Part shown: one piece after another, positions 1 to 64,000 of the stretch
Layout: every line of letters starts with the position of its first letter
Position numbering within the stretch: position 1 is the stretch's first letter
Assembly: GCF_025144145.1 (NCBI RefSeq)
Contig: NZ_CP083546.1
Coordinates: 1,690,501-1,754,500, forward strand
Direction of reading: 5' to 3'
DNA: 64,000 nucleotides
Origin: Leisingera sp. M658
GTDB lineage: Bacteria > Pseudomonadota > Alphaproteobacteria > Rhodobacterales > Rhodobacteraceae
Made by a program: the position numbers and the translations under genes
The notes under the pieces: model-generated
What the model saw: only the letters and a program-made list of their open reading frames with translations
Databases searched by the model: none
What the model was told of the DNA's origin: nothing

Positions 1-58
1 TGTTTGGACCGGCGGCTGGCGCGTATTGCGCACGGCCCGCCGGAACGGGGGAACGGTG

Positions 59-970
59 ATGACAGAGGCAGCCAAGGGCATACTGGCAATGGTCTCGGCC
101 TGCGTGGTCTGGGGGCTGTCGGGGATCTACTACAATGCTTTGTCGCATGTGCCGCCGGAACAGGTGCTGTCGCACCGGGCATTGTGGTCGTTTCTGTTTT
201 TTGCCGGCGTGCTGCTGTTTCAGGGCCGGATCGGCACCTTAACGGCAGCTTTCACCAGCAGGCGGAGCACATTGTTTCTGGTTCTCGCAACAGCGATGAT
301 CTCGCTCAACTGGTTTGTGTTCATCTCTTCAGTGCAGACCGGTTATGCCACCGAGGCGAGCCTGGGGTATTATATCTTTCCGTTGCTGAGCGTACTGCTG
401 GGGCGGCTGGTCTTCGGTGAGCAGCTGACCCGGGCGCAGGTCGCGGCAGTCGGGCTGGCGGCACTGGCGGTTGCGGTGCTGTCTTTCGGGCTGGGCGCAG
501 CGCCCCTGATCCCGCTGGTGCTGGCGGTTAGCTTTGCCCTTTATGGCGTTGCGAAGAAACAGATTCCATTAGGTCCGGTGGTGTCTGTCACCGCCGAAGT
601 GCTGCTGATCCTGCCAGTGGCGCTGGCAGTGATCTGGTTCACCGGCGGTGCGGGTTTTCTGGACGGCACTTTGACCGCTGTGATGCTGGCGTTTTCCGGC
701 ATCCTGACCGGGCTGCCGCTGATCCTGTTCAGCTATGCCGCCAAACGGGTGCGGCTGGGGACGGTGGGTGTGTTGCAGTACCTGAACCCGACGCTGCAGT
801 TCCTGGTAGCAGTGCTGATCTTTGCCGAGCCATTCACCCCCTGGCACAGCGCCGCCTTTGCGCTGATCTGGAGCGCAGTTGCGGTGTTCTCGTTCTCGGC
901 CCTGCGTCAGGAACGTGCGTCGCGCAGGGCGGCAATGGCCGCGACCGGGGTGTCAGCCCAGATCAGATAA
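59..970 (+). CDS. rarD: RarD-type EamA-family permease
   Basis: This 303-residue membrane protein is built of about ten hydrophobic segments in the EamA/DMT two-repeat arrangement. The opening after the start (KGILAMVSACVVWGLSGIYY) and the VPPEQVLSHRALWS stretch are typical of the RarD branch. It probably moves a small organic solute across the inner membrane; the substrate of RarD proteins is not established. I chose the ATG at 59 because GGGGGA lies just upstream and the first membrane helix follows directly; a longer reading from 26 adds only a polar leader. It converges with, and overlaps by about 64 bases, the gene on the other strand. Family assignment is firm and substrate unknown. Confidence 0.88.
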   Translation: MTEAAKGILAMVSACVVWGLSGIYYNALSHVPPEQVLSHRALWSFLFFAGVLLFQGRIGTLTAAFTSRRSTLFLVLATAMISLNWFVFISSVQTGYATEASLGYYIFPLLSVLLGRLVFGEQLTRAQVAAVGLAALAVAVLSFGLGAAPLIPLVLAVSFALYGVAKKQIPLGPVVSVTAEVLLILPVALAVIWFTGGAGFLDGTLTAVMLAFSGILTGLPLILFSYAAKRVRLGTVGVLQYLNPTLQFLVAVLIFAEPFTPWHSAAFALIWSAVAVFSFSALRQERASRRAAMAATGVSAQIR

Positions 971-1458
971 TCCGCGGTGTCCTGACCGGCAAAGCCCTGG
1001 CTGACGATATGGTCCAGCAGGTCGCGCAGCTTGTCCCAGTAACCAGCGGTGTTCAGAATCACGATGGGCTTACCGTGCAGGCCCAGCTGGCGCCAGGTGA
1101 GCGCCTCGAACAGCTCATCCAGCGAGCCGGCGCCGCCGGGCAACACCACCACCGCATCGGCGTTCCACAGCATGACCTTTTTGCGTTCATGCATGGTCTC
1201 GGTGACGACATAGGTGCTGAGATCGGATTTGCCGACTTCGCGTTTTTCCAGGTGGCCGGGGATCACGCCAAAGGTTTCGCCGCCCGCGGCCTGGGCGGCG
1301 CGGGCGATCTCTCCCATCAGTCCGACATCGCCGGCGCCATAAACCAGCCGCATCCTGTTTGCAGCGAGTGCAGTGCCAAGATCCTGTGCGGCTTGGGCAT
1401 AGTCGGGCAGCGCTCCGGCACGGGAGCCGCAATAGACACAGACGGATTTGATGCTCAT
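907..1458 (-). CDS. LOG-family (TIGR00730) nucleotide phosphoribohydrolase
   Basis: This 183-residue Rossmann-fold protein belongs to the LOG/TIGR00730 family, whose members cleave nucleoside 5'-monophosphates such as AMP or cytokinin ribotides to base and ribose 5-phosphate. The family fingerprint is visible: VYCGSR near the N-terminus, MHERKKVM at residues 89-96 and PGGAGSLDE at 107-115, where Ser replaces the usual Thr of PGGxGTxxE. Length matches the short bacterial form. The start has a GAAAGG ribosome site. Its 3' end overlaps the convergent rarD-like gene. Bacterial physiology of these proteins is uncertain, so cytokinin production should not be assumed. Confidence 0.9.
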   Translation of the reverse strand: MSIKSVCVYCGSRAGALPDYAQAAQDLGTALAANRMRLVYGAGDVGLMGEIARAAQAAGGETFGVIPGHLEKREVGKSDLSTYVVTETMHERKKVMLWNADAVVVLPGGAGSLDELFEALTWRQLGLHGKPIVILNTAGYWDKLRDLLDHIVSQGFAGQDTADYLIWADTPVAAIAALRDARS

Positions 1459-1582
1459 CGGCCAGCCTTTCCGTGGAATTTCAAAGTGAAACGCAATTGG
1501 TGTTTTGACCCGTGATAGCGGGATTGGTAGGTTTGCTCAACTAAGCGGAAGGTAACATTCCGCAAATGCCGAAGGGATCGAA

Positions 1583-3292
1583 ATGGCGGAAGCATCTGGA
1601 AGCGGGGGCCTGGGGGCCCTCACAATTGGCGGTATTGCCGGCGTGGCCGTGGTGCTGGGCGGCGTGGTGCTGTTCCAGCTTGGGGTGTTCGGCAGCGGCC
1701 AGCCAGGCAGCGGGACGGCGGACGGGCAGGCGGGCGGCCAGGCTGCAAATGGCGGCGCCGCATTCACGGGGGATGGAGATGAGTCCGGCCAGCCGCTGCA
1801 GAACCGGCCATGGACCGAAGCTGACGATGCGGAAACTGAAACTGCAGTTACGGCTCCTGACGCCTCCGGTGATGAGGCTGAACCTGGCACCCCGTCAGCA
1901 GCCGCGACGGCTGCGGACCCGGAACCAATGCCGGAGGCCGCCGCTGTAGCAGGATCTGCTGAAACAGCGGCTGCTGACAGCCCGGCGCAAGTTGAAGAGC
2001 AGCTGGTAACTGCTGAGTCTGAAACTGAAATTCCCCCAGATCAAACTACCGGGGCAAAGGCGCAGCCGGAACAGATCGCCTTGGCCGGACCTGCAGCTGA
2101 TGCGCCGGACGCCGGTCAAGCGGCACCGCAGGCGCCAGATGCCGAGGACGGTGTTTTTGTTCTGGAGGCTCCCGAACTGGATCTGGTGCGAGTCGATACT
2201 GAGGGTGCAGCAGTGATTGCAGGGCGCGCGCAGGCGGGGGTGCGCGTTTCGGTCTTGCTGGACGGCGAAGTGCTGGAGCAGCTGGAAGTGCCGGCGGGTG
2301 GTGAATTCGTCTCATTAACCACGATTGAGCCGAGTGGTGATGCAAGGGTGGTGTCGCTTCTGGCCGAACATGACGGGCAGACAAACGCCTCGGGGGCGTC
2401 GTTTATCCTGGCGCCTGCGGGTCCGGTTGCGCCCGTTGCAATGGCGGATGCAGCCGCCCAGACGGCGCAGCCTGCAGAAACCGGAGCTGCACAGGCAGAG
2501 GTTGCGGAACCTGACGTCACCGCGCAAACTCAGGAACAAGTTGCGGCCCTGGACCCTGCAGCGGAGGGTGACGCGCAGCAGCCTGCTGCCGAAGCCTGGG
2601 TTGCAGGAACGCCGGGTGCAGGCAACACTGTGGCGGGCACGGGGCAGTCAGCAGATACGTCCGGAGCTGAGGCATCGGCTACTTCAGCAAGGGTTGTGCC
2701 AGCCGGCGAACCCGAGGCGCCGCAACCGCAGGGCCAGACCGTGGCCGTTCTGAGGGCGGATGCGGATGGCATCGAGGTGGTGCAGCCGGCAATTCCTGCC
2801 GATCCGGCGTTGATTGACGAAGTGGCATTGGATTCAATCAGCTACAACGGCAGCGGCGGGGTTGAGCTGTCGGGACGGGCGCAGCCGCAATCACAGGTGC
2901 GGGTCTATGTCGACAACCGGCCGGTGGCCGAGCTGGGCGCCGCGGCAGACGGGCGCTGGAGCGGCCGGCTGGAGGATGTGGCGCCAGGCATTTACACGCT
3001 GCGCCTGGACGAGGTCGAACCGGCAAGTGGGGCTGTGGTCAGCCGTCTGGAAACCCCGTTCAAACGCGAAGCGCCCGAAACGCTGCCGCAACCGGGCGGC
3101 GACGCAACGCCGGATCAGCCGGTGCCTTTGGTTCAGGCAGTAACAGTGCAGAAGGGCGATACGCTTTGGGCGATTTCGCAGCAGAAATACGGCAGCGGTT
3201 TTCTGTATGTCCGGGTTTTTGAGGCCAACCGCGGTGCGATCCGCAATCCCGACCTGATTTATCCGGGGCAAGTGTTTACTGTTCCGGAGTAA
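1583..3292 (+). CDS. Membrane-anchored LysM domain protein with two Ig-like repeats
   Basis: This 569-residue envelope protein starts with a short cytoplasmic tail and one hydrophobic anchor (about residues 11-31). A long Ala/Glu/Pro/Gln-rich low-complexity region contains two related beta-rich modules (about 193-275 and 411-497), each with an (A/S)GRAQ(A/P) motif and a V(R/S)V turn, resembling bacterial Ig-like domains. The C-terminus is a LysM domain (about 522-568: VQKGDTLWAISQQKYG through YPGQVFTVPE), which binds peptidoglycan glycan chains. The linker suggests a protein that spans from inner membrane to cell wall. A hairpin with inverted arms GCGGAA/TTCCGC at 1545-1563 lies just upstream. 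Specific role unknown. Confidence 0.85.
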   Translation: MAEASGSGGLGALTIGGIAGVAVVLGGVVLFQLGVFGSGQPGSGTADGQAGGQAANGGAAFTGDGDESGQPLQNRPWTEADDAETETAVTAPDASGDEAEPGTPSAAATAADPEPMPEAAAVAGSAETAAADSPAQVEEQLVTAESETEIPPDQTTGAKAQPEQIALAGPAADAPDAGQAAPQAPDAEDGVFVLEAPELDLVRVDTEGAAVIAGRAQAGVRVSVLLDGEVLEQLEVPAGGEFVSLTTIEPSGDARVVSLLAEHDGQTNASGASFILAPAGPVAPVAMADAAAQTAQPAETGAAQAEVAEPDVTAQTQEQVAALDPAAEGDAQQPAAEAWVAGTPGAGNTVAGTGQSADTSGAEASATSARVVPAGEPEAPQPQGQTVAVLRADADGIEVVQPAIPADPALIDEVALDSISYNGSGGVELSGRAQPQSQVRVYVDNRPVAELGAAADGRWSGRLEDVAPGIYTLRLDEVEPASGAVVSRLETPFKREAPETLPQPGGDATPDQPVPLVQAVTVQKGDTLWAISQQKYGSGFLYVRVFEANRGAIRNPDLIYPGQVFTVPE

Positions 3293-3303
3293 CACCAAAG
3301 AAC

Positions 3304-3325
3304 CGCGCCCCTGCGGCGCGTTTTT
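3304..3325 (+). terminator. Rho-independent terminator
   Basis: The stem CGCGCC/GGCGCG encloses a 5-base loop and is followed by TTTTT, 11 bases after the LysM gene stop. Confidence 0.8.
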
Positions 3326-3389
3326 CCTGTCCGCCCCTCGCAAATCCGTGAACAGGTGAATATCTGAAGGGGTCAAGCCAGGAACCGCC

Positions 3390-5219
3390 ATGACCCAGAC
3401 AGACCAGGCCGCCGCGCCGCTGCAAGCCGAAACCGCCGAAGACGAACGCCGCTCCGGCCTGCGCACCTTACGCAGGGTGGGGCCGTACCTGTGGCCCAAG
3501 GATAACCGCGCCGTGAAGGTCCGGGTGGTGCTGGCACTGGCGGTGCTGGTCCTGGCCAAGCTGATCGCGGTCTATACGCCGATGCTGTACAAGGACGCGG
3601 TCGACAGCCTCGCCGGGGAGGGCGTGCCGCCGCTGGCTTTGGGCGCCGTCGGGCTGACAGTGGCCTATGGCATGTCGCGGGTCCTGACCACTGGCTTTCA
3701 GCAACTGCGCGATGCAATCTTTGCCCCGGTCGGGCAGCGTGCCCTGCGGCGTTTGGCGTTGGAAACCTTTACCCATATCCACCGGTTGTCGATGCGCTAT
3801 CACATCACCCGCAAGACCGGGGGCCTCAGCCGGATCATCGAGCGCGGGGTGAAGGGCGTCGAATTCCTGCTGCGGTTCATGCTGTTTTCCATCGGACCGC
3901 TGATCCTGGAGCTGACGCTGGTGGCGGTGATCCTGACGGTGCTGTTCGACGCCTGGTATCTGGCAGCCGTGGCCGGGACCATCACGCTTTATGTCTGGTT
4001 CACTTTTGCGGTGACCGAATGGCGGGTGAAGCTGCGCCGCGAGATGAACAAGCAGGACACCGACGCCAATCAAAAGGCAATCGACAGCCTGCTGAACTAC
4101 GAGACGGTCAAATATTTCGTTGCCGAGGAACGCGAGGCGGCGCGTTATGACGGGGCGATGCGGGGCTATGCGCAGGCGGCGCTGAAAACAGCCTATTCGC
4201 TGGCAGCGCTGAATTTCGGCCAGAGTATGATTATTACTGCGGGCCTTATCGGGGTCATGGTGATGGCCGCGATCGGCGTGGAACGCGGCGCGCTGACGGT
4301 CGGCGATTTTGTCATGGTCAACGCCTATATGATCCAGATCACCGTGCCGCTGAACTTCCTGGGCACAGTTTACCGCGAAATCCGCCAAAGCCTGGTGGAC
4401 ATGGGCGAGATGTTCGATCTTCTGGAGCAGCCCGCCGATGTAAGCGACCGGCCGGGGGCTGGCGAGCTGCAGGTCAATGGCGGCCGGATCACGCTGGAGG
4501 ATGTGCGGTTTTCCTATGATGCCGGACGCGAGATCCTGAAAGGTGTCTCGCTGGAGGCGGAACCCGGTCAGACCGTGGCCATCGTCGGCTCTACCGGATC
4601 AGGGAAATCGACCATCGGACGGCTGCTGTTCCGCTTTTACGACGTCACCGGCGGCGCGCTGAAGATCGACGGGCAGGACGTGCGCGACGTTACCCAGAAA
4701 AGCCTGCACCACGCGATTGGTGTGGTGCCGCAGGACACCGTGCTGTTCAACGACACGATCCGTTACAACATCGCCTATGGCCGCGACGGGGCCACTCAGG
4801 CCGACGTGGAGCAAGCGGCGCGCGACGCGCAAATCCATGACTTCATCGCAGCCCTGCCAGAGGGCTACGGCACCCAGGTCGGTGAGCGCGGACTGAAACT
4901 GTCGGGCGGCGAGAAGCAGCGGGTTGGCATTGCCCGCACATTGCTGAAGAACCCGCCGGTGCTGCTGCTGGACGAGGCAACCTCGGCACTGGACACCGAC
5001 ACCGAGCAGGACATCAAGGAAGCGCTGGCGCGGGCCGGGCAGGGACGCACCGTGATCACCATCGCACACCGCCTGTCAACCATTGCTGAGGCGGACCGGA
5101 TTGTGGTGCTGGAACAGGGAGAAATTTCCGAGACCGGCACGCACGACGAACTGCTGGCGCAGGATGGCCGCTATGCCCGGCTGTGGCAGCGCCAGCAGGC
5201 GGAAAAGGACACGGCCTGA
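3390..5219 (+). CDS. Atm1/HMT1-type ABC exporter (fused permease-ATPase)
   Basis: This 609-residue half-transporter has an N-terminal six-helix transmembrane domain (about residues 40-320) fused to a nucleotide-binding domain with Walker A GSTGSGKST (about 400), signature LSGGEKQR (about 504), Walker B VLLLDEATSALD and H-loop TIAHRLST. The permease carries TGGLSRIIERG and NYETVKYF, hallmarks of the Atm1/HMT1 group that exports glutathione-linked compounds, including metal-glutathione or persulfide species, using ATP. It would act as a homodimer in the inner membrane. It stands alone between two terminators. Group assignment is firm; the exported compound is inferred from the family. Confidence 0.92.
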   Translation: MTQTDQAAAPLQAETAEDERRSGLRTLRRVGPYLWPKDNRAVKVRVVLALAVLVLAKLIAVYTPMLYKDAVDSLAGEGVPPLALGAVGLTVAYGMSRVLTTGFQQLRDAIFAPVGQRALRRLALETFTHIHRLSMRYHITRKTGGLSRIIERGVKGVEFLLRFMLFSIGPLILELTLVAVILTVLFDAWYLAAVAGTITLYVWFTFAVTEWRVKLRREMNKQDTDANQKAIDSLLNYETVKYFVAEEREAARYDGAMRGYAQAALKTAYSLAALNFGQSMIITAGLIGVMVMAAIGVERGALTVGDFVMVNAYMIQITVPLNFLGTVYREIRQSLVDMGEMFDLLEQPADVSDRPGAGELQVNGGRITLEDVRFSYDAGREILKGVSLEAEPGQTVAIVGSTGSGKSTIGRLLFRFYDVTGGALKIDGQDVRDVTQKSLHHAIGVVPQDTVLFNDTIRYNIAYGRDGATQADVEQAARDAQIHDFIAALPEGYGTQVGERGLKLSGGEKQRVGIARTLLKNPPVLLLDEATSALDTDTEQDIKEALARAGQGRTVITIAHRLSTIAEADRIVVLEQGEISETGTHDELLAQDGRYARLWQRQQAEKDTA

Positions 5220-5263
5220 CGGTAAGCTGCGGAAAGGGCAGCGAGCGCAAATCGCTCACGGAA

Positions 5264-5289
5264 AAAGGCCGGTTAAGCAACCGGCCTTT
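5264..5289. terminator. Bidirectional terminator between convergent genes
   Basis: The 11-base arms AAAGGCCGGTT/AACCGGCCTTT enclose AAGC between the ABC exporter (+) and the chemoreceptor (-). A-rich and T-rich flanks allow use in both directions. Confidence 0.85.
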
Positions 5290-5316
5290 CCTGTTTTGTG
5301 CAGTATTAAACCGGAC

Positions 5317-7488
5317 TTAGAAATCGTCCCAGCCTGCGTTTGCTGCTTTGGCTGGCATCGGAATTGCTGAATCGAATTCGATATCTTCACCATGTGCGCT
5401 GGGACCTGCCGGCGCTGTGTCTGCTGATGGGCTGCGCGCGGCCGGGGCGGCCAGCCCGGCAATTTTGAATTGAGCCACAACCTCTGCCAGCTTACCCGCA
5501 TCGGTGTGCAGCATGTGGCCGGCAGCGGTGGCTTCTTCGACCATGGCGGCATTTTGCTGGGTGACTTGATCCAGCTGGCTGACGCCGGTGTTGATCTCGC
5601 TCAGGCCGGTCGACTGCTCGGCAGCGCCTTCGGCAATGTTGGACACCAGTTCCGAGACGGTGTTGACGCGGCCCACAATGCTGGTCAGCGCCTCGCCGGT
5701 TTCCCCAACCAGATCGACCCCTTGTTTCACATGTTTGGAGCTGTCGCCGATCAGTGTCTTGATCTCGGTTGCCGCATCAGCAGAGCGCTGCGCCAAAGCC
5801 CGGACTTCGGAGGCGACAACGGCAAAACCCTTGCCGGCTTCCCCGGCTCGGGCAGCCTCGACACCTGCATTCAGGGCCAGAAGATTGGTCTGGAAAGCGA
5901 TATCGTCGATGACCGAGATGATCTGTGAGATTTTGGCCGAAGACTGCTCGATCTCGTTCATTGCGGTAACCGCGTTTCGCACCACTTCGCTGCTGCCTTC
6001 GGCTTCCTCGCGGGCTTCCTGCATGGTGTGCTCGACGTCGCGGGCACCCTCGGCTGAGGATTTTACCGAAGACGTCAGCTGTTCCAGCGCGGCGGCGGTT
6101 TCTTCCAGCGTGGCGGCCTGGCTTTCTGTGCGGTTCGACAAGTCGTCCGAGGCGGTGCTGATTTCGGTTGCGCCGTTGTGGATGCTGCTGGTGGCCGAGA
6201 TCACCTGTGTGATGGTTTCCTTCAGCGTAGCGACTGTTGTGTTGAAGCTTTGGCGCAGCTGATCATATTCTTCCGGAAACACCTCGACGATGGTGCATTC
6301 GAGATCGCGGTTGGAGAGGCGGGCGAGGTTTTCTTCAAGCTTGCCGACGACGGCTCCGCGGTCGGCGATGCGGCTGGCCTCGATGGAGGCGAGCTTGTCT
6401 TCAGCTTCTGCCAGCGCAGCACGGGTTTGTTCCATTGCACGGCTGAGCTTACCGGCTTCGGTGTTGGACTGCAGATACGCCGGCTCAAAATCGAATTCCC
6501 TGCGGGAGAGTCTGTCAAGGTCTGCCTGAAGGGCGCCGAACTGCCTGGTGAATGCCATGATCAGGCGCAGACCGATGGTGCCGCTGAGAACCAGCGACAC
6601 GGCGACCGCAGCCAGGGTGAGGATCAGTGCCTGGCGGGCATTGCTTGCTTCCTCAACTGTGAGGGCAATCATTGCACCGGTGACAGTGTTTTCCACATCC
6701 CTGAGAGAGCTGACCCAGCGGGTTGCCCGGTCAAACCAGTTTTGCGACGTATACCCCGGTGCCGGGTTGCCCGGGCCTGCATCCAGAACTTCGGCGCGGA
6801 TGCCGGGCAGCCCGGTTGCCTCCAGGCCCCCACGGATACCCAGCTCCGGCATCAACCCGTCAAAGGCAAGGCCTGCGATGTCGAGAAGCTGTTTCTCCAC
6901 AGCTGCGGTTCCGGTGAACCAGCGGTAGATGTTCGAATTGAAACTGCCCTCGCCAAAGCCGGATGCCCCCGCAGCCCGCTGCTGGCCTGCAGCTTCCTTG
7001 GCGTAGGCCAGGCTGACCAGGCCGGCGCTGTATTGCACCACTTCTGCGTTCTTCATTTGCAGCAGCTGTGCGCTGGTATCCCGTAAAAGGCTGGCAATCA
7101 TTGCGGAATAGCGGGCACCCATCTGACCTGGTGTCAATGTCTGAGCGGTGACGGAGTCACGCAGCGCGGCAAGCTGCTCCAGGTTCTTCAGCGTGGAGGC
7201 TGCTGTCTGCGGCACATTTTGCGCCGCCCCGTCCACCTCGGCTCTGGTGCTGTTCAGGTCAGCTGCACCCGATTGGTTGCCCGAGGACAGATAAACTGCG
7301 GACAGGCCGCGCTCAACCTGCAGGAAGTGGATGACTTTCATCAATGCAACGGATTCGCTGGTCTGTGCCCGCGAGGATTGCGCACTTTGGTAGCGGTCCC
7401 AATCCGACAGAGCCTTAAAGCTTCCGATACCGGCGAGCGCGATGAATGGGATAGCGATAAGTGCCAGGATTTGCGATCGTAATGACAT
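5317..7488 (-). CDS. Methyl-accepting chemotaxis protein with NIT sensor
   Basis: This 723-residue chemoreceptor begins with a membrane helix, then a large periplasmic region with the [20 protein letters not shown] motif typical of the nitrate/nitrite-sensing (NIT, PF08376) fold. A second membrane helix ([18 protein letters not shown]) leads to a HAMP linker and a cytoplasmic signalling coiled coil whose hairpin tip reads [18 protein letters not shown]. The extreme C-terminus is GWDDF, matching the xWxxF pentapeptide that tethers CheR/CheB to receptors, here after a flexible Ala/Pro-rich tail. It would control flagellar bias through CheA/CheW. No other che genes are nearby. A GAGGAA ribosome site precedes the ATG. 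Ligand identity is inferred from the domain only. Confidence 0.93.
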
Positions 7489-7680
7489 TTCATTTCCTCA
7501 ACAAGAAAACACGCAAAGAGGGATGCAGTACACTTAGATGCATCTCTGACATGTAATAAATAACATTTTGTGAACTGCGGGAGGGGCGGAATTTCTGCAG
7601 CTGAGCAGACGCTTTCTGATGGGAGCCTGGCTGCAACTGCTCCATTGGTCAAATCGCAGCAGACCGGGCCAATCCGCCGC

Positions 7681-9003
7681 TTAATTGCCAGTTCCGGCAA
7701 GTGCTGAAAGGGTGCGAACGATGCGGGCATGGTCATTGCCTAGATGGTGGCCGCCCTCAAAAACCACCTGCTGCGGTCCTGGCAAGCTGGAAGCCGGGCA
7801 GGCGCTGGCGGTTTCTTTGCGGCCATACAGGCATAAAATCCGTTCGGGCGGCAGGCTGGCGGCCAAGGCGTCAATGGCCGGGGCCACCTCAACCGAGCCG
7901 GTCTTCCGGCCCAGCCACCCGCCAATGACGATTTCAAATCCGGTGTGCGTCTCCGGCGCAATCAGACCGACACCTGCCAGCCGTGCCCGAAAACGCTCCG
8001 GCAGCTCAACGGCGGCGAAGGGCAGGGTGTTGGCGCCAAGCGAGAACCCCAGCAGCAGCACCTTGTCCCGCCCGAATACAGTGCGGAAATGCGCGTCTAT
8101 GCGGACAAGATCCGCGGCGATCTGGTCCGGGCGTTTCTCCTGCCACATGTAACGCAGGCTGGAGATGCCGGCCACCGGAATGCCCCGTGCTGCCAGCCGG
8201 TCGGACACCTGCTCGTCAAAATTGGCCCAGCCGCCGTCGCCGGACAGAAAGATGGCGTAGGTGCCGCTGGCAGGCGCATCCGCATCCTGGTGAATAGTAA
8301 GAGGCAGACCGTCCAGGCCGGAACCTGCGGCGGCGGTCTGGGTGTCAAAGGCGTGATCGGTGCCCGCAAGGCGCAGGTAGCTTTGATAAAACGCGCGGCG
8401 CGGGTCGGGTTCTGGATCGACCACGGTGGCGCCGGCAATGCCGTTGGCGGCGGAGACGGTTCCTGGCTGCGTGATATCCAGCCATCGCACCGGGGCCTTT
8501 CCCGCCTGCGCGTCTGTCAACGCGTTGCCTGCGCAGAGCACAGGGGACGCGTCGAAGTGCACGGTGACCAGCCCCTTAAAGCTGTTGGGCGCGGCGCCGG
8601 CGGCGTGGAGGGCGATGGCCGCGCCCTCGCCATAGCCGGACAGAACCGGCGTGCGGGCCAGGGCGCCCTGCTGTTGCTGGGTGCGGCGGGCGAGGCCGGA
8701 CAAAAGCGGTGCGGCGGCAGCACAATCCCCGCCGGCCTGCGACAGCAGCGCCCGCCCGTCCACGCCGATAACCAGGGTATGCATGTCCGACAGGCGCTGC
8801 GCCCGGGCGGCCAGCTCTTTGCTCCAGCCTTCGGCGCCGGTGATGATCAGCGCTGTCGAGCGGGCCTCCTTGCCGTCCGGAGTTATAACAGCGGATGGCT
8901 GCAGCCCGTGAGCATCCGATTGTCCGGGATAGGTGCCGGCGGTGAGAAACAACAGGGCCGCGGCCCAGGCGAACCCTTTGCGGAGATCAAGTTGCCGTGC
9001 CAT
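7681..9003 (-). CDS. AcvB/VirJ-like periplasmic alpha/beta hydrolase
   Basis: This 440-residue exported protein has a signal peptide (hydrophobic core AWAALLFLTAG) and a C-terminal VirJ domain (PF06057). In that domain FLSGDGGWANFD forms the oxyanion region and GFSLGANTLPF the nucleophile elbow; a late FEGGHHLG supplies the probable catalytic His. The N-terminal half is the additional AcvB-type domain. Agrobacterium AcvB hydrolyses lysyl-phosphatidylglycerol in the periplasm and is normally encoded beside lpiA (the lysyl-PG synthase). No lpiA is present here. A GGAAGG ribosome site supports the start. The family is secure; the lipid substrate is inferred. Confidence 0.85.
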   Translation of the reverse strand: MARQLDLRKGFAWAAALLFLTAGTYPGQSDAHGLQPSAVITPDGKEARSTALIITGAEGWSKELAARAQRLSDMHTLVIGVDGRALLSQAGGDCAAAAPLLSGLARRTQQQQGALARTPVLSGYGEGAAIALHAAGAAPNSFKGLVTVHFDASPVLCAGNALTDAQAGKAPVRWLDITQPGTVSAANGIAGATVVDPEPDPRRAFYQSYLRLAGTDHAFDTQTAAAGSGLDGLPLTIHQDADAPASGTYAIFLSGDGGWANFDEQVSDRLAARGIPVAGISSLRYMWQEKRPDQIAADLVRIDAHFRTVFGRDKVLLLGFSLGANTLPFAAVELPERFRARLAGVGLIAPETHTGFEIVIGGWLGRKTGSVEVAPAIDALAASLPPERILCLYGRKETASACPASSLPGPQQVVFEGGHHLGNDHARIVRTLSALAGTGN

Positions 9004-9218
9004 GTGCTGCCTTCCGGGACTTATCCTCGTTTACCGGCAGAATATGCATAACTTTCCTGCGGAACCGTGAACACGCCGGGGTCTTGCCAGGCAGAAGTTT
9101 ACGCTGGGGAAGCCGTAAGCAGCTTTCCCCATTGACCGGCAAAGCGACGTACCTAAAGTGCTGCCATTCCGGGATCAGCGGCACGGGCGCCTGCTGACCT
9201 GATCGAAAGGACAATCAG

Positions 9219-9545
9219 ATGAAGACCCTTCTACCTGCCGCCGCCGCGGCTGCCCTCCTGGCCTTTCAGGCCCCGGCCTTTGCCGAGGACCTGGAATTCC
9301 TGCTGATCAATGACAGCAGCGCCGATTTGGTTGAATTCAATGTATCCCCGGCGTCTTCCAGCAATTGGGAAGACAATCTGATGGATGGCGGCTATCTGGC
9401 GCCAGGTTATGAGATCGGTGTGGTGATTGCCGACGGCGCAACCACCTGCGTCTACGACATCCGCGGCAGCTTTGACGATGGATCCGAAGCAGAAGACTTT
9501 GGTCTCGATCTGTGTGATCTGGGTGAATACACCTTTACCGACTGA
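9219..9545 (+). CDS. Small secreted protein, unknown function
   Basis: This 108-residue protein has a clear signal peptide (MKTLLPAAAAAALLAFQAPAFA, here given as core PAAAAAALLAFQAPAFA) and a short acidic mature domain of about 86 residues. The mature part contains two cysteines, likely disulphide-bonded, and the phrases FLLINDSSADLVEF and CVYDIRGSFDDGSE. The pattern suggests a small beta-sandwich. GAAAGGAC precedes the start. It is followed by a strong terminator shared with the convergent efflux operon, so it is a single-gene transcript. I do not recognise a functional family. Confidence 0.75.
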   Translation: MKTLLPAAAAAALLAFQAPAFAEDLEFLLINDSSADLVEFNVSPASSSNWEDNLMDGGYLAPGYEIGVVIADGATTCVYDIRGSFDDGSEAEDFGLDLCDLGEYTFTD

Positions 9546-9583
9546 TCCGGGCAACGGCTGGGAGCGCCCCGGCTGCTGCAAAG

Positions 9584-9609
9584 AAAAGCCCCGCCGGAGC
9601 GGGGCTTTT
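9584..9609. terminator. Strong bidirectional terminator
   Basis: The 11-base arms AAAAGCCCCGC/GCGGGGCTTTT enclose CGGA, followed by T-rich DNA, between the small secreted protein and the convergent RND pump gene. Confidence 0.9.
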
Positions 9610-9619
9610 TTGTGGCCGG

Positions 9620-12600
9620 TTATTCGGCTGCGCGCAGGCGGCCCTGCGGTGCGGGCGGTTCGGGTTCTCCCTCCTCCGCTGGATCTCCAACCGTTTCGGG
9701 GACCTCGCTTTCGACCCACTGGATTTCCGTCGTCGGCAGCTGGCGCGCCTTTTTGAACAGGCGCGAGTCCTGCGCGATGCGGCTGGAGCGGCCGCGGGTG
9801 ATCCGCGACAGCGCCCGGCCCAAGGCGCGCATGTAGGTGGCGAACCACACCCGGATGGCCAGCAGCGAGGGGGTGACCACCAAGGTCAGCACTGTGGCGA
9901 TGCCCAGGCCGAATACCACAGCGGTTGCCAGCTGTTTCCACCACAGCGCGGTGGGGCTGTCGATCGAGTAGCCGCCGTTGATGAAGTCCAGGCTGACGCC
10001 GAACATCATCGGGGTGAGGCCGGCCATCGTGGTGATAGTGGTCAGCAGCACCGGGCGGATACGTGCCTCGGCGGTGCGGATGATCGCCTCGATACGCGGC
10101 ATCTGCTGGCTGAACTCCTGGTAGGTGTCGATCAGCACGATGTTGTTGTTCACCACAATCCCCGCCAGCGCCACGATGCCGGTGCCGGTCATGATGATCG
10201 AGAACGGCTGTTGCATCACCATCATGCCGATCAGCACGCCGGTGGTGGACAGAACCACTGCCAGCAGCACCAGCGCCGCGTTGTAGAAGCTGTTGAACTG
10301 GGCCAGCAGGATCACGAACATCAGCGCCAGCGCGCCGGCAAACGCCTTGGACAGGAAGGCGCCGGATTCCTCCTGCTCCTCCTGGTCGCCGGTCCATTCC
10401 CAGCCGATACCGCGCGGCAGCGGGTCGCTTTCCAGCCACTCGGTTATGACGGCGATCCGTTCGTTCGGGTTTACCGGGCTGACCCTGGCACCGTCCTCAA
10501 ATGCTGCCTTCAGCGCCTCAACGCTTTGGGCACCCGTCAGCTGCACCAGCTGCAGCGTTTTGCCGTTTGGCGCGACGATGGTCTCTCCGGTTGCCTGCGT
10601 GCCTTCGGGCAGGTCCTTCAGCAGCGCCAAGCGGGTCATTTCGCCGGTATCCGGATCTTCGATCACGGCCTTGCTCAGCCCCGCGTCCACGTCGGCCTTC
10701 ACGTCATAGTAGCGCTCTTGGCCGATGCGGTTGATCTGCGCCAGTTTCGGCACCGGCTGGCGGGTGATGAAATTGGACAGCGGCACCAGCCCGTCGGCAG
10801 TGCGGACCTTGAGGTTATCGAGCGTTGACAGCACCCGGTCCTGCTCCGGCAGGCGGACGCGGATGTCGATTTCTTCGTCCGAGCTGTCCATCCGCATGTC
10901 GCCCAGCAGCACGCCGCGTGTCACAAGCTGCACCATCGCGCCAACGGTTGCCACATCGGCGCCGTAACGGCCGGCCTTTGTCACATCGACGTCGATCTGC
11001 CAGTCAATGCCGGGCAGCGGCAGGCTGTCTTCGATCAGGATCAGTCCGGGGGTGTTTTCAAAATGCGCCCGTGCGGCCAGGGTGGCAGAGGTCAGCTCGT
11101 CCCAGCCGTCGCCGCGCAGGCGCAGGTGCACTGGTTTGCCGGAGGCAGGACCTTGCGCCAGGGCTCGGACCTCAACCTCGAACCCGGGCAGCTTGACCAT
11201 TTCGGCGTTCAGCTCATCCAGAACCGTGTTGCCGTCGTACTCCTCGGCAATGAGTTCTTTTTCAAAGCCCAGGTATTTGCTCAGCAACCCGCCGAACCAG
11301 CCGTCCAGCGGCTCGCTGTCGGTGGGGCGGTCTTCCCAGGGGATGATCTCAAACTGGACCTGGCCGATGGTGTCGGGCGGCAGCTGCGCGCCCGAGCTGT
11401 CGGTGTTCAGCCCGCCGTCGCCGGCAAAGGAAAAGACGTTGATTACAGCGTGGTGCTGCAGAATGATATCTTCGGCGGCGCGGACCATTTCGTCCTTTTC
11501 CAGCAACGAGATGTTGCCACGGGCGCGGACGTAGGCGGTGGCTTGCTCCGGTTCTGAATCCACGAAGAACTCAACGCCCAGGTTGTTCTCACCGAAAGTT
11601 TTGAACACCGTCATGATGGAGAAAGCGACCACAGCGATGGTCACGATGGGCATTACCGGGTTGCCGGCGATGAACTTGATCACATGGCCAAAGGGTGTGT
11701 GGTGGTAGCCGGGGACGACTTCTTTCTGCTCGCGTTCGATTTTGACCGCGCTAAGGGTGATGGAGGCGGCAAAGGAGGCAAGCGTGAAGACCAGCCCGCC
11801 AAACAGCACGCCGCCCAATCCGCCGGCCCCGCCGCCCAGCAGGTATGACGGGTTCAGCATCTGCATAGCGCCTGCAAACATGCCCCACATGGCCACCGGC
11901 ACCAAAGCGGCGCGCAGCCACCAGGGCGCGACCATGCGCAAGGCGCGCGAGGCGCCTTCAAACGTGCGGCTGATACGGCCGGTGACGCCGCCCATGACAG
12001 GCAGGTAGATCAGTGCAACCACCAGCGAGGCCGACAGCACGAAGATCATTGTGACAGGCAGCATTCCCATGAATTCACCGGGCACACCGGGCCAGAACAG
12101 CAGGGGCAGAAAGGCACAAAGCGTGGTCGCGGTGGAAGACACCACCGGCCAGAACATCCGCTGCGCCGCCTCGACATAGGCGTGCATCGGGCCGGTGCCT
12201 TCCTTAATGCGCTTGTCGGCGTATTCAACAATCACGATGGCGCCATCCACCAGCATGCCCACGGCCAGGATCAGGCCGAACATCACCATGTTGGAAATGG
12301 TGACGCCCATCAGCGCCAGGAAGGCAAAGCACAAGAGGAACGAGGTCGGGATCGCAAAGCCGACCAGCAGCGCTGCACGGCTGCCAAGCGCGGACAGAAC
12401 AACGATCATCACTAGCGCCACGGCGGTCAGAACCGAACCTTCCAGCTGGCTGACCATCGAGCCGACAACGCGGCTTTGGTCGTTGGAGGTGCCCACTTCG
12501 ACCGCTGCCTGCAGTTCCGGCGGCCATTTGGCCTTGGACGTGTTGATGGTCTCTTTCACCAGGTTGACGGTGTCGATAACGTTGTAGCCCTTGCGTTTGA

Positions 12601-13450
12601 CCACCTGCAGCGCCACCGTGTCGCCGCCGTTAAAACGGGCGGTGCCGACCCGGTCCTCGAAGGTAAAGTTGATCTGCGCCAGCTCCCCAAGGGTAACCAC
12701 ACGGTCGCCGTTGGTTTTGACCGGCAGCTGATAGATATCTTTCACTTCGTCGAACGAGGAGGGGATCTTGACCGCAAATGTACCCTGAGCGGTTTCCACT
12801 TCACCTGCCGCAATCAGCTGGTTGTTGTTCTGCACAACATTGATCAGCTCAAGTGCTGTGACATTATAGGCCTCCAGCCGCAGCGGGTCGATCAGCACCT
12901 CGACCATTTCGTCGCGGTTGCCGGCGATCCCGGCCTCCAGTACGGCGTCCAGGGCTTCAAGATCGTCCTGCAAGTCCTTGGCAATGCGCGCCATCGTGCG
13001 TTCAGGCACCGCGCCGGTCAAGTTCACAATGACGATCGGGAATTCCGAGAAGTTGATTTCGGTGATCGAGTATTTCTCGGCGCCTTCGGGAAACTCTGCC
13101 TCGGCTTTGTCCATGGCGTCGCGCACGTCGGCCATGATCGCGGTCTTGTCCCAGCCGAAATCAAACTCCAGTGCCACACCGGCATAGCCTTCGGCGGCGG
13201 TGGAGGTCATCTTGTCGAGCCCGTCAAGATCGGCCAGCTCGGTCTCCATCACCTTGACCATCAGGGATTCGGAATCCTCGGCTGAGATGCCGGGGAAGGG
13301 GACCGAGATGAACAGGGCAGGGATTTCGATGTCCGGCTCGCCCTCTTTGGGCAGCATCGAATAGGCGACGCCGCCGACAAGCAGCGAGATTGCTATAAAG
13401 GCGAGGACCATCCGGGCACGGCCGGCAGCCCAATCGACGATGCCAATCAC
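9620..13450 (-). CDS. RND efflux transporter permease, extended form
   Basis: This 1276-residue inner-membrane pump of the AcrB/HAE-1 superfamily has a first helix after MIGIVDWAAGRARMVLAFIA, large periplasmic porter loops, and a TM4 segment AVGMLVDGAIVIVEYADKR near residue 400. There the usual Asp-Asp proton-relay pair reads Asp-Gly, as in a subset of RND pumps. It is about 230 residues longer than AcrB. Extra material lies between the two halves, including a Gly-rich hydrophobic hairpin (LLGGGAGGLGGVLFGGLVFT), and in a polar C-terminal tail. It works with the adaptor encoded immediately upstream, overlapping by four bases (ATGA). An outer-membrane channel is not encoded here. Substrate unknown. 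Confidence 0.93.
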   Translation of the reverse strand: MIGIVDWAAGRARMVLAFIAISLLVGGVAYSMLPKEGEPDIEIPALFISVPFPGISAEDSESLMVKVMETELADLDGLDKMTSTAAEGYAGVALEFDFGWDKTAIMADVRDAMDKAEAEFPEGAEKYSITEINFSEFPIVIVNLTGAVPERTMARIAKDLQDDLEALDAVLEAGIAGNRDEMVEVLIDPLRLEAYNVTALELINVVQNNNQLIAAGEVETAQGTFAVKIPSSFDEVKDIYQLPVKTNGDRVVTLGELAQINFTFEDRVGTARFNGGDTVALQVVKRKGYNVIDTVNLVKETINTSKAKWPPELQAAVEVGTSNDQSRVVGSMVSQLEGSVLTAVALVMIVVLSALGSRAALLVGFAIPTSFLLCFAFLALMGVTISNMVMFGLILAVGMLVDGAIVIVEYADKRIKEGTGPMHAYVEAAQRMFWPVVSSTATTLCAFLPLLFWPGVPGEFMGMLPVTMIFVLSASLVVALIYLPVMGGVTGRISRTFEGASRALRMVAPWWLRAALVPVAMWGMFAGAMQMLNPSYLLGGGAGGLGGVLFGGLVFTLASFAASITLSAVKIEREQKEVVPGYHHTPFGHVIKFIAGNPVMPIVTIAVVAFSIMTVFKTFGENNLGVEFFVDSEPEQATAYVRARGNISLLEKDEMVRAAEDIILQHHAVINVFSFAGDGGLNTDSSGAQLPPDTIGQVQFEIIPWEDRPTDSEPLDGWFGGLLSKYLGFEKELIAEEYDGNTVLDELNAEMVKLPGFEVEVRALAQGPASGKPVHLRLRGDGWDELTSATLAARAHFENTPGLILIEDSLPLPGIDWQIDVDVTKAGRYGADVATVGAMVQLVTRGVLLGDMRMDSSDEEIDIRVRLPEQDRVLSTLDNLKVRTADGLVPLSNFITRQPVPKLAQINRIGQERYYDVKADVDAGLSKAVIEDPDTGEMTRLALLKDLPEGTQATGETIVAPNGKTLQLVQLTGAQSVEALKAAFEDGARVSPVNPNERIAVITEWLESDPLPRGIGWEWTGDQEEQEESGAFLSKAFAGALALMFVILLAQFNSFYNAALVLLAVVLSTTGVLIGMMVMQQPFSIIMTGTGIVALAGIVVNNNIVLIDTYQEFSQQMPRIEAIIRTAEARIRPVLLTTITTMAGLTPMMFGVSLDFINGGYSIDSPTALWWKQLATAVVFGLGIATVLTLVVTPSLLAIRVWFATYMRALGRALSRITRGRSSRIAQDSRLFKKARQLPTTEIQWVESEVPETVGDPAEEGEPEPPAPQGRLRAAE

Positions 13451-14562
13451 TGTTCAGTCTCCCGGTAGGTGGCCGCCACGGCGACGCCTTCGGTCACAAA
13501 ATCCTGCCCCACCACGATCACATCCGCAGTTTCGGGCAGGCCGCCGAGCCAGACGCCGTCGGCCTCATCCCTGAGCAGTTGCACCGGGTAGAATACCACG
13601 GTGCTGTCGGAACCGACAACACGCACGCCCAGCTTGCCTTCGTTGTTCAGCGTCAGCGCCGATTGCGGCAGCTTATGCGCAAGCCGGCCGGCTGAAGAAA
13701 TTGCAATATCCGCCGTTTGGCCGTCCCGGATGCTGAGATCCGGGTTGGGCACGGTGATTTCCACTTCAAACGTGCGGGTGTTCGGGTCGGCAGAGCGGCT
13801 GAGGAAGGTGACTTCCCCTTGCACCTGCTGGCCGGTTGCCAGCTCGGCGCCCGCCGTGGCGCCCAGGGTCACCTTGTTCACCTCGGCCTCGGGCACGTAG
13901 CCAACCAGCTTGATGGTGTCGAGCTGGATCACCGTGCCGCACAGGCTGCCGGGCTGCAGCAGGCTGCCCAGCTCGGCGGTGTCGCTTTCCAGCAGGCCGT
14001 CAAACGGCGCGGTGATGGTCAGATGGCTGAGTTCTTTTTCTGCTGTGGCCACGGCAGCCAGCGCCGTGCGCTCTGCGGCCTCGGATGAAGCCAGCCGGGT
14101 TTCCGATGCATAACCGCCCTGCGACAGCTTAGAGGAGGCGGTCAGGTTGATCCGGGCTTCTTTCAGCTGGGCCTGCGCCTGCAGCAGCATGGCCGGGCGG
14201 GTGCCGGGGTCCAGCTCGCACAGAAGGTCGCCCTTCTTAACATGGGACCCTTTGCGCAGAGGTTCGGATATCACGGTCGAGGTGATCTCGGCCCGGACTT
14301 CGACCTGACGGACCGCCTGGGTCTGGCCGCGCAGGATGACCGCGCTGCCGATGGTGCGCGCCTTGCTTTGCAGGGCCACCACGCCAACGCGCGTGTCTGC
14401 GGCTTGGGTCAGCGCCTGGCCGCCATCAGTGCCGGTTTCGGCCCCGGCTGCCTCCGGTGCATTCTCGCCCCGGGCAAAGGCCATCAGATCGTCGCGCTCA
14501 ATCACCACCAGATAGAGGCCGGCCGTCACAGCCACTGCAGTCAGCATCGGAATGATACGCAT
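13447..14562 (-). CDS. RND efflux periplasmic adaptor subunit
   Basis: This 371-residue membrane-fusion protein has a single N-terminal membrane anchor (MLTAVAVTAGLYLVVIE), a lipoyl/barrel-sandwich hybrid (GSHVKKGDLLCELD), an alpha-hairpin (ARINLTASSKLSQGG) and beta-barrel regions. It links the RND permease to an outer-membrane channel. I chose the ATG at 14562 because AGGAAG lies a suitable distance upstream and the anchor follows at once; an in-frame start at 14637 has no ribosome site. Its stop overlaps the permease start by four bases, so the two are co-translated. A palindromic site about 125 bases upstream may bind a repressor. Confidence 0.9.
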   Translation of the reverse strand: MRIIPMLTAVAVTAGLYLVVIERDDLMAFARGENAPEAAGAETGTDGGQALTQAADTRVGVVALQSKARTIGSAVILRGQTQAVRQVEVRAEITSTVISEPLRKGSHVKKGDLLCELDPGTRPAMLLQAQAQLKEARINLTASSKLSQGGYASETRLASSEAAERTALAAVATAEKELSHLTITAPFDGLLESDTAELGSLLQPGSLCGTVIQLDTIKLVGYVPEAEVNKVTLGATAGAELATGQQVQGEVTFLSRSADPNTRTFEVEITVPNPDLSIRDGQTADIAISSAGRLAHKLPQSALTLNNEGKLGVRVVGSDSTVVFYPVQLLRDEADGVWLGGLPETADVIVVGQDFVTEGVAVAATYRETEQ

Positions 14563-14685
14563 ATCGGGTCTTCCTGTTTCTTGTCTGGTCCCGGGTGCAA
14601 AAGGAGCCATAGCCAGAATACGGCGGGGCCTGCTCACAACGGGAGTCGCGCGTATGTGATAAGCCTGATATAGGAGATGTCCATT

Positions 14686-14705
14686 CTAAACTAAGTGGTT
14701 TAGTT
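14686..14705 (-). promoter_or_regulatory. Palindromic operator-like site upstream of RND operon
   Basis: Two nested dyads are seen: CTAAAC-N6-GTTTAG and AACTAA-N5-TTAGTT. The AT-rich palindrome, about 125 bases upstream of the adaptor start, resembles TetR-family operators of efflux pumps. No regulator gene is adjacent, so this is inference. Confidence 0.4.
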
Positions 14706-14853
14706 CACATTTCTTGCTTTTCTGGCGTAATTGCCGGCGTTTCTGGTTTAAACGCGCCACTTGGCTTGGGCTTTGAGCCGGGTTAAGAGGGGCGCAACGC
14801 ATTCAATACCGGTTTGGGCGGAACGTCCGGGCCGCGCATATCAGGGGCTTTTC

Positions 14854-15525
14854 ATGAGCGATACCGACAGCTTTATCGACGAGGTGACCGAAGAGGTCCG
14901 CCGTGACCGGCTTTTCCTGATGCTGAAGCGCTATGGCTGGATCGGCGGTGCTGTGGTGGCGCTGATCGTCGGCGGCGCTGCGTTCCGTGAGTACAGCAAA
15001 GCACAGGACCAGGCGGCGGCCGAAGCGCTGGGGGATGCGATCACCGCGGCGCTGGAGATTGACGGCAGCGGCAGCCGGTCCGAAGCGCTGGCTGCAGTTT
15101 CAGCCGAAAGCGCAGGCGGCGCGGCCATTCTGAAGATGCTTGAAGCCGGTGCGCTGGCGGACGCGGGTAACATTGCTGAGGCAGTGGCGCGGCTGGAAGC
15201 CGTGGCGGTCAATGGCGAGCTGCCGCTGATTTACCGCCATATCGCCAGCTTTAAGGCGCTGGCCTTGCAGTCCGGAACCCTGAGCGCCGGCGACCGGCGT
15301 CTGCAATATGAGGCGCTGGCCCAGCCGGGCGCGCCGCTGGCGCTGCTGGCATCCGAACAGCTGGCGCTTCTGGAGATTGAAGAGGGCAACAGCGCTGCCG
15401 CAATCACCCGGCTTCGCGGGATTGCGGCGGATGCGGCTGTGAGTGCGGACTTGAAAGAACGGGCCACTCAGGTGATTGTGGCGCTTGGCGGCTCCGTTGA
15501 GGATGCCTCTGCGCCTGAGGGGTAA
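14854..15525 (+). CDS. YfgM-like tetratricopeptide membrane protein
   Basis: This 223-residue protein has a short cytoplasmic N-terminus (SFIDEVTEEVRRDRLFLMLK), one membrane helix (about residues 29-45, GAVVALIVGGAAF) and a periplasmic helical-repeat domain rich in Ala and Glu. The layout matches YfgM, the ancillary subunit at the SecYEG translocon, which lies beside bamB in many proteobacteria, as it does here. The ATG at 14854 has AGGGGC upstream; an upstream in-frame ATG at 14761 would add a polar stretch that breaks the usual N-terminal motif. Likely co-transcribed with the downstream bamB and der. Confidence 0.82.
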   Translation: MSDTDSFIDEVTEEVRRDRLFLMLKRYGWIGGAVVALIVGGAAFREYSKAQDQAAAEALGDAITAALEIDGSGSRSEALAAVSAESAGGAAILKMLEAGALADAGNIAEAVARLEAVAVNGELPLIYRHIASFKALALQSGTLSAGDRRLQYEALAQPGAPLALLASEQLALLEIEEGNSAAAITRLRGIAADAAVSADLKERATQVIVALGGSVEDASAPEG

Positions 15526-15578
15526 GGCGCTCCGCGGATGGGAACTTGCGGAACACGAACGGCAGACAGGGCAGGGCA

Positions 15579-16901
15579 ATGACAAAAAACAGAACTTTCT
15601 CCCGGACACGGGCATTTTTGTGCGGCACCGCAGCGGTGGCAATTCTGGCCGCCTGTTCGGAGGAGGAGATCATCCTGCGCGGCGAACGCGAGGACATCCG
15701 TCCAGAGGCCGCAATTGAGGTGGTTAATCAATCCCGCGCAATTTCCTTGCCCCAGCAGGTGGCAAACGCAAGCTGGGCCCAAGGCCATGGCGCCGAGGCC
15801 ACCCGCACATCGCATCCGGCGCTGTCGGCGGCACCGCAGCGGATCTGGTCCGCGTCCATCGGAGACGGCGATGGGCGGCGCCAGCGTATCACCGCAACAC
15901 CGGTTGTCGGCGGCGGGCGTATTTACACGCTGGACAGCGCAGCACAGGTCTCGGCGGTATCGCCGCAGGGCCAGGTGCTGTGGCGCAGCACGCTGATCCC
16001 GGCAGCAGATGACGAGGGCCAGGCAACCGGTGGCGGTTTGGCCTATGACGATGGTGTGCTCTACATCTCCTCGGGCTATGGCGTGCTGACGGCGTTGAAC
16101 GCCGCTGACGGCAGCCTGATCTGGCGCCAGGAGCTGGACGCTACCGGATCCGGCCAGCCGCGGGTCAGCGGCGGGCTGGTCTATCTGGTTGCGGGCGATG
16201 ACACCGGCTGGGCGGTCAACACCAAAGACGGCCGCATCGCCTGGCAAATTGAGGCGTCGCCCTCGGCGTCGAACATCCTTGGCGCGCCTGCGCCTGTGGT
16301 GACCAATGATCTGGCGGTTTTTGCCTTTGGGTCCGGCGATCTGATCGCCACCTTCCGCCGCGGCGGTCTGCGGCGCTGGAGCGCGTCGGTCTCCGGCCAG
16401 CGCACGGGTCAGACCCTGTCGCGGATCAGCGATGTGACCGGCGCGCCGGTGGTTTCGGGCAAGCGCCTTTACGCAGGCAACAACTCGGGCCGCACCGTTG
16501 CGATCGATCTGGACTCCGGTGACCGGCTGTGGACCGCGCGCGAAGGTGCCTCTGGAACCGCATGGCCCGCGGGCGGCAGCCTGTTCCAGGTCAGCGACCA
16601 GAACCGGCTGCTGCGTCTGGACGGCGGCAGCGGCGAAGTGGTCTGGGCAGTGGATCTGCCTGGGTTTCTGAAGGACAAGCCCGGCAAACGCGGCCGGATC
16701 CATGTCCATTACGGCCCGGTTCTGGCGGGCGGGCAGATCATTGTCGCCTCCAACGACGGCCTGCTGCGGTTCTTCAACCCGCAGGACGGCAGCCTGACGC
16801 GAACCATTGAAGTACCGGGCGGCGCCACCACCGCACCGGTTGTTGCAGGGCGGACGCTTTACGTGGTTTCCTCCAAGGGTGAATTGCTGGCATACCGCTG
16901 A
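15579..16901 (+). CDS. bamB: Outer-membrane assembly lipoprotein BamB
   Basis: This 440-residue protein has a signal peptide ending in the lipobox VAILAAC, so it is predicted to be a lipoprotein, followed by an eight-bladed PQQ-like beta-propeller. Repeated blades show the WRQELD, GRIAWQIEA, GDRLWTAREG and GEVVWAVDLPG pattern. BamB supports beta-barrel insertion with BamA in the outer membrane. The ATG at 15579 follows GGGCAGGGCA; an upstream in-frame start at 15546 would place polar residues before the signal peptide. Position between the yfgM-like gene and der is the classical order and strengthens the call. Confidence 0.9.
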   Translation: MTKNRTFSRTRAFLCGTAAVAILAACSEEEIILRGEREDIRPEAAIEVVNQSRAISLPQQVANASWAQGHGAEATRTSHPALSAAPQRIWSASIGDGDGRRQRITATPVVGGGRIYTLDSAAQVSAVSPQGQVLWRSTLIPAADDEGQATGGGLAYDDGVLYISSGYGVLTALNAADGSLIWRQELDATGSGQPRVSGGLVYLVAGDDTGWAVNTKDGRIAWQIEASPSASNILGAPAPVVTNDLAVFAFGSGDLIATFRRGGLRRWSASVSGQRTGQTLSRISDVTGAPVVSGKRLYAGNNSGRTVAIDLDSGDRLWTAREGASGTAWPAGGSLFQVSDQNRLLRLDGGSGEVVWAVDLPGFLKDKPGKRGRIHVHYGPVLAGGQIIVASNDGLLRFFNPQDGSLTRTIEVPGGATTAPVVAGRTLYVVSSKGELLAYR

Positions 16902-16973
16902 TCCGTGTTTCCGGGTGGCGGAAGCCGCCCGGATGCGTTATGAGCCGCGTCTGAATCGCAGAAAGCTGGTCTG

Positions 16974-18446
16974 ATGTCCTTTACCCTCGCCATCGTGGGC
17001 CGTCCCAATGTGGGAAAGTCCACCCTGTTCAACCGCCTTGTGGGCAAAAAGCTGGCTTTGGTCGACGACCAGCCGGGTGTCACGCGCGATTTGCGCGAGG
17101 GCGAAGCGCGGCTGGGCGACCTGCGGTTTACAGTGATTGATACCGCGGGTCTGGAAGATGCCACTGACAACTCGCTCGAGGGCCGCATGCGCCGCCTGAC
17201 CGAGCGGGCGGTGGATATGGCCGATATCTGCATGTTCATGATTGATGCGCGCACCGGCGTGACACCGACCGATGAGCTGTTTGCCGACATCCTGCGCCGC
17301 AAATCCGCCCATGTGATCCTGGTTGCCAACAAGGCCGAAGGCAATGCCGCCGAAGCCGGTGTGCTGGAGGCCTACAGCCTTGGCCTGGGCGAGCCCTTGC
17401 GCTTGTCCGGCGAGCATGGCGAAGGGATGCCGGATCTGTATTCGGTCCTGATGCCGCTGGCGGAGAAGTTTGAATCCGAAGCGGTGGATCATTCGCCGGT
17501 CACCGATGTGGTGCTGGACGAAGAAATCGGTGAGGACGAGGCCGAGAGCATTCCCGAGCCGACCGATGCCAAGCCGCTGCAGGTTGCTGTTGTGGGCCGC
17601 CCCAACGCGGGCAAGTCGACGCTGATCAACAAGATCCTGGGCGAGGACCGGCTGCTGACCGGACCCGAGGCAGGCATCACCCGTGATGCGATCTCGCTGC
17701 GGATGAACTGGAACGGCGTGCCGATGCGGGTGTTTGACACGGCCGGCATGCGCAAGAAGGCCAAGGTGCAGGAAAAGCTGGAAAAGCTGTCCGTGTCCGA
17801 TGGCCTGCGCGCGGTGAAATTCGCCGAAGTTGTGGTGGTGCTGCTGGATGCGGATATCCCGTTTGAACAGCAGGACCTGCGGATTGCCGACCTGGCCGAG
17901 CGCGAAGGCCGCTCGGTTGTGGTTGCAGTCAACAAATGGGACATCGAAGACAACAAGCAGGAAAAGCTGCGCGACCTGAAGGAAGCCTTCGGCCGCCTGC
18001 TGCCGCAGCTGCGCGGCGCGCCGCTGGTGACGGTTTCGGCCAAAACAGGCAAGGGGCTGGACCGGCTGCATGACGCGATCATGCGCGCCTATACCGTGTG
18101 GAACCGGCGGGTGCCGACCGCGGCGCTGAACCGCTGGCTGGTTGGCATGCTGGAACAGCACCCGCCGCCTGCACCGCAGGGCAAGCGGATCAAGCTGCGT
18201 TATATGACCCAGGCCAAAAGCCGCCCGCCGGGGTTTGTGGTGATGTGCTCGCATCCCGATAAGCTTCCGGAAAGCTATAACCGCTATCTGGTCAACGGCC
18301 TGCGTGAAGATTTCGACATGCCCGGCACCCCGATCCGGCTGTATATGCGCGGCCAGGGCGACAAGAACCCCTACAAGGGCAAGCGGGCCAAGAATGCCGG
18401 CGCTTTGGCCAAGCATTTGAATAAGCGCGGCGGCGGATCCAGCTAG
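16974..18446 (+). CDS. der: Ribosome biogenesis GTPase Der (EngA)
   Basis: This 490-residue protein has two tandem GTPase domains and a C-terminal KH-like domain, the unique Der architecture. The first P-loop is GRPNVGKST (residues 9-17) with the DTAGLED switch. The second is GRPNAGKST (about 207) with [11 protein letters not shown] and the NKWD specificity motif. An acidic linker between the domains is visible ([16 protein letters not shown]). Der acts in 50S subunit maturation and is essential. The GC-rich repeat starting 5 bases after its stop may mark the transcript end. Confidence 0.97.
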
Positions 18447-18450
18447 GGCA

Positions 18451-18530
18451 GGGTGCTCCCGCCCGGCCTGCGGCATTTCCAAAGAAATACCTAGGCCCGT
18501 TGGGCCCGGCGCCGCCCTGACGGGCGGCGC
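18451..18530. repeat. Intergenic anchor-hairpin repeat, copy A
   Basis: The unit begins with GGGTGCTCCCGCCCG, has a small hairpin ATTTC-CAAA-GAAAT, then CCCGTTGGGCCCGG, and ends with a 9-bp stem GCGCCGCCC/GGGCGGCGC at 18509-18530. The same two anchors recur at 59875-59956, and the second anchor recurs at 41916-41932. It lacks a T-tract. It begins just after der and may act as a REP-like transcript-end structure. The rest of this 300-base gap holds the desaturase promoter region. Confidence 0.7.
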
Positions 18531-18612
18531 TGTTGCGTTGCGCGGGGCTGAGCGGCCTTTTGCTTGCTTCATGCGGGGCTTGGCCTCTCTGTGTTTCCTT
18601 CACTGCTGCAGA

Positions 18613-18626
18613 TTGATACCTTTCAA
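18613..18626 (+). promoter_or_regulatory. FNR/FnrL-like box upstream of desaturase
   Basis: TTGAT-N4-TTCAA differs by one base from the FnrL/FixK consensus TTGAT-N4-ATCAA, about 120 bases before the desaturase start. Single-site match, so tentative. Confidence 0.35.
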
Positions 18627-18746
18627 GTTGAATGGATTATCCGGTGATAACCTTGTTTTTGCACAAGGCGGAGTTATCTGGAAATCTACTTTGGACGGGA
18701 TGCGCGTTTTGCACAGCTGTCACGCATCGGCTTTAGGGACGGGTTC

Positions 18747-19700
18747 ATGGATCTGAGGACACATACGCGTCAATTCACACAACAGGACAACCGGCTGGCG
18801 TCGGTCAGCTATTTCGGTACATTTGCGGTCTACTTTGCGGCGCTTACCGTGGCCGTCGCCTATGCGGACCAGTGGTTTGCGATGCTGCCGGCAGGTGTGG
18901 TTTTTGCCTTTGCCGCAGTGCGGCTGTATGTGCTGCAGCATGACACCGGGCATCACTCGCTGTTTGAAACCCGGATCCAAAACGAGATTGCCGGCCATGT
19001 GCTGTCGCCCTTCACCTTTGCGCCGTTTGAGGTGATGAAGCAGAACCACAACCTGCATCATTCCAACATCGGTAATCTGGAGCACCGCGAGACCGGCGAG
19101 ATCCACACCATGACCGTGCGGGAGTGGAAGACGGCCGGGTTCTGGGAGCGGCTGGGCTACCGTTTGTACCGCAATCCGCTTGTGCTGGTGCCGCTTGGGG
19201 CGGCATTCACCTATTTCATCCGTTACCGCTGGCCCAAAAATACCCGGCGTTTCGGGGCGCTGGGGGTGGTCCTGCATAATCTGGTGATCGTGGCCATGCT
19301 GGCGTTGCTGTACCGGGTGGCAGGGATAACCGGCATCTGGATTTGGCTGGCGTTTTCATTCCTGGGCGGCATGATCGGTGTTTTCCTGGTCTACCTGCAG
19401 CATAATTTTGAGGACACCTATTGGGACCGCCGTCCGGATTTGAACCCGCAGGTGGCGGCGCTGCAGGGGTCCTCTTGCCTGGATTTCGGCTGGATCTTCG
19501 ACATGGCGGTGGCCAATATCACCCTGCATGATATCCATCATTACAATGCCCGCATCCCGTCCTACCGGCTGCGCCAGTGCCACTACAGCCTGCCGCCGGA
19601 ACTGGGGCTGCGCCGGATCAAATTTGCCGAAGCAGTGCGAGCGCTGACGCTGAAGCTGTGGGATGAAGATAAGAAATGCCTGGTGCCCTTTCCGGGCTGA
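18747..19700 (+). CDS. Membrane fatty-acid desaturase
   Basis: This 317-residue integral membrane protein carries the three histidine boxes of the acyl-lipid desaturase superfamily: HDTGHH, HNLHHSN and HDIHHYN, which bind the di-iron centre. Hydrophobic pairs flank the boxes (SYFGTFAVYFAALTVAVAYA and FSFLGGMIGVFLVYL). It resembles the DesA/omega-6-type group that inserts double bonds into membrane acyl chains using oxygen and an electron donor, acting at the cytoplasmic face. An FNR-like box lies upstream. No ferredoxin or reductase partner is adjacent. Regiospecificity cannot be read from the sequence. Confidence 0.9.
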   Translation: MDLRTHTRQFTQQDNRLASVSYFGTFAVYFAALTVAVAYADQWFAMLPAGVVFAFAAVRLYVLQHDTGHHSLFETRIQNEIAGHVLSPFTFAPFEVMKQNHNLHHSNIGNLEHRETGEIHTMTVREWKTAGFWERLGYRLYRNPLVLVPLGAAFTYFIRYRWPKNTRRFGALGVVLHNLVIVAMLALLYRVAGITGIWIWLAFSFLGGMIGVFLVYLQHNFEDTYWDRRPDLNPQVAALQGSSCLDFGWIFDMAVANITLHDIHHYNARIPSYRLRQCHYSLPPELGLRRIKFAEAVRALTLKLWDEDKKCLVPFPG

Positions 19701-19898
19701 GGGGGGCATTTGATGTAAGGGGCCGTAACCTGCGCGAATAGTCCAGGCTCATCCGATCTTGCCGGCGTGGGGAAACCGCTGCTGCACAGCATCACGGGTA
19801 TCGTAACCAGACCTGCGGTGGTACTGCTGGAGGCTGCCAAGGCTTAGACGGCTGTGGCTGCCGGGCCTTGCGTGCCTGAATATAAGGAGACCCGGTTC

Positions 19899-20231
19899 GT
19901 GAACGGAAAGAGTCCAGAGAAGAAAGTGGTCAAACCATCAGCAGGTAAGGCTTCTGATAAGTTGCAGGGTGAGCTGAACGCCAAGCTGGAAGCCGCCGAG
20001 GCCGCGCGCCGGGCAGCGGAGGATAAGGCCGCCAAAGCGCAGGCCAAGGCCCGTAAAGCCAAGCGTAAAGCGGCGCAACTGGCGGTGGAATTTGCAGCGG
20101 CAAGAATTAAGGCCAAGCAGAAGGCCAAGAAGGTCAAGGCGAAAGCGAAAAAGGCCATCGAGAAAGAAAAGGCAAAGGCCCAGGCAATTCTTGCAGCCAA
20201 AGGTGCCGGCAAGAAGAAGGTGAAGAATTAG
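19899..20231 (+). CDS. Lys/Ala-rich basic coiled-coil protein
   Basis: This 110-residue protein is made almost entirely of Ala, Lys, Glu and Arg. A heptad-like helix (AAEAARRAAEDKAAKAQAKA) is followed by a lysine-dense tail (KAKQKAKKVKAKAKKA) ending GKKKVKN. The GTG start at 19899 is chosen because AAGGAG lies nine bases upstream; the longer ATG reading from 19854 has no ribosome site. The composition recalls eukaryotic H1-like bacterial basic proteins such as AlgP/HctB, which bind DNA or RNA, but low-complexity similarity is weak evidence. It converges on serS across a shared terminator. Confidence 0.7.
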   Translation: MNGKSPEKKVVKPSAGKASDKLQGELNAKLEAAEAARRAAEDKAAKAQAKARKAKRKAAQLAVEFAAARIKAKQKAKKVKAKAKKAIEKEKAKAQAILAAKGAGKKKVKN

Positions 20232-20258
20232 CGCGCAAGGCGTTGAGTGAATAGAAAA

Positions 20259-20285
20259 AAACCGGCACCCATATGGCGCCGGTTT
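20259..20285. terminator. Bidirectional terminator
   Basis: Arms AAACCGGC/GCCGGTTT around a short centre containing CATATG, with an A-run before and T-rich DNA after, lie between the basic-protein gene and serS. Confidence 0.75.
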
Positions 20286-20307
20286 CTGTCTTGCACTGGC
20301 GTTTGGG

Positions 20308-21600
20308 TCAGGCCAGTGCGCCATCCGCGGTCAGGGTCAGCTTGCCGCCCAGATAAGGTGCCAGCACCTCGGGCAGTTTCACAGAACCATCCGCCTGCTG
20401 GCCATTCTCCAGCACTGCAATCAAGCAACGGCCCACCGCCAGGCCGGAGCCGTTCAGTGTGTGCACAAATTGCGGCTTGCCGCCATCAGCGGGCTTGAAG
20501 CGCGCATTCATCCGGCGGGCCTGGAAGTCACCGCAGACCGAGACCGAAGAAATCTCGCGGTAGGTTTTCTGGCCGGGCACCCAGACCTCGATGTCGTGAG
20601 TCTTGCTGGCGCCGAAGCCCATGTCGCCAGTGCACAAAACAATGGTGCGATAGGGCAGGCCCAGCCGCTCCAGGATGTTTTCGGCGCAACGGGTCATGCG
20701 CTCATGCTCTTCACCGCTTTTGTCCGGGTGCGTGACCGAGACCATTTCGACCTTCTCGAACTGGTGCTGGCGCAGCATTCCGGAGGTGTCTTTGCCGGCC
20801 GACCCTGCCTCGGAACGGAAACACTGGGTGTGCGCCACATAGCGGCGCGGCAGGTAGCCTTCCTCGACCGTCATGCCATTGACGATGTTGGTCAGCGTGA
20901 CCTCGGCAGTCGGAACCAGCCACCAGCCGTTGGTGGTTTTATAGCTGTCCTCGCCGAACTTGGGCAGCTGGCCGGTGCCGTACATCATCTCTTCGCGCAC
21001 CAGAACTGGGGTCCAGGCCTCGGTCAGGCCGTTCTCGTCGACATGGGTGTTGATCATGAATTGCGCCAGCGCGCGGTGGATACGCGCCACCGCACCGGAC
21101 AGCACCACAAAACGGCTGCCCGAGAGTTTGGCCGCGGTTTCGAAATCCATGCCGGGCTTCACGCCTTCGATCTCGAAATGCTCCTTGGCGTCGAAACCGA
21201 GTTCCTTTGGGTCACCCCAGCGGCGGATTTCGACGTTGTCGTCTTCATCTTCGCCCAGCGGCACCTCATCGAAGGCCAGGTTCGGGATGGTCATCAGCAT
21301 ATCGGTCAGCTGCTGATCCAACTCTTTGGCCTCGGTGTTCATCACCGCCACTTCGGCCTTCTTCTCGGCCACCAGTGCGCGCAGGCGCTCGAACTCGGCC
21401 TCATCGCCGCGGCCCTTGGCGGCGCCGACTTCTTTGGAGGCCTTGTTCTGCAGGGCCTGGGCGGCCTCTGCCGCCTGGATCTTGGCGCGCCGCGCCTCGT
21501 CCAGCGCCAGGATCTCGGATGACACGCCCGCATCCCCGCGCCGCGCCACAGCGGCGTCGAATGCGGCAGGGTTTTCGCGGATAGCGCGGATGTCATGCAT
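20308..21600 (-). CDS. serS: Seryl-tRNA synthetase
   Basis: This 430-residue class II synthetase charges tRNA-Ser (and tRNA-Sec where present) with serine. The N-terminal antiparallel coiled-coil arm (about residues 30-100, Ala/Glu/Lys-rich) is followed by the catalytic core with motif 2 [14 protein letters not shown] and motif 3 near [16 protein letters not shown]. Length is normal for the family. AGGAGAG precedes the ATG. The gene stands alone and ends at the terminator shared with the basic-protein gene. Confidence 0.97.
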
Positions 21601-21893
21601 GAGAGTCTCTCCTAGCGTTGAATTGTGATTTGAATCAGTAGGCCCATCCTATGACGCAAGGGTGAACAAAGGGGAAGGGGCGCGCGCGGTCTATGTGCAA
21701 CTTGGGGATGCCGGTCACTGGGCAAGCGGATTGGACGGCCTTTCCCGGCACGGTATCCAGGCAATCCTGCAACGGCCTATACCGGCTGCGCTTTTGCTTT
21801 GCGGCAGCCTTGCAACCCATCCCCCCAGCGCATAGGTTCCGCTGCAAATTTCCGGCATGAAACCTCATGCCGCTTTGACAGAAGGAAAATCCC

Positions 21894-22178
21894 ATGGACA
21901 GTGGCGCAATCGCCCAATTTCTCCCGCTTATCCTGATCTTCGCGATCATGTACTTCCTGCTGATCCGGCCGCAGCAGAAGAAGGTGAAAGAACATCAGAA
22001 GATGGTTGATCAGCTGCGGGTGCGTGACCAGGTCGTGACCCAGGGCGGTCTGATCGGCAAGGTGTCCAAGGTCAAGGAAGACGGCGAGATTGAAGTTGAA
22101 ATCGCCGATGGCGTGAAAGTGCGCGTCATCAAGGCAACCATTGCCCAGGTGCTGAGCAAAACCGACCCTGTGTCGTAA
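21894..22178 (+). CDS. yajC: Preprotein translocase accessory subunit YajC
   Basis: This 94-residue protein has one N-terminal membrane helix (FLPLILIFAIMYFLLI) followed by the RPQQKK motif and a small cytoplasmic domain (QGGLIGKVSKV). It associates with SecD and SecF in the holotranslocon. GAAGGAAAA precedes the start and secD follows within 35 bases, so it leads the yajC-secD-secF operon. Confidence 0.96.
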   Translation: MDSGAIAQFLPLILIFAIMYFLLIRPQQKKVKEHQKMVDQLRVRDQVVTQGGLIGKVSKVKEDGEIEVEIADGVKVRVIKATIAQVLSKTDPVS

Positions 22179-22212
22179 GCTTAGACCTGTAACAAACTGA
22201 AAAGGCAGGGCA

Positions 22213-23874
22213 ATGCTGCAAATTGATCTCTGGAAGAGGGTGCTAATCTGGCTGGTGTGCGCGGCCGGTCTGATGCTTGCCCTGCCAAACGGATTCTACA
22301 CCCGCGTCGAACAGGCCAACGACGCCGCGGCGGATATCATCGCCAAGGGTGAGACGCCGGAACGGTTGCAAGCGGTCGGTCAGTGGCCGTCGTATCTGCC
22401 GTCGGGGCTGGTCAACCTGGGCCTCGATTTGCGGGGCGGCGCGCATCTGCTGGCCGAAGTGCAGGTCGAAGACGTCTATGAGGCGCGGATGGATGCCCTG
22501 TGGCCGGAAGTGCGTGATGCGCTGCGGCCCGAGCGCGGCACTGTTGGCACGTTCCGCCGCCAGCCGGGGCAGGCGGATGAGATTCGCGTGAAAATCACCA
22601 AGCCCGAAGGCATGGCCCGTGCGCTGGAGGTCGTGCGCGAGCTGGCCAATCCGATTACCACATTGACCGGTGTGGGCGCCAACGACATTGAAGTTTCCGC
22701 CGAAGCCGGCACCCTGGTGGTGCGCTTGAGCGAGGCAGAGAAAATTGCCTCGGACGACCGCACCGTGCGCCAGTCGCTGGAAATCGTGCGCCGCCGGATC
22801 GACGAGGTCGGCACCCGCGAGCCGACCATCCAGCGCCAAGGCGCTGACCGGATCCTGATCCAGGTGCCGGGGATTGGCTCTGCTTCAGAACTGAAGGCGA
22901 TCATCGGCACCACCGCGCAGCTGACTTTCAACCCGGTTGTGGGCCGCGGCAGCGACGCAGATGCGGCGCCTGGTATCGGCAATAAGATCATCCCGTCACT
23001 GGATGAAAGCGGCATTTACTACACGATCGAAGCTGCTGCTGTAGTGACCGGCGAGGACCTGGTGGATGCGCAGCCGTCGTTCGACCAGAACGGCCGGCCT
23101 GCGGTGACCTTCCGCTTCAACACCTCCGGTGCGCGCCGCTTTGGCGATTACACGGCGGAAAACATCGGCTCGCCCTTTGCGATCGTGCTGGATGACGAGG
23201 TCGTCTCGGCCCCGGTGATCCAGTCGCATATCCCGGGCGGTTCGGGCATCATCACCGGCAACTTCACCATCGAGGAAAGCACCAATCTGGCGGTTCTGCT
23301 GCGCGCAGGCGCATTGCCGGCAGGCTTGGAGTTCCTGGAAGAACGCACCATCGGCCCCGAGCTGGGCCAGGACAGCATCGATGCAGGCAAGATCGCCACC
23401 ATCGTGGCCTTTATAGCGGTGCTGGTGTTCATGGGGCTTAGCTATGGTCTGTTCGGCCTGTTTGCCAATGTGGCGCTGATCCTGAACATCGCGCTGATTT
23501 TCGGTATGCTCAGCCTCATTGGCGGCACGCTGACGCTGCCGGGCATTGCCGGTATCGTTCTGACGGTTGGTATGGCGGTGGACGCCAACGTGCTGATCTT
23601 TGAACGCATCCGCGAAGAGCTGAAGGCGGGCCGCGGCCCGGCCAAGGCAATTGACGAAGGCTACTCCAAGGCGCTGAGCGCCATTCTTGACGCCAACATC
23701 ACCACATTCATCACTGCGGTGATCCTGTTCGCCATGGGCTCCGGCCCGGTGCGCGGCTTTGCGATCACCCTGGGGCTGGGCATTCTGACCTCGGTTTTCA
23801 CCGCGATCTTTGTCACCCGGCTGATGATCATCATGTGGTTTGAACGGCGCCGTCCGAAAACGATTGAGGTGTGA
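22213..23874 (+). CDS. secD: Protein-export membrane protein SecD
   Basis: This 553-residue RND-related protein has an N-terminal helix, a large periplasmic P1 region opening with the GLDLRGGAHLL motif, and five C-terminal helices including LTLPGIAGIVLTVGMAVDAN with its VDANVLIFERIREE signature. With SecF it uses the proton gradient to pull secreted proteins through SecYEG. Length is slightly below E. coli SecD, as usual for alphaproteobacteria. The secF start lies just beyond the stop, so translation is likely coupled. Confidence 0.97.
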   Translation: MLQIDLWKRVLIWLVCAAGLMLALPNGFYTRVEQANDAAADIIAKGETPERLQAVGQWPSYLPSGLVNLGLDLRGGAHLLAEVQVEDVYEARMDALWPEVRDALRPERGTVGTFRRQPGQADEIRVKITKPEGMARALEVVRELANPITTLTGVGANDIEVSAEAGTLVVRLSEAEKIASDDRTVRQSLEIVRRRIDEVGTREPTIQRQGADRILIQVPGIGSASELKAIIGTTAQLTFNPVVGRGSDADAAPGIGNKIIPSLDESGIYYTIEAAAVVTGEDLVDAQPSFDQNGRPAVTFRFNTSGARRFGDYTAENIGSPFAIVLDDEVVSAPVIQSHIPGGSGIITGNFTIEESTNLAVLLRAGALPAGLEFLEERTIGPELGQDSIDAGKIATIVAFIAVLVFMGLSYGLFGLFANVALILNIALIFGMLSLIGGTLTLPGIAGIVLTVGMAVDANVLIFERIREELKAGRGPAKAIDEGYSKALSAILDANITTFITAVILFAMGSGPVRGFAITLGLGILTSVFTAIFVTRLMIIMWFERRRPKTIEV

Positions 23875-23875
23875 T

Positions 23876-24844
23876 ATGCGGTTAAGACTTGTTCCTCAGA
23901 AGACCTCATTCGATTTCTTCAAACGCGCCAAGCTGTGGCTGGGCATCTCAGCCCTGATGATGGTGGTGGGGGTTGCCTCCTTCCTGCTGCAGGGGCTGAA
24001 CTTCGGTATCGATTTCCGCGGCGGCACAACTCTCCGGACCGAAGCGTCTGAAACCGTGGATGTGGGCGCTTACCGTGATGCCATTTCGCCGCTGGGGCTG
24101 GGGGATGTATCGATCACCGAGGTGTTTGACCCGACCTTCGAGGAAGACCAGCACGTCGCGATGATCCGCATCCAGGCACAAGACGACGGCGAGGCGATCT
24201 CGGGCGATATGGTCGAGACGCTGAAGGTTTCGCTGGACGCAGTGGCACCGGGCATCAAGTTTGTGTCCGTCGAATCCGTCGGCCCCAAGGTCTCGGGTGA
24301 GCTGATCACCACGGCGATTTACGCGGTGGCCCTCGCGATCGGGGCTGTGCTTGTCTACATCTGGCTGCGGTTTGAGTGGCAGTTCGCGCTCGGTGCGGTG
24401 GCGGCCCTGGTGCATGACGTGGTGCTGACCATCGGTGTGTTCTCGGAACTGCAGATCAAATTCGACCTGGCCATCATCGCCGCCCTACTGACCATCGTCG
24501 GCTATTCGCTGAACGATACGGTGGTTGTGTTCGACCGGGTGCGGGAAAACCTGCGCCGCTACAAGAAGAAGGATCTGGCCGAGGTTCTGAATATCTCGAT
24601 CAACGAGACCCTCAGCCGGACGGTGATGACCTCGGTCACCACGCTCTTGGCGCTGATCTCGCTGTATGTGCTGGGCGGCGATGTGATCCGCGGCTTTGTC
24701 TTTGCGATGATCTGGGGTGTTCTGGTCGGGACCTATTCGTCTGTGTTCGTAGCCTCCACCATCCTGCTGAAGCTGGGGGTGAAGCGCGACTGGTCGAAAC
24801 AGGCAAACACCACCGGCAACCAGTTCTCGAACATCGATGCTTGA
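23876..24844 (+). CDS. secF: Protein-export membrane protein SecF
   Basis: This 322-residue partner of SecD has six helices, the periplasmic GIDFRGGTTLR motif, and GYSLNDTVVVFDRVREN in the fourth helix region. The ATG at 23876 begins two bases after the secD stop with GAGGTG overlapping the end of secD; a longer in-frame reading from 23840 would intrude on secD. The start of the downstream permease overlaps its last eight bases. SecDF completes translocation on the periplasmic side. Confidence 0.96.
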   Translation: MRLRLVPQKTSFDFFKRAKLWLGISALMMVVGVASFLLQGLNFGIDFRGGTTLRTEASETVDVGAYRDAISPLGLGDVSITEVFDPTFEEDQHVAMIRIQAQDDGEAISGDMVETLKVSLDAVAPGIKFVSVESVGPKVSGELITTAIYAVALAIGAVLVYIWLRFEWQFALGAVAALVHDVVLTIGVFSELQIKFDLAIIAALLTIVGYSLNDTVVVFDRVRENLRRYKKKDLAEVLNISINETLSRTVMTSVTTLLALISLYVLGGDVIRGFVFAMIWGVLVGTYSSVFVASTILLKLGVKRDWSKQANTTGNQFSNIDA

Positions 24845-25589
24845 GGCCTTTCAGGCAGCCCTGGCCACGCCGGGGCTGTTCTGGCTTTTGCTGACTATTG
24901 GAGCCGCGGGATTAGTCCGCGGCTTCACTGGTTTTGGCACCGCGATGATTTTTGTGCCCGTCGGGGCGCAGTTCCTGCCTTCGGCGGATGTGGTGTTCCT
25001 GATGGTGCTGATGGGGGTGTTTTCCACCATCACCTTGTTCCCGCAGGCTTGGAGCAAGGCCGACAAGGCCGAGGTCGGCGCGCTGGCAATGGCCGCTGCT
25101 GTCACCGTTCCGGCCGGTCTATGGGTGATGTCGCAACTGGATCCGCTGACCCTGCGCTGGCTGGCGGCAGGCGTGATCGGGGTGACACTGGCGGCAGTTG
25201 TTTCCGGCTGGCGCTGGCAGGGGCGGCTGGGCTGGCCCGGCCGGTTTGGCATCGGCGGGGCGGCTGGCATGGTTGGCGGCATGACCGGTCTGACAGGACC
25301 GGTGATCATTGTCTTTTACCTGGCCAATGTGCGTGATGTGGCGCGGGTGCGCGCCAATACAATCGTCTTTCTGGCGGCGCTGGATGTGGTGATTGCGGTC
25401 AACCTGGTCTTTGGCGGGCTGGCCAGCCTGCAGGCGGTGATCCTGGCCGCACTGCTGGGCATCCCCTATGTTGTCACCACGCTGACCGGCAAGGCGCTGT
25501 TTGATCCCAAGCTGGAGAAGCTCTATCGCTTTGCCTCCTATTCCGTGATTGCGCTGGCCGTGTTATCCAGCCTCCCGGTGTTTGACTGA
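24837..25589 (+). CDS. TauE/SafE-family membrane permease
   Basis: This 250-residue protein has about eight hydrophobic segments in the TauE/SafE (PF01925) pattern, with the conserved GLVRGFTGFGTAMIFVPVG near the start and GMTGLTGPVIIVFYL in the second half. Members are proposed to export sulfite, sulfoacetate or related organosulfonates. It overlaps secF by eight bases and sits between secF and the Mth938-like gene, so it is read with the Sec operon, but no functional link to secretion is established. Substrate unknown. Confidence 0.88.
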   Translation: MLEAFQAALATPGLFWLLLTIGAAGLVRGFTGFGTAMIFVPVGAQFLPSADVVFLMVLMGVFSTITLFPQAWSKADKAEVGALAMAAAVTVPAGLWVMSQLDPLTLRWLAAGVIGVTLAAVVSGWRWQGRLGWPGRFGIGGAAGMVGGMTGLTGPVIIVFYLANVRDVARVRANTIVFLAALDVVIAVNLVFGGLASLQAVILAALLGIPYVVTTLTGKALFDPKLEKLYRFASYSVIALAVLSSLPVFD

Positions 25590-25602
25590 AAGGACCCCCC
25601 AT

Positions 25603-25956
25603 ATGCGCCTGAATGAAGTGAGCTTTTCCGACGCGCAGCCGATTGACGGCTATGGCGCAGGATTCTTCCGCATCGGCGGGCAGGTGCATCAGGGCGCGGT
25701 GCTGACCTCGGCGGCAGGGACATCGGCCTGGGGCGGCTATGCGGATGACGCACCGTTGCTGGCGCTGGCGGGGGAGGTCGACGTGCTGTTCATCGGGACC
25801 GGCGCGGAAATCGCGCATATTCCGGCAGATCTGCGCAAAACGCTGGAAGGGGCCGGGCTGGGGGTTGAGGTGATGAACTCGCCCGCCGCCTGCCGCACCT
25901 ATAATGTGCTGCTGTCCGAGGGGCGCCGGATTGCCATGGCGGCGCTGGCGGTCTGA
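25603..25956 (+). CDS. Mth938-like (NDUFAF3-related) domain protein
   Basis: This 117-residue protein is a single Mth938/DUF498 domain, related to mitochondrial complex I assembly factor NDUFAF3. Typical phrases are IDGYGAGFFRIGG, LFIGTGAEIAHIP and VEVMNSPAACRTYNVL, the last preceding the usual ending EGRRIAMAAL. The ATG at 25603 has AAAGGA upstream. Genes of this family commonly sit beside secF in alphaproteobacteria. A role in assembly of respiratory complexes is inferred from the mitochondrial relative only. Confidence 0.88.
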   Translation: MRLNEVSFSDAQPIDGYGAGFFRIGGQVHQGAVLTSAAGTSAWGGYADDAPLLALAGEVDVLFIGTGAEIAHIPADLRKTLEGAGLGVEVMNSPAACRTYNVLLSEGRRIAMAALAV

Positions 25957-26044
25957 CTTTCTGAAGATGTATTTGACCTGCCGCAAAGCGGGATGCGGCT
26001 GCATGGTCTTTTGATGCGCGGGCACAACGGGATAAGCGAACTTC

Positions 26045-26659
26045 ATGACATTGACTGTGACGGATCTGAGCGTGGCGCGCGGCGGTATACCGGTGCTGGA
26101 GGGCCTGAACTTTGCGCTGGATCCCAGCAAGGCGCTGATCCTGCGCGGCCCCAATGGCATCGGCAAGACAACTCTGCTGCGCACTGTCGCCGGATTGCAG
26201 CCGCCACTGAAAGGCCGGGTCGTGGGCGCCGAGGATCAGATCGCCTATGCCGCCCATTCCGACGGGCTGAAGCCGACATTGACGGTGGCCGAAAATCTGA
26301 CTTTCTGGGCCAGTGTTTTTGGCCGCAATGGCATTGAACAGGCGCTGGACGGGTTTGATCTGCAAGCCCTGCGAGACCGGCAGGCAGGTGCGCTGTCAGC
26401 GGGCCAGAAGCGCCGCCTTGGCCTCAGCCGGATGCTGGTTACCGGGCGGCCTATCTGGATCATGGATGAACCGACTGTAAGTCTCGATAAAACCTCGGTA
26501 GTGATGTTTGCTGATGCCGTGCGCACGCATCTGGGGCAGGGCGGTTCTGCCCTGATTGCCACCCATATCGATCTGGGGCTGGAGGCCGGGGTGCTGGATG
26601 TCGGCCCCTATAAGGCCAGACCGCTGGCGCTGGATGACTTTGACGGAGGCTTCCTGTGA
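26045..26659 (+). CDS. ccmA: Heme exporter ATP-binding protein CcmA
   Basis: This 204-residue ABC ATPase has Walker [10 protein letters not shown], signature [15 protein letters not shown] and Walker [14 protein letters not shown]. With CcmB, CcmC and CcmD it releases holo-CcmE during cytochrome c maturation at the inner membrane. The GTG start of ccmB overlaps its stop by four bases. It starts 88 bases after the Mth938-like gene, which is consistent with a continuous transcript from the Sec cluster. Confidence 0.95.
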
Positions 26660-27312
26660 TTGCGCTGCTGATACGGGATCTGCGGCTGGCCTTCCGGGCC
26701 GGCGGCGGCTTTGGTCTTGGTCTTGCGTTCTTTCTGATCGTGACCGTGATGGTGCCGTTTTCCGTTGGCCCGCAATCGGACCTGCTGTCCAAGATCGCTC
26801 CGGGCGTTTTGTGGCTGGGCGCACTGCTGGCCTGCCTGCTGTCGCTCGACCGGCTGCTGGCGCTGGATTGGGAGGACGGCTCGCTCGATCTGCTGGCCAC
26901 AGCCCCCTTGCCCTTGGAAAGCACGGTGACGATCAAGGCGCTGGCGCATTGGATTACCACCGGGCTGCCGCTGGTGATGGCGGCACCGGTGCTGGGGGTG
27001 TTGCTGAACCTGCCGGCCCAAGGCTTTCAATGGCTGGTGGTTTCCCTGTTGCTGGGAACGCCTGCACTGTCCGTCATTGGCACCTTTGGCGCCGCCCTGA
27101 CCGTGGGGCTGAAACGCGGCGGGCTGCTGATGTCGCTTTTGGTGATGCCGCTGTATGTGCCGACGCTGATCTTTGGCTCCGAAATGGCCCGCCGCGGGGC
27201 TGAAGGCATGGCTGTTCAAACACCGATGCTGCTGCTGGCCGGCATCTCCGCCGCCTCCATCGCCTTGCTGCCCTTTGCCAGCGCCGCTGTCTTGCGCGTC
27301 AATTTGCGCTAG
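26656..27312 (+). CDS. ccmB: Heme exporter permease CcmB
   Basis: This 218-residue membrane protein has six hydrophobic segments and starts with GTG overlapping the ccmA stop (GTGA). Landmark phrases are [38 protein letters not shown] and the C-terminal [17 protein letters not shown]. It pairs with CcmA as an ABC-type complex of the System I cytochrome c biogenesis pathway. Confidence 0.95.
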
Positions 27313-27368
27313 GCGGTTTCAACGAGCCGTGAATTGAGAAACCCGAGAACAAGAGCTAAATAGCCAAC

Positions 27369-28100
27369 ATGTCGATCTGGGAATACGCCAATCCAAAGAA
27401 GTTCCTGACCACCACCGAAAAGGTGATGCCGGTCTTGTGGATCAGTTCTGCCGTGCTGATCAGCGCGGGGCTGATCTGGGGCTTTTTCTTCACGCCTGAC
27501 GATTACCGCCAAGGCTCCACTGTCAAGATCATCTTCCTGCATGTGCCTGCCGCGCTGATGGCCATTAACGCGTGGTTCATGATGCTTGTGACTTCGCTGG
27601 TCTGGGTGATCCGCCGCCATCACGTCAGCGCGCTGGCCGCCCGTGCTGCGGCGCCCGTGGGTATTGTAATGACGGTTATCGCGCTGATAACCGGTGCGAT
27701 CTGGGGCCAGCCGATGTGGGGCACCTGGTGGGCCTGGGATCCGCGCCTCACGTCTTTCCTGGTGCTGTTCCTGTTCTACCTCGGCTACATTGCCCTGTGG
27801 GAGGCGATCGACAATCCCGACACCGCCGCGGACCTGACCTCAATTCTGTGCCTGGTGGGGTCGGTCTTTGCGGTGCTCAGCCGCTATGCAGTGAACTTCT
27901 GGAACCAGGGGCTGCATCAGGGCGCGTCGCTGAGCCTTGATGAAAAGGAAAACGTGGCTGATGCGTTCTCCAATCCGCTTTATGTCTGCATGGCGGGGTT
28001 TGTGCTGTTGTTCATTGCACTGGTGTTCTACCGCACTGGTACCGAAATCCGCGCCCGCCGCATCAAGGCATTGATGGCGCGCGAACGGCTGGAGGCCTGA
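27369..28100 (+). CDS. ccmC: Heme delivery protein CcmC
   Basis: This 243-residue six-helix protein has the tryptophan-rich periplasmic heme-handling motif PMWGTWWAWDPRLTS and flanking histidines (IFLHVP before it, and the LHQGASLS region after). It transfers heme to the chaperone CcmE. It starts 56 bases after ccmB and its stop shares one base with the ATG of ccmD, so the two are coupled. Confidence 0.96.
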   Translation: MSIWEYANPKKFLTTTEKVMPVLWISSAVLISAGLIWGFFFTPDDYRQGSTVKIIFLHVPAALMAINAWFMMLVTSLVWVIRRHHVSALAARAAAPVGIVMTVIALITGAIWGQPMWGTWWAWDPRLTSFLVLFLFYLGYIALWEAIDNPDTAADLTSILCLVGSVFAVLSRYAVNFWNQGLHQGASLSLDEKENVADAFSNPLYVCMAGFVLLFIALVFYRTGTEIRARRIKALMARERLEA

Positions 28101-28255
28101 TGCCCGATCTTGGAAAATACGCCGATACGGTGCTGTCGGCCTATGGTGCCTCGCTGCTGCTGCTGCTGGCGCTGGTGGTGCTGACGATCCTGCGCGGCCG
28201 CAAGGTGCGCCGGGAAATGGAAACCCTGGAAACCCGGATGAAGCGCAATGGCTAA
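28100..28255 (+). CDS. ccmD: Heme exporter small subunit CcmD
   Basis: This 51-residue protein, easily missed for its size, reads MPDLGKYADTVLSAYGAS, then one membrane helix (LLLLLALVVLTILRG) and a basic tail (RKVRREMETLETRMKRNG). This is the CcmD pattern: a conserved Tyr-containing N-terminus, a single helix and a charged cytoplasmic end. Its ATG shares the last base of the ccmC stop, and the ccmG ATG overlaps its final eight bases. CcmD is needed to release holo-CcmE from CcmABC. Confidence 0.92.
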   Translation: MPDLGKYADTVLSAYGASLLLLLALVVLTILRGRKVRREMETLETRMKRNG

Positions 28256-28787
28256 GATCTCTCCGCTGATGGCGGTCCCCGGTATCGTGTTTGCGGGTTT
28301 TGTCGGCCTTGCCCTGGTGGGCATGTTCCGCGAAGACCCCAACAGCCTGCCGTCCGCGCGCGAAGGCCAGCCCGCGCCGCCGCTAGCGCTGGACGAATTT
28401 CCTGGCAAGGAGATGTTCACAGACGAAACCCTGCGCGATGGCAGTGTGAAGCTGGTGAATTACTGGGCAAGCTGGTGCGCGCCCTGCCGGGCCGAGCATC
28501 CGAACCTGGAAGCGCTGTCCAACGAGGGCATCCCGGTTTACGGCATCAACTACAAGGACCAGCTGGCCAATGCCGAGGCCTTTTTGAATGAGCTAGGCGA
28601 CCCTTACGCAGCGATTGGCCGCGACGAGAAGGGCCGCATGGCCATCGACTGGGGTGTGTACGGCGTGCCGGAAACCTATGTGGTGGACGGTGAAGGCAAA
28701 ATTGTGCTGCGTTGGGCCGGACCGATTACCCAGCGGGTGATCGAAAACACTCTGCGCCCGGCGATGGAAAAGGCGGCAGGTCAGTAA
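28248..28787 (+). CDS. ccmG: Cytochrome c biogenesis thioredoxin CcmG/DsbE
   Basis: This 179-residue membrane-tethered thioredoxin has an N-terminal anchor (VPGIVFAGFVGLALVGMF), active site WASWCAPCRAEHP and the family's GVYGVPETYVVDGEG cis-Pro segment. It reduces the apocytochrome c heme-binding cysteines in the periplasm. The start overlaps ccmD by eight bases. ccmE, ccmF and ccmH are not in the window, so the pathway is split between loci. Confidence 0.95.
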   Translation: MAKISPLMAVPGIVFAGFVGLALVGMFREDPNSLPSAREGQPAPPLALDEFPGKEMFTDETLRDGSVKLVNYWASWCAPCRAEHPNLEALSNEGIPVYGINYKDQLANAEAFLNELGDPYAAIGRDEKGRMAIDWGVYGVPETYVVDGEGKIVLRWAGPITQRVIENTLRPAMEKAAGQ

Positions 28788-28802
28788 ACAGGCGGCAGCG
28801 CC

Positions 28803-29096
28803 TTAGCCAGGATCATGCAGGGTGAAACTGCGGAAGTCCGGTTCCTTTGACGACAGCGCAAAGGCAAGCGTTAGGTCTTCCTGCCTGGAACGCCAAATCA
28901 GATACTCGCTGAACGCCTCCGCGCAGGTCCATCTTTGAAAGACCGAAATCTCGTCCCGGTCCGGGGCGAGCAGGGTTTCGGCTTGTTGGCATTCCGGAAA
29001 ACCGCGAGCCGCCTCCACCATCTTTTTCACAAGAACTGCCAGCTCGGTGTATTTACCGGGCAGCGGGTGCAGTTGAATGATCACAGCTTCCGTCAC
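28803..29096 (-). CDS. ABM-like small protein, paralog 1
   Basis: This 97-residue protein resembles the antibiotic biosynthesis monooxygenase (dimeric alpha/beta barrel) fold: a first strand EAVIIQLHPL, then RGFPECQQAE, ISVFQRWTCAEAFSEYLIWR and a final DFRSFTL. The GTG at 29096 is preferred: GGAG lies seven bases upstream and the protein then aligns end to end with its paralog at 29635-29919. An in-frame ATG at 29108 is the alternative. Paralog 2 shares FP-C, VF--W, YL-WR and DFR-F. Such proteins may be small-molecule or heme monooxygenases, or lack enzyme activity; function is unproven. Confidence 0.72.
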   Translation of the reverse strand: MTEAVIIQLHPLPGKYTELAVLVKKMVEAARGFPECQQAETLLAPDRDEISVFQRWTCAEAFSEYLIWRSRQEDLTLAFALSSKEPDFRSFTLHDPG

Positions 29097-29169
29097 GAAA
29101 CGCTCCATGTTCAGCGGGCTGGGCCAGCTTGACGGGCAACTGGAAATTTCTGGTAAATTTGCGCAAAAG

Positions 29170-29508
29170 TCAGCCGAAGATGCTGAGATCCAGCGCCAGG
29201 CCTGTTCCCAGCCAGATCGCGTGATCCCGATGATCCGCCAGGGCGTCACCGGTTTCCGGATGGGCAAAGACAATCAGGCCATCGCGGTTCAATGCCAGCC
29301 AAGGCAGCAACTTGGAAAACTGCTCCGGGCTGGCCGCCAGCTGGCAGGACCATTTGGGGTGCGGTCCGACGGGTTTTTCATGCATGCGCCCCATCTCTGC
29401 TCCAAAGAGTTCGGCAGCACGCTGGCAAAGAGCGCGGGCCTGCACTGCGGTGTTTTCATCAAAGTAGATGTGGGCGTGATAGCCTGTGATGCTGTCTGTG
29501 TGTTTCAT
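29170..29508 (-). CDS. DOPA 4,5-dioxygenase family protein
   Basis: This 112-residue protein matches the DOPA-dioxygenase-like family (PF08883): YHAHIYFDE supplies the first metal histidines, GPHPKWSCQLA a third, and LIVFAHPETGD a fourth. Family members cleave the ring of catechols such as L-DOPA. The ATG at 29508 begins directly before the conserved GYHAHIYF block; an in-frame upstream reading to 29544 has no conserved content. It is flanked on the same strand by two ABM-like paralogs, so the three may form one operon acting on an aromatic compound. Natural substrate unknown. Confidence 0.85.
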   Translation of the reverse strand: MKHTDSITGYHAHIYFDENTAVQARALCQRAAELFGAEMGRMHEKPVGPHPKWSCQLAASPEQFSKLLPWLALNRDGLIVFAHPETGDALADHRDHAIWLGTGLALDLSIFG

Positions 29509-29634
29509 GCCACCACTTTTTTCAAAGGTGTGTGCCCAAGGCAATCTGCAGATTGCGAACAGCCAGTGTGCAATGCAACGCGGAACCCGGCGGCACGGGC
29601 GCCATGCCGCGCTTTCAATACGAAGGCCGGGGTC

Positions 29635-29919
29635 TTATGGCACCGAAAAAGTCCGGAAATCCTGCTCCCGCCGCATGGTGGCGCTGCGGGCGTCCAGATC
29701 GCCGCGGTCGGCACGCCAGACTAAATAGCGCTCCAAATGGTCATTCGACTCCCATAGGTGGAAAACGGCAATTTCAAAACGCGCGCGGTTAATACCGGCA
29801 TGGGCTTCAATGCAGCCAGGAAAACGTCTGGTTTCCGGAAGCATTTCCAGAACTGCCTCAACGTGTTCGTCAAATGTGTCAACATCCGGGTAAACGACTG
29901 CTATTACAGCTTCTTTCAT
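29635..29919 (-). CDS. ABM-like small protein, paralog 2
   Basis: This 94-residue protein is a paralog of the gene at 28803-29096, with KEAVIAVVYPD, RRFPGCIEAHAG, IAVFHLWESNDHLERYLVWR and a closing DFRTFSVP. The pattern fits the dimeric ABM/ferredoxin-like fold. The ATG at 29919 is preferred over a TTG at 29937. It is the first gene of the small minus-strand cluster, 126 bases upstream of the dioxygenase-like gene. Function not established. Confidence 0.72.
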   Translation of the reverse strand: MKEAVIAVVYPDVDTFDEHVEAVLEMLPETRRFPGCIEAHAGINRARFEIAVFHLWESNDHLERYLVWRADRGDLDARSATMRREQDFRTFSVP

Positions 29920-30172
29920 GATATTGGACCCGGTCAATCAAGGAGTGTCGCTAGGGGAAAAGATGTATTCAGGCTTAATGTTTACACAGCTGAACCGGGT
30001 GGTATAGCAGGTATTGACACCAGGAATATATCGCTTTGGTTGTGCCTGCGCCAATTCGGAAAGACACTGGCAATGCCATTACAGGTTCTTTCATTTTACT
30101 GTGGGATAGGTCGGAAGCATGAGGCAAGCGGGAGCGGTAATTTGCAATCCCGCTAAGCTGGATACCGCCCGT

Positions 30173-30967
30173 ATGGAGAAGGCCAGGAGAGTGGAAAAGC
30201 CGACTGGATTCGTCAAAGTGCTGCTGGCATGCTTTGCTGCCCTTAGCGGGTTGGCTGACACTGCGCGTGCCGACTCTGTACTGACATTCTGCTATGATCC
30301 CTATCCGCCCTACACGCTGGGATCCGGCGGCATTCCCGACGGCGGGCTGAAGGTCAAGCTGCTGGAGGCCGTGACGGACCGGATTGACGGGCTAAGGGCT
30401 GTTGTTGTTCTGCTGCCTTGGCAGCGCTGCCTAGCACAGGCTGAATCCGGGGAGGCCGACGGCATCCTTCCGTTGTTTAAATCCACCGCGCGCGCTTCCT
30501 ATCTGGCCTTCACTGAGCCGACCTTTCTGCAGACCAACACATTCTGGTACAACCGCGAGCGCTATCCGCAAGGGCTGGATCTTGACGAAGGATATGCGCG
30601 GATTTCCCGGCTGCGGCTGGGGATGGTGAACGGCAGCGTGATTGATCAGGAGATGGAACGCGCCTTTGAAAACAACAACCGGATCGTTCGCGGCGGCGAT
30701 GTGGAAGGCCTGATGCAAATGCTGCTGTTTGGTCAGCTTGACCTGGTCGCAATTGATGACGCGGTCGGGCGCTACCACGTCGTGCAAAACGGCTGGCAGG
30801 ACAGAATTGCGTCTGTTGCAACTCCGATTTCCAGCACCTATTCGCACTTTGGCCTGTCGCGGAGTGCCGGCGCAGATGCCTATTTGAACGTGTTCAACCG
30901 GGTGATTTCCGAACTGCAGGCAGATGGCACGATTGCTGAGATCCTGAGCAGCACCATCGCTCCGTAG
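30173..30967 (+). CDS. Periplasmic solute-binding-like protein
   Basis: This 264-residue protein has a signal peptide (VLLACFAALSGLADTARA) and a type II solute-binding fold (PF00497-like): FCYDPYPPYTLG opens the mature domain, then VVLLPWQRCLAQAESGEADG, AYLAFTEPTFLQ, and LGMVNGSVIDQEME. There are no transporter membrane genes next to it, as is common for the roseobacter proteins of this type that resemble amino-acid binding proteins but stand alone. The start at 30173 gives the best signal peptide; 30119 is an alternative. Ligand unknown. Confidence 0.78.
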   Translation: MEKARRVEKPTGFVKVLLACFAALSGLADTARADSVLTFCYDPYPPYTLGSGGIPDGGLKVKLLEAVTDRIDGLRAVVVLLPWQRCLAQAESGEADGILPLFKSTARASYLAFTEPTFLQTNTFWYNRERYPQGLDLDEGYARISRLRLGMVNGSVIDQEMERAFENNNRIVRGGDVEGLMQMLLFGQLDLVAIDDAVGRYHVVQNGWQDRIASVATPISSTYSHFGLSRSAGADAYLNVFNRVISELQADGTIAEILSSTIAP

Positions 30968-30997
30968 CCGGGACTGTCTGCAGCATCCCTGACATAA

Positions 30998-31024
30998 AAA
31001 GGGCGCCCGGCGGGGGCGCCCTTT
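30998..31024. terminator. Bidirectional terminator
   Basis: Arms AAAGGGCGCC/GGCGCCCTTT lie between the binding-protein gene and acnA. The minus-strand reading is followed by TTTTTATG, so it serves acnA well. Confidence 0.82.
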
Positions 31025-31047
31025 CACATTTTCGCTTAACTGTAGTC

Positions 31048-33735
<2,688 letters not shown>

Positions 33736-33968
33736 GTTTGGCCTCCCTCAAGGATTTGAAATCGGGGAATTCGCTGCCTGCTAAATGCATGAGGAAGATT
33801 AAGCATTCAATAGCCCAATCGCCGCAGGGGGCACTTTTGTATGCAATAGTACACATTTTTTGCGGTGCAACGGGCCTGCTCCGTTCAATCCCGGCTCAAA
33901 AATGATTGATTGGCGTATTTGCAGGCACATCTTTAGACCAGAAGCCTAACAAACGAAGCGGGCGATTC

Positions 33969-34670
33969 ATGAAACTTCTGGCGTCGATCATTGCAGCTTG
34001 GGGCCTGGCCCTGCCGGTATACGGCCAATCCGCAGCGGAACCTGTGGTGGTGGAGCTTTACACGTCGCAAGGGTGTTCGTCCTGCCCGCCGGCCGATGCA
34101 CTGCTGCATGAGCTGGCTGCACGCGACGATGTGCTGCCGCTGGCGCTGCATGTGGACTATTGGGATTACATCGGCTGGAAGGATCAATTTGCCAAGCCGT
34201 CCCATACCAAGCGGCAAAAGGGCTATGCGCATGCGGGCGGGCGCAGGATGATCTATACGCCGCAGATGATCATCATGGGGCAGGATGATGTGGTCGGCGC
34301 CGATGGAATGAAGGTGGCCGATGCCATCGGCAAACACCAATCCCAGCCGCGTCCGGTGTCGCTATCGGTTGAGCGGAAGGGGGAGGATCTGGTGATCCGG
34401 CTGCAGCCACGGGCGCAGATGGGGGAGGTGAGGCTGCTGGTGCAGCTGGTACGCTATACGCCCGAAAGATCCGTCAATATCACCCGCGGTGAACTGGCCG
34501 GTAAAACCTTGAGCTATGCCAATGTGGTGGAAGACTGGCAAATCGCAGCGGAATGGGACGGGGCAGGGGATCTGGAACTGTCAGTCCCGGTTCCGGGCCG
34601 CCAGCCTGCTGCCGTCGTGGTGCAAGAAGCGCCCTTTGGCCGGATCATAGCCGCTGCCCGTGCCGAGTAG
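33969..34670 (+). CDS. DUF1223 thioredoxin-like secreted protein
   Basis: This 233-residue protein has a signal peptide (LLASIIAAWGLALPVYGQ) and a thioredoxin-like domain of the DUF1223 family, with VVVELYTSQGCSSCPPADAL giving a CSSC active-site-like motif, HVDYWDYIGWKDQFA and RMIYTPQMIIMGQ. The CxxC is consistent with a redox role in the periplasm, but no substrate is known for the family. The ATG at 33969 immediately precedes the signal peptide. It converges with the acyltransferase gene, with only nine bases between stops. Confidence 0.87.
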   Translation: MKLLASIIAAWGLALPVYGQSAAEPVVVELYTSQGCSSCPPADALLHELAARDDVLPLALHVDYWDYIGWKDQFAKPSHTKRQKGYAHAGGRRMIYTPQMIIMGQDDVVGADGMKVADAIGKHQSQPRPVSLSVERKGEDLVIRLQPRAQMGEVRLLVQLVRYTPERSVNITRGELAGKTLSYANVVEDWQIAAEWDGAGDLELSVPVPGRQPAAVVVQEAPFGRIIAAARAE

Positions 34671-34679
34671 CAGCCTGGG

Positions 34680-35612
34680 TCAGCCCGCCTCGGGATTTGC
34701 CTTCCTGCCGGGTTTGGGCAGTGGAACATAGGGTTTCCAGCGGCGGTGGATCCAGAACCATTGGCCGGTGTGCTTGCGCACAATGGCTTCCAGATCCGCG
34801 CTGAGGGATTTGGTCATGGTGAGCGGATCGGAATGCGGGATCTCAGCGCTCATCACGATCTCGAAGTCCAGACCGTTGTCCTGCCGCACCGCGTAAACAG
34901 GGATGACAGCAGCGCCGAATTTCAGCGCCAGTTCGGCCGGCACGGTAGAGGTTACCGCAGGTTTGCCGAAGAAATCGATCAGCTCTCCGCCCTGGGCGTG
35001 AAGATCAGTGACGATTGCCGCGATACCGCCCTTTTTCAAGTGCCGGACAAGCGCGACCATGCCACGCTTTCCCTGTTCGAACAGGGGTTCGCCGTTGCCT
35101 TTGATTGCTGCCACGTAATGGTCGTTGAAATAAGGGTTGGCCATCCGGCGGTAAAGCGCACCCATCTCGAAACCGCGGGCAAACAGCGCCGCGCGGGCGG
35201 CATCGTAATTGCCGAAATGCGCCGTAGCCAGCAGGACCGGACGCCCTGCTGCACGGGCCTCTTCCAGCGCTTTCAGGCCGGGGCCGGTAATGGGGGCAGC
35301 CCTGGCGCGGTCGTGAAAAGGGGCGCCGGCATAGATTTCGGCTATCATCCGGCCCGCATTATCGCTGACGTCCCGGTAAAGCGCGCGGGGATCAATTTCC
35401 GCCAGCTCGGGGCTGACAAGATCCAGGTTGCTGCGCACCCGCTTTTCGAACCCGGCCAGCCGGCCCATAGCTGTCACCAGCCGGCCCATCATGGGCACCC
35501 TCAACCCATAAGGGATCAGCCGCGTGCCAACCAGCAGCCCGCGCAGAAACAGGTTGCTGCCATAATATTTGACATGGCTCCAGGTGGAGAGCTCGGAAGG
35601 ATCTACGGGCAT
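34680..35612 (-). CDS. LpxL/HtrB-like acyltransferase
   Basis: This 310-residue protein belongs to the lipid A late acyltransferase family (PF03279). TAHFGNYDAARA gives the catalytic H-x4-D, GKRGMVALVRHLKKGG and IVTDLHAQGGELIDFFGKPA are typical middle motifs, and IHRRWKP closes the domain. The N-terminus has a hydrophobic anchor region (GSNLFLRGLLVGTRLIPYG). It would transfer a fatty acyl chain from acyl-ACP to lipid A or a related lipid at the inner membrane. Which acyl position is modified cannot be told. Confidence 0.88.
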   Translation of the reverse strand: MPVDPSELSTWSHVKYYGSNLFLRGLLVGTRLIPYGLRVPMMGRLVTAMGRLAGFEKRVRSNLDLVSPELAEIDPRALYRDVSDNAGRMIAEIYAGAPFHDRARAAPITGPGLKALEEARAAGRPVLLATAHFGNYDAARAALFARGFEMGALYRRMANPYFNDHYVAAIKGNGEPLFEQGKRGMVALVRHLKKGGIAAIVTDLHAQGGELIDFFGKPAVTSTVPAELALKFGAAVIPVYAVRQDNGLDFEIVMSAEIPHSDPLTMTKSLSADLEAIVRKHTGQWFWIHRRWKPYVPLPKPGRKANPEAG

Positions 35613-35747
35613 GGCGTCTGGATGGCTGCGGCGCGGGAATGCGCCCGGAAGCCCGCATCATACGCAGCTGGACCGGCAGGTACAAGCCGCTCGCAGGCGC
35701 GGGCAGAATGGTCTGCGCGCCTGCCGTCCCGGCGCAAGTTGCGGATC

Positions 35748-36854
35748 TTAGCCGCCGTCCTCCTCATCCTCGTCGGATTTCAGATCAATCTCGCCTGTTG
35801 CCACCAAATCGCGCATCGCCGAGATGATCATGCTGAACGCAGCCTCGCCATCGCTGCGCTTGACCTTGCCGCGCTCGCCCACTTCCTCGCGGATATTGTC
35901 TGCCATCCGGCTGGACATGTTCTTGAGCAGGAATTCGTTGGTTGCCACGTCTTCCTCGTCGGTGGCAAAGGCCATGGCCGTGACCAGATCCGGCTGCGAC
36001 AGCACCCGCATCAGCTTGGGCACGTCGATCGGCTGCATCCGTTCACCGATCAGCGCATAGGTGAAGATCGCCTTGCGCACCTTGGTGGCAAAATCCTCAT
36101 CCTCTTCATCCAGCGCTGTCAGCACTTCATCACGTTTGGCTGCCGCCGCTTCGGTCAGAATGCCGCCAAGACGCTGGCCCGGAGTCTCATCAAAGGCGAG
36201 ATCGGGCCGGGCTTCGACCTGAGCGGCAAGCGACAGGCCGATCCGGTCCACGGTGTCGGGCGTCACATTGGCGGTGTGGCTGACGGCATAGGTGATGCGG
36301 CGGGCAATCGGGCCGGGCAGATGCACCAGCATTTGCGCCGCTTTGGCGGTGTCCAGCTTGGACAGCAGAACCGCGGCCACTTCGGTGCTTTCCGCCTCGG
36401 CCAGACCTGCCAGATCTTCGGGCGGCAGCTGTTTCAAGCGCTCCCATGGGTCACCGAACTGGCGCACACCGGCTTCCTTGCGCAGGCGGCTGTGGGTGTG
36501 GCGGCTGATCTTGCCTTGCATCGCATTCAGCGCACCGGCCAGGCCATTGGGGAAATGCAGGCCAACGTTGTCCAGCAGATCGGCAAATTCGCCGACCACC
36601 GTATTCAGCGTATCGCGATCGACAATGCTCATCTTGCCCATCTGCTGGGTCAGCTCCAGCTGCAAGTCGTCCGGCAGCTCCTCCAGCGGGATTTCTGCGC
36701 CTTCATTTAGCAGCAGCCGGACGATAATTGCGGCCTTTGCCTTGCCGCTCAGCCCGCTGCCGCCCCCGCCGCCCAGAGGGGCCGGGGCTCCGAACCCGCC
36801 CAGGTCCGGCCCGCCTGAAGCCATCGGAAGCGCCAGCAAATTGTCTTGAGGCAT
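35748..36854 (-). CDS. fliG: FliG-like flagellar motor switch protein
   Basis: This 368-residue protein aligns through its middle and C-terminal domains with the flagellar switch protein FliG. AAVLLSKLDTAKAAQMLVHL matches the armadillo-like middle domain, and FATKVRKAIFTYALI, DLVTAMAFATDEED and NMSSRMADNIREEVGERG match the charged C-terminal torque helix. A Gly-rich N-terminal leader (PLGGGGGSGLSG) and acidic tail (DEDEEDGG) are unusual. FliG sits at the C-ring and interacts with MotA. No other flagellar genes surround it. No strong ribosome site is seen at 36854. Confidence 0.82.
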   Translation of the reverse strand: MPQDNLLALPMASGGPDLGGFGAPAPLGGGGGSGLSGKAKAAIIVRLLLNEGAEIPLEELPDDLQLELTQQMGKMSIVDRDTLNTVVGEFADLLDNVGLHFPNGLAGALNAMQGKISRHTHSRLRKEAGVRQFGDPWERLKQLPPEDLAGLAEAESTEVAAVLLSKLDTAKAAQMLVHLPGPIARRITYAVSHTANVTPDTVDRIGLSLAAQVEARPDLAFDETPGQRLGGILTEAAAAKRDEVLTALDEEDEDFATKVRKAIFTYALIGERMQPIDVPKLMRVLSQPDLVTAMAFATDEEDVATNEFLLKNMSSRMADNIREEVGERGKVKRSDGEAAFSMIISAMRDLVATGEIDLKSDEDEEDGG

Positions 36855-36928
36855 TCTCGCACCCTACCAAAGATTCTTCTTGATCATCGAGGGCAGGATA
36901 GGCCGCAAGCCGTAAAGAAAGGCTGAAG

Positions 36929-37462
36929 CTAGTAGCTGTAAGTTGCACCTGTTTCCAAGGCGTTGCGCAGCGAAGCTTCGGCCCAGGTGCCATCACCGCC
37001 CCGTGCCTTGATCTCTTTCCACTGTATCAGGGCCGCGCCGTATTTCCCCTGATTCACAAGGCCTTGGCCCATATAGGAGCGGGCAAGTATGTTATCCGGA
37101 TCCTGTTCAAGCGCCTGATCGTAATAGGCCTGCGCCAATTCCAAATTTCCCAGTTTGCGGTGGGTGAAACCCCAATAGGTCAGCACCAGGGTATCCTGCT
37201 GGTCCGGCGCCGCGCTCAGCACTGCCTGTGCATCCTGCTGGCGGCCCGCATAGGCCAGCTCGCGCGCCGCATTCAACAGGTCCTGCTGGTTCAGGGACGA
37301 TTTCTTGGGCCGCACGCAGCGTTTCTTGTTTGGGTCCCAGATCCGCTTGCCCTTGCAGGTCTTGGTGGTCTCGGAAGGTTTCGGCGGGTTCCAGTCATTG
37401 CCGCCTGCGGCATAAGCCGTCATCGGCAGGGTCAAGGCAGCGGCGAGAGCAAAATAACGCAT
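36929..37462 (-). CDS. Secreted tetratricopeptide repeat protein
   Basis: This 177-residue protein has a signal peptide (ALAAALTLPMTAYA), a short Cys-containing segment (TCKGKRIWDPNKKRCVRP) with two cysteines likely forming a disulphide, and about two TPR motifs (YWGFTHRKLGNLELAQAYYD and ARSYMGQGLVNQGKYGAAL). AGGAG precedes the ATG. It is upstream of, and on the same strand as, the fliG-like gene, separated by 74 bases. TPR domains mediate protein contacts; partner unknown. Confidence 0.8.
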   Translation of the reverse strand: MRYFALAAALTLPMTAYAAGGNDWNPPKPSETTKTCKGKRIWDPNKKRCVRPKKSSLNQQDLLNAARELAYAGRQQDAQAVLSAAPDQQDTLVLTYWGFTHRKLGNLELAQAYYDQALEQDPDNILARSYMGQGLVNQGKYGAALIQWKEIKARGGDGTWAEASLRNALETGATYSY

Positions 37463-37731
37463 GTCGTCATCTCCTGATGCATGAAATCGTGATCAACGTA
37501 CCCTTACAACCCGCAGGCCGGCCAATTTATTCACATCAAAACTGCGGGAGATGAAAATAGTTCAGAAATCATTCAGTCGGCAAGCGGTTGTGCAAAGGCG
37601 GTTGAGAACCGCGCCAGAAGGAGTTCAAACCGGATCTTTCTTTTCTTCGTCCCAGCCTTAGAGATGCAGCAGCTCCCGACGGCACCAATGTGCCAAGGTG
37701 GGTCTGCAACGATCCACAAAGGAGAGCGGTC

Positions 37732-38260
37732 ACGCCGGAGATTAATACGGTCGAACTCGATCTGGCCAAGAATGTGTTTCAGGCCCGACAGGCAGATAGA
37801 GCGGAACAGCCTGTTCCGCGCAAGAAGCTGCGGTGGGGTCAGGTGCAGGCCTTCTTCAGCGAGTTGCTGCCCTATGTTTTCTAGATGAGAGACTGCGGTG
37901 GCGCGCATCACTTGGGCCGCGGGATCAGCATGCCAGGCCACGATGCACGCCTGATCCCGCCTGCAAATGTCAAACCCTTCGTCAAGCAAGAGAAGAACGA
38001 TGCCGCCGATGCCCCGGAAAGCGGTCTGCCAGCTAGTGCGATCCCCACACTCAAGGTGCTGATCGCGGCCTTGACCCGGATGGAGGCAGAGATTGCCAAG
38101 CTCAATGCCGGGCTTCGGCCCGCTGATCTCTACGGCCATCGCCACCCTTGCGCTGCCGCCTGGGACGTTCCCCAAGGCCCGCGATTTTGCGGCTTGGCCC
38201 AGCCTCACGCGCCGACAGCATTCGACAGGCAGCAAACAGCGGCTGGGGGCTGCGACGAGG
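37732..38260 (+). pseudogene. IS110-family transposase remnant
   Basis: The reading INTVELDLAKNVFQ, DARLIPPANVKPFVKQEKND and (in another frame) DFAAWPSLTRRQHSTGSKQR is the IS110-type transposase order. It is broken in several ways: the expected start codon is ACG at 37732, a TAG interrupts at 37882 just before the CGGAHH region, and a frameshift near 38100 separates the N-terminal half from the C-terminal signature. The C-terminus is lost where an IS5-type fragment begins. A well-placed AAAGGAGA still precedes the dead start. Confidence 0.82.
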
Positions 38261-38330
38261 TACAACTTCACGAACTGGCCTTCGTACAGCGAGCCATTGA
38301 TGCACCATTGGTTCGAGCACAATGGCGAGC

Positions 38331-39051
38331 GCACTAAAGCAACGCGGATTGCTTTCGGTCTTGATTGATCCCGGGATGATCTGGGTGCCGCCACCAAGCG
38401 GCAAACGGGGTCGGCTGCGGCAATTCAGTGACGTATCAATCCAGACGTGCCTGACCACTGCCCGGCATCAAAGCTGAGGATGAAGGCGGGCGGCTTGAAG
38501 CGCCACACCTGGCGCAAGATACACATCGGTATCGATGAGGAAACACTGGAAGTCCGGGCGATTGAGGTCACCAGCAGCAACATCGGTGACGCGCCCTTGT
38601 TGCCTGAACTGCTGAGCCAATTCCCGCCAGAGCTGGGCATTGAACGGTCACCGCTGCCGGGGCCTACGACACGCGCAAATGCCGCGACGCGATTGCAGCT
38701 CGCAATGCTCATGCTGTCATTCCACCGCGCAAGTACGCCAAGCCGTGAAAACCCGCAACTGCCGGAGCTACCACCCGAAGCGCGGCGGTCAACGCGTCGC
38801 GGTTCCTCGGCCGCGAGCTGTGGCGGCGATGGAGTGGATTTCACCGTAGGAGCCGCGTCGAGATATGAGCCGGATCAGAAAACGATCCGGGGAACCGTTT
38901 TCCGGGTGATTGGATGAACTGCCTGAAACCGTTGGGCCAGTCGTTGATGGCACGGGACTTCGAACGCCATGCTGCGAAAATCCAGGTCCGCGTTGCCGCG
39001 CTCATTCGCTACACCGCTCTGAGCATATCTGTCACAGAGCCCGTAGGGTAA
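38331..39051 (+). pseudogene. IS5-family transposase remnant
   Basis: Pieces of one IS5-family transposase occur in correct order but different frames: LIDPGMIWVPPPSGKRGRLR, then GIKAEDEG after a deletion of roughly 70 codons, KIHIGIDEETLEVRAIEVTS, AYDTRKCRDAIAARNAHAVI, a stop in KYAKP*, and the family ending GQSLMARDFERHA through SVTEPVG with a TAA at 39049. At least three frame changes make it non-functional. The right terminal repeat GATTTGCGCAACAAAGCC is visible at 39088-39105; the left end is missing. Confidence 0.8.
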
Positions 39052-39087
39052 GCCCGTCCGGGGAAAGGGGGAGTCTGCCCGTCATCC

Positions 39088-39105
39088 GATTTGCGCAACA
39101 AAGCC
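39088..39105 (+). mobile_element. Right-end terminal repeat of the IS5-type remnant
   Basis: The sequence GATTTGCGCAACAAAGCC lies 36 bases after the transposase stop and resembles IS5-family ends. No matching left end was found upstream, in keeping with truncation. Confidence 0.5.
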
Positions 39106-39173
39106 GTTTAGGTTCACCGTGGACTTCCGGATGCGCATCAGCTCAATCAGCAACCTGGCCCGCAAATGGATAT

Positions 39174-40006
39174 TCAGCAAAGGGCGGCTGATGGGGCGCC
39201 GTTCGGTTTTGTAAAATACTCCAAACTGGACTGCCGCACCCCGCCGGGGCCGATGTCCCGGGCGGCGAGAGGGTTTTTCAAGTCGCTGGTCAGGAAGTCA
39301 ACCTCGTCGTAGATGGCCGGTTTATTCTCGCGGTAGGCCAGATCCAGACCCAAGGCCGTCCCTTTGCCAAGGATCAGATTGCCGCTGTGAAGGTCGCCTT
39401 GGAAAGGCACGCGGTTGCAGGAGGCGGCCTGAAACTGTTGTGATTGACCATGGAGCTGTTCCGGAAATGCAGAGTAGTGATCCGGTTGCGCGCAAACATC
39501 GTCACCAGCCGCTAGTTTGTCAATTTCGGTTAAAACCCAGTTCATCCAGATGTTTTGCGGTTCGCAAGGCTGGTATTTAGGAAGATGGTAAAGCCATTTT
39601 CCGCAACGCCGGAAACCTGATTGGCCTGTGCTTGTGATTGCGAGGTCCGCAAGGCATCCGAGGCGGTCCGGCCTTCGGCAAATTTGGTGATCTGAAAGTT
39701 CTTGTCTGCTCACAGGTAGACTGGGCCGGCAACCTCGCAGCCATCTGCCGCCGTGAAACGGGGGCGGAGCTGTTCGAACGGGCGGAACTCCCTTTCGATC
39801 CATGGGGTGCTGGAATTGACGTCTTTCTTGAGGATCAGAACGGTGCCGCTCTCATGCATGAGGGAGAACACCATCTGCTGCCGTCCCGGATCAGTGGACT
39901 AATGGATACAATTTACGCTGAAACAGCATTCCGGGCCTATGGCCGCCTGAAATTACTGCAGGTGGCGCCGGATCAGGGCTTCGCCAAATTCTGCAAACAA
40001 TTGCAT
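39174..40006 (-). pseudogene. Decayed phosphotransferase-family gene
   Basis: One frame from an ATG at 40006 reads MQLFAEFGEALIRRHLQ, then VFSLMHESGTVLILKKDVNS, PWIEREFRPFEQLRP and ITKFAEGRTASDALR, interrupted by four stop codons. After a frame change the catalytic loop follows, FQGDLHSGNLILGKG and LGLDLAYRENKPAIYDEVDF. These are the ATP-binding and HxDLHxGN-type motifs of the aminoglycoside/choline phosphotransferase family (APH, PF01636), with the first loop His replaced by Gln. It lies against the IS remnants and is certainly non-functional as drawn. Original substrate unknown. Confidence 0.72.
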
Positions 40007-40082
40007 GGGCGGTATGAGCGATGCCTGGGTTAAGGTTTCTGTACCATTCCCTTTCAGGTGCAGGATGAACCCCGGATGAAGA

Positions 40083-40109
40083 AACGCCCCGCCATGCTGA
40101 CGGGGCGTT
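40083..40109 (-). terminator. purB terminator
   Basis: Arms AACGCCCCG/CGGGGCGTT enclose nine bases; the minus-strand reading continues with TTTCTTC, downstream of purB. Confidence 0.75.
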
Positions 40110-40132
40110 CACATTGGTTTCCAGGAGCCGGT

Positions 40133-41437
40133 TTACTCGCCGAACACCCGGCGGAAGATCGTGTCGACATGTTTGGTGTGATAGCCCATGTCGAATTTCT
40201 CGTTGATCGCCTCTTTGCCAAGGGCCGCAACCACATCGGTATCCGCAAGCAGCAGTTCGCGGAAATCAACCCGGTCTTCCCAGACTTTCAAGGCGTTGCG
40301 CTGTACCATGGCATAGGCGTCTTCGCGGTTGACGCCGGCCTGGGTCAGTGCCAGCAGCACCCGCTGCGACATTACCAGACCTGGGAATTTGTTCATGTTG
40401 TCCAGCATGTTCTCGGGGAACACCAGCATCTTGTCGATGACACCTGCCAGACGGTGCAGGGCAAAGTCGAGGGTGACGGTGGCATCGGGGCCGATGCCGC
40501 GTTCCACGGAGGAGTGGGAGATATCGCGCTCATGCCACAGCGCCACGTTTTCCATTGCGGGCACAACGGTCATGCGGACCAAGCGCGCCAGGCCGGTCAG
40601 GTTTTCGGTCAGAACCGGGTTCTTCTTGTGCGGCATCGCCGAGGAGCCTTTCTGGCCCATCGAGAAGAATTCGGCACCCTCCAGCACCTCGGTGCGCTGC
40701 ATGTGGCGGATTTCCACAGCAACGTTTTCGATCGAGGATGCGATGACGCCAAGGGTGGCAAAGAACATCGCATGACGGTCGCGCGGGATTACCTGGGTCG
40801 AGATCGGCTCAGGCCGCAGGCCCAGCTGTTCGCAGACGTGATCCTCGACCACGGGGTCAACATTGGCGAAGGTGCCGACGGCGCCGGAGATCGCGCCGGT
40901 GGCGACTTCCCAGCGGGCTTTTTCCAGACGGTTCTTGTTGCGGTCCATTTCGGCATAGAAACGGGCAAAGGTCAGACCCATGGTGGTAGGTTCGGCATGG
41001 ATGCCGTGGCTGCGGCCGACGCGCACGGTGTTCTTATGCTCCAGCGCGCGTTTCTTCAGCGCCGCCAGCAGCTTGTCCATGCCGTCCAGCAGAATGTCGG
41101 CGGCACGCACCAGCTGCACGTTCAGGCAGGTGTCCAGCACATCAGACGAAGTCATGCCCTGATGCACAAAGCGGGCTTCTTCAGAGCCGACATGCTCAGC
41201 AAGGTGGGTGAGGAAGGCGATAACGTCGTGCTTGGTGACGGCTTCAATCTCGTCAATGCGGGCGACGTCGAATTCGACGTCCTTGGCTTTCCACACGGCA
41301 TCAGCGTTTTCGCGCGGGATCACGCCGAGGTTGGCCATGGCTTCGCAGGCATGGGCCTCGATCTCGTACCAGATCTTGAATTTGGTTTCGGGCGACCAGA
41401 TGGCGACCATTTCAGGGCGGGCATAGCGCGGGATCAT
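40133..41437 (-). CDS. purB: Adenylosuccinate lyase
   Basis: This 434-residue fumarase-superfamily enzyme acts twice in purine synthesis, splitting SAICAR and adenylosuccinate to release fumarate. The signature loop GSSAMPHKKNPVLTENL, the TSSDVLDTCLNVQLV segment and GRSHGIHAEPTTMG are all present. The ATG at 41437 (MIPRYARPEMVAIW, the usual family start) is preferred over an upstream GTG at 41449. Length agrees with the short (Bacillus-type) PurB. It is a single-gene unit. Confidence 0.97.
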   Translation of the reverse strand: MIPRYARPEMVAIWSPETKFKIWYEIEAHACEAMANLGVIPRENADAVWKAKDVEFDVARIDEIEAVTKHDVIAFLTHLAEHVGSEEARFVHQGMTSSDVLDTCLNVQLVRAADILLDGMDKLLAALKKRALEHKNTVRVGRSHGIHAEPTTMGLTFARFYAEMDRNKNRLEKARWEVATGAISGAVGTFANVDPVVEDHVCEQLGLRPEPISTQVIPRDRHAMFFATLGVIASSIENVAVEIRHMQRTEVLEGAEFFSMGQKGSSAMPHKKNPVLTENLTGLARLVRMTVVPAMENVALWHERDISHSSVERGIGPDATVTLDFALHRLAGVIDKMLVFPENMLDNMNKFPGLVMSQRVLLALTQAGVNREDAYAMVQRNALKVWEDRVDFRELLLADTDVVAALGKEAINEKFDMGYHTKHVDTIFRRVFGE

Positions 41438-41523
41438 GGGCGAAAGCACCTTTATGTGATTGTGCAGCAGATGCCGGGCCTATTAGATCAGGTAAGGCGT
41501 GACAGCAAGGCTGGGAGACGGAC

Positions 41524-41862
41524 ATGAGGCACATTGCCCTGATGATTGCGGTATCATTGACCGTTTCGCCGCTTGCGGCGGCGGAATGGCGGGCGTTGAG
41601 CGGAGAGGACGTGCAAGCCGCGCTGGCAGGGCGCAAGCTGGTCTATGGCAGCGGCGCCTGGCAGGAGTTCCGGACGTCGGGACGGACGTTGTACAATGCT
41701 GGTCATGACAGCTGGGGCTACTGGGGTGTGCGGGACGGTAAATACTGCTCCACCTGGCCGCCGTCGGACCTGTGGGCCTGTTTTGTTTTGGAAAGCGATG
41801 GAGCGGCATTGCGGTTTGTGGATGAAAGCGGAGGCATCACTGCTGGCCGCTACTCTGAATAA
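41524..41862 (+). CDS. Small secreted protein, unknown function
   Basis: This 112-residue protein has a signal peptide (IALMIAVSLTVSPLAAA) and a Trp/Tyr/Gly-rich mature domain of about 92 residues: LAGRKLVYGSGAWQEF, SWGYWGVRDGKYCSTWPPSD and WACFVLE. Two cysteines may form a disulphide. The repeated beta-strand-like GR-L-Y and W-V-DG-YCS-WPPSD motifs suggest a small beta-barrel seen in other Rhodobacteraceae exported proteins. GGGAGACGG precedes the ATG. No function can be named. Confidence 0.75.
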   Translation: MRHIALMIAVSLTVSPLAAAEWRALSGEDVQAALAGRKLVYGSGAWQEFRTSGRTLYNAGHDSWGYWGVRDGKYCSTWPPSDLWACFVLESDGAALRFVDESGGITAGRYSE

Positions 41863-41870
41863 CAGCAGGG

Positions 41871-41989
41871 GCGGTCTCCCGCCTGCGCTGCGGCCTTCTG
41901 GCGAAGGCCTGCCGCAGTTGGGCCCGGCGCCGCGCCTTGGCGCGGCGCCGGGCCCAAGGCCGCTGCCGTTGCAGGTTTCCTGCAACGGC
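41871..41989. repeat. Intergenic anchor-hairpin repeat, copy B, with three hairpins
   Basis: The gap between two convergent genes holds three hairpins. The first is GGCCTTC-TGGC-GAAGGCC (41892-41909). The second has 19-base perfect arms beginning TTGGGCCCGGCGCC with a two-base loop (41918-41957). The third is GCCGTTGCAGG-TTT-CCTGCAACGGC (41965-41989). GTTGGGCCCGGCGCCG is shared with copy A, and GGTCTCCCGCC resembles the first anchor. No T-tract follows, so it is a strong fold rather than a classical terminator. Confidence 0.72.
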
Positions 41990-42019
41990 CGGGCGCGGGA
42001 GATCCTGGAATATTGAAAG

Positions 42020-43255
42020 TTACGCAGTCGCCGCCTGGGGGGTGGTCTCCAGATGCGTCACCACTTTGGCGCCGCTCTCCAGTGTCCGGTGCACCGGGCA
42101 TCTGTCTGCAATCTCCATCAGCTTGGCCCGCTGCTCCCCGCTCAAAGGGCCGCAGAGGTGGATCACACGGGTGAACTGGTCGATTTTGGCAGGTCCCGTC
42201 GGCTGGGCATCCTGGGCGTGCACCTTGTCATGGCTGACATCTACGCTGATCCCCTCCAACGGCCAGCCCTTGCGGCGGGCATACATGCGCAGCGTCATCG
42301 AAGTGCAGGCGCCCAGCCCCGCCGCCACAAAGCCGTAAGGCGACATGCCGCGATTGGTGCCGCCATAGGCCAATGGCTCATCCGCAAAGGTGTGGTGATA
42401 GGGACCGGATTGCACATCCTGCAGGAACCCCTCCGGGTCCGCCTCGGTCACCCGCAGGATGCCTTCGGGGGCACCGGGCGGCGGCGCGGGCGGGGCCATT
42501 CTGACATAGCGCCCGGCCCAGGCGGCAATCACCTCGGCGGCATATTCCGCATCCGCAGCACGGCTGATCAGGTGATCGGCATCATCCAGGGTGACAAAGC
42601 TTTTGGGGTGTTTGGCCGCGGCAAAGATCGAGGCCGCATTGTCGATGCTTACTGTTTCATCCCGCGGGGCATGCAGCACCAGCAGTGCAGCCTTGAGGCC
42701 GGTAATTGCAGGCTCCAGCGCTTCGGCGTTGATATCGTCGACGAATTCCCTGCCAATGACAAAAGGCCGCCCGCCCAGGCAGACTTCTGCACGGCCTTTG
42801 GCTTCAATCTCGGGCAAGGCAGCGTCGAAGTGGTGCGAGACATGGCCGGGATCAAACGGCGCGCCCAGTGTCACCACGCCTTTGACAGACGGGATGCCTG
42901 CCCGCGCCCGCAGCACCGCCGCGCCGCCCAGGGAATGGCCGATTAGCAACGAGGGCGCCATGCCGCGCGAGGCCAAATATTGCGCCGCCATGATCAGATC
43001 CGCGACATTAGAGCTGAAGGAGGTGTTTTCGAACTCCCCTTCGGAATGCCCCAATCCGGTAAAGTCGAACCGCAGCACCGCGATCCCCATCGCCGCCAGC
43101 CGCCCGGCAATCCGCCGTGCCGCCGGGATATCTTTGGAGCAGGTGAAGCAATGGGCAAAGAGCGCCGTTGCAAGGACCGGTCCCTCGGGCAGATCAAGGC
43201 GGGCAGCAAGGGGTGTTCCGGCATGGCCGGGAAAGGAGATGCGTTCAGCGGGCAT
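42020..43255 (-). CDS. Alpha/beta hydrolase-OsmC fusion protein
   Basis: This 411-residue protein joins two domains. Residues 1 to about 255 form an alpha/beta hydrolase with nucleophile elbow GHSLGGAAV and HCFTCSKD near the oxyanion region. Residues about 265-411 form an OsmC/Ohr-type peroxidase domain with its two redox cysteines in LGACTSMTLRMYARRKGW and IADRCPVHRTL. This fusion is known in proteobacteria and is probably involved in peroxide or thiol stress; the hydrolase substrate is unknown. The ribosome site at the start is weak. It ends next to the three-hairpin repeat. Confidence 0.9.
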   Translation of the reverse strand: MPAERISFPGHAGTPLAARLDLPEGPVLATALFAHCFTCSKDIPAARRIAGRLAAMGIAVLRFDFTGLGHSEGEFENTSFSSNVADLIMAAQYLASRGMAPSLLIGHSLGGAAVLRARAGIPSVKGVVTLGAPFDPGHVSHHFDAALPEIEAKGRAEVCLGGRPFVIGREFVDDINAEALEPAITGLKAALLVLHAPRDETVSIDNAASIFAAAKHPKSFVTLDDADHLISRAADAEYAAEVIAAWAGRYVRMAPPAPPPGAPEGILRVTEADPEGFLQDVQSGPYHHTFADEPLAYGGTNRGMSPYGFVAAGLGACTSMTLRMYARRKGWPLEGISVDVSHDKVHAQDAQPTGPAKIDQFTRVIHLCGPLSGEQRAKLMEIADRCPVHRTLESGAKVVTHLETTPQAATA

Positions 43256-43350
43256 GGGCGTGGCCTTTGTTGGGTGTTCTGCATAGATTGAGCGCGCAAT
43301 GAGCCCTGAACAAGGCGGCAGCCCGCAACGTCACGGGAAGGTGAAGGCAG

Positions 43351-43899
43351 ATGAGCGCAATAACTCTGAGCGGCGTTGGATATTACAAACCCCGGACAGC
43401 CCGTGACCGGAAAATGTGGCGGCATTTGCGGAAGTTTTGCGAAAGCGAGCCTCAGGCCTTTGGCCGCAATGCTGAGACCGGCCATGTGACCGGATCAGCC
43501 TTTGTGATGTCACCGGACATGAAATGCGTTCTGCTTACCCATCACCGGAAGCTGGACCGCTGGCTGCAGTTGGGCGGCCATTGCGATGGCATTGCCGACG
43601 TGCCTTTTGTCGCGCTGAAAGAAGCTTATGAGGAAAGCGGGCTGTCCCGGATCAAGCCGTTGTCCGGCCAGGTGTTTGATGTGGATATTCACGAAATCCC
43701 GCAAACTGCGAAGGACCGCGCGCATCTGCATTATGATGTGCGTTATCTGTTTCAGGCGGAGGCCGGGGAAATTGCGGTGAGCGGGGAATCCCATACGCTG
43801 GCCTGGGTGCCGCTGGACCGGCTGCAGGAGGTGACGGAGTCACCGGGTGTTTTGGTGCTGCGCGAAAAGCTGGCGCTGTTCTTAAGCGGAGGCGCCTGA
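43351..43899 (+). CDS. NUDIX hydrolase
   Basis: This 182-residue protein has a NUDIX box in the form GGHCDGIADVPFVALKEAYE followed by ESGL. The first conserved Glu of the classical box is Ala and the Arg of REUxEE is Lys, a known variation in the GGHxDG subgroup. The two catalytic glutamates (EE before SGL) are kept. NUDIX enzymes cleave nucleoside diphosphates linked to another group; the substrate here is unknown. GAAGGCAG precedes the ATG. It converges with dddP. Confidence 0.87.
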   Translation: MSAITLSGVGYYKPRTARDRKMWRHLRKFCESEPQAFGRNAETGHVTGSAFVMSPDMKCVLLTHHRKLDRWLQLGGHCDGIADVPFVALKEAYEESGLSRIKPLSGQVFDVDIHEIPQTAKDRAHLHYDVRYLFQAEAGEIAVSGESHTLAWVPLDRLQEVTESPGVLVLREKLALFLSGGA

Positions 43900-43916
43900 C
43901 GGCGCCGCAGGGTATC

Positions 43917-43944
43917 CCGGCCCCGCCTGTACAGGCGGGGCCGG
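43917..43944. repeat. 28-bp perfect palindrome between convergent genes
   Basis: The sequence is CCGGCCCCGCCTGT joined directly to its reverse complement. It sits between the NUDIX stop and the dddP stop. As RNA it would form a very stable hairpin on both strands. There is no T-tract, so it may stop transcription by structure alone. Confidence 0.7.
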
Positions 43945-43953
43945 CAGTTCAGG

Positions 43954-45297
43954 TCAGGCTTCCCCCATGAGTGCCTTGTCGAACGGGTATTTGGTCAGGT
44001 TCTCGTAGCCGTCCTCAGTGATCAGCACCTGGTCTTCCAGCTTGATCGAAAAATCGCCGCCTTCGGGGGAGATCAGCGCTTCGACACACAGAACCATGCC
44101 CGGTTCCAGGTCATAGTCAAAGGCGCCCTCGACCATCTGGTCCGGATAAGCAACCAGCGGCCATTCATCGCACAGTCCAACGCCGTGCATCATGCAGCCG
44201 TATTTCTGCTTTTGGAACTGCGCATCCAACACATGGCAGCCGCGTGACAGTTCCTGGATGTTCACGCCGGGTTTCAGCATCTCCATATTGTGGCGAATGT
44301 GTTCGACGCCGTGCTGCATGGCATAGACCATATCGGCGCGGGGTTTTTCATCGCCGATCCACCAGCTGCGCGAGATATCGATGCAGATCCCGTAGGACCC
44401 CACCAGATCGGTGTCAAAACTGATCATCTCATTGTTCTGGATAATACGGGGGCCGCACTCCTGGAACCAGGGGTTGGTGCGCGGGCCGGAGGCCAGCAGC
44501 CGGGTTTCGATCCACTCGCCGCCGCGACGGATGTTTTCCGCGTGCAGCACCGCCCAGACGTCGTCTTCCGAGATATCGCCGCCGGGCACCTTTTCGCGGG
44601 CGAACCGTTCCATCGCGGCCACTGCGGTTTCGCAGGCGTGATGGGCGCAGCGCATTGCCAGGATCTCGTCCGGGCCTTTCACCGCGCGGCATTTTTCGGT
44701 CAGCTCTTCGCCGGGGAGGATCTCCAGGCCTTGCGCCTCCAGCGCGCGCAGCCCGTGCAGCATGACCTTGTCCACTGCCAGGCGCTTGTTGCTGCCGCTG
44801 TGTTCCTCCAGCAGTTTGCGCACCTCATTGGAGAACACATCCGCCGCCACATCCACCTTGTCGCCGCGGTCGAAGTAAAACAGGTCCGCACCAGCGCGCT
44901 GTTCGCGCACCAGCGGGTTGAATTCGCTGAGGAAAGGCGACTGTTTGTAATCCCACAGCACCATGTAGCCGTCGGCGCAGATCAGCAGGGCGCGGAACGG
45001 GTTGTGAGTGTTCCACAGCTGCATGTTGGTGCTGTCGGTGGCATAGCGGATGTTCAGCGGATCAAATACCAGAAGGCCGGCATAGCCGCGGTCGTTGATG
45101 AAACGGGTCAGCCGCTCCCAACGGAATTTGCGCATGGCCTGCAGGTCAGGAAGCTGCAGACCGGCCTCGGCCCATTCGCCAAAAGCCAGCTGGGTCGGGC
45201 CGATCTCCACCCGGTCATTGTTGTTCGGGGTGTTGTCGCCCAGATTGGCGCCGCGGGTTGGATCTATTTTGCGGATGTCGCGGTAATGCTCGTTCAT
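43954..45297 (-). CDS. dddP: DMSP lyase DddP
   Basis: This 447-residue M24 peptidase-fold protein matches DddP, which cleaves dimethylsulfoniopropionate to dimethyl sulfide and acrylate. The DddP hallmark IRYATDSTNMQLWNTHNPFR is present. By my count the residues reported for the Ruegeria lacuscaerulensis enzyme are all at the same positions: metal ligands D295, D297, D307, H371, E406 and E421, and the catalytic residues Y366 and D377. This separates it from true creatinase/prolidase relatives. The ATG at 45297 has GGAGG upstream. No DMSP transporter or acrylate genes (acuI, acuK) are adjacent. Confidence 0.93.
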   Translation of the reverse strand: MNEHYRDIRKIDPTRGANLGDNTPNNNDRVEIGPTQLAFGEWAEAGLQLPDLQAMRKFRWERLTRFINDRGYAGLLVFDPLNIRYATDSTNMQLWNTHNPFRALLICADGYMVLWDYKQSPFLSEFNPLVREQRAGADLFYFDRGDKVDVAADVFSNEVRKLLEEHSGSNKRLAVDKVMLHGLRALEAQGLEILPGEELTEKCRAVKGPDEILAMRCAHHACETAVAAMERFAREKVPGGDISEDDVWAVLHAENIRRGGEWIETRLLASGPRTNPWFQECGPRIIQNNEMISFDTDLVGSYGICIDISRSWWIGDEKPRADMVYAMQHGVEHIRHNMEMLKPGVNIQELSRGCHVLDAQFQKQKYGCMMHGVGLCDEWPLVAYPDQMVEGAFDYDLEPGMVLCVEALISPEGGDFSIKLEDQVLITEDGYENLTKYPFDKALMGEA

Positions 45298-45422
45298 GCG
45301 TGGCCTCCGTCGCTGCACAGGTTTGTCCAGTGTGCAGCCGTCTACTGGCGGAAGCGCAGCAGAAAACGACGGGTTTTACAGTCGTTTCTGACCCTTGGGC
45401 ATTGGATAATGTGAACCGTGAA

Positions 45423-45431
45423 GGGGGGGGG
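45423..45431. repeat. Run of nine G bases upstream of dddP
   Basis: Nine consecutive G (C on the dddP coding strand) lie about 126 bases before the dddP start. Such tracts can vary in length by slippage. Confidence 0.6.
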
Positions 45432-45469
45432 TATCATCAAACGTGGCGGTCCGTGTTCGTACACAGGGC

Positions 45470-46303
45470 CTATGGCACCAGCGGGCGGGCAGCCTGCACC
45501 ATTCCGGCACTTTCCAAATACAGCAGCAAAGCTGTCAGAAGCATAAGATGGCTGATGAAGCGCAATCGGCGGGTGCCCGCAATGCTGAAAGCGGCAATCG
45601 CCGTCGATCTGAGTTGATACGCCCAGCCGCGGTAGGGGCTTTGGGCCTGTTCCGGTTTGCGGGCTCTGGCCTGAGCACGATCCGCTTTCTGGGTTTCTTC
45701 TGGTTCGCTTTGGGTAAGCCTGACGGCTTGGAACGCTTGGTCGCAGTGGGCATCAAGTGCCAGCGCAGCTTGATCAACCGGAGTGAAACATGCCCGGCCG
45801 CGCAGCCTGACAGGAGCGGGTTGTTCCTGCCGGGTTTCGGCTGGCCCGGGTGTGGCTTGCAGGCTGCTTTCCGGATTGGGCTCGAACACGCTCAGGAACT
45901 GTTCGCACGTCAGTGCCACATCGGATTCGCGCCATTCAACCAAAGTTGCCTCGACAGCAGGAAGCAGCCGCCGCAGCATTTCGGCCAGGAACAGCTCCGA
46001 AATCTCCTGATCGCAATAATCGGGAAAGGCGGGCGTCAGCGAAAGTTCCAGCAGTGCCGCGGGCTGCAGCATCGAGTTTGTCAGCCGGCTGGCGCGCCGC
46101 AAGGGGACCCTGCGCAGGCGTACAGTCACCAGGTAATGGTCACATTGAATTTTGGCTGTATTTTCTGCCCGCGCCTCAATTGTTTCTGCCGGATGGCCGA
46201 AATCCTCGAGCGTGTCCACAACAGCCGAAACCGCTGCTGAAAGGGTCCCGGTATCGCGGGCTTCCAGTCCAAGCCTGCCTGTATACTGCACTTTCTCTGC
46301 CAC
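45470..46303 (-). CDS. Hypothetical protein with C-terminal membrane helix
   Basis: This 277-residue protein begins with GTG at 46303 (GGAGG nine bases upstream). The N-terminal part is an alpha/beta region (KIQCDHYLVTVRLRRVPLRR, LELSLTPAFPDYCDQEISEL) followed by a Pro/Glu/Ala-rich linker. It ends with one membrane helix, ISHLMLLTALLLYLESAGMV, which is reached after a basic stretch (STAIAAFSIAGTRRLRF). The topology suggests a tail-anchored cytoplasmic protein. I recognise no named family. It is upstream of dddP on the same strand with a 172-base gap. Confidence 0.7.
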   Translation of the reverse strand: MAEKVQYTGRLGLEARDTGTLSAAVSAVVDTLEDFGHPAETIEARAENTAKIQCDHYLVTVRLRRVPLRRASRLTNSMLQPAALLELSLTPAFPDYCDQEISELFLAEMLRRLLPAVEATLVEWRESDVALTCEQFLSVFEPNPESSLQATPGPAETRQEQPAPVRLRGRACFTPVDQAALALDAHCDQAFQAVRLTQSEPEETQKADRAQARARKPEQAQSPYRGWAYQLRSTAIAAFSIAGTRRLRFISHLMLLTALLLYLESAGMVQAARPLVP

Positions 46304-46639
46304 CGTCCGGATCCTCCATTCAGGGTGCCGTTAAAAGAAGGATAAAATTTGAACGAGTTGAAAGTGGGGCGGAAAACACGGCGTCAGGCGAAACAGCGCG
46401 AACAGAGTTGCAGGAAACAGGGCGTTGTTGATGCTATTGTTTTTATTGGGTTTATTTCTATGTGTTCGATTTGGATGGCTGGATTGCGGCCCAATTGCGG
46501 CGGTCGGCGGACACATTGATGCCCAAGAGCCTACAATGGCGCGGGAATCATCTTCACTGTTCCTGGCGGTCAAAAGGGCAGACGCAATACAGCCAAAGGA
46601 GCAGGCAGCAACCTTGCCTGAAATTTTCTTGGTTGCGGC
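46304..46639. other. Intergenic stretch, no gene supported
   Basis: This 336-base gap between two minus-strand genes is less GC-rich than its neighbours. A 72-codon plus-strand ORF lies here but has no ribosome site and no recognisable sequence. I see no RNA gene. Confidence 0.5.
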
Positions 46640-47434
46640 TTAGCCGTCGATCTGCCGCCCCATGATTGCGAGAGACTGCTGATAAACAGTTGCGGCGTTC
46701 CATTCTTTCAGAACCCGGTAGTTCGGCTCGCCCTGCTGATAGCCCTTGCCGGGTTTCCAGCCTTTTTGGCGCAGGTAATTGGCGGTGGAGGCCATCGCGT
46801 CCCCCATATTGTAGAAATCCACCTGCCCGTTGCCGTCCCAGTCCACCCCGTATTGCAGCGCATTGCCGGGCAGGAACTGGGTATGGCCCAGCTCGCCGTG
46901 CTTGGCCCCCAGCGTGGCCGGGGTGATGGCGCCCTGATCCACCAATTTCAGCGCCCCCAGCGCATGCGGGCGGAAAAAATCGGAGCGGCGGCAATCATAG
47001 GTCAGCGTCACGATGGCGGAAACCACCTGGCTGTCGCCCATATAGTTGCCGAACGCGGTTTCCATCCCGTGGATTGCAATCAGAACGCCGGCGGGCACGC
47101 CGAATTTCCGCTCAAGTGCGGCATAAAATTCCGGGTTGCGCGCCTTGCGCTTGCGGCCCTGCGCCACGATGGTCGCCGAGCCGCGGATCTGCATGAATTT
47201 CTCCAGCGAGTATTTAAAGCTCTTCTGGTTGCGGTCAGCAGAAATCGTGCGGCGGGCATATTGCGCGGCGGCAAGCGCCTGCAATCCTGCCTTGCGCACG
47301 CCTGCGCGCTTGGCCTCGCGCTGAAAATCCCGCTTCCAGGCGTCAAACCCGGATGAGGTATTGCCGCAAGGCGCGGCCAGGGCAGGGGAAGCTAGCAGGG
47401 TGGAAATCAGGGCAGAGGCCAGCAGACGGCGCAT
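46640..47434 (-). CDS. MltB-type lytic murein transglycosylase
   Basis: This 264-residue exported enzyme has a signal peptide (RLLASALISTLLASPALA) and the MltB/SLT_2 fold. IAIHGMETAFGNYMGDSQVV holds the catalytic Glu, GELGHTQFLPGNALQYGVDW the substrate-site loop, and YNMGDAMASTANYLRQKGW the closing motif. It cleaves peptidoglycan glycan strands to give 1,6-anhydro ends. The ATG at 47434 follows GAGAGAG. The short length and absence of a C-terminal binding domain mark it as the compact type. It has no evident operon partner. Confidence 0.9.
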   Translation of the reverse strand: MRRLLASALISTLLASPALAAPCGNTSSGFDAWKRDFQREAKRAGVRKAGLQALAAAQYARRTISADRNQKSFKYSLEKFMQIRGSATIVAQGRKRKARNPEFYAALERKFGVPAGVLIAIHGMETAFGNYMGDSQVVSAIVTLTYDCRRSDFFRPHALGALKLVDQGAITPATLGAKHGELGHTQFLPGNALQYGVDWDGNGQVDFYNMGDAMASTANYLRQKGWKPGKGYQQGEPNYRVLKEWNAATVYQQSLAIMGRQIDG

Positions 47435-47526
47435 GAAAGACTCTCTCAAATGTGACTCGTAGCTTTCAGCCTAACGTGCTGGCCGCGCGTGTCTAACGGG
47501 AAAAGCCGTGCATGGTTCCCATTTAC

Positions 47527-48774
47527 CTAAGCAAAGGCTGTTCCGGCGGCCAGGGCAAGCCCGTCCGCCACCGCTGTCATGGCATTTCCTGTTTCAACGC
47601 GGGCGTTTGGACAGATGCTGCGCATTTGCGCCTGAACCGCCCCCAGCAGCGAAGAGCCGCCGACCAGTACGATCCGGTCCACCTTGCCAGCAGTAAGACC
47701 GGCCTGCGCCAGAGTCTCGGCAGCGCAGGCCCCGATGGCTGCGGTCTGTTCTGCCAGAGTCTGGTTCATTTCTGCGGCGGGCAGCGGCACTGACAGGCCG
47801 CGCTGCAGCAGCTTCAGGTCGATCGCCGCCGCGCCGCCTGCCGTGTTGGCCTGGATCTTGCCGCGCTCAACCGCAAAGGCCAGTTCGTGCCCCAGTTCGT
47901 CCTCCAGCACGTCAACCAACCGGGTCAGCCTGTCCGGTTCAACCGCATTGGCGGCCAGGTCCTTTGCGGCCCGGCGGTTCTCCGGACTGTAAAGGAACGG
48001 GATCATCTGCCAGGTGGCCAGATCGTTGAACAGCCGGTTCGGGGCCGGCAGGGTGCCGCCGCCAAAACTGTTGCGGATTTGGCTGCCGCGTCCCAGCAGC
48101 GGCATCACATGATGGATGCTCAGCTGCCGGTCAAAATCGGTGCCGCCCAGCCGCACCCCATGCGAGGCCAGGATGCGGGTTGCGCCGTTTGCGTCCTGTT
48201 CAAAGGCGGTAAAGTCCGAGGTGCCGCCGCCGATATCGACAATCAGCCCGCGGCCCGGCGCAGGTGCTGCAGCGCGCAGGGCGGCTTCGGGTTCATACAT
48301 GAACAGCACGTCGTGAAAACCCGCCTCCAGGTAACAGGCGCGCAGGTCCTTTTCGGCCTGGATATTGCGGGCCTCATCCTTGGAATGAAACCGCACCGGC
48401 CGGCCGGACAGCGCGTGGGTGAATTCCATATGCGTCGCCGTCTCGGCGCGGGTCTTCATCTCGGCCAGAAAGCGGGCGATGAGGGTGCCGAAACTGATCC
48501 GCTCGCCGCCCAGCCGCCGTTCCTCATGCAGCAGCGGCGTGCCCAGCAGGCTTTTCAAGGCGCGCATGAAACGTCCCTCGTCACCGTTGATCAGCGCCCG
48601 CGTGGCGCTGTGGCCGATCCGCATGGCACGCGCGCCGTCCTCAAAGAACACAGCGGTAGGCAGGGTCTGCTCGCCAGGTTCCATCTCGACCAGCCAGGGC
48701 CGGCCGGCCACGGCAATCCCCGCCGCCGAATTGGAGGTGCCAAAGTCGATACCAAGGGTGTTGGGGGCAGTCAT
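47527..48774 (-). CDS. Hsp70-family protein, YegD-like
   Basis: This 415-residue protein keeps the actin-like ATPase domain of Hsp70: phosphate-binding GIDFGTSNSAAG near the N-terminus, VDIGGGTSDFTAFE for phosphate 2, and VLVGGSSLLGAVQ for the adenosine site. It lacks the substrate-binding domain, as in YegD/HscC-like truncated chaperones. It is read from AGGAG before the ATG. The partners of these proteins are poorly known. Its start lies 121 bases downstream of the glnA stop, past a terminator, so it probably has its own promoter. Confidence 0.88.
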   Translation of the reverse strand: MTAPNTLGIDFGTSNSAAGIAVAGRPWLVEMEPGEQTLPTAVFFEDGARAMRIGHSATRALINGDEGRFMRALKSLLGTPLLHEERRLGGERISFGTLIARFLAEMKTRAETATHMEFTHALSGRPVRFHSKDEARNIQAEKDLRACYLEAGFHDVLFMYEPEAALRAAAPAPGRGLIVDIGGGTSDFTAFEQDANGATRILASHGVRLGGTDFDRQLSIHHVMPLLGRGSQIRNSFGGGTLPAPNRLFNDLATWQMIPFLYSPENRRAAKDLAANAVEPDRLTRLVDVLEDELGHELAFAVERGKIQANTAGGAAAIDLKLLQRGLSVPLPAAEMNQTLAEQTAAIGACAAETLAQAGLTAGKVDRIVLVGGSSLLGAVQAQMRSICPNARVETGNAMTAVADGLALAAGTAFA

Positions 48775-48849
48775 GGGAAGGCTCCTGTCTGCTGGGCTGA
48801 GCCGGGCGGAATACTGAAAGTGCCGCCCAAGAGCAAGAGGTGCAATAGA

Positions 48850-48875
48850 AAAGGGCGCCCCGAGGGACGCCCTTT
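48850..48875 (-). terminator. glnA terminator
   Basis: The arms AAAGGGCG and CGCCCTTT extend to near-complete pairing with one mismatch. The minus reading ends in TTTTCT, just after glnA. Confidence 0.8.
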
Positions 48876-48894
48876 CTAAACATGGTGCTGCAGC

Positions 48895-50301
48895 TTAGCA
48901 GCTGTAGTACATGCCGAATTCGACCGGATGCGGGGTGTGCTCGTACTTGTGCACCTCTTCCATCTTCAGCTCGATGTAGCCGTCGATCTGGTCTTTGGTG
49001 AATACGTCGCCCTGCAGCAGGAAGTCGTGGTCGGCGGCCAGCGCGTCAACAGCTTCACGCAAGCTGCCGCAGACGGTCGGGATGCCTTCCAGCTCTTCGG
49101 CCGGCAGATCGTACAGGTTCTTGTCCATGGCTTCGCCGGGATCGATCTTGTTCTTGATGCCGTCCAGGCCGGCCATCAGCAGCGCGGCAAAGCACAGGTA
49201 GGGGTTCGCCGCCGGATCGGGGAAACGGGCCTCGACGCGCTTGGCTTTCGGGCTTTCGGTCCACGGGATCCGTACGCAGCCGGAACGGTTGCGGGCGGAG
49301 TAGGCGCGCAGAACCGGGGCTTCAAAGCCGGGGATCAGGCGCTTGTAGGAGTTGGTGGACGGGTTGGTGAAGGCATTCAGGGTCTTGGAATGCTTCAGAA
49401 TGCCACCGATGAAATACAGCGCTTCCTGGCTCAGGTCGGCGTATTTGTCGCCTGCAAACAGCGGCTTGCCGTCTTTCCAGATCGACATGTTCACGTGCAT
49501 GCCGGACCCGTTGTCGCCATAGATCGGCTTCGGCATGAAGGTCGCCGATTTGCCATAGGCGTGCGCCACGTTGTGGATCACGTATTTGTATTTCTGCAGC
49601 TCGTCGGCCTGTTTGGTCAGGCTGTCAAAGATCAGGCCCAGCTCGTGCTGGCAGGAGGCAACCTCGTGGTGGTGCTTGTCGACCTTCATGCCCAGACGCT
49701 TCATGGTCGAGAGCATTTCGGAACGCAGGTCCTGCGCTTCGTCGGTCGGGTTCACCGGGAAATAGCCGCCCTTCAGGCCCGGGCGGTGGCCCATGTTGCC
49801 CATCTCGAACTCGGCGTCGGTGTTCCAGGAACCGTCGGTTGCGTCTACTTCATAGGACACCTTGTTGATGGTGTTGGAGTAGCGCACGTCGTCAAACAGG
49901 AAAAACTCCGCTTCGGGGCCCATATAGGCCACATCGCCGATGCCGGAGGACTTCAGGTAGGCTTCAGCCTTCTGGGCGGTGCCGCGCGGGTCGCGCTCAT
50001 AGGCTTCGCCGGTGTCGGGCTCAACAATCGAGCAATGGATGCAGAGGGTTTTCTCGGCATAAAACGGATCGATATAGGCAGACGTGGTGTCGGCCATCAG
50101 TTTCATGTCGGAGTTTTCAATCGACTTCCAGCCGGCGATCGAGGAGCCGTCGAACATGAAGCCTTCTTCGAGGAAGTCTTCGTCGACCAGGTCCACGTCC
50201 ACGGTCACGTGCTGCAGGCGGCCGCGCACGTCGGTGAAACGGATGTCGACATAGGCGACGTCGTCTTCACGGAGAGTCTTGAGAACTGCGTCTACGCTCA
50301 T
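48895..50301 (-). CDS. glnA: Glutamine synthetase type I
   Basis: This 468-residue enzyme condenses ammonia and glutamate to glutamine using ATP. Motifs are DGSSIAGW, the ATP site [14 protein letters not shown] (with GSGMH), and NRSGCVRIP. The adenylylation-site Tyr is present in [10 protein letters not shown], so activity is probably controlled by GlnE. Length fits the dodecameric GSI-beta type. It follows glnB by about 45 bases in the same direction (glnB-glnA operon), and GAAGGACTAAGGG precedes its start. Confidence 0.98.
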
Positions 50302-50346
50302 TCCCTTAGTCCTTCTTTAGAGATGTCTTGGAGATTTTCTGTTAAC

Positions 50347-50796
<450 letters not shown>

Positions 50797-50810
50797 CTAA
50801 AAATTAAGCA

Positions 50811-50831
50811 TTGCGCCCAAGGATTGCGCAA
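50811..50831. promoter_or_regulatory. TTGCGC-N9-GCGCAA dyad between glnB and the NAD(P)H-hydrate gene
   Basis: The perfect inverted repeat is centred about 135 bases upstream of the glnB start and 35 upstream of the divergent gene. NtrC sites have similar GCxC arms, but the spacing differs from the E. coli consensus. No clear sigma-54 promoter was seen. Confidence 0.35.
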
Positions 50832-50855
50832 AAATGAATCGGGAAAGAAGACGAA

Positions 50856-52475
50856 ATGACCGAACTGCTGACCGCCGCCCAGATGCGGGCCATTGAACAG
50901 GCCGCCATTGAGTCCGGCGAAGTGACCGGGCTGGAGCTGATGGAGCGGGCCGGGCAGGGGGTGGTTGAGGCCATCTTTGAGGAGTGGCCGGAGCTGGCAG
51001 AAGAGCGAGGGGCCGGCCCCTCGCACTCCCCGGAGTATTTGGACAAAGATGAAAAGCCGCGCCGGGCGGTGGTCCTGTGCGGGCCGGGCAACAACGGCGG
51101 CGACGGCTTTGTGGTGGCGCGGCTTTTGAAGGAGCGCGGTTGGGCGGTGGAGGTGTTTCTTTATGGAGACCCGGACAAGCTGCCGCCGGATGCGAAGACG
51201 AATTATGAGCGGTGGCGGGAGTCAGACGCGGTACGGCCGCTTTGTGAGGAAGTGATTGACGCTGGAGGGGATGCGGATCTGGCGGTTGATGCGGTCTTCG
51301 GCACAGGGCTGACGCGGCCGTTTCTGGATCAAGGCGAGATTCAAAATGAGCTGAACCTCTGGCAAGCCGCTTCCCGCCGTGGCGCGGCCCCGCGGGTTGT
51401 AGCAGTCGATATGCCCAGCGGCGCTTGCGCGGATAGCGGGCTGTACCTGGGGTACGCGGGTGAAAATCCGTTCGATTCAGTAGTGATGGCAAATTTCACG
51501 GTGAGCTTCCACCGGGCCAAGCTCGGGCAGTTCCTCTCTGACGGCGCGGTTGCGTGCGGCAAAATTGTTGTGAAAGACATCGGCCTTGCTGACAGGGACA
51601 GCCCAGCGGTGCCGGGCAAAGTGGTGACGCTTGCGGCACCATCTGGGGGCGGCAAGGCGGCGGGGCACAAATATTCCCACGGCCACGCCCTCATCCTCTC
51701 CGGCGGCCACGGCAAAACCGGCGCCGCCCGACTGGCTGCCCGCGGTGCTTTGCGGATCGGGGCCGGGCTGGTCACCGTCGGTTCGCCGCGCTCGGCGATG
51801 TTTGAAAATGCCGCCAATCTGACCGCCATCATGCTTCGCCAGATCGACGGCGCGCATGGGCTGGTGGAGCTGATGGAAGACGAACGGCTCAGCGCTATTT
51901 GCCTTGGCCCCGGTATGGGACGCGGGGCGGATACGCAGGCGATGGTTTTTGCCGCGCTGAAGGAAAAGCGGCCAACCGTTTTGGATGCAGATGCGCTTAC
52001 CCGGTTCGAGATGAAGCCGGAGGTGCTGTTTGAGGTTTTGCATGAAGACTGTGTGATCACCCCGCATGGCGGTGAATTTGCCAGGCTGTTCCCGGACCTG
52101 GCCGAAAAGCTGAATGCGCCAGCCACCACAGGCCCGGCTGACTCTAAAGTGGATGCCACCCGCGAGGCGGCAATACGCGCCGGCTGCGTGGTGCTGTTCA
52201 AGGGGCCGGATACGGTGATTGCCGCGCCGGACGGCCGCTGCTCGGTCAATTCCGCGCATTACGAACGTTCTGCTCCCTGGCTGGCCACCGCCGGGTCGGG
52301 CGATGTGCTGGCGGGCTTCATCACCGGGCTGATGGCGCGCGGGTTCTCTCCCATGCAGGCGGCGGAAACGGCCGCCTATGTCCATGTGGAATGCGCGCTG
52401 GAATTCGGCCCCGGCCTGATTGCCGAGGACCTGCCAGAGCAGATCCCCGCCGTGTTCCGCAAGCTGGGCCTGTAA
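50856..52475 (+). CDS. nnrD: Bifunctional NAD(P)H-hydrate epimerase/dehydratase
   Basis: This 539-residue protein repairs damaged NAD(P)H. The N-terminal YjeF_N epimerase domain (about residues 1-210) has LCGPGNNGGDGFVVARLL. The C-terminal ADP-dependent dehydratase domain (YjeF_C) has LSGGHGKTGAARL, ICLGPGMGRG, VLDADALTRF, ITPHGGEFARLF and TAGSGDVLAGFITGLMARG. An odd insertion (about residues 50-68, AEERGAGPSHSPEYLDKDEK) sits between the first helices and the GPGNNGGDG loop. It is encoded by a dispersed repeat with a 20-bp palindrome. The frame stays open, so the enzyme is probably still active. It is divergent from glnB. Confidence 0.94.
   Translation: MTELLTAAQMRAIEQAAIESGEVTGLELMERAGQGVVEAIFEEWPELAEERGAGPSHSPEYLDKDEKPRRAVVLCGPGNNGGDGFVVARLLKERGWAVEVFLYGDPDKLPPDAKTNYERWRESDAVRPLCEEVIDAGGDADLAVDAVFGTGLTRPFLDQGEIQNELNLWQAASRRGAAPRVVAVDMPSGACADSGLYLGYAGENPFDSVVMANFTVSFHRAKLGQFLSDGAVACGKIVVKDIGLADRDSPAVPGKVVTLAAPSGGGKAAGHKYSHGHALILSGGHGKTGAARLAARGALRIGAGLVTVGSPRSAMFENAANLTAIMLRQIDGAHGLVELMEDERLSAICLGPGMGRGADTQAMVFAALKEKRPTVLDADALTRFEMKPEVLFEVLHEDCVITPHGGEFARLFPDLAEKLNAPATTGPADSKVDATREAAIRAGCVVLFKGPDTVIAAPDGRCSVNSAHYERSAPWLATAGSGDVLAGFITGLMARGFSPMQAAETAAYVHVECALEFGPGLIAEDLPEQIPAVFRKLGL
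51005..51055 (+). repeat. Genomic repeat inserted in frame in the epimerase domain
   Basis: A 20-bp perfect palindrome (arms GCGAGGGGCC/GGCCCCTCGC, 51005-51024) is followed by CTCCCCGGAGTATTTGGACA, then AAGATGAAAAG. This form (CCCGGAGTATTT plus an A-rich end) is one I recall as common between genes in Rhodobacteraceae, but here it is translated. Recall of the family is from memory; the palindrome is seen directly. Confidence 0.65.
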
Positions 52476-52484
52476 CGCTCCGGT

Positions 52485-53012
52485 TCAGGCTGCCGGGCGC
52501 AGATCTTCGTCCGGTGCGGCGGCTGCGGCCAGTTCCAGTCCGCCTGCATAAATCACATGCGGGCGGGAAAACTCCAGGATCGTCAGATCCATCATCTGCA
52601 GACCCAGATCACGGATGAATTCGCCATCCACCAGCTCATAGGCCGGCACCACTGCCTGCGGCTGGCCGAACATTGCCTTGGCGCGCCAATCACGGACCAG
52701 GACCCGCTGGTCCCAAGGGACGGTCAGGTCGCTGTCTGCGCGGGTGTCGCCAAGCGATCCGGCAGAAATGCATACGGCTTGCAGCATGGCGCGGCGGGTG
52801 CGGACCGCTTCTACCCGGGCCATGCCCTGGGTGCGGGTGATGAGGCCGCCGCCTGCTTTAACCTCTTCCGCTGCGCGCTCACCCTCGCGGGTCAGTACCA
52901 GGGTGCCGCGCAGCAGGCTGATGTTCTGGCTGCCCTGATACAGGCGCCGGGGCTGTGCTTGGCCGCGCATCGCCAATTGCGCGCGCAAGGCCGCATTACC
53001 AAACGGTTTCAT
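52485..53012 (-). CDS. Hint-domain protein lacking autoprocessing residues
   Basis: This 175-residue protein matches the Hint (hedgehog/intein) module common in Rhodobacteraceae: RGTLVLTREGERAAEEVKAG, GLITRTQGMARVEAVRTRR, ISAGSLGDTRADSDLTVPW, DQRVLVRD. In the canonical module the first residue is Cys (CFxPGT); here the equivalent position is SLLRGT, and the P-x-H-R motif reads PWDQR. Both residues required for splicing or cleavage are therefore missing. The ATG at 53012 is preferred over a longer reading. Function is unknown; it may only be a structural relic. Confidence 0.75.
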   Translation of the reverse strand: MKPFGNAALRAQLAMRGQAQPRRLYQGSQNISLLRGTLVLTREGERAAEEVKAGGGLITRTQGMARVEAVRTRRAMLQAVCISAGSLGDTRADSDLTVPWDQRVLVRDWRAKAMFGQPQAVVPAYELVDGEFIRDLGLQMMDLTILEFSRPHVIYAGGLELAAAAAPDEDLRPAA

Positions 53013-53228
53013 GTTGTTACTCGCTCTGTCTGCCTCAGACTTTTTTGTGAATCTATGCCAGAACCGGATTCCAGGCCCAGCCTTTTCCGGCGAATGCCTG
53101 CCCATTGTTGCAATTATGCGGACGGATTGTTGCTGTTTTGCACAGGGCGCCCGAGGACGCGTTTTCCGCTCGCATCCGCCGCTGTCCTTTGATAATCACC
53201 GCGTCACACAAAGCATTTTTGTGTGCGT

Positions 53229-53313
53229 GCGGGTGTGGCGGAATTGGTAGACGCACCAGATTTAGGTTCTGGCGCCGCAAGGCGTGGGGGTTCGAGTCCC
53301 TTCACCCGCACCA
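53229..53313 (+). tRNA. tRNA-Leu (anticodon TAG)
   Basis: The 85-base gene folds with acceptor stem GCGGGTG/CACCCGC, a long variable arm typical of leucine tRNA, anticodon stem CCAGA/TCTGG with loop TTTAGGT giving anticodon TAG, T-arm GGGGGTTCGAGTCCC, and an encoded 3' CCA. It reads CUA and, by wobble, CUG. No integrase flanks it. Confidence 0.96.
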
Positions 53314-53593
53314 GATTGATTTTACGGGTAAATTTCTACAAACTCAGCGCGGCGAGTGTTCTGCGCTATGTTTTGTACTCTTGATCATGTTCTTGTTATG
53401 TTCTGGCGCGGCCGGGCGGTCTTGGATAGCTGCCTTTGCTTAGCCTGTTCTCATCCCAGCGGGTGGCAGGATCGACCCCAAGTGCCGGATCCTGCGAGGT
53501 GGGCGAACGGCAGCTTTGGCAAAATTCCTGGTACGCTGCATCGCTTGTTCCGAAACGATCCCCGGATCATTTAATTGAGGCCGGTCAACAGGT

Positions 53594-54274
53594 TCAGGGC
53601 GGCTCTACCCCAAACAGGTTGCGCTCTTTGGCCAGATAGGCGAGGCGCGCGGTTGACTTGCAGCCGAACTTTTGCCGCATCCGCAGAAAACTGGTTTTCA
53701 CTGCTGATAAAGAAAGCGAAAATTGCTCTGCGATCTCATCATAAGACATCTCCTGCTGGATATGCAGGCGCAGCATCTCCAGTTCTTTCCCGGAAAGGGA
53801 CGGGGGTGGAAGCAGCGAGTCAAAAAACTCGGTGACAACCATGCTCAGCCTGCGCATCTCGTTATCCGAAAGCTCCCTGTCCTGCCGGGAAACAAACACC
53901 ATTGATCTTTTTGATCCCGTCAGAGCCGCAAAGGCAGCGCCATATACCAGACCGTACCGCTGAGACTTTTCGAGTATCTGCAGAGGGTCGGGCAGCTGAA
54001 TGGCCGACCAGCGTATGGCGCCTTCGTTCTTCAGCGCCCAATTGAATACAGGGTCATGAAGGAAGTAGTTTTCCCGGTCATACTGTTCCTTCCATTTTTC
54101 GTGGAAGGAACATTCAAAGTGCTCATACCCCATGATTGAAAAGTTGACCATAAGGGTGAAACCCGTGGTGCTTACTTCGTTGATCGCGGATCTGCAGGCC
54201 GAAAAAGCCTCGGCAATCTTTGTGCTGTTTGCTCCGTCCGAGGGCAGATTCGTTGTAATCACAGATTTTGGCAT
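53594..54274 (-). CDS. LuxR-family quorum-sensing regulator
   Basis: This 226-residue protein has an N-terminal autoinducer-binding domain and a C-terminal LuxR HTH. AHL-contact residues align with TraR numbering: W57 and Y61 in EKWKEQYDREN, D70-P71 in FLHDPVFNW, and W85 in AIRWS. The HTH includes LSGKELEMLRLH and EIAEQFSLSLSAVKTSFLRM; the usual glycine of the turn is Glu (QQEMS). It is divergent from the luxI-type gene, with the shared 203-base region carrying a dyad array. The likely role is an AHL-responsive transcription factor. GGAAGG precedes the start. Confidence 0.92.
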   Translation of the reverse strand: MPKSVITTNLPSDGANSTKIAEAFSACRSAINEVSTTGFTLMVNFSIMGYEHFECSFHEKWKEQYDRENYFLHDPVFNWALKNEGAIRWSAIQLPDPLQILEKSQRYGLVYGAAFAALTGSKRSMVFVSRQDRELSDNEMRRLSMVVTEFFDSLLPPPSLSGKELEMLRLHIQQEMSYDEIAEQFSLSLSAVKTSFLRMRQKFGCKSTARLAYLAKERNLFGVEPP

Positions 54275-54299
54275 CTCAACCTTCCACCCCGAATGACTT

Positions 54300-54376
54300 G
54301 CGACTTAAGTCTCACTGCCGGCAACCTTGGTTGTCTTGCCCGCAACCTAGGTCGCATTTGATGTGACCAGAGTTGC
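54300..54376. promoter_or_regulatory. Array of four 14-bp dyads at exact 21-bp spacing
   Basis: Cores start at 54300, 54321, 54342 and 54363: GCGACTTAAGTCTC, GCAACCTTGGTTGT, GCAACCTAGGTCGC and GTGACCAGAGTTGC. They share GCRACCTWGGTYGC, which is close to a palindrome. The spacing is 21 bases each time, two helical turns, so all sites face the same side. They occupy the luxR-luxI intergenic region. They look like binding sites for the LuxR-type protein, but this is inference. The Y in the consensus is C or T and R is A or G. Confidence 0.72.
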
Positions 54377-54390
54377 AAATAGAATGCAAC
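54372..54390. repeat. GTTGC-N9-GCAAC inverted repeat overlapping the last dyad
   Basis: This inverted repeat extends the fourth dyad's right arm to a further GCAAC half-site at 54386. It may be an additional, weaker binding position in the luxI promoter region. Confidence 0.45.
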
Positions 54391-54477
54391 AGTCAGGTAG
54401 TTGTGGACAGACGAAAATCTACCCTTAGGTGTAATTTCTGCGCAGGGAAGGTCGAAACCTGTACTGGAGATACATTT

Positions 54478-55146
54478 ATGCAAAACGGATACGCCAGGAG
54501 CGAGGCCAAGGCCCGGACAGGTATTGAAACTATGGTTGTCCGGTTTGAGCCGGTGCGGCTGCCAAAGTCACTGAGAAGTCCAGATCAGGATGTGCTGGAC
54601 GCCTTTATGTCGTTGCGCAAGAGCGTGTTTGCGGACGGCAAAAACTGGCGCGTGTGGTTGTCCTGCCGAAGCGATCTGGATCAATACGATCATCTGGACG
54701 CCTACTACATTATCGCATTTGATCCTGCCACAGGCGAAGCGCTGGCCGGTGCGAGGCTGCTGCGCACAGATCGCGGGGGCCGCCATCCAGGCAGATCCGA
54801 AATGACTTATATGGTGCGTGATGCGGTCCGCGGCATGCTTCCCGGGCTGCCCGCGGACTTGTGTGATGAAGAGCCGCCGTGCGATCCCGCGGTCTGGGAA
54901 CTTACCAGGTTTGCATCGAATGGTGCCGCGGGAGCAGGGCAGCTGGTGTTGCAGCGGCTGCGGACATTCCTGCAGGAGCTGGGCGGAGAACGTTTCGTGT
55001 TTCTGTCTCCGCCGGTTGTCGCACGGCTGGCCAAGTCCTCAGGCTTTGCAAATGTCGTCCCGCTTGGCCCGCTCAGAGGCGATCAAAACGGCAAGTACCG
55101 TGTTTATTCTGCCGATGTGCCCCAGCCAGGAAGCAGCGAAGCGTGA
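54478..55146 (+). CDS. LuxI-family acyl-homoserine lactone synthase
   Basis: This 222-residue enzyme makes N-acyl-homoserine lactone from S-adenosylmethionine and acyl-ACP. Family residues are visible: LRKSVFADGKNW (Arg, Phe, Trp), SDLDQYD with both aspartates, ARLLRTD, and VWELTRFASNG with the Glu/Arg pair. The position usually occupied by Glu before DQYD is Leu. The ATG at 54478 has GGAGA eight bases upstream; an upstream in-frame start at 54373 would run through the operator region. It is divergent from the luxR gene, and a small ORF overlaps its stop. Acyl chain length cannot be read from sequence. Confidence 0.9.
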   Translation: MQNGYARSEAKARTGIETMVVRFEPVRLPKSLRSPDQDVLDAFMSLRKSVFADGKNWRVWLSCRSDLDQYDHLDAYYIIAFDPATGEALAGARLLRTDRGGRHPGRSEMTYMVRDAVRGMLPGLPADLCDEEPPCDPAVWELTRFASNGAAGAGQLVLQRLRTFLQELGGERFVFLSPPVVARLAKSSGFANVVPLGPLRGDQNGKYRVYSADVPQPGSSEA

Positions 55147-55475
55147 AGAGCTTTCTGTTTTTCCGCAGACAGCACCACCACGACGGCACTCACGGCCCCA
55201 GACGGAAATCCGAGCACTCCCGCATGTCAAAGATTAACACTCAGCAAAGTATTTCCGACTGGCGCATCCTGTCCGAGCTTCAGGGCATCCCGCGGGCGTC
55301 TCAATTCGTCATGATGGGCGGCGAAGTCAGGCTGGTGCGCGGGGAACAGACAGCTGCGCCCGAATGCCGGTGGTTAGTTCAGCTGCACGGGTTTTCCGCA
55401 CGCGGCGCCACATTGCGCGATGCGCTGGATAGCTGGATAGTGATAGCTGGACTAAGCCCCTTCGGCATGCCGTAA
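55143..55475 (+). CDS. Unknown small protein coupled to luxI-type gene
   Basis: This 110-residue ORF begins with a GTG that overlaps the luxI stop (GTGA), the usual sign of translational coupling, with AGGAAGC about ten bases upstream. A basic leader with a His run (FRRQHHHDGTHGPRRK) precedes a compact domain (WRILSELQGIPRASQFVMMG, CRWLVQLHGFSARGATLRDAL, DSWIVIAGLSPFGMP). I know no matching family. An in-frame ATG at 55224 would give 83 residues. Its coupling suggests a part in AHL synthesis or response, but nothing in the sequence proves it. Confidence 0.55.
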   Translation: MKSFLFFRRQHHHDGTHGPRRKSEHSRMSKINTQQSISDWRILSELQGIPRASQFVMMGGEVRLVRGEQTAAPECRWLVQLHGFSARGATLRDALDSWIVIAGLSPFGMP

Positions 55476-55980
55476 GCGCTGGCCCGGCGTTCCAAGCGCA
55501 TCGCCTTGGAACAGGCTGGCCGCGGATGGCGCAGGCATTCCGGAAACCACGCCGCGCAGCGGCTCTAGCTGGATCTGATCGCTTGGGTTCAAGGCGCAGG
55601 TTGGAAGATCTGATCCTTGCGGGACGCAGCGCACTGAATTGCCTCGTTTGTCCGGGACTTTTTTTGCCGGACTCCGCTGCGCTGTTCTGTGCGAAAATGA
55701 ATGCAGTATTGAGCGTGTGCGCAGGGTTGCAGAAATTGCATGCCCCCTCTGAGCCTAGTGATTGGGTGAAAGTGACCTTTTTCACCTAACGCATTGCCCA
55801 TAGGCGGTTTCTTGCAGGCTTAAAGTTGCAGTAGGCAGAAAACCGCCTATTCATTTCTCCTGATCCCGGGGTGAATTTTCAACCCTGAAGGGGCGGAAAA
55901 ACGCGTGATAGCTCCTGGCCCAAGCGGCGGTCTCAGGGATGGAGAGACATGCTGCTGACGGAACAGGAGACTTGAAGAAA
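55476..55980. other. Noncoding region with three inverted repeats
   Basis: This 505-base gap contains no supported gene. It holds GTTCCAAG-N8-CTTGGAAC (55489-55512), GGTGAAA-N8-TTTCACC (55765-55786) and the 11-base pair ATAGGCGGTTT/AAACCGCCTAT (55800-55810 and 55840-55850) around a 29-base loop. The last two lie upstream of the porin and could be regulatory. None has a T-tract. Confidence 0.55.
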
Positions 55981-57099
55981 ATGAGCATTAAATTTGCAGC
56001 GCGCGCAGGCGCGGCCACTTTGGCAGCAGCGCTTGCAGCCCCGGCATTTGCGGGCCCGACTTACACCAACGACACTGGCGGCAGCTTCCGCTGGTACGGG
56101 CAATTCAACCCGTCGTTCCAGTCCTTTGATGACGGGCAGGAAGACTTTAACCGTCTGGTGGACAACGAGGCGTCAAATTCGCGCATCGGTTTTGAGATTG
56201 AGCAAGCTTACGGCGAAAACACTCTGCGGTTCCGCTTTGAGACTGCGTTTGGCTTTCGCGGCTCCGACGGGGTCAGCCAGCTGACCACCGGCGACAACAT
56301 CAGCTGGGACCGCACCAACATCCGCCATGTTGATTTCCAGTTCGACACTGCCAGCTATGGCCGTTTCTCGGCAGGTCAGGGCTCGATGGCAACCGACGGC
56401 ATCACCGGCGCGGATTTTTCGGGCACCGGCCTTGGCGCCTCCAACTCTGTTGCCGACTCTGCGGGCGGCTATGCTTTCCGCACCACCGGCGGCGCTCTCA
56501 GCGGTGTGGATATCGGCGATGCCTTCACCGATCTGGACGGCGGCCGTCTGGGCCGGGTCCGCTATGACACCCCGGAACTGGCGGGTTTCACTTTGTCCAC
56601 CTCTTACGGCACTGACGTGCTGAAGGACGCAAACGACCGCGAAAGCTATGACGTGGCGGTGCGTTGGGCCAATGATGACGCGGCAGGTTTTGCCATCGAC
56701 AGCGGCATCGGCGCCTCCTGGACCGAAGAGACCGGCAAGGCCGACCAGCGCGATATCTCCGGCTCCTTCGCGGTGCTGCACAAGGCAACCGGCCTGTCGC
56801 TGAACCTGGCTGCAGGCGAGCGCGACATTGCGGGCACCTATGCCTATGCCAAGCTGGGCTACAAGGCAGATTTGATCGCGGCGGGCTCCACCGCGTTCTC
56901 GGTTGATTACTACGATGGTTCGGACATGGTGACCGCCGGTGACAGCGCCGAGTCCTGGGGCATTGCCGCGGTCCAGAAGATCGACGCTTACAATGTCGAA
57001 ACCTATCTGGCCTACCGTGACTATTCCTATGCTGATACCAGCGCCACCACCTATCAGGATGCCAATGTGATCCTGGCCGGTGCCCGCTGGAAGTTCTGA
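55981..57099 (+). CDS. Outer-membrane porin
   Basis: This 372-residue protein has a signal peptide ([18 protein letters not shown]) and an all-beta mature part ending in the outer-membrane C-terminal ILAGARWKF with a final Phe. Alternating strands ([60 protein letters not shown]) fit a 16-stranded trimeric porin of the type abundant in Rhodobacter. An acidic, Gly-rich extracellular loop ([20 protein letters not shown]) may act as the constriction loop. GGAGA precedes the ATG at 55981. Confidence 0.85.
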
Positions 57100-57125
57100 A
57101 CCTTCCTCCCTCGGTTGCAGAACGG

Positions 57126-57153
57126 AAAACACGCCCCTTTGCGGGCGTGTTTT
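57126..57153 (+). terminator. Porin terminator
   Basis: Arms AAAACACGCCC/GGGCGTGTTTT with a T-run extending beyond the stem, 27 bases after the porin stop. Confidence 0.88.
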
Positions 57154-57295
57154 TCATATTCGGGCACCGGAAATCCGCGTGATTGCGCGGCAAACCGGCA
57201 ATGCCTCTTGCGCCGGGGCGCCGGGGGAAATAGAAGACCGCAAATTGTCTGGGGGCGCCTGCGCGCACGCGCCCCGAATCTCTATGGGGTATAGG

Positions 57296-58627
57296 ATGCA
57301 GGTCACCGAGACGCTGAACGAAGGTCTGAAACGCGGCTACGCTATCACCGTTACGGCTGCTGAGCTGAACGAGAAGGTCAACGAAAAGCTCGTCGAAGCG
57401 CAGCCGGAAGTCGAAATGAAGGGTTTCCGCAAGGGCAAGGTGCCGATGGCGCTGCTGAAAAAGCAGTTCGGCCAGCGCCTGATCGGCGAAGCCATGCAGG
57501 AAGCTGTTGACGGTGCCATGAACAAGCACTTCGAGGACAGCGGCGACCGTCCGGCGCAGCAGCCCGACGTGAAAATGACCAACGACGAATGGAAAGAAGG
57601 CGACGACGTCAATGTCGAGCTGGCCTATGAGGCGCTGCCGGAAATCCCCGAGGTCGACTTCTCCGGTGTTGAGCTGGAAAAGCTGGTTGTGAAGGCAGAA
57701 GAAGAAGCCGTCACCGAAGCGCTGACCAACCTGGCCGACACCGCCAAGGAATTCGAAGCCCGCGAAGACGGTGCGGCTGCAGAAGACGGCGACCAGGTTG
57801 TGATCGACTTTGTCGGCCGGATCGACGGCGAAGCCTTCGAAGGCGGCGCAGGCGACGACTACCCGCTGGCCCTCGGCTCCAACTCCTTCATCCCTGGTTT
57901 TGAAGAGCAGCTGATCGGCTCCAAGGCCGGTGAAGAAAAAGACGTGACCGTGTCCTTCCCGGAAGAGTACGGCGCCGAGCATCTGGCCGGTAAAGAAGCC
58001 GTGTTCTCCTGCACCGTGAAAGAGGTGAAAGCCCCGAAAGCGGCCGAGATCAACGACGAGCTGGCCACCAAATTCGGCGCTGACGATCTGGACGCGCTGA
58101 AAGCTCAGATCAGCGAGCGTCTGGAAGCCGAATATGCCGGTGCAGCGCGTGCTGTGATGAAGCGTGCGCTGCTGGACCAGCTGGACACTCTGGTCTCCTT
58201 CGATCTGCCGCCGTCGCTGGTCGAGGCCGAAGCCAAGCAGATCGCGCATCAGCTGTGGCACGAGGACAACCCGGAAGTCGAAGGCCATGATCACCCCGAG
58301 ATCGAAACCACCGACGAGCACAACACCCTGGCCGAGCGCCGCGTGCGCCTGGGCCTGCTGCTGGCCGAGCTGGGCCAGAAAGCCGAAGTCGAAGTGACCG
58401 ACGCCGAAATGACCCAGGCGATCATGGCGCAGGCGCGTCAGTATCCGGGCCAGGAACGCCAGTTCTTTGAATTCATCCAGCAGAACGCTCAGATGCAGCA
58501 GCAGCTGCGGGCGCCGCTGTTTGAAGACAAGGTTGTCGACCACATCGTCGCGCAAGCGAAGGTGACGGAGAAAGAAGTCTCCAAGGACGATCTGCAGAAA
58601 GCTGTCGAGGCGCTGGACGAGGAGTAA
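57296..58627 (+). CDS. tig: Trigger factor
   Basis: This 443-residue ribosome-associated chaperone and prolyl isomerase has the ribosome-docking signature GFRKGKVP in the N-terminal domain. An FKBP-type PPIase domain starts around residue 160 ([20 protein letters not shown]), and a long helical C-terminal chaperone domain follows ([19 protein letters not shown]). The ATG at 57296 follows GGGG; a further ATG at 57284 has no ribosome site. Length is normal. A terminator follows. Confidence 0.97.
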
Positions 58628-58652
58628 TCCTCTTAAGCCGTCAGCATTACGG

Positions 58653-58680
58653 AAAGGCCGCCTTTGGGGCGGCCTTTTTC
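58653..58680 (+). terminator. tig terminator
   Basis: Arms AAAGGCCGCC/GGCGGCCTTT with T-run, 26 bases after the tig stop and near the convergent HTTM gene end. Confidence 0.88.
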
Positions 58681-58693
58681 GTTGCGGCCGGCC

Positions 58694-59377
58694 TTACAGA
58701 ACAACCCGGTCCTGCAGCCATACCAAGGACGGGTAGGCGGCCAGCCAGATCCAGAAGAACCGGTTCAGCCCGAACAGGCAGGCATTTGCCAGATGGAACA
58801 GCGCGGCGGTGAACAGCGCCAGCACCAGTGTCTCGCGGATTAAAAGGGCCAGCGGAAACAGCACCTCGAACGACATCACAGCCCAACCCATGACCCACAG
58901 CAGCCGCGGGCGGTCCGCCAGCCCGCGCAGGTCCTCGCTGACCGGATAGGCGGAGAAGCGGAACACGTCCTGCAGCGCGCGGCCGGAGCGCCACTCCGGA
59001 TTCACGATCTTGACCTGGCCGGAAATGAAGTAGCAGATCACCAGCTGCCCGGCGAGATAGGCGAACGCGTATTCCTGCCACTGTTCAGAGGGCAGCCAGC
59101 GGGCTGCAGTGAGGCAGCAAAGAACCAGAAGGCTCATCTTGTCGCTGCCGCCGTTATAGGGGCCTTGGAACCGCTGCAGAATCAGCAGGCCCAGTCCGAG
59201 CAGTCCCAGCAGCACCCAAGGTGTGGCAATGCCGAACAGCAGGAACCCGGACATTATCAGGCGGGGTCCGTAAATCACCTGTTCGTCCCGGAACCCGGCC
59301 AGATGCTCTGCGCTTTGCTGCATAAAGGCGAGCGCCAGCAGGATCTCGGTCAGGCGCAGGGCCAAATCCAGTGTCAT
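58694..59377 (-). CDS. HTTM-domain membrane protein
   Basis: This 227-residue protein has about five to six hydrophobic segments. The first is LALRLTEILLALAFMQQSAE, and later ones include LLVLCCLTAARWLP and WAVMSFEVLFPLALLIRETL. The pattern matches the HTTM (horizontally transferred transmembrane) family, distantly related to vitamin K-dependent carboxylase membrane domains. The start overlaps the upstream gene by four bases (59374-59377). The catalytic role of HTTM proteins is unproven. Its first helix and WRSGRALQDVFRFSAYPVS region are family-typical. Confidence 0.75.
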   Translation of the reverse strand: MTLDLALRLTEILLALAFMQQSAEHLAGFRDEQVIYGPRLIMSGFLLFGIATPWVLLGLLGLGLLILQRFQGPYNGGSDKMSLLVLCCLTAARWLPSEQWQEYAFAYLAGQLVICYFISGQVKIVNPEWRSGRALQDVFRFSAYPVSEDLRGLADRPRLLWVMGWAVMSFEVLFPLALLIRETLVLALFTAALFHLANACLFGLNRFFWIWLAAYPSLVWLQDRVVL

Positions 59378-59820
59378 GCGGAGGCCACCCCAGCCACCAG
59401 ATGCGGTTCGGATAGGTAGGTTACGGCCCTGACCAGCCGGCCATCCCCGGCGCGGTCGGTGAAAACCAGCCGGAACTGCAGATAGGGCAGCCGGGCACCG
59501 GGCGGCAGTGTGCGCTCCAGCTCGGCGGTGATCCGGCGCAGGATCTCCTGCCGGCTGTGGCCGGACGGCGCCAGCGTCAGCCGTTCCGCGCAGCTGACCA
59601 GGAACAGGTTTTCGTTCCAGCGCGGGTTCCACAGCATCCGGCAAGCCATTGCCCAGGGCGTCAGCTGCTGCGGGCGCGGCCGGAATTCATACCATTGGTC
59701 TGGCGTGCTGGTGGCATTGGCAAGCATGGCCCATTCCACCCGCGGCGACGGATCCACCGCCTTGAAGAACCGCCAGGAGGGCATCAGGGCAGGAAGAAGG
59801 AGTTTGATCAGGCTCAGCAT
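59374..59820 (-). CDS. Hypothetical protein paired with HTTM gene
   Basis: This 148-residue protein starts with a short hydrophobic stretch (LIKLLLPALMPSWRFF) and contains RVEWAMLANATSTPDQWYEF, WNPRWNENLFLVSCAERL and LPYLQFRLVFTDRAGDGRLV. No named family is recognised. It lies directly upstream of the HTTM gene with a four-base overlap, so the two are co-translated and may act together at the membrane. Function unknown. Confidence 0.68.
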   Translation of the reverse strand: MLSLIKLLLPALMPSWRFFKAVDPSPRVEWAMLANATSTPDQWYEFRPRPQQLTPWAMACRMLWNPRWNENLFLVSCAERLTLAPSGHSRQEILRRITAELERTLPPGARLPYLQFRLVFTDRAGDGRLVRAVTYLSEPHLVAGVASA

Positions 59821-59874
59821 GACGCCAGTTAAGCGGCTTCTGATTACAATTCCCCTAAAATGCAGGCCGCAGCC

Positions 59875-59956
59875 GGGTGCTCCCGCCCGTCCTTGCCGTC
59901 TTGCTGCGCAAGACAGCGCGTCCCGTTGGGCCGGGCAGCGCCCTGCCGGGCGCTGC
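59875..59956. repeat. Intergenic anchor-hairpin repeat, copy C
   Basis: It begins GGGTGCTCCCGCCCG (identical to copy A), has the hairpin GTCTTGC-TGC-GCAAGAC (59898-59914), then CCCGTTGGGCC, and ends with GCAGCGCCC-TGCC-GGGCGCTGC (59935-59956). Length and order match copy A, but the two hairpins differ in sequence. It lies between two minus-strand genes. Confidence 0.7.
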
Positions 59957-59978
59957 AGCCGCCTGCGTCACCGGGGCT

Positions 59979-60449
59979 TCAGGGGCGCAGGCCGGTTTCT
60001 TTCAGCATGCCGCGGCGCTTGGCCTCGTGGTAATAGCCGCGGGAATAATGTTTGACGGCCTGATCCTGGCTGCCGTCCGAGATCAGCCAGGCGCCGCGCA
60101 GGTATTTCACTGAGTATTGCAGGTTGGTGCCGGCATCCAGCAGATCCTTGGGCTTGCCCTGGAACCCCATCGAGCGCGCGGTGGCAGGAAGGATCTGCAG
60201 CAGCCCGTAGTAGGGCCGGTTCACCGCATGCGGGCGGTGGGTGCTTTCGCGCACGGCCAGCCGGTGCACCAGGCTGCGCGGCACCTCGTAATGATCGGCC
60301 CAATAATTGATCTTTTGCCGCAGTTCGGGCGTTTCATTGGGGTACAGCGGGGGGGCGGTTCTGCTCACCTCAGGCGGAGAGGCGGTGCTGCTGCAGGCTG
60401 TAAGAACAGCAGTTGCAAAAATAAAGATCAGAGTGGTCCGGCGCGTCAT
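59979..60449 (-). CDS. Small lytic transglycosylase lipoprotein
   Basis: This 156-residue protein has a lipobox (AVLTAC) after the signal peptide MTRRTTLIFIFATAVLT and a single SLT domain: RLAVRESTHRPHAVNRPYYG with the catalytic Glu, and GLLQILPATARSMGF. It is the minimal Slt-type lytic transglycosylase that cleaves peptidoglycan, probably tethered to a membrane. The ATG at 60449 follows GGAGG. Confidence 0.87.
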   Translation of the reverse strand: MTRRTTLIFIFATAVLTACSSTASPPEVSRTAPPLYPNETPELRQKINYWADHYEVPRSLVHRLAVRESTHRPHAVNRPYYGLLQILPATARSMGFQGKPKDLLDAGTNLQYSVKYLRGAWLISDGSQDQAVKHYSRGYYHEAKRRGMLKETGLRP

Positions 60450-61114
60450 GCGGCCTCCGAAAATTGTTATCCGGGACCAGATTAGCCGCATCGCCGCAAG
60501 CTGCAACGACGGCGTTGCCGGGGGTTCCCCGGACCGGCAGAGAACTGCCGGAACCAAGCAGATGTCCGCCTGTCCCAGCCCCGATCAGACGGCGGAAGGG
60601 TCAATCAAACTTTAATCATTAGAGATTTGTTAAATATGGATTCCTACTACATATTGGGGATGCGCATTGAGGCAGAAACAACCCTCAGGGCAGTTAGCCC
60701 CTCACGCCTGTGGGGCTGCTGACCAAATCGGGCAGAGGGGGCCGCGGCTGTTTCCCAACTTTTCCGCGGTCCCTATAAGCGCCGGGTTCTACCTGAAACA
60801 TGCATCACACCAGCAAATTCACCGGGAGCCGGTCATCGGATGGCCGCGGTTCTTCCTGTTGCTGGTGTTCACCATGCGCTGGCTGCACTCATTGCCAACC
60901 GTGCCGTCTGCCGCGCAGAATACCCCGCGGATGACAGCACCTGCATCAGATCCTGTTCTGCCCGGCGCCTTGATGTTGTGCAGTGCCATCCTGGCGGCAC
61001 TGGAACAGGTTCGCGCCAAACCGGGCGGCATCAGGCCCGCGCCAGGTGTGCGTCTTTGCTGCGATCTGCAGGTCCTTGACCTGTCAGCCTGGCGGCACTC
61101 CGGAGTTATGGGCT
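60450..61114. other. Low-information region, no gene supported
   Basis: This stretch contains a lower-GC patch around 60600-60660 and only weak ORFs. The longest (60667-61170, plus) starts with TTG, has no ribosome site and odd composition. I see no repeats or RNA features. It could be a decayed gene or a regulatory region for neighbours. Confidence 0.45.
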
Positions 61115-61324
61115 GCAGGACTGGGATCCGTCCTGAGAAGGGGGCTGCCCAGCTGGCCCTGAAGGCGTGAATAGCCCGTTTCCAGGTTTGATCATTCCCT
61201 GCGGCACCGGGTCGGAAATCGCCTCTGTTTTGAAGACCGGCGTGTCGAACCTGTGCCCGCGCAGCAACCGGAACAACAGCCGGCGGCGCAGGGCCAGTTC
61301 CTCTTGCTCCAATGATTTTTCCAT
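61106..61324 (-). CDS. Possible small hypothetical protein
   Basis: A 72-residue minus-strand reading begins MEKSLEQEELALRRRLLFRL and continues LRGHRFDTPVFKTEAISDPV, an amphipathic basic helix followed by a Pro/Gly-rich tail (GQPPSQDGSQSCSP). The tail is low-complexity and the ribosome site is weak (ACGGGG). No family is recognised. It may be spurious. Confidence 0.3.
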   Translation of the reverse strand: MEKSLEQEELALRRRLLFRLLRGHRFDTPVFKTEAISDPVPQGMIKPGNGLFTPSGPAGQPPSQDGSQSCSP

Positions 61325-61451
61325 ATCACGGCCCCGTTTTTTTCCTTCTCCCGGCACCATCCTGCCAAAGGAAGGCAAACGGGAGGTTTATAGGGGAGGT
61401 GTATGTTCCTACAACTTAGGACATCTTTTCAAACTGTTAAGATAAAAAAAG

Positions 61452-61479
61452 AAAAGGCCGCTCAATCGAGCGGCCTTTT
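61452..61479 (-). terminator. Ribosomal protein operon terminator
   Basis: Arms AAAAGGCCGCTC/GAGCGGCCTTTT with a four-base loop; the minus-strand reading continues with a long T-run, at the end of rplI. Confidence 0.9.
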
Positions 61480-61503
61480 CCCTGTTTCCCTGATCCGGTT
61501 GGA

Positions 61504-62115
61504 TCAGTTGGTTTCTTCGCCAGCGGCGTCAGCAACCGGCGCGTCGTCGTCGTCAGACGCGGCGGAACCGATATCGTCGAACAGTTCCGAGATCTCGTAT
61601 TCAGCAGCGGCTTCCTCTTCGGCGGCCAGCTCCTGGATCGATTTACCGGATGCCTGCAGTTCGGCTTCTTCGACCGAGCGGGCAACGTTCAGATTGATGA
61701 CGGCTTCGACTTCCGGGTGCAGGCGCACGGAGACAGAATGCAGGCCGAGGTATTTGATCGGAGCGATCAGAGCGACCTGTTTCTTGTCGACGGTGAAACC
61801 GTCTGCGGTTGCAGCATCGGCTGCGTCGCGCGGGGTGACCGAGCCGTACAGCGCGCCCGCGTCCGATGCGGAGCGAATCACGATGAACTGCTGGCCGTCC
61901 AGCTTTGCTGCCAGAGCCTCGGCCTCTTTTTTGGTTTCCAGGTTGCGCGCTTCCAGCTGCGCTTTCTGGTCCTCAAAAGATGCGATGTTGGCCTCAGAGG
62001 CGGTTTTCGCCTTGCCCTGCGGCAGCAGGAAGTTGCGGGCGAACCCGGGCTTTACGTCAACGACGTCGCCCATCTGGCCCAGCTTCGCAACGCGCTCAAG
62101 AAGGATAACTTGCAT
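61504..62115 (-). CDS. rplI: 50S ribosomal protein L9
   Basis: This 203-residue protein has the L9 N-terminal domain [20 protein letters not shown], a central helix ([20 protein letters not shown]) and C-terminal domain ([19 protein letters not shown]). It carries an acidic tail of about 50 residues beyond the E. coli length ([19 protein letters not shown]), as is common in Rhodobacteraceae. It is last in the rpsF-rpsR-rplI operon, followed by the terminator at 61452. Confidence 0.96.
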
Positions 62116-62127
62116 GTGCTTATCTCC

Positions 62128-62355
62128 TTACTTCACGGCGTAGGGCAGCAGGGCGAGGAAGCGGGCGCGCTTGATAGCACGGGCCAGCTCACGCTGCTTC
62201 TTGGCCGAAACGGCGGTGATGCGCGACGGTACGATCTTGCCGCGCTCGGAAATGTAGCGCTGCAGAAGACGGGTGTCTTTGTAGTCGATCGCCGGTGCGT
62301 TGTCGCCCGAGAAGGGGCACACTTTGCGGCGGCGGAAAAACGGTTTGGCTGCCAT
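62128..62355 (-). CDS. rpsR: 30S ribosomal protein S18
   Basis: This 75-residue protein shows the S18 pattern [35 protein letters not shown] and the closing [17 protein letters not shown]. Cys in the CPFSG motif is conserved. It lies 12 bases upstream of rplI. Confidence 0.97.
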
Positions 62356-62383
62356 GGTTTAGCGTCCTTTTCTCAAGCTAAGA

Positions 62384-62737
62384 TCAGCGGCGCTCGCGAC
62401 GGGTGTCGCGTTCATCGCGTTTCTGCATCTGGACCGAGGGGCCTTCCTTGTGCTCGTCGACCTTGATGGTCAGGACGCGCATCACGTCGTCATGCAGACG
62501 CATCAGGCGTTCCATTTCCTGAATGGCGCCGGCAGAGGCGTCAGTCTTCAGGAAGGAGTAATGCCCCTTGCGGTTCTTGTTGATCTTGTAGGCCATCGTT
62601 TTGACGCCCCAGTACTCCTGCTCGACCAGCTTGCCGCCGTTGTCGGACAGAACAGCACCGAAATGTTCGATGAGGCCTTCAGCTTGCGAGTTGGACAGGT
62701 CCTGACGCGCAATCATGACATGCTCATAGAGTGGCAT
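62384..62737 (-). CDS. rpsF: 30S ribosomal protein S6
   Basis: This 117-residue protein has the S6 opening MPLYEHVMIARQDLSNSQAE, the YWGVKTMAYKINKNRKGHY core and a charged tail (QMQKRDERDTRRERR). It binds S18 and the central domain of 16S rRNA. It is the first gene of the rpsF-rpsR-rplI unit. The 303-base region upstream holds its promoter and a CtrA-type site. Confidence 0.96.
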   Translation of the reverse strand: MPLYEHVMIARQDLSNSQAEGLIEHFGAVLSDNGGKLVEQEYWGVKTMAYKINKNRKGHYSFLKTDASAGAIQEMERLMRLHDDVMRVLTIKVDEHKEGPSVQMQKRDERDTRRERR

Positions 62738-62964
62738 GCGAACTCCTGTTTGTGTCTAGGCGCATTTCATAGAACGGGCATCAAAGCTTCCGCTGCCCGG
62801 TCACGAGAGGCTGCGCGGATCGAAAATGTCGCGGAAGCAGGGCCTCCTATACAGGCTGCGGCTGAAAGAGCAAGGCAAAAGGGCGGTTTCACGCCGCCGG
62901 CCGCTGCCGCCGCTGCAATACCGCTAGCCCGCCGTATTGATGCCCCAAAGCAGGTCTTCACTGA

Positions 62965-62980
62965 TTAACGAAGCCTTAAC
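62965..62980 (+). promoter_or_regulatory. CtrA-type site TTAA-N7-TTAAC
   Basis: Exact match to the full CtrA box, 61 bases before the gene at 63041 and 228 bases from rpsF. CtrA is the cell-cycle and motility regulator of alphaproteobacteria. Confidence 0.55.
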
Positions 62981-63040
62981 GCGGGCAGAAACCGCGGAGC
63001 CGGGCCATCCGGCAGGTGCAGCTTGAAAAAGGGCAATCAA

Positions 63041-63574
63041 ATGGCAGTGACAGACCAAACCCCGCCGCAGGTTACCAAAACCCCCGGAGCCGCTGCGTTT
63101 GGTGCGATGGCAGCAGCTGTGCCGCTTAGCCTCAGACTGGAGGCCAATTGGAAGCTCCGGGTTGCGCTGCTTCGGGTGCTGGGGGCCGCGATGATCCTCA
63201 GCTCCACCGGATTGTGGCTGGTGCCGGGTTCCGGCGCCGATCCGGAAATGAACCTGATCAGGATCGGTATCTCGGTTGCCTTTTTGCTGATTGGTCTGGT
63301 GCTGATGACAACGCATGAACCGGGCAACCGGCCCGAAGCCTGCTTTGATCCGGTGCGGCGCGAACTGCGGGTGCTTCAGCGGGATGGCCGGGGCCGTCCG
63401 TGTACCGTGTTGCGCCGCAGCTATGACACCTTGGGCGGGGCACGGCTGACGGCGGTGTCGGTGCAATTGTATGAGACCGACGGCAGCCTGCTGATTGAGC
63501 TGCCCATCGGCTCTGCCGCGATGCGCAGCCAGCTGCGCGACCAGCTCAGCGGTGCGGTGCGGATCCTGACCTGA
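63041..63574 (+). CDS. Hypothetical membrane protein
   Basis: This 177-residue protein has two membrane helices (VALLRVLGAAMILSSTGLWL and IRIGISVAFLLIGLVLMTTH) and a soluble C-terminal half with beta-strand pattern (CFDPVRRELRVLQRDGRGRP, VSVQLYETDGSLLIELPIGS). The soluble part resembles a PH-like module, but I do not claim a family. The ATG at 63041 is preferred over a TTG at 63023. A perfect CtrA-type box 61 bases upstream suggests cell-cycle or motility control. Confidence 0.7.
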   Translation: MAVTDQTPPQVTKTPGAAAFGAMAAAVPLSLRLEANWKLRVALLRVLGAAMILSSTGLWLVPGSGADPEMNLIRIGISVAFLLIGLVLMTTHEPGNRPEACFDPVRRELRVLQRDGRGRPCTVLRRSYDTLGGARLTAVSVQLYETDGSLLIELPIGSAAMRSQLRDQLSGAVRILT

Positions 63575-63602
63575 CCCGCCTTCACATTTGCGCGAGGAAA
63601 AT

Positions 63603-63627
63603 CCGTCGGCCTGTCCGGCGGGTTTTG
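63603..63627 (+). terminator. Possible terminator
   Basis: CCGTCGG-N5-CCGGCGG (one G-T pair) followed by GTTTTG, 29 bases after the preceding stop. Weak. Confidence 0.5.
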
Positions 63628-63729
63628 TGTTCGCCGGTTCACAGGTAATGTTGGTTTTTGCGGGCTTCCCTTTCGGGCGCATGCGCCGCATCTGTTGCCT
63701 CATGATTTATTCTGACGGAGCTTTTCCCA

Positions 63730-64000
63730 TGAAAACGACCCTGATTGCTGCCGCCCTGGCCGCTGTTGCTGCAACCGGCGCTGCTGCCGCCCCGGAAAAA
63801 TACGTGCTGGATTCCAGCCATAGCCAGATCCTGTTTGACTACAATCACCTGGGATACTCGACCACCTATGGTATGTTCGCCGGTTTTGAAGGCGAGATCA
63901 TGTTTGATCAGGAAGACCCGGCAGCCTCCAGTGTCGCGGTGTCCATGCCGCTCAGCATGATGTTCACCGGCTGGCAGGCCCGTTTCGACCATTTCATGAC
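63730..64000 (+). CDS. YceI-family periplasmic protein (partial)
   Basis: The first 90 codons of a YceI/lipocalin-like periplasmic protein are present before the window ends. A signal peptide (TLIAAALAAVAATGAAAA) precedes YVLDSSHSQILFDYNHLGYS and GMFAGFEGEIMFD, the typical strands with the conserved DxxHS motif. The family binds isoprenoid or amphipathic lipids. The remainder lies beyond the window. Confidence 0.88.

Follow-up and report, generated by a model that had tools for sequence, protein, structure and literature searches.

The luxR-luxI locus and its intergenic region

The analysed window, a 64-kb stretch of the genome of Leisingera sp. M658 (G000), contains a luxR-type and a luxI-type gene in divergent orientation (Table 1), and the 203-bp gap between them (54275-54477) is where an earlier note on this DNA had placed a row of palindrome-like elements, a location that our gene calls support. 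The luxR-type product matches both the autoinducer-binding domain (PF03472, 58.4 bits, cut-off 23) and the GerE-type helix-turn-helix (HTH) domain (PF00196, 27.8 bits, cut-off 23.5), and its HTH also scores above the Pfam cut-off for sigma-70 region 4 (PF08281, 27.0 vs 25.7), while the LuxI-type protein reaches 26.2 bits for Autoind_synth (PF00765, cut-off 24). The residues W57, Y61, D70, P71 and W85, the signature of the signal pocket of TraR, have equivalents at identical spacing in our protein when aligned by eye (W61, Y65, D74, P75 and W89), and these are unchanged in two further sequences. With both domains and the pocket residues present, the gene product is predicted to be a LuxR-type AHL receptor, which would bind AHL and DNA as a dimer.

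A structure model of this protein, for which the alignment had two rows, is reliable for the HTH only (residues 161-220, pLDDT 72-94 in blocks of ten), the remainder being mostly below a pLDDT of 50. The modelled HTH matched GerE (1fse, Z 12.3, rmsd 1.4, 67 aligned residues) and RhlR (7r3j) at an equal Z of 12.3, and DNA-bound TraR (1l3l) at Z 11.6 (rmsd 1.7, 72 aligned residues); as modelled, the HTH is intact and GerE-like. Alignment with family members, for which the mis-framed rows L067 and L086 were ignored, placed one additional residue ahead of the second helix in our protein, and its recognition helix reads SLSAVKTSFLRMRQKF, compared with SESTVNFHLKNIQKKF in redesigned RhlR. As a plausibility argument, a recognition helix this divergent would be compatible with a divergent box. 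Two further reading frames lie close by: a short open frame directly after luxI (55224-55475, start MSKINTQQSISDW), with a near-identical frame in the relative G014, and a gene for a Hint-domain protein (52485-53105; PF13403, 72.1 bits), which matches no further Pfam family at E 0.001 and adjoins a tRNA-Leu gene.

Table 1. Features of the luxR-luxI locus of Leisingera sp. M658, in window coordinates
Feature	Position	Strand	Sequence	Remarks
luxR-array-luxI block	53578..55466			about 1.9 kb; also present in G011 and G019, in other genomic contexts
luxR-type gene	53594..54274	-		226 aa; Pfam autoinducer-binding domain and GerE-type HTH
Candidate luxR -10	54293..54298	-	AGTCAT	very weak, placed by eye and symmetry; AATCAT, AAACAT in relatives
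Site 1	54300..54313		GCGACTTAAGTCTC	6/7 dyad pairs; would overlap putative luxR core promoter
Site 2	54321..54334		GCAACCTTGGTTGT	5/7 dyad pairs
Site 3	54342..54355		GCAACCTAGGTCGC	6/7 dyad pairs; top cross-lineage matrix score in G000, G014 and G011
Putative luxI -35	54358..54363	+	TTGATG	consensus match; CTGATG (weaker) in G011 and G019
Site 4	54363..54376		GTGACCAGAGTTGC	3/7 dyad pairs; bottom matrix score in 4/4 genomes
Putative luxI -10	54380..54385	+	TAGAAT	consensus match; TAGCAT, TAGTAT in G011 and G019
luxI-type AHL synthase gene	54478..55146	+		222 aa; ATG at 54478, stop at 55146

Four phased dyads between luxR and luxI

Four 14-mers lie in the gap with their starts exactly 21 bp apart (Table 1), so the positions and the period given in the earlier note are correct. 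As 21 bp corresponds to two helical turns at 10.5 bp, the centres of all four sites fall on one face of the DNA, which the note had also claimed. At site 4, with its three matching pairs, the dyad is limited to the outer G..C and an AC..GT core. Of 5000 dinucleotide shuffles made from the 203-bp gap, two reached the observed sum of dyad pairs at the best period, and none attained the observed score for dyad symmetry combined with mutual similarity (112 observed, 91 for the top shuffle). By the same score the array ranked first in the 64-kb window over periods of 14-40 (112 vs 98 for the runner-up), this being a post-hoc test since the finding itself had guided the choice of 14-mers in four copies. 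Tandem Repeats Finder reported nothing on the array.

The array has exactly four sites: in cross-lineage matrix scoring, slots 1-4 scored +13.9 to +20.1, and the three adjoining slots on either side were all negative (-10.6 to -32.3; -10.6 to -25.4 for the slots one and two periods out). Periods 17-25 were tried as well, and the four-site sum was positive at 21 alone. A weak site-like fifth 14-mer was noted at the start of the luxI coding sequence (54526-54539; matrix score 10.7-11.9 in all four genomes that carry the pair), which is out of register with the array and may be a by-product of the coding sequence. The luxI leader further contains a dyad GGTAG-N18-CTACC (54396-54423) that is kept in all four relatives, and an RNA hairpin in this leader was not supported by folding (z-score -0.96).

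Conservation in the genus

LuxI was found at 85% identity or more in 4 of the 21 genomes of the genus, the source genome included. These four (G000 and its relatives G014, G011 and G019) also have LuxR at 93% identity or above, and G006 carries a broken remnant of the luxR 3' end. The next LuxI outside the genus is 38-41% identical (394 family genomes; 389 relatives), and a class-wide LuxI search at E 1e-28 matched one of 385 genomes, which was Leisingera sp. M658 itself.

Both the period and the cores are kept in all four orthologous gaps, the comparison on which the earlier note had staked its proposal. All four gaps measure 203 bp, and because there are no indels in any of them the conserved period is not independent evidence by itself; the test lies in the pattern of substitutions. 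Among the 16 sites of the four genomes, G1, A4, C5, G10 and T11 are invariant (16/16) and C14 is found in 15, and the framework GYRACYNNRGTYGC is retained through 18-19 between-lineage substitutions. Identity between the lineages is 79-82% in the sites (44-46 of 56 bases), clearly above the spacers (13-14/21, 62-67%) and the luxR side of the gap (15-17/26, 58-65%), but only somewhat above the luxI side (72-75/101, 71-74%).

Scores of 63.8-68.4 were obtained when a dyad-symmetric matrix built from one lineage was used to score the array of the other. Random mutation of the array, simulated with changes matched in number and type and with equal mutability across all 77 positions, gave means of 25.7-32.5 and reached the observed value in 0-2 of 20000 runs in each of the eight comparisons. 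An earlier simulation with a framework from all four genomes gave 1-6 of 20000, a less fair version since the test data had gone into the framework. The array with its four sites is thus conserved under substitution, in an evolutionary sample that is small because the four genomes are two close pairs.

The earlier note had also described the sites as graded in their match to the consensus. Ordered from site 1 to site 4, the dyad pairs (of 7) are 6, 5, 6 and 3 in G000, 6, 6, 6 and 3 in G014, 4, 4, 4 and 4 in G011, and 5, 5, 4 and 5 in G019, so that a grading by dyad count is absent from the last two. By matrix score, site 4 is lowest in all four genomes and site 3 highest in three, and it is in this weak form that a grading of the sites appears to be conserved.

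The array moves with the luxR-luxI pair

In G000 and G014 the gene pair is flanked by the tRNA-Leu gene on one side and by a porin gene on the other, next to the trigger-factor gene. G011 carries it at another location and G019 at yet another, and the 17-kb stretches that were compared have just 1,879 bp in common. The block common to the window and G011 spans 53507-55560 (82%), and that common to the window and G019 spans 53578-55466 (82%). The block thus occurs in three genomic contexts in four genomes (L120, L121, L122; L-numbers denote genomic loci), with luxR, the array, luxI and short flanks in common. The array is tied to the luxR-luxI pair because the block is inherited together and apart from its neighbours, and of the sequence evidence for the array serving this pair, their joint movement is the strongest. 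As only luxR, the array, luxI and short flanks are common to the three contexts, the cognate regulator would most simply be the LuxR-type protein itself. Together with the luxR remnant in G006, the three contexts suggest a mobile or repeatedly relocated quorum-sensing cassette. Comparison of the block ends revealed nothing shared beyond 10 exact bases, and a search of the plasmid collection gave no match.

Searches for similar arrays

Within the source genome, two adjacent cores at a 21-bp distance were found here and in two scattered matches, against three matches for the reversed control. A three-core pattern matched 11 of 244 genomes of relatives, four of which are the genomes with the luxR-array-luxI block; the reversed control matched 10 genomes, which places the other seven at chance level. 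In six of these seven (all except G469, which has no locus) there was no luxR or luxI relative at the match, and the pattern was absent from the other 17 genomes of the genus.

Single matches to the 14-mer framework, counted per strand and with the array included, numbered 15, 16, 21 and 27 in G000, G014, G011 and G019, respectively, below the 37, 41, 41 and 53 of the reversed-pattern control, and these counts support no wider regulon. Of the eight framework places outside the array in G000, seven are in open frames of at least 90 codons and one lies outside these (L099, contig C5).

We also applied the array test to the regions upstream of 38 luxR-type genes, among them the remnant in G006, and of 35 luxI-type genes; these are a part of the matches, and the start was taken from the match and not from a mapped codon. 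Each of our four loci was at 0/60 shuffles for the luxR regions and 0/200 for the luxI regions, and no comparable luxR-luxI array was seen in the 34 other luxR-type and 31 other luxI-type regions. Sixty shuffles are a loose test, as several luxR-type regions with weak look-alike units also gave 0/60: L044, L085, L086 and L091 with four units at periods of 23, 19, 24 and 18, respectively, and L068 with three units at a period of 36. A best period of 21 with three units was obtained for L043 (26/60) and L090 (2/60). None of the 31 other luxI regions was at 0/200, the lowest being L025 (1/200, period 34), followed by L016 (5/200, period 29) and L027 (5/200, period 21 with unlike units); L020 had a period of 21 at 61/200. 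A 21-bp array with four units (0/60) was present in L048 of the source genome, beside an HTH_3 gene (XRE-type, PF01381), where three dyads near GGACTTTTAAGTTC at a 21-bp period (2673-2728, G000:C1) resemble a phage-type operator array.

Comparison with known quorum-sensing systems

Several systems share features with this locus. In the lux operon, a 20-bp box is centred at -42.5 in the account excerpted from PMC3376562, and like the lux and tra boxes our array would be a dyad operator upstream of luxI beside a LuxR-type gene; a centre near -42.5 would follow if the consensus promoter described below is real. However, those systems have a single dyad of 18-22 bp, whereas there are four 14-bp dyads of another sequence here. 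The earlier note had set the array apart from the single 20-bp lux box. No canonical lux or tra box is common to the four gaps: in each of the four genomes, between 206 and 300 of 300 mononucleotide shuffles did as well as the best matches to the lux consensuses, the minimal CT-N12-AG occurred in two of the four at chance level, and a tra-box-like 12/18 match at site 4 was found in two genomes (reached by 11 and 10 of 300 shuffles) and not in the other two. Passages of PMC3376562 describe ExpR2 of Pectobacterium at rsmA as a LuxR-type protein that likewise needs more than one site, there a 20-mer box and a second 16-mer site at a target gene, in contrast to four sites in exact register between luxR and luxI. 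Cooperative binding has been described for QscR at one of its two described sites (in excerpts from the set PMC5014874, PMC3376562, PMC4211393, PMC3907830, PMC9769649, PMC11655674, PMC7856919 and PMC3824088).

Among roseobacters, SsaRI of Ruegeria sp. KLH11 (topology A) is also a luxRI pair beside the trigger-factor gene (extracts of PMC3907830 and PMC3824088). The upstream activation sequence of ssaI is described in part of PMC3907830 as having no known lux box and as not being an inverted repeat, and topology A is defined in a section of PMC3824088 by a trigger-factor gene downstream of luxR-luxI and a LuxI similarity above 63% within the group. In 20 tig neighbourhoods, one of them shortened by a contig end, we found luxR-luxI in four (L102, L103, L104, L108), tandem pairs in other genera that run in the same direction and lie on the opposite side of tig; we took these for topology A on the basis of the published description, not of SsaRI sequences. 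Ours is a divergent pair, and its LuxI is 26-28% identical to those of L102-L104 and 32% to that of L108, and an identity of our pair with SsaRI or topology A was consequently rejected.

GtaR and CerM, from the Rhodobacteraceae like our pair, are LuxR-type regulators that also have palindromic sites, but the motif reported for CerM, TNT(N5)AAGACA(N2)T, differs from the framework of our sites, and the passages concerned mention no tandem array (PMC11655674). Phage-type XRE repressor arrays, of which L048 is a case in the same genome, likewise place a series of equally spaced dyads between divergent genes; they differ in that the luxR-luxI block has no XRE-type gene among its recognised genes and has another core. 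No luxR-luxI gap with four phased sites for LuxR was described in the titles and abstract starts of the literature searched, an absence that is weak as this literature was mostly non-subscription. The layout of the array is unusual, but the kind of system is known.

Putative promoters and proposed mode of regulation

The gap contains a sole putative sigma-70-like promoter, TTGATG-16-TAGAAT at 54358-54385 (shuffle mean 0.1). If this consensus promoter is real and transcription starts 6-7 bases past the -10 box, the putative luxI start would put the centre of site 3 at about -42.5 to -43.5, where lux boxes usually sit, and site 4 would lie between the putative -35 and -10 boxes, its first base being the last base of the -35 hexamer.

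We consider it likely that the array consists of operators of the neighbouring LuxR-type protein, a claim common to an activating and a repressing mode of action. For the binding of LuxR, its cooperative nature, the two promoters and whether the genes are activated or repressed, we infer the following. One LuxR dimer would bind each 14-bp dyad, and the two-turn spacing would line up neighbouring dimers along one DNA face, where they could aid each other's binding. The row of sites fills the gap between the two divergent promoters. The earlier note had proposed such cooperative binding of LuxR dimers, perhaps giving an ultrasensitive switch, and its interpretation is partly supported by the conserved period and cores and by the joint movement of array and gene pair. 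AHL-bound LuxR at site 3, at about -43, would activate luxI, and site 2 is placed alike for luxR; sites 1 and 4 would overlap the core promoters, and full occupancy may limit or shut both genes. This combination of activation via the inner sites and self-limitation via the outer sites is the reading that we favour, with a confidence that stays a little under even. Against it stand the mismatch of the 14-bp dyad with the canonical boxes, the poor luxR -10 and the weaker luxI -35 of G011 and G019, the small evolutionary sample, the framework matches that fall below their control, and an HTH that also passes the cut-off for sigma-70 region 4; sites 1 and 4 over the putative core promoters would fit plain repression just as well. 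A more elaborate version, in which a mobile quorum-sensing cassette carries a single assembly of four LuxR dimers on a non-canonical box of 14 bp, with the inner sites switching on cooperatively and the weaker outer sites switching off at higher signal to give a band-pass, is speculative and rather doubtful.

The strongest alternative retains the same operators and the same LuxR, and lets the signal-free protein repress both promoters until AHL releases it. The position of sites 1 and 4 on the putative core promoters and the span of four operators across both promoters form a repressor-like layout, for which the HTH_3 gene beside the 21-bp-period dyad array of L048 offers a parallel in the same genome, and GtaR of Rhodobacter capsulatus represses ctrA without autoinducer, directly or indirectly, according to passages of PMC11655674. 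Site 3, however, would lie near -43 with a weak -35 box, the usual position of an activator, and the same passages hold most LuxR regulators to be mainly activators. We rate repression as less probable than activation through the inner sites.

That the array is bound by some other DNA-binding protein of the host would fit the difference between the 14-bp dyad and known lux boxes, and a recognition helix in LuxR unlike that of the RhlR variants, but such a protein is an improbable candidate when luxR-luxI and the array have travelled together into three contexts and the three-core pattern is missing from the other 17 genomes of the genus, which we assume to share most host regulators. Least credible by far is a degenerate tandem duplication that lacks any regulatory function, retained by recent common descent, as the tandem 21-bp units, the restriction to two close lineages and the gap free of indels might suggest: 18-19 substitutions keep the dyad framework where random mutation does so in 0-2 of 20000 runs, and between-lineage identity is 79-82% in the sites against 62-67% in the spacers.

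Implications for quorum sensing in the roseobacters

A review of 2014 states, in the part available (PMC3907830), that one LuxR-type binding site alone had been experimentally defined in roseobacters. Against this background, the array of Leisingera sp. M658 predicts a new box, GYRACYNNRGTYGC, with an exact multiplicity and phasing and in a compact, movable block. Were the doubtful band-pass version of LuxR action true, both promoters would show a sharp, self-limiting response to the signal. The locus also makes it testable whether phased multiple operators steepen quorum switches.
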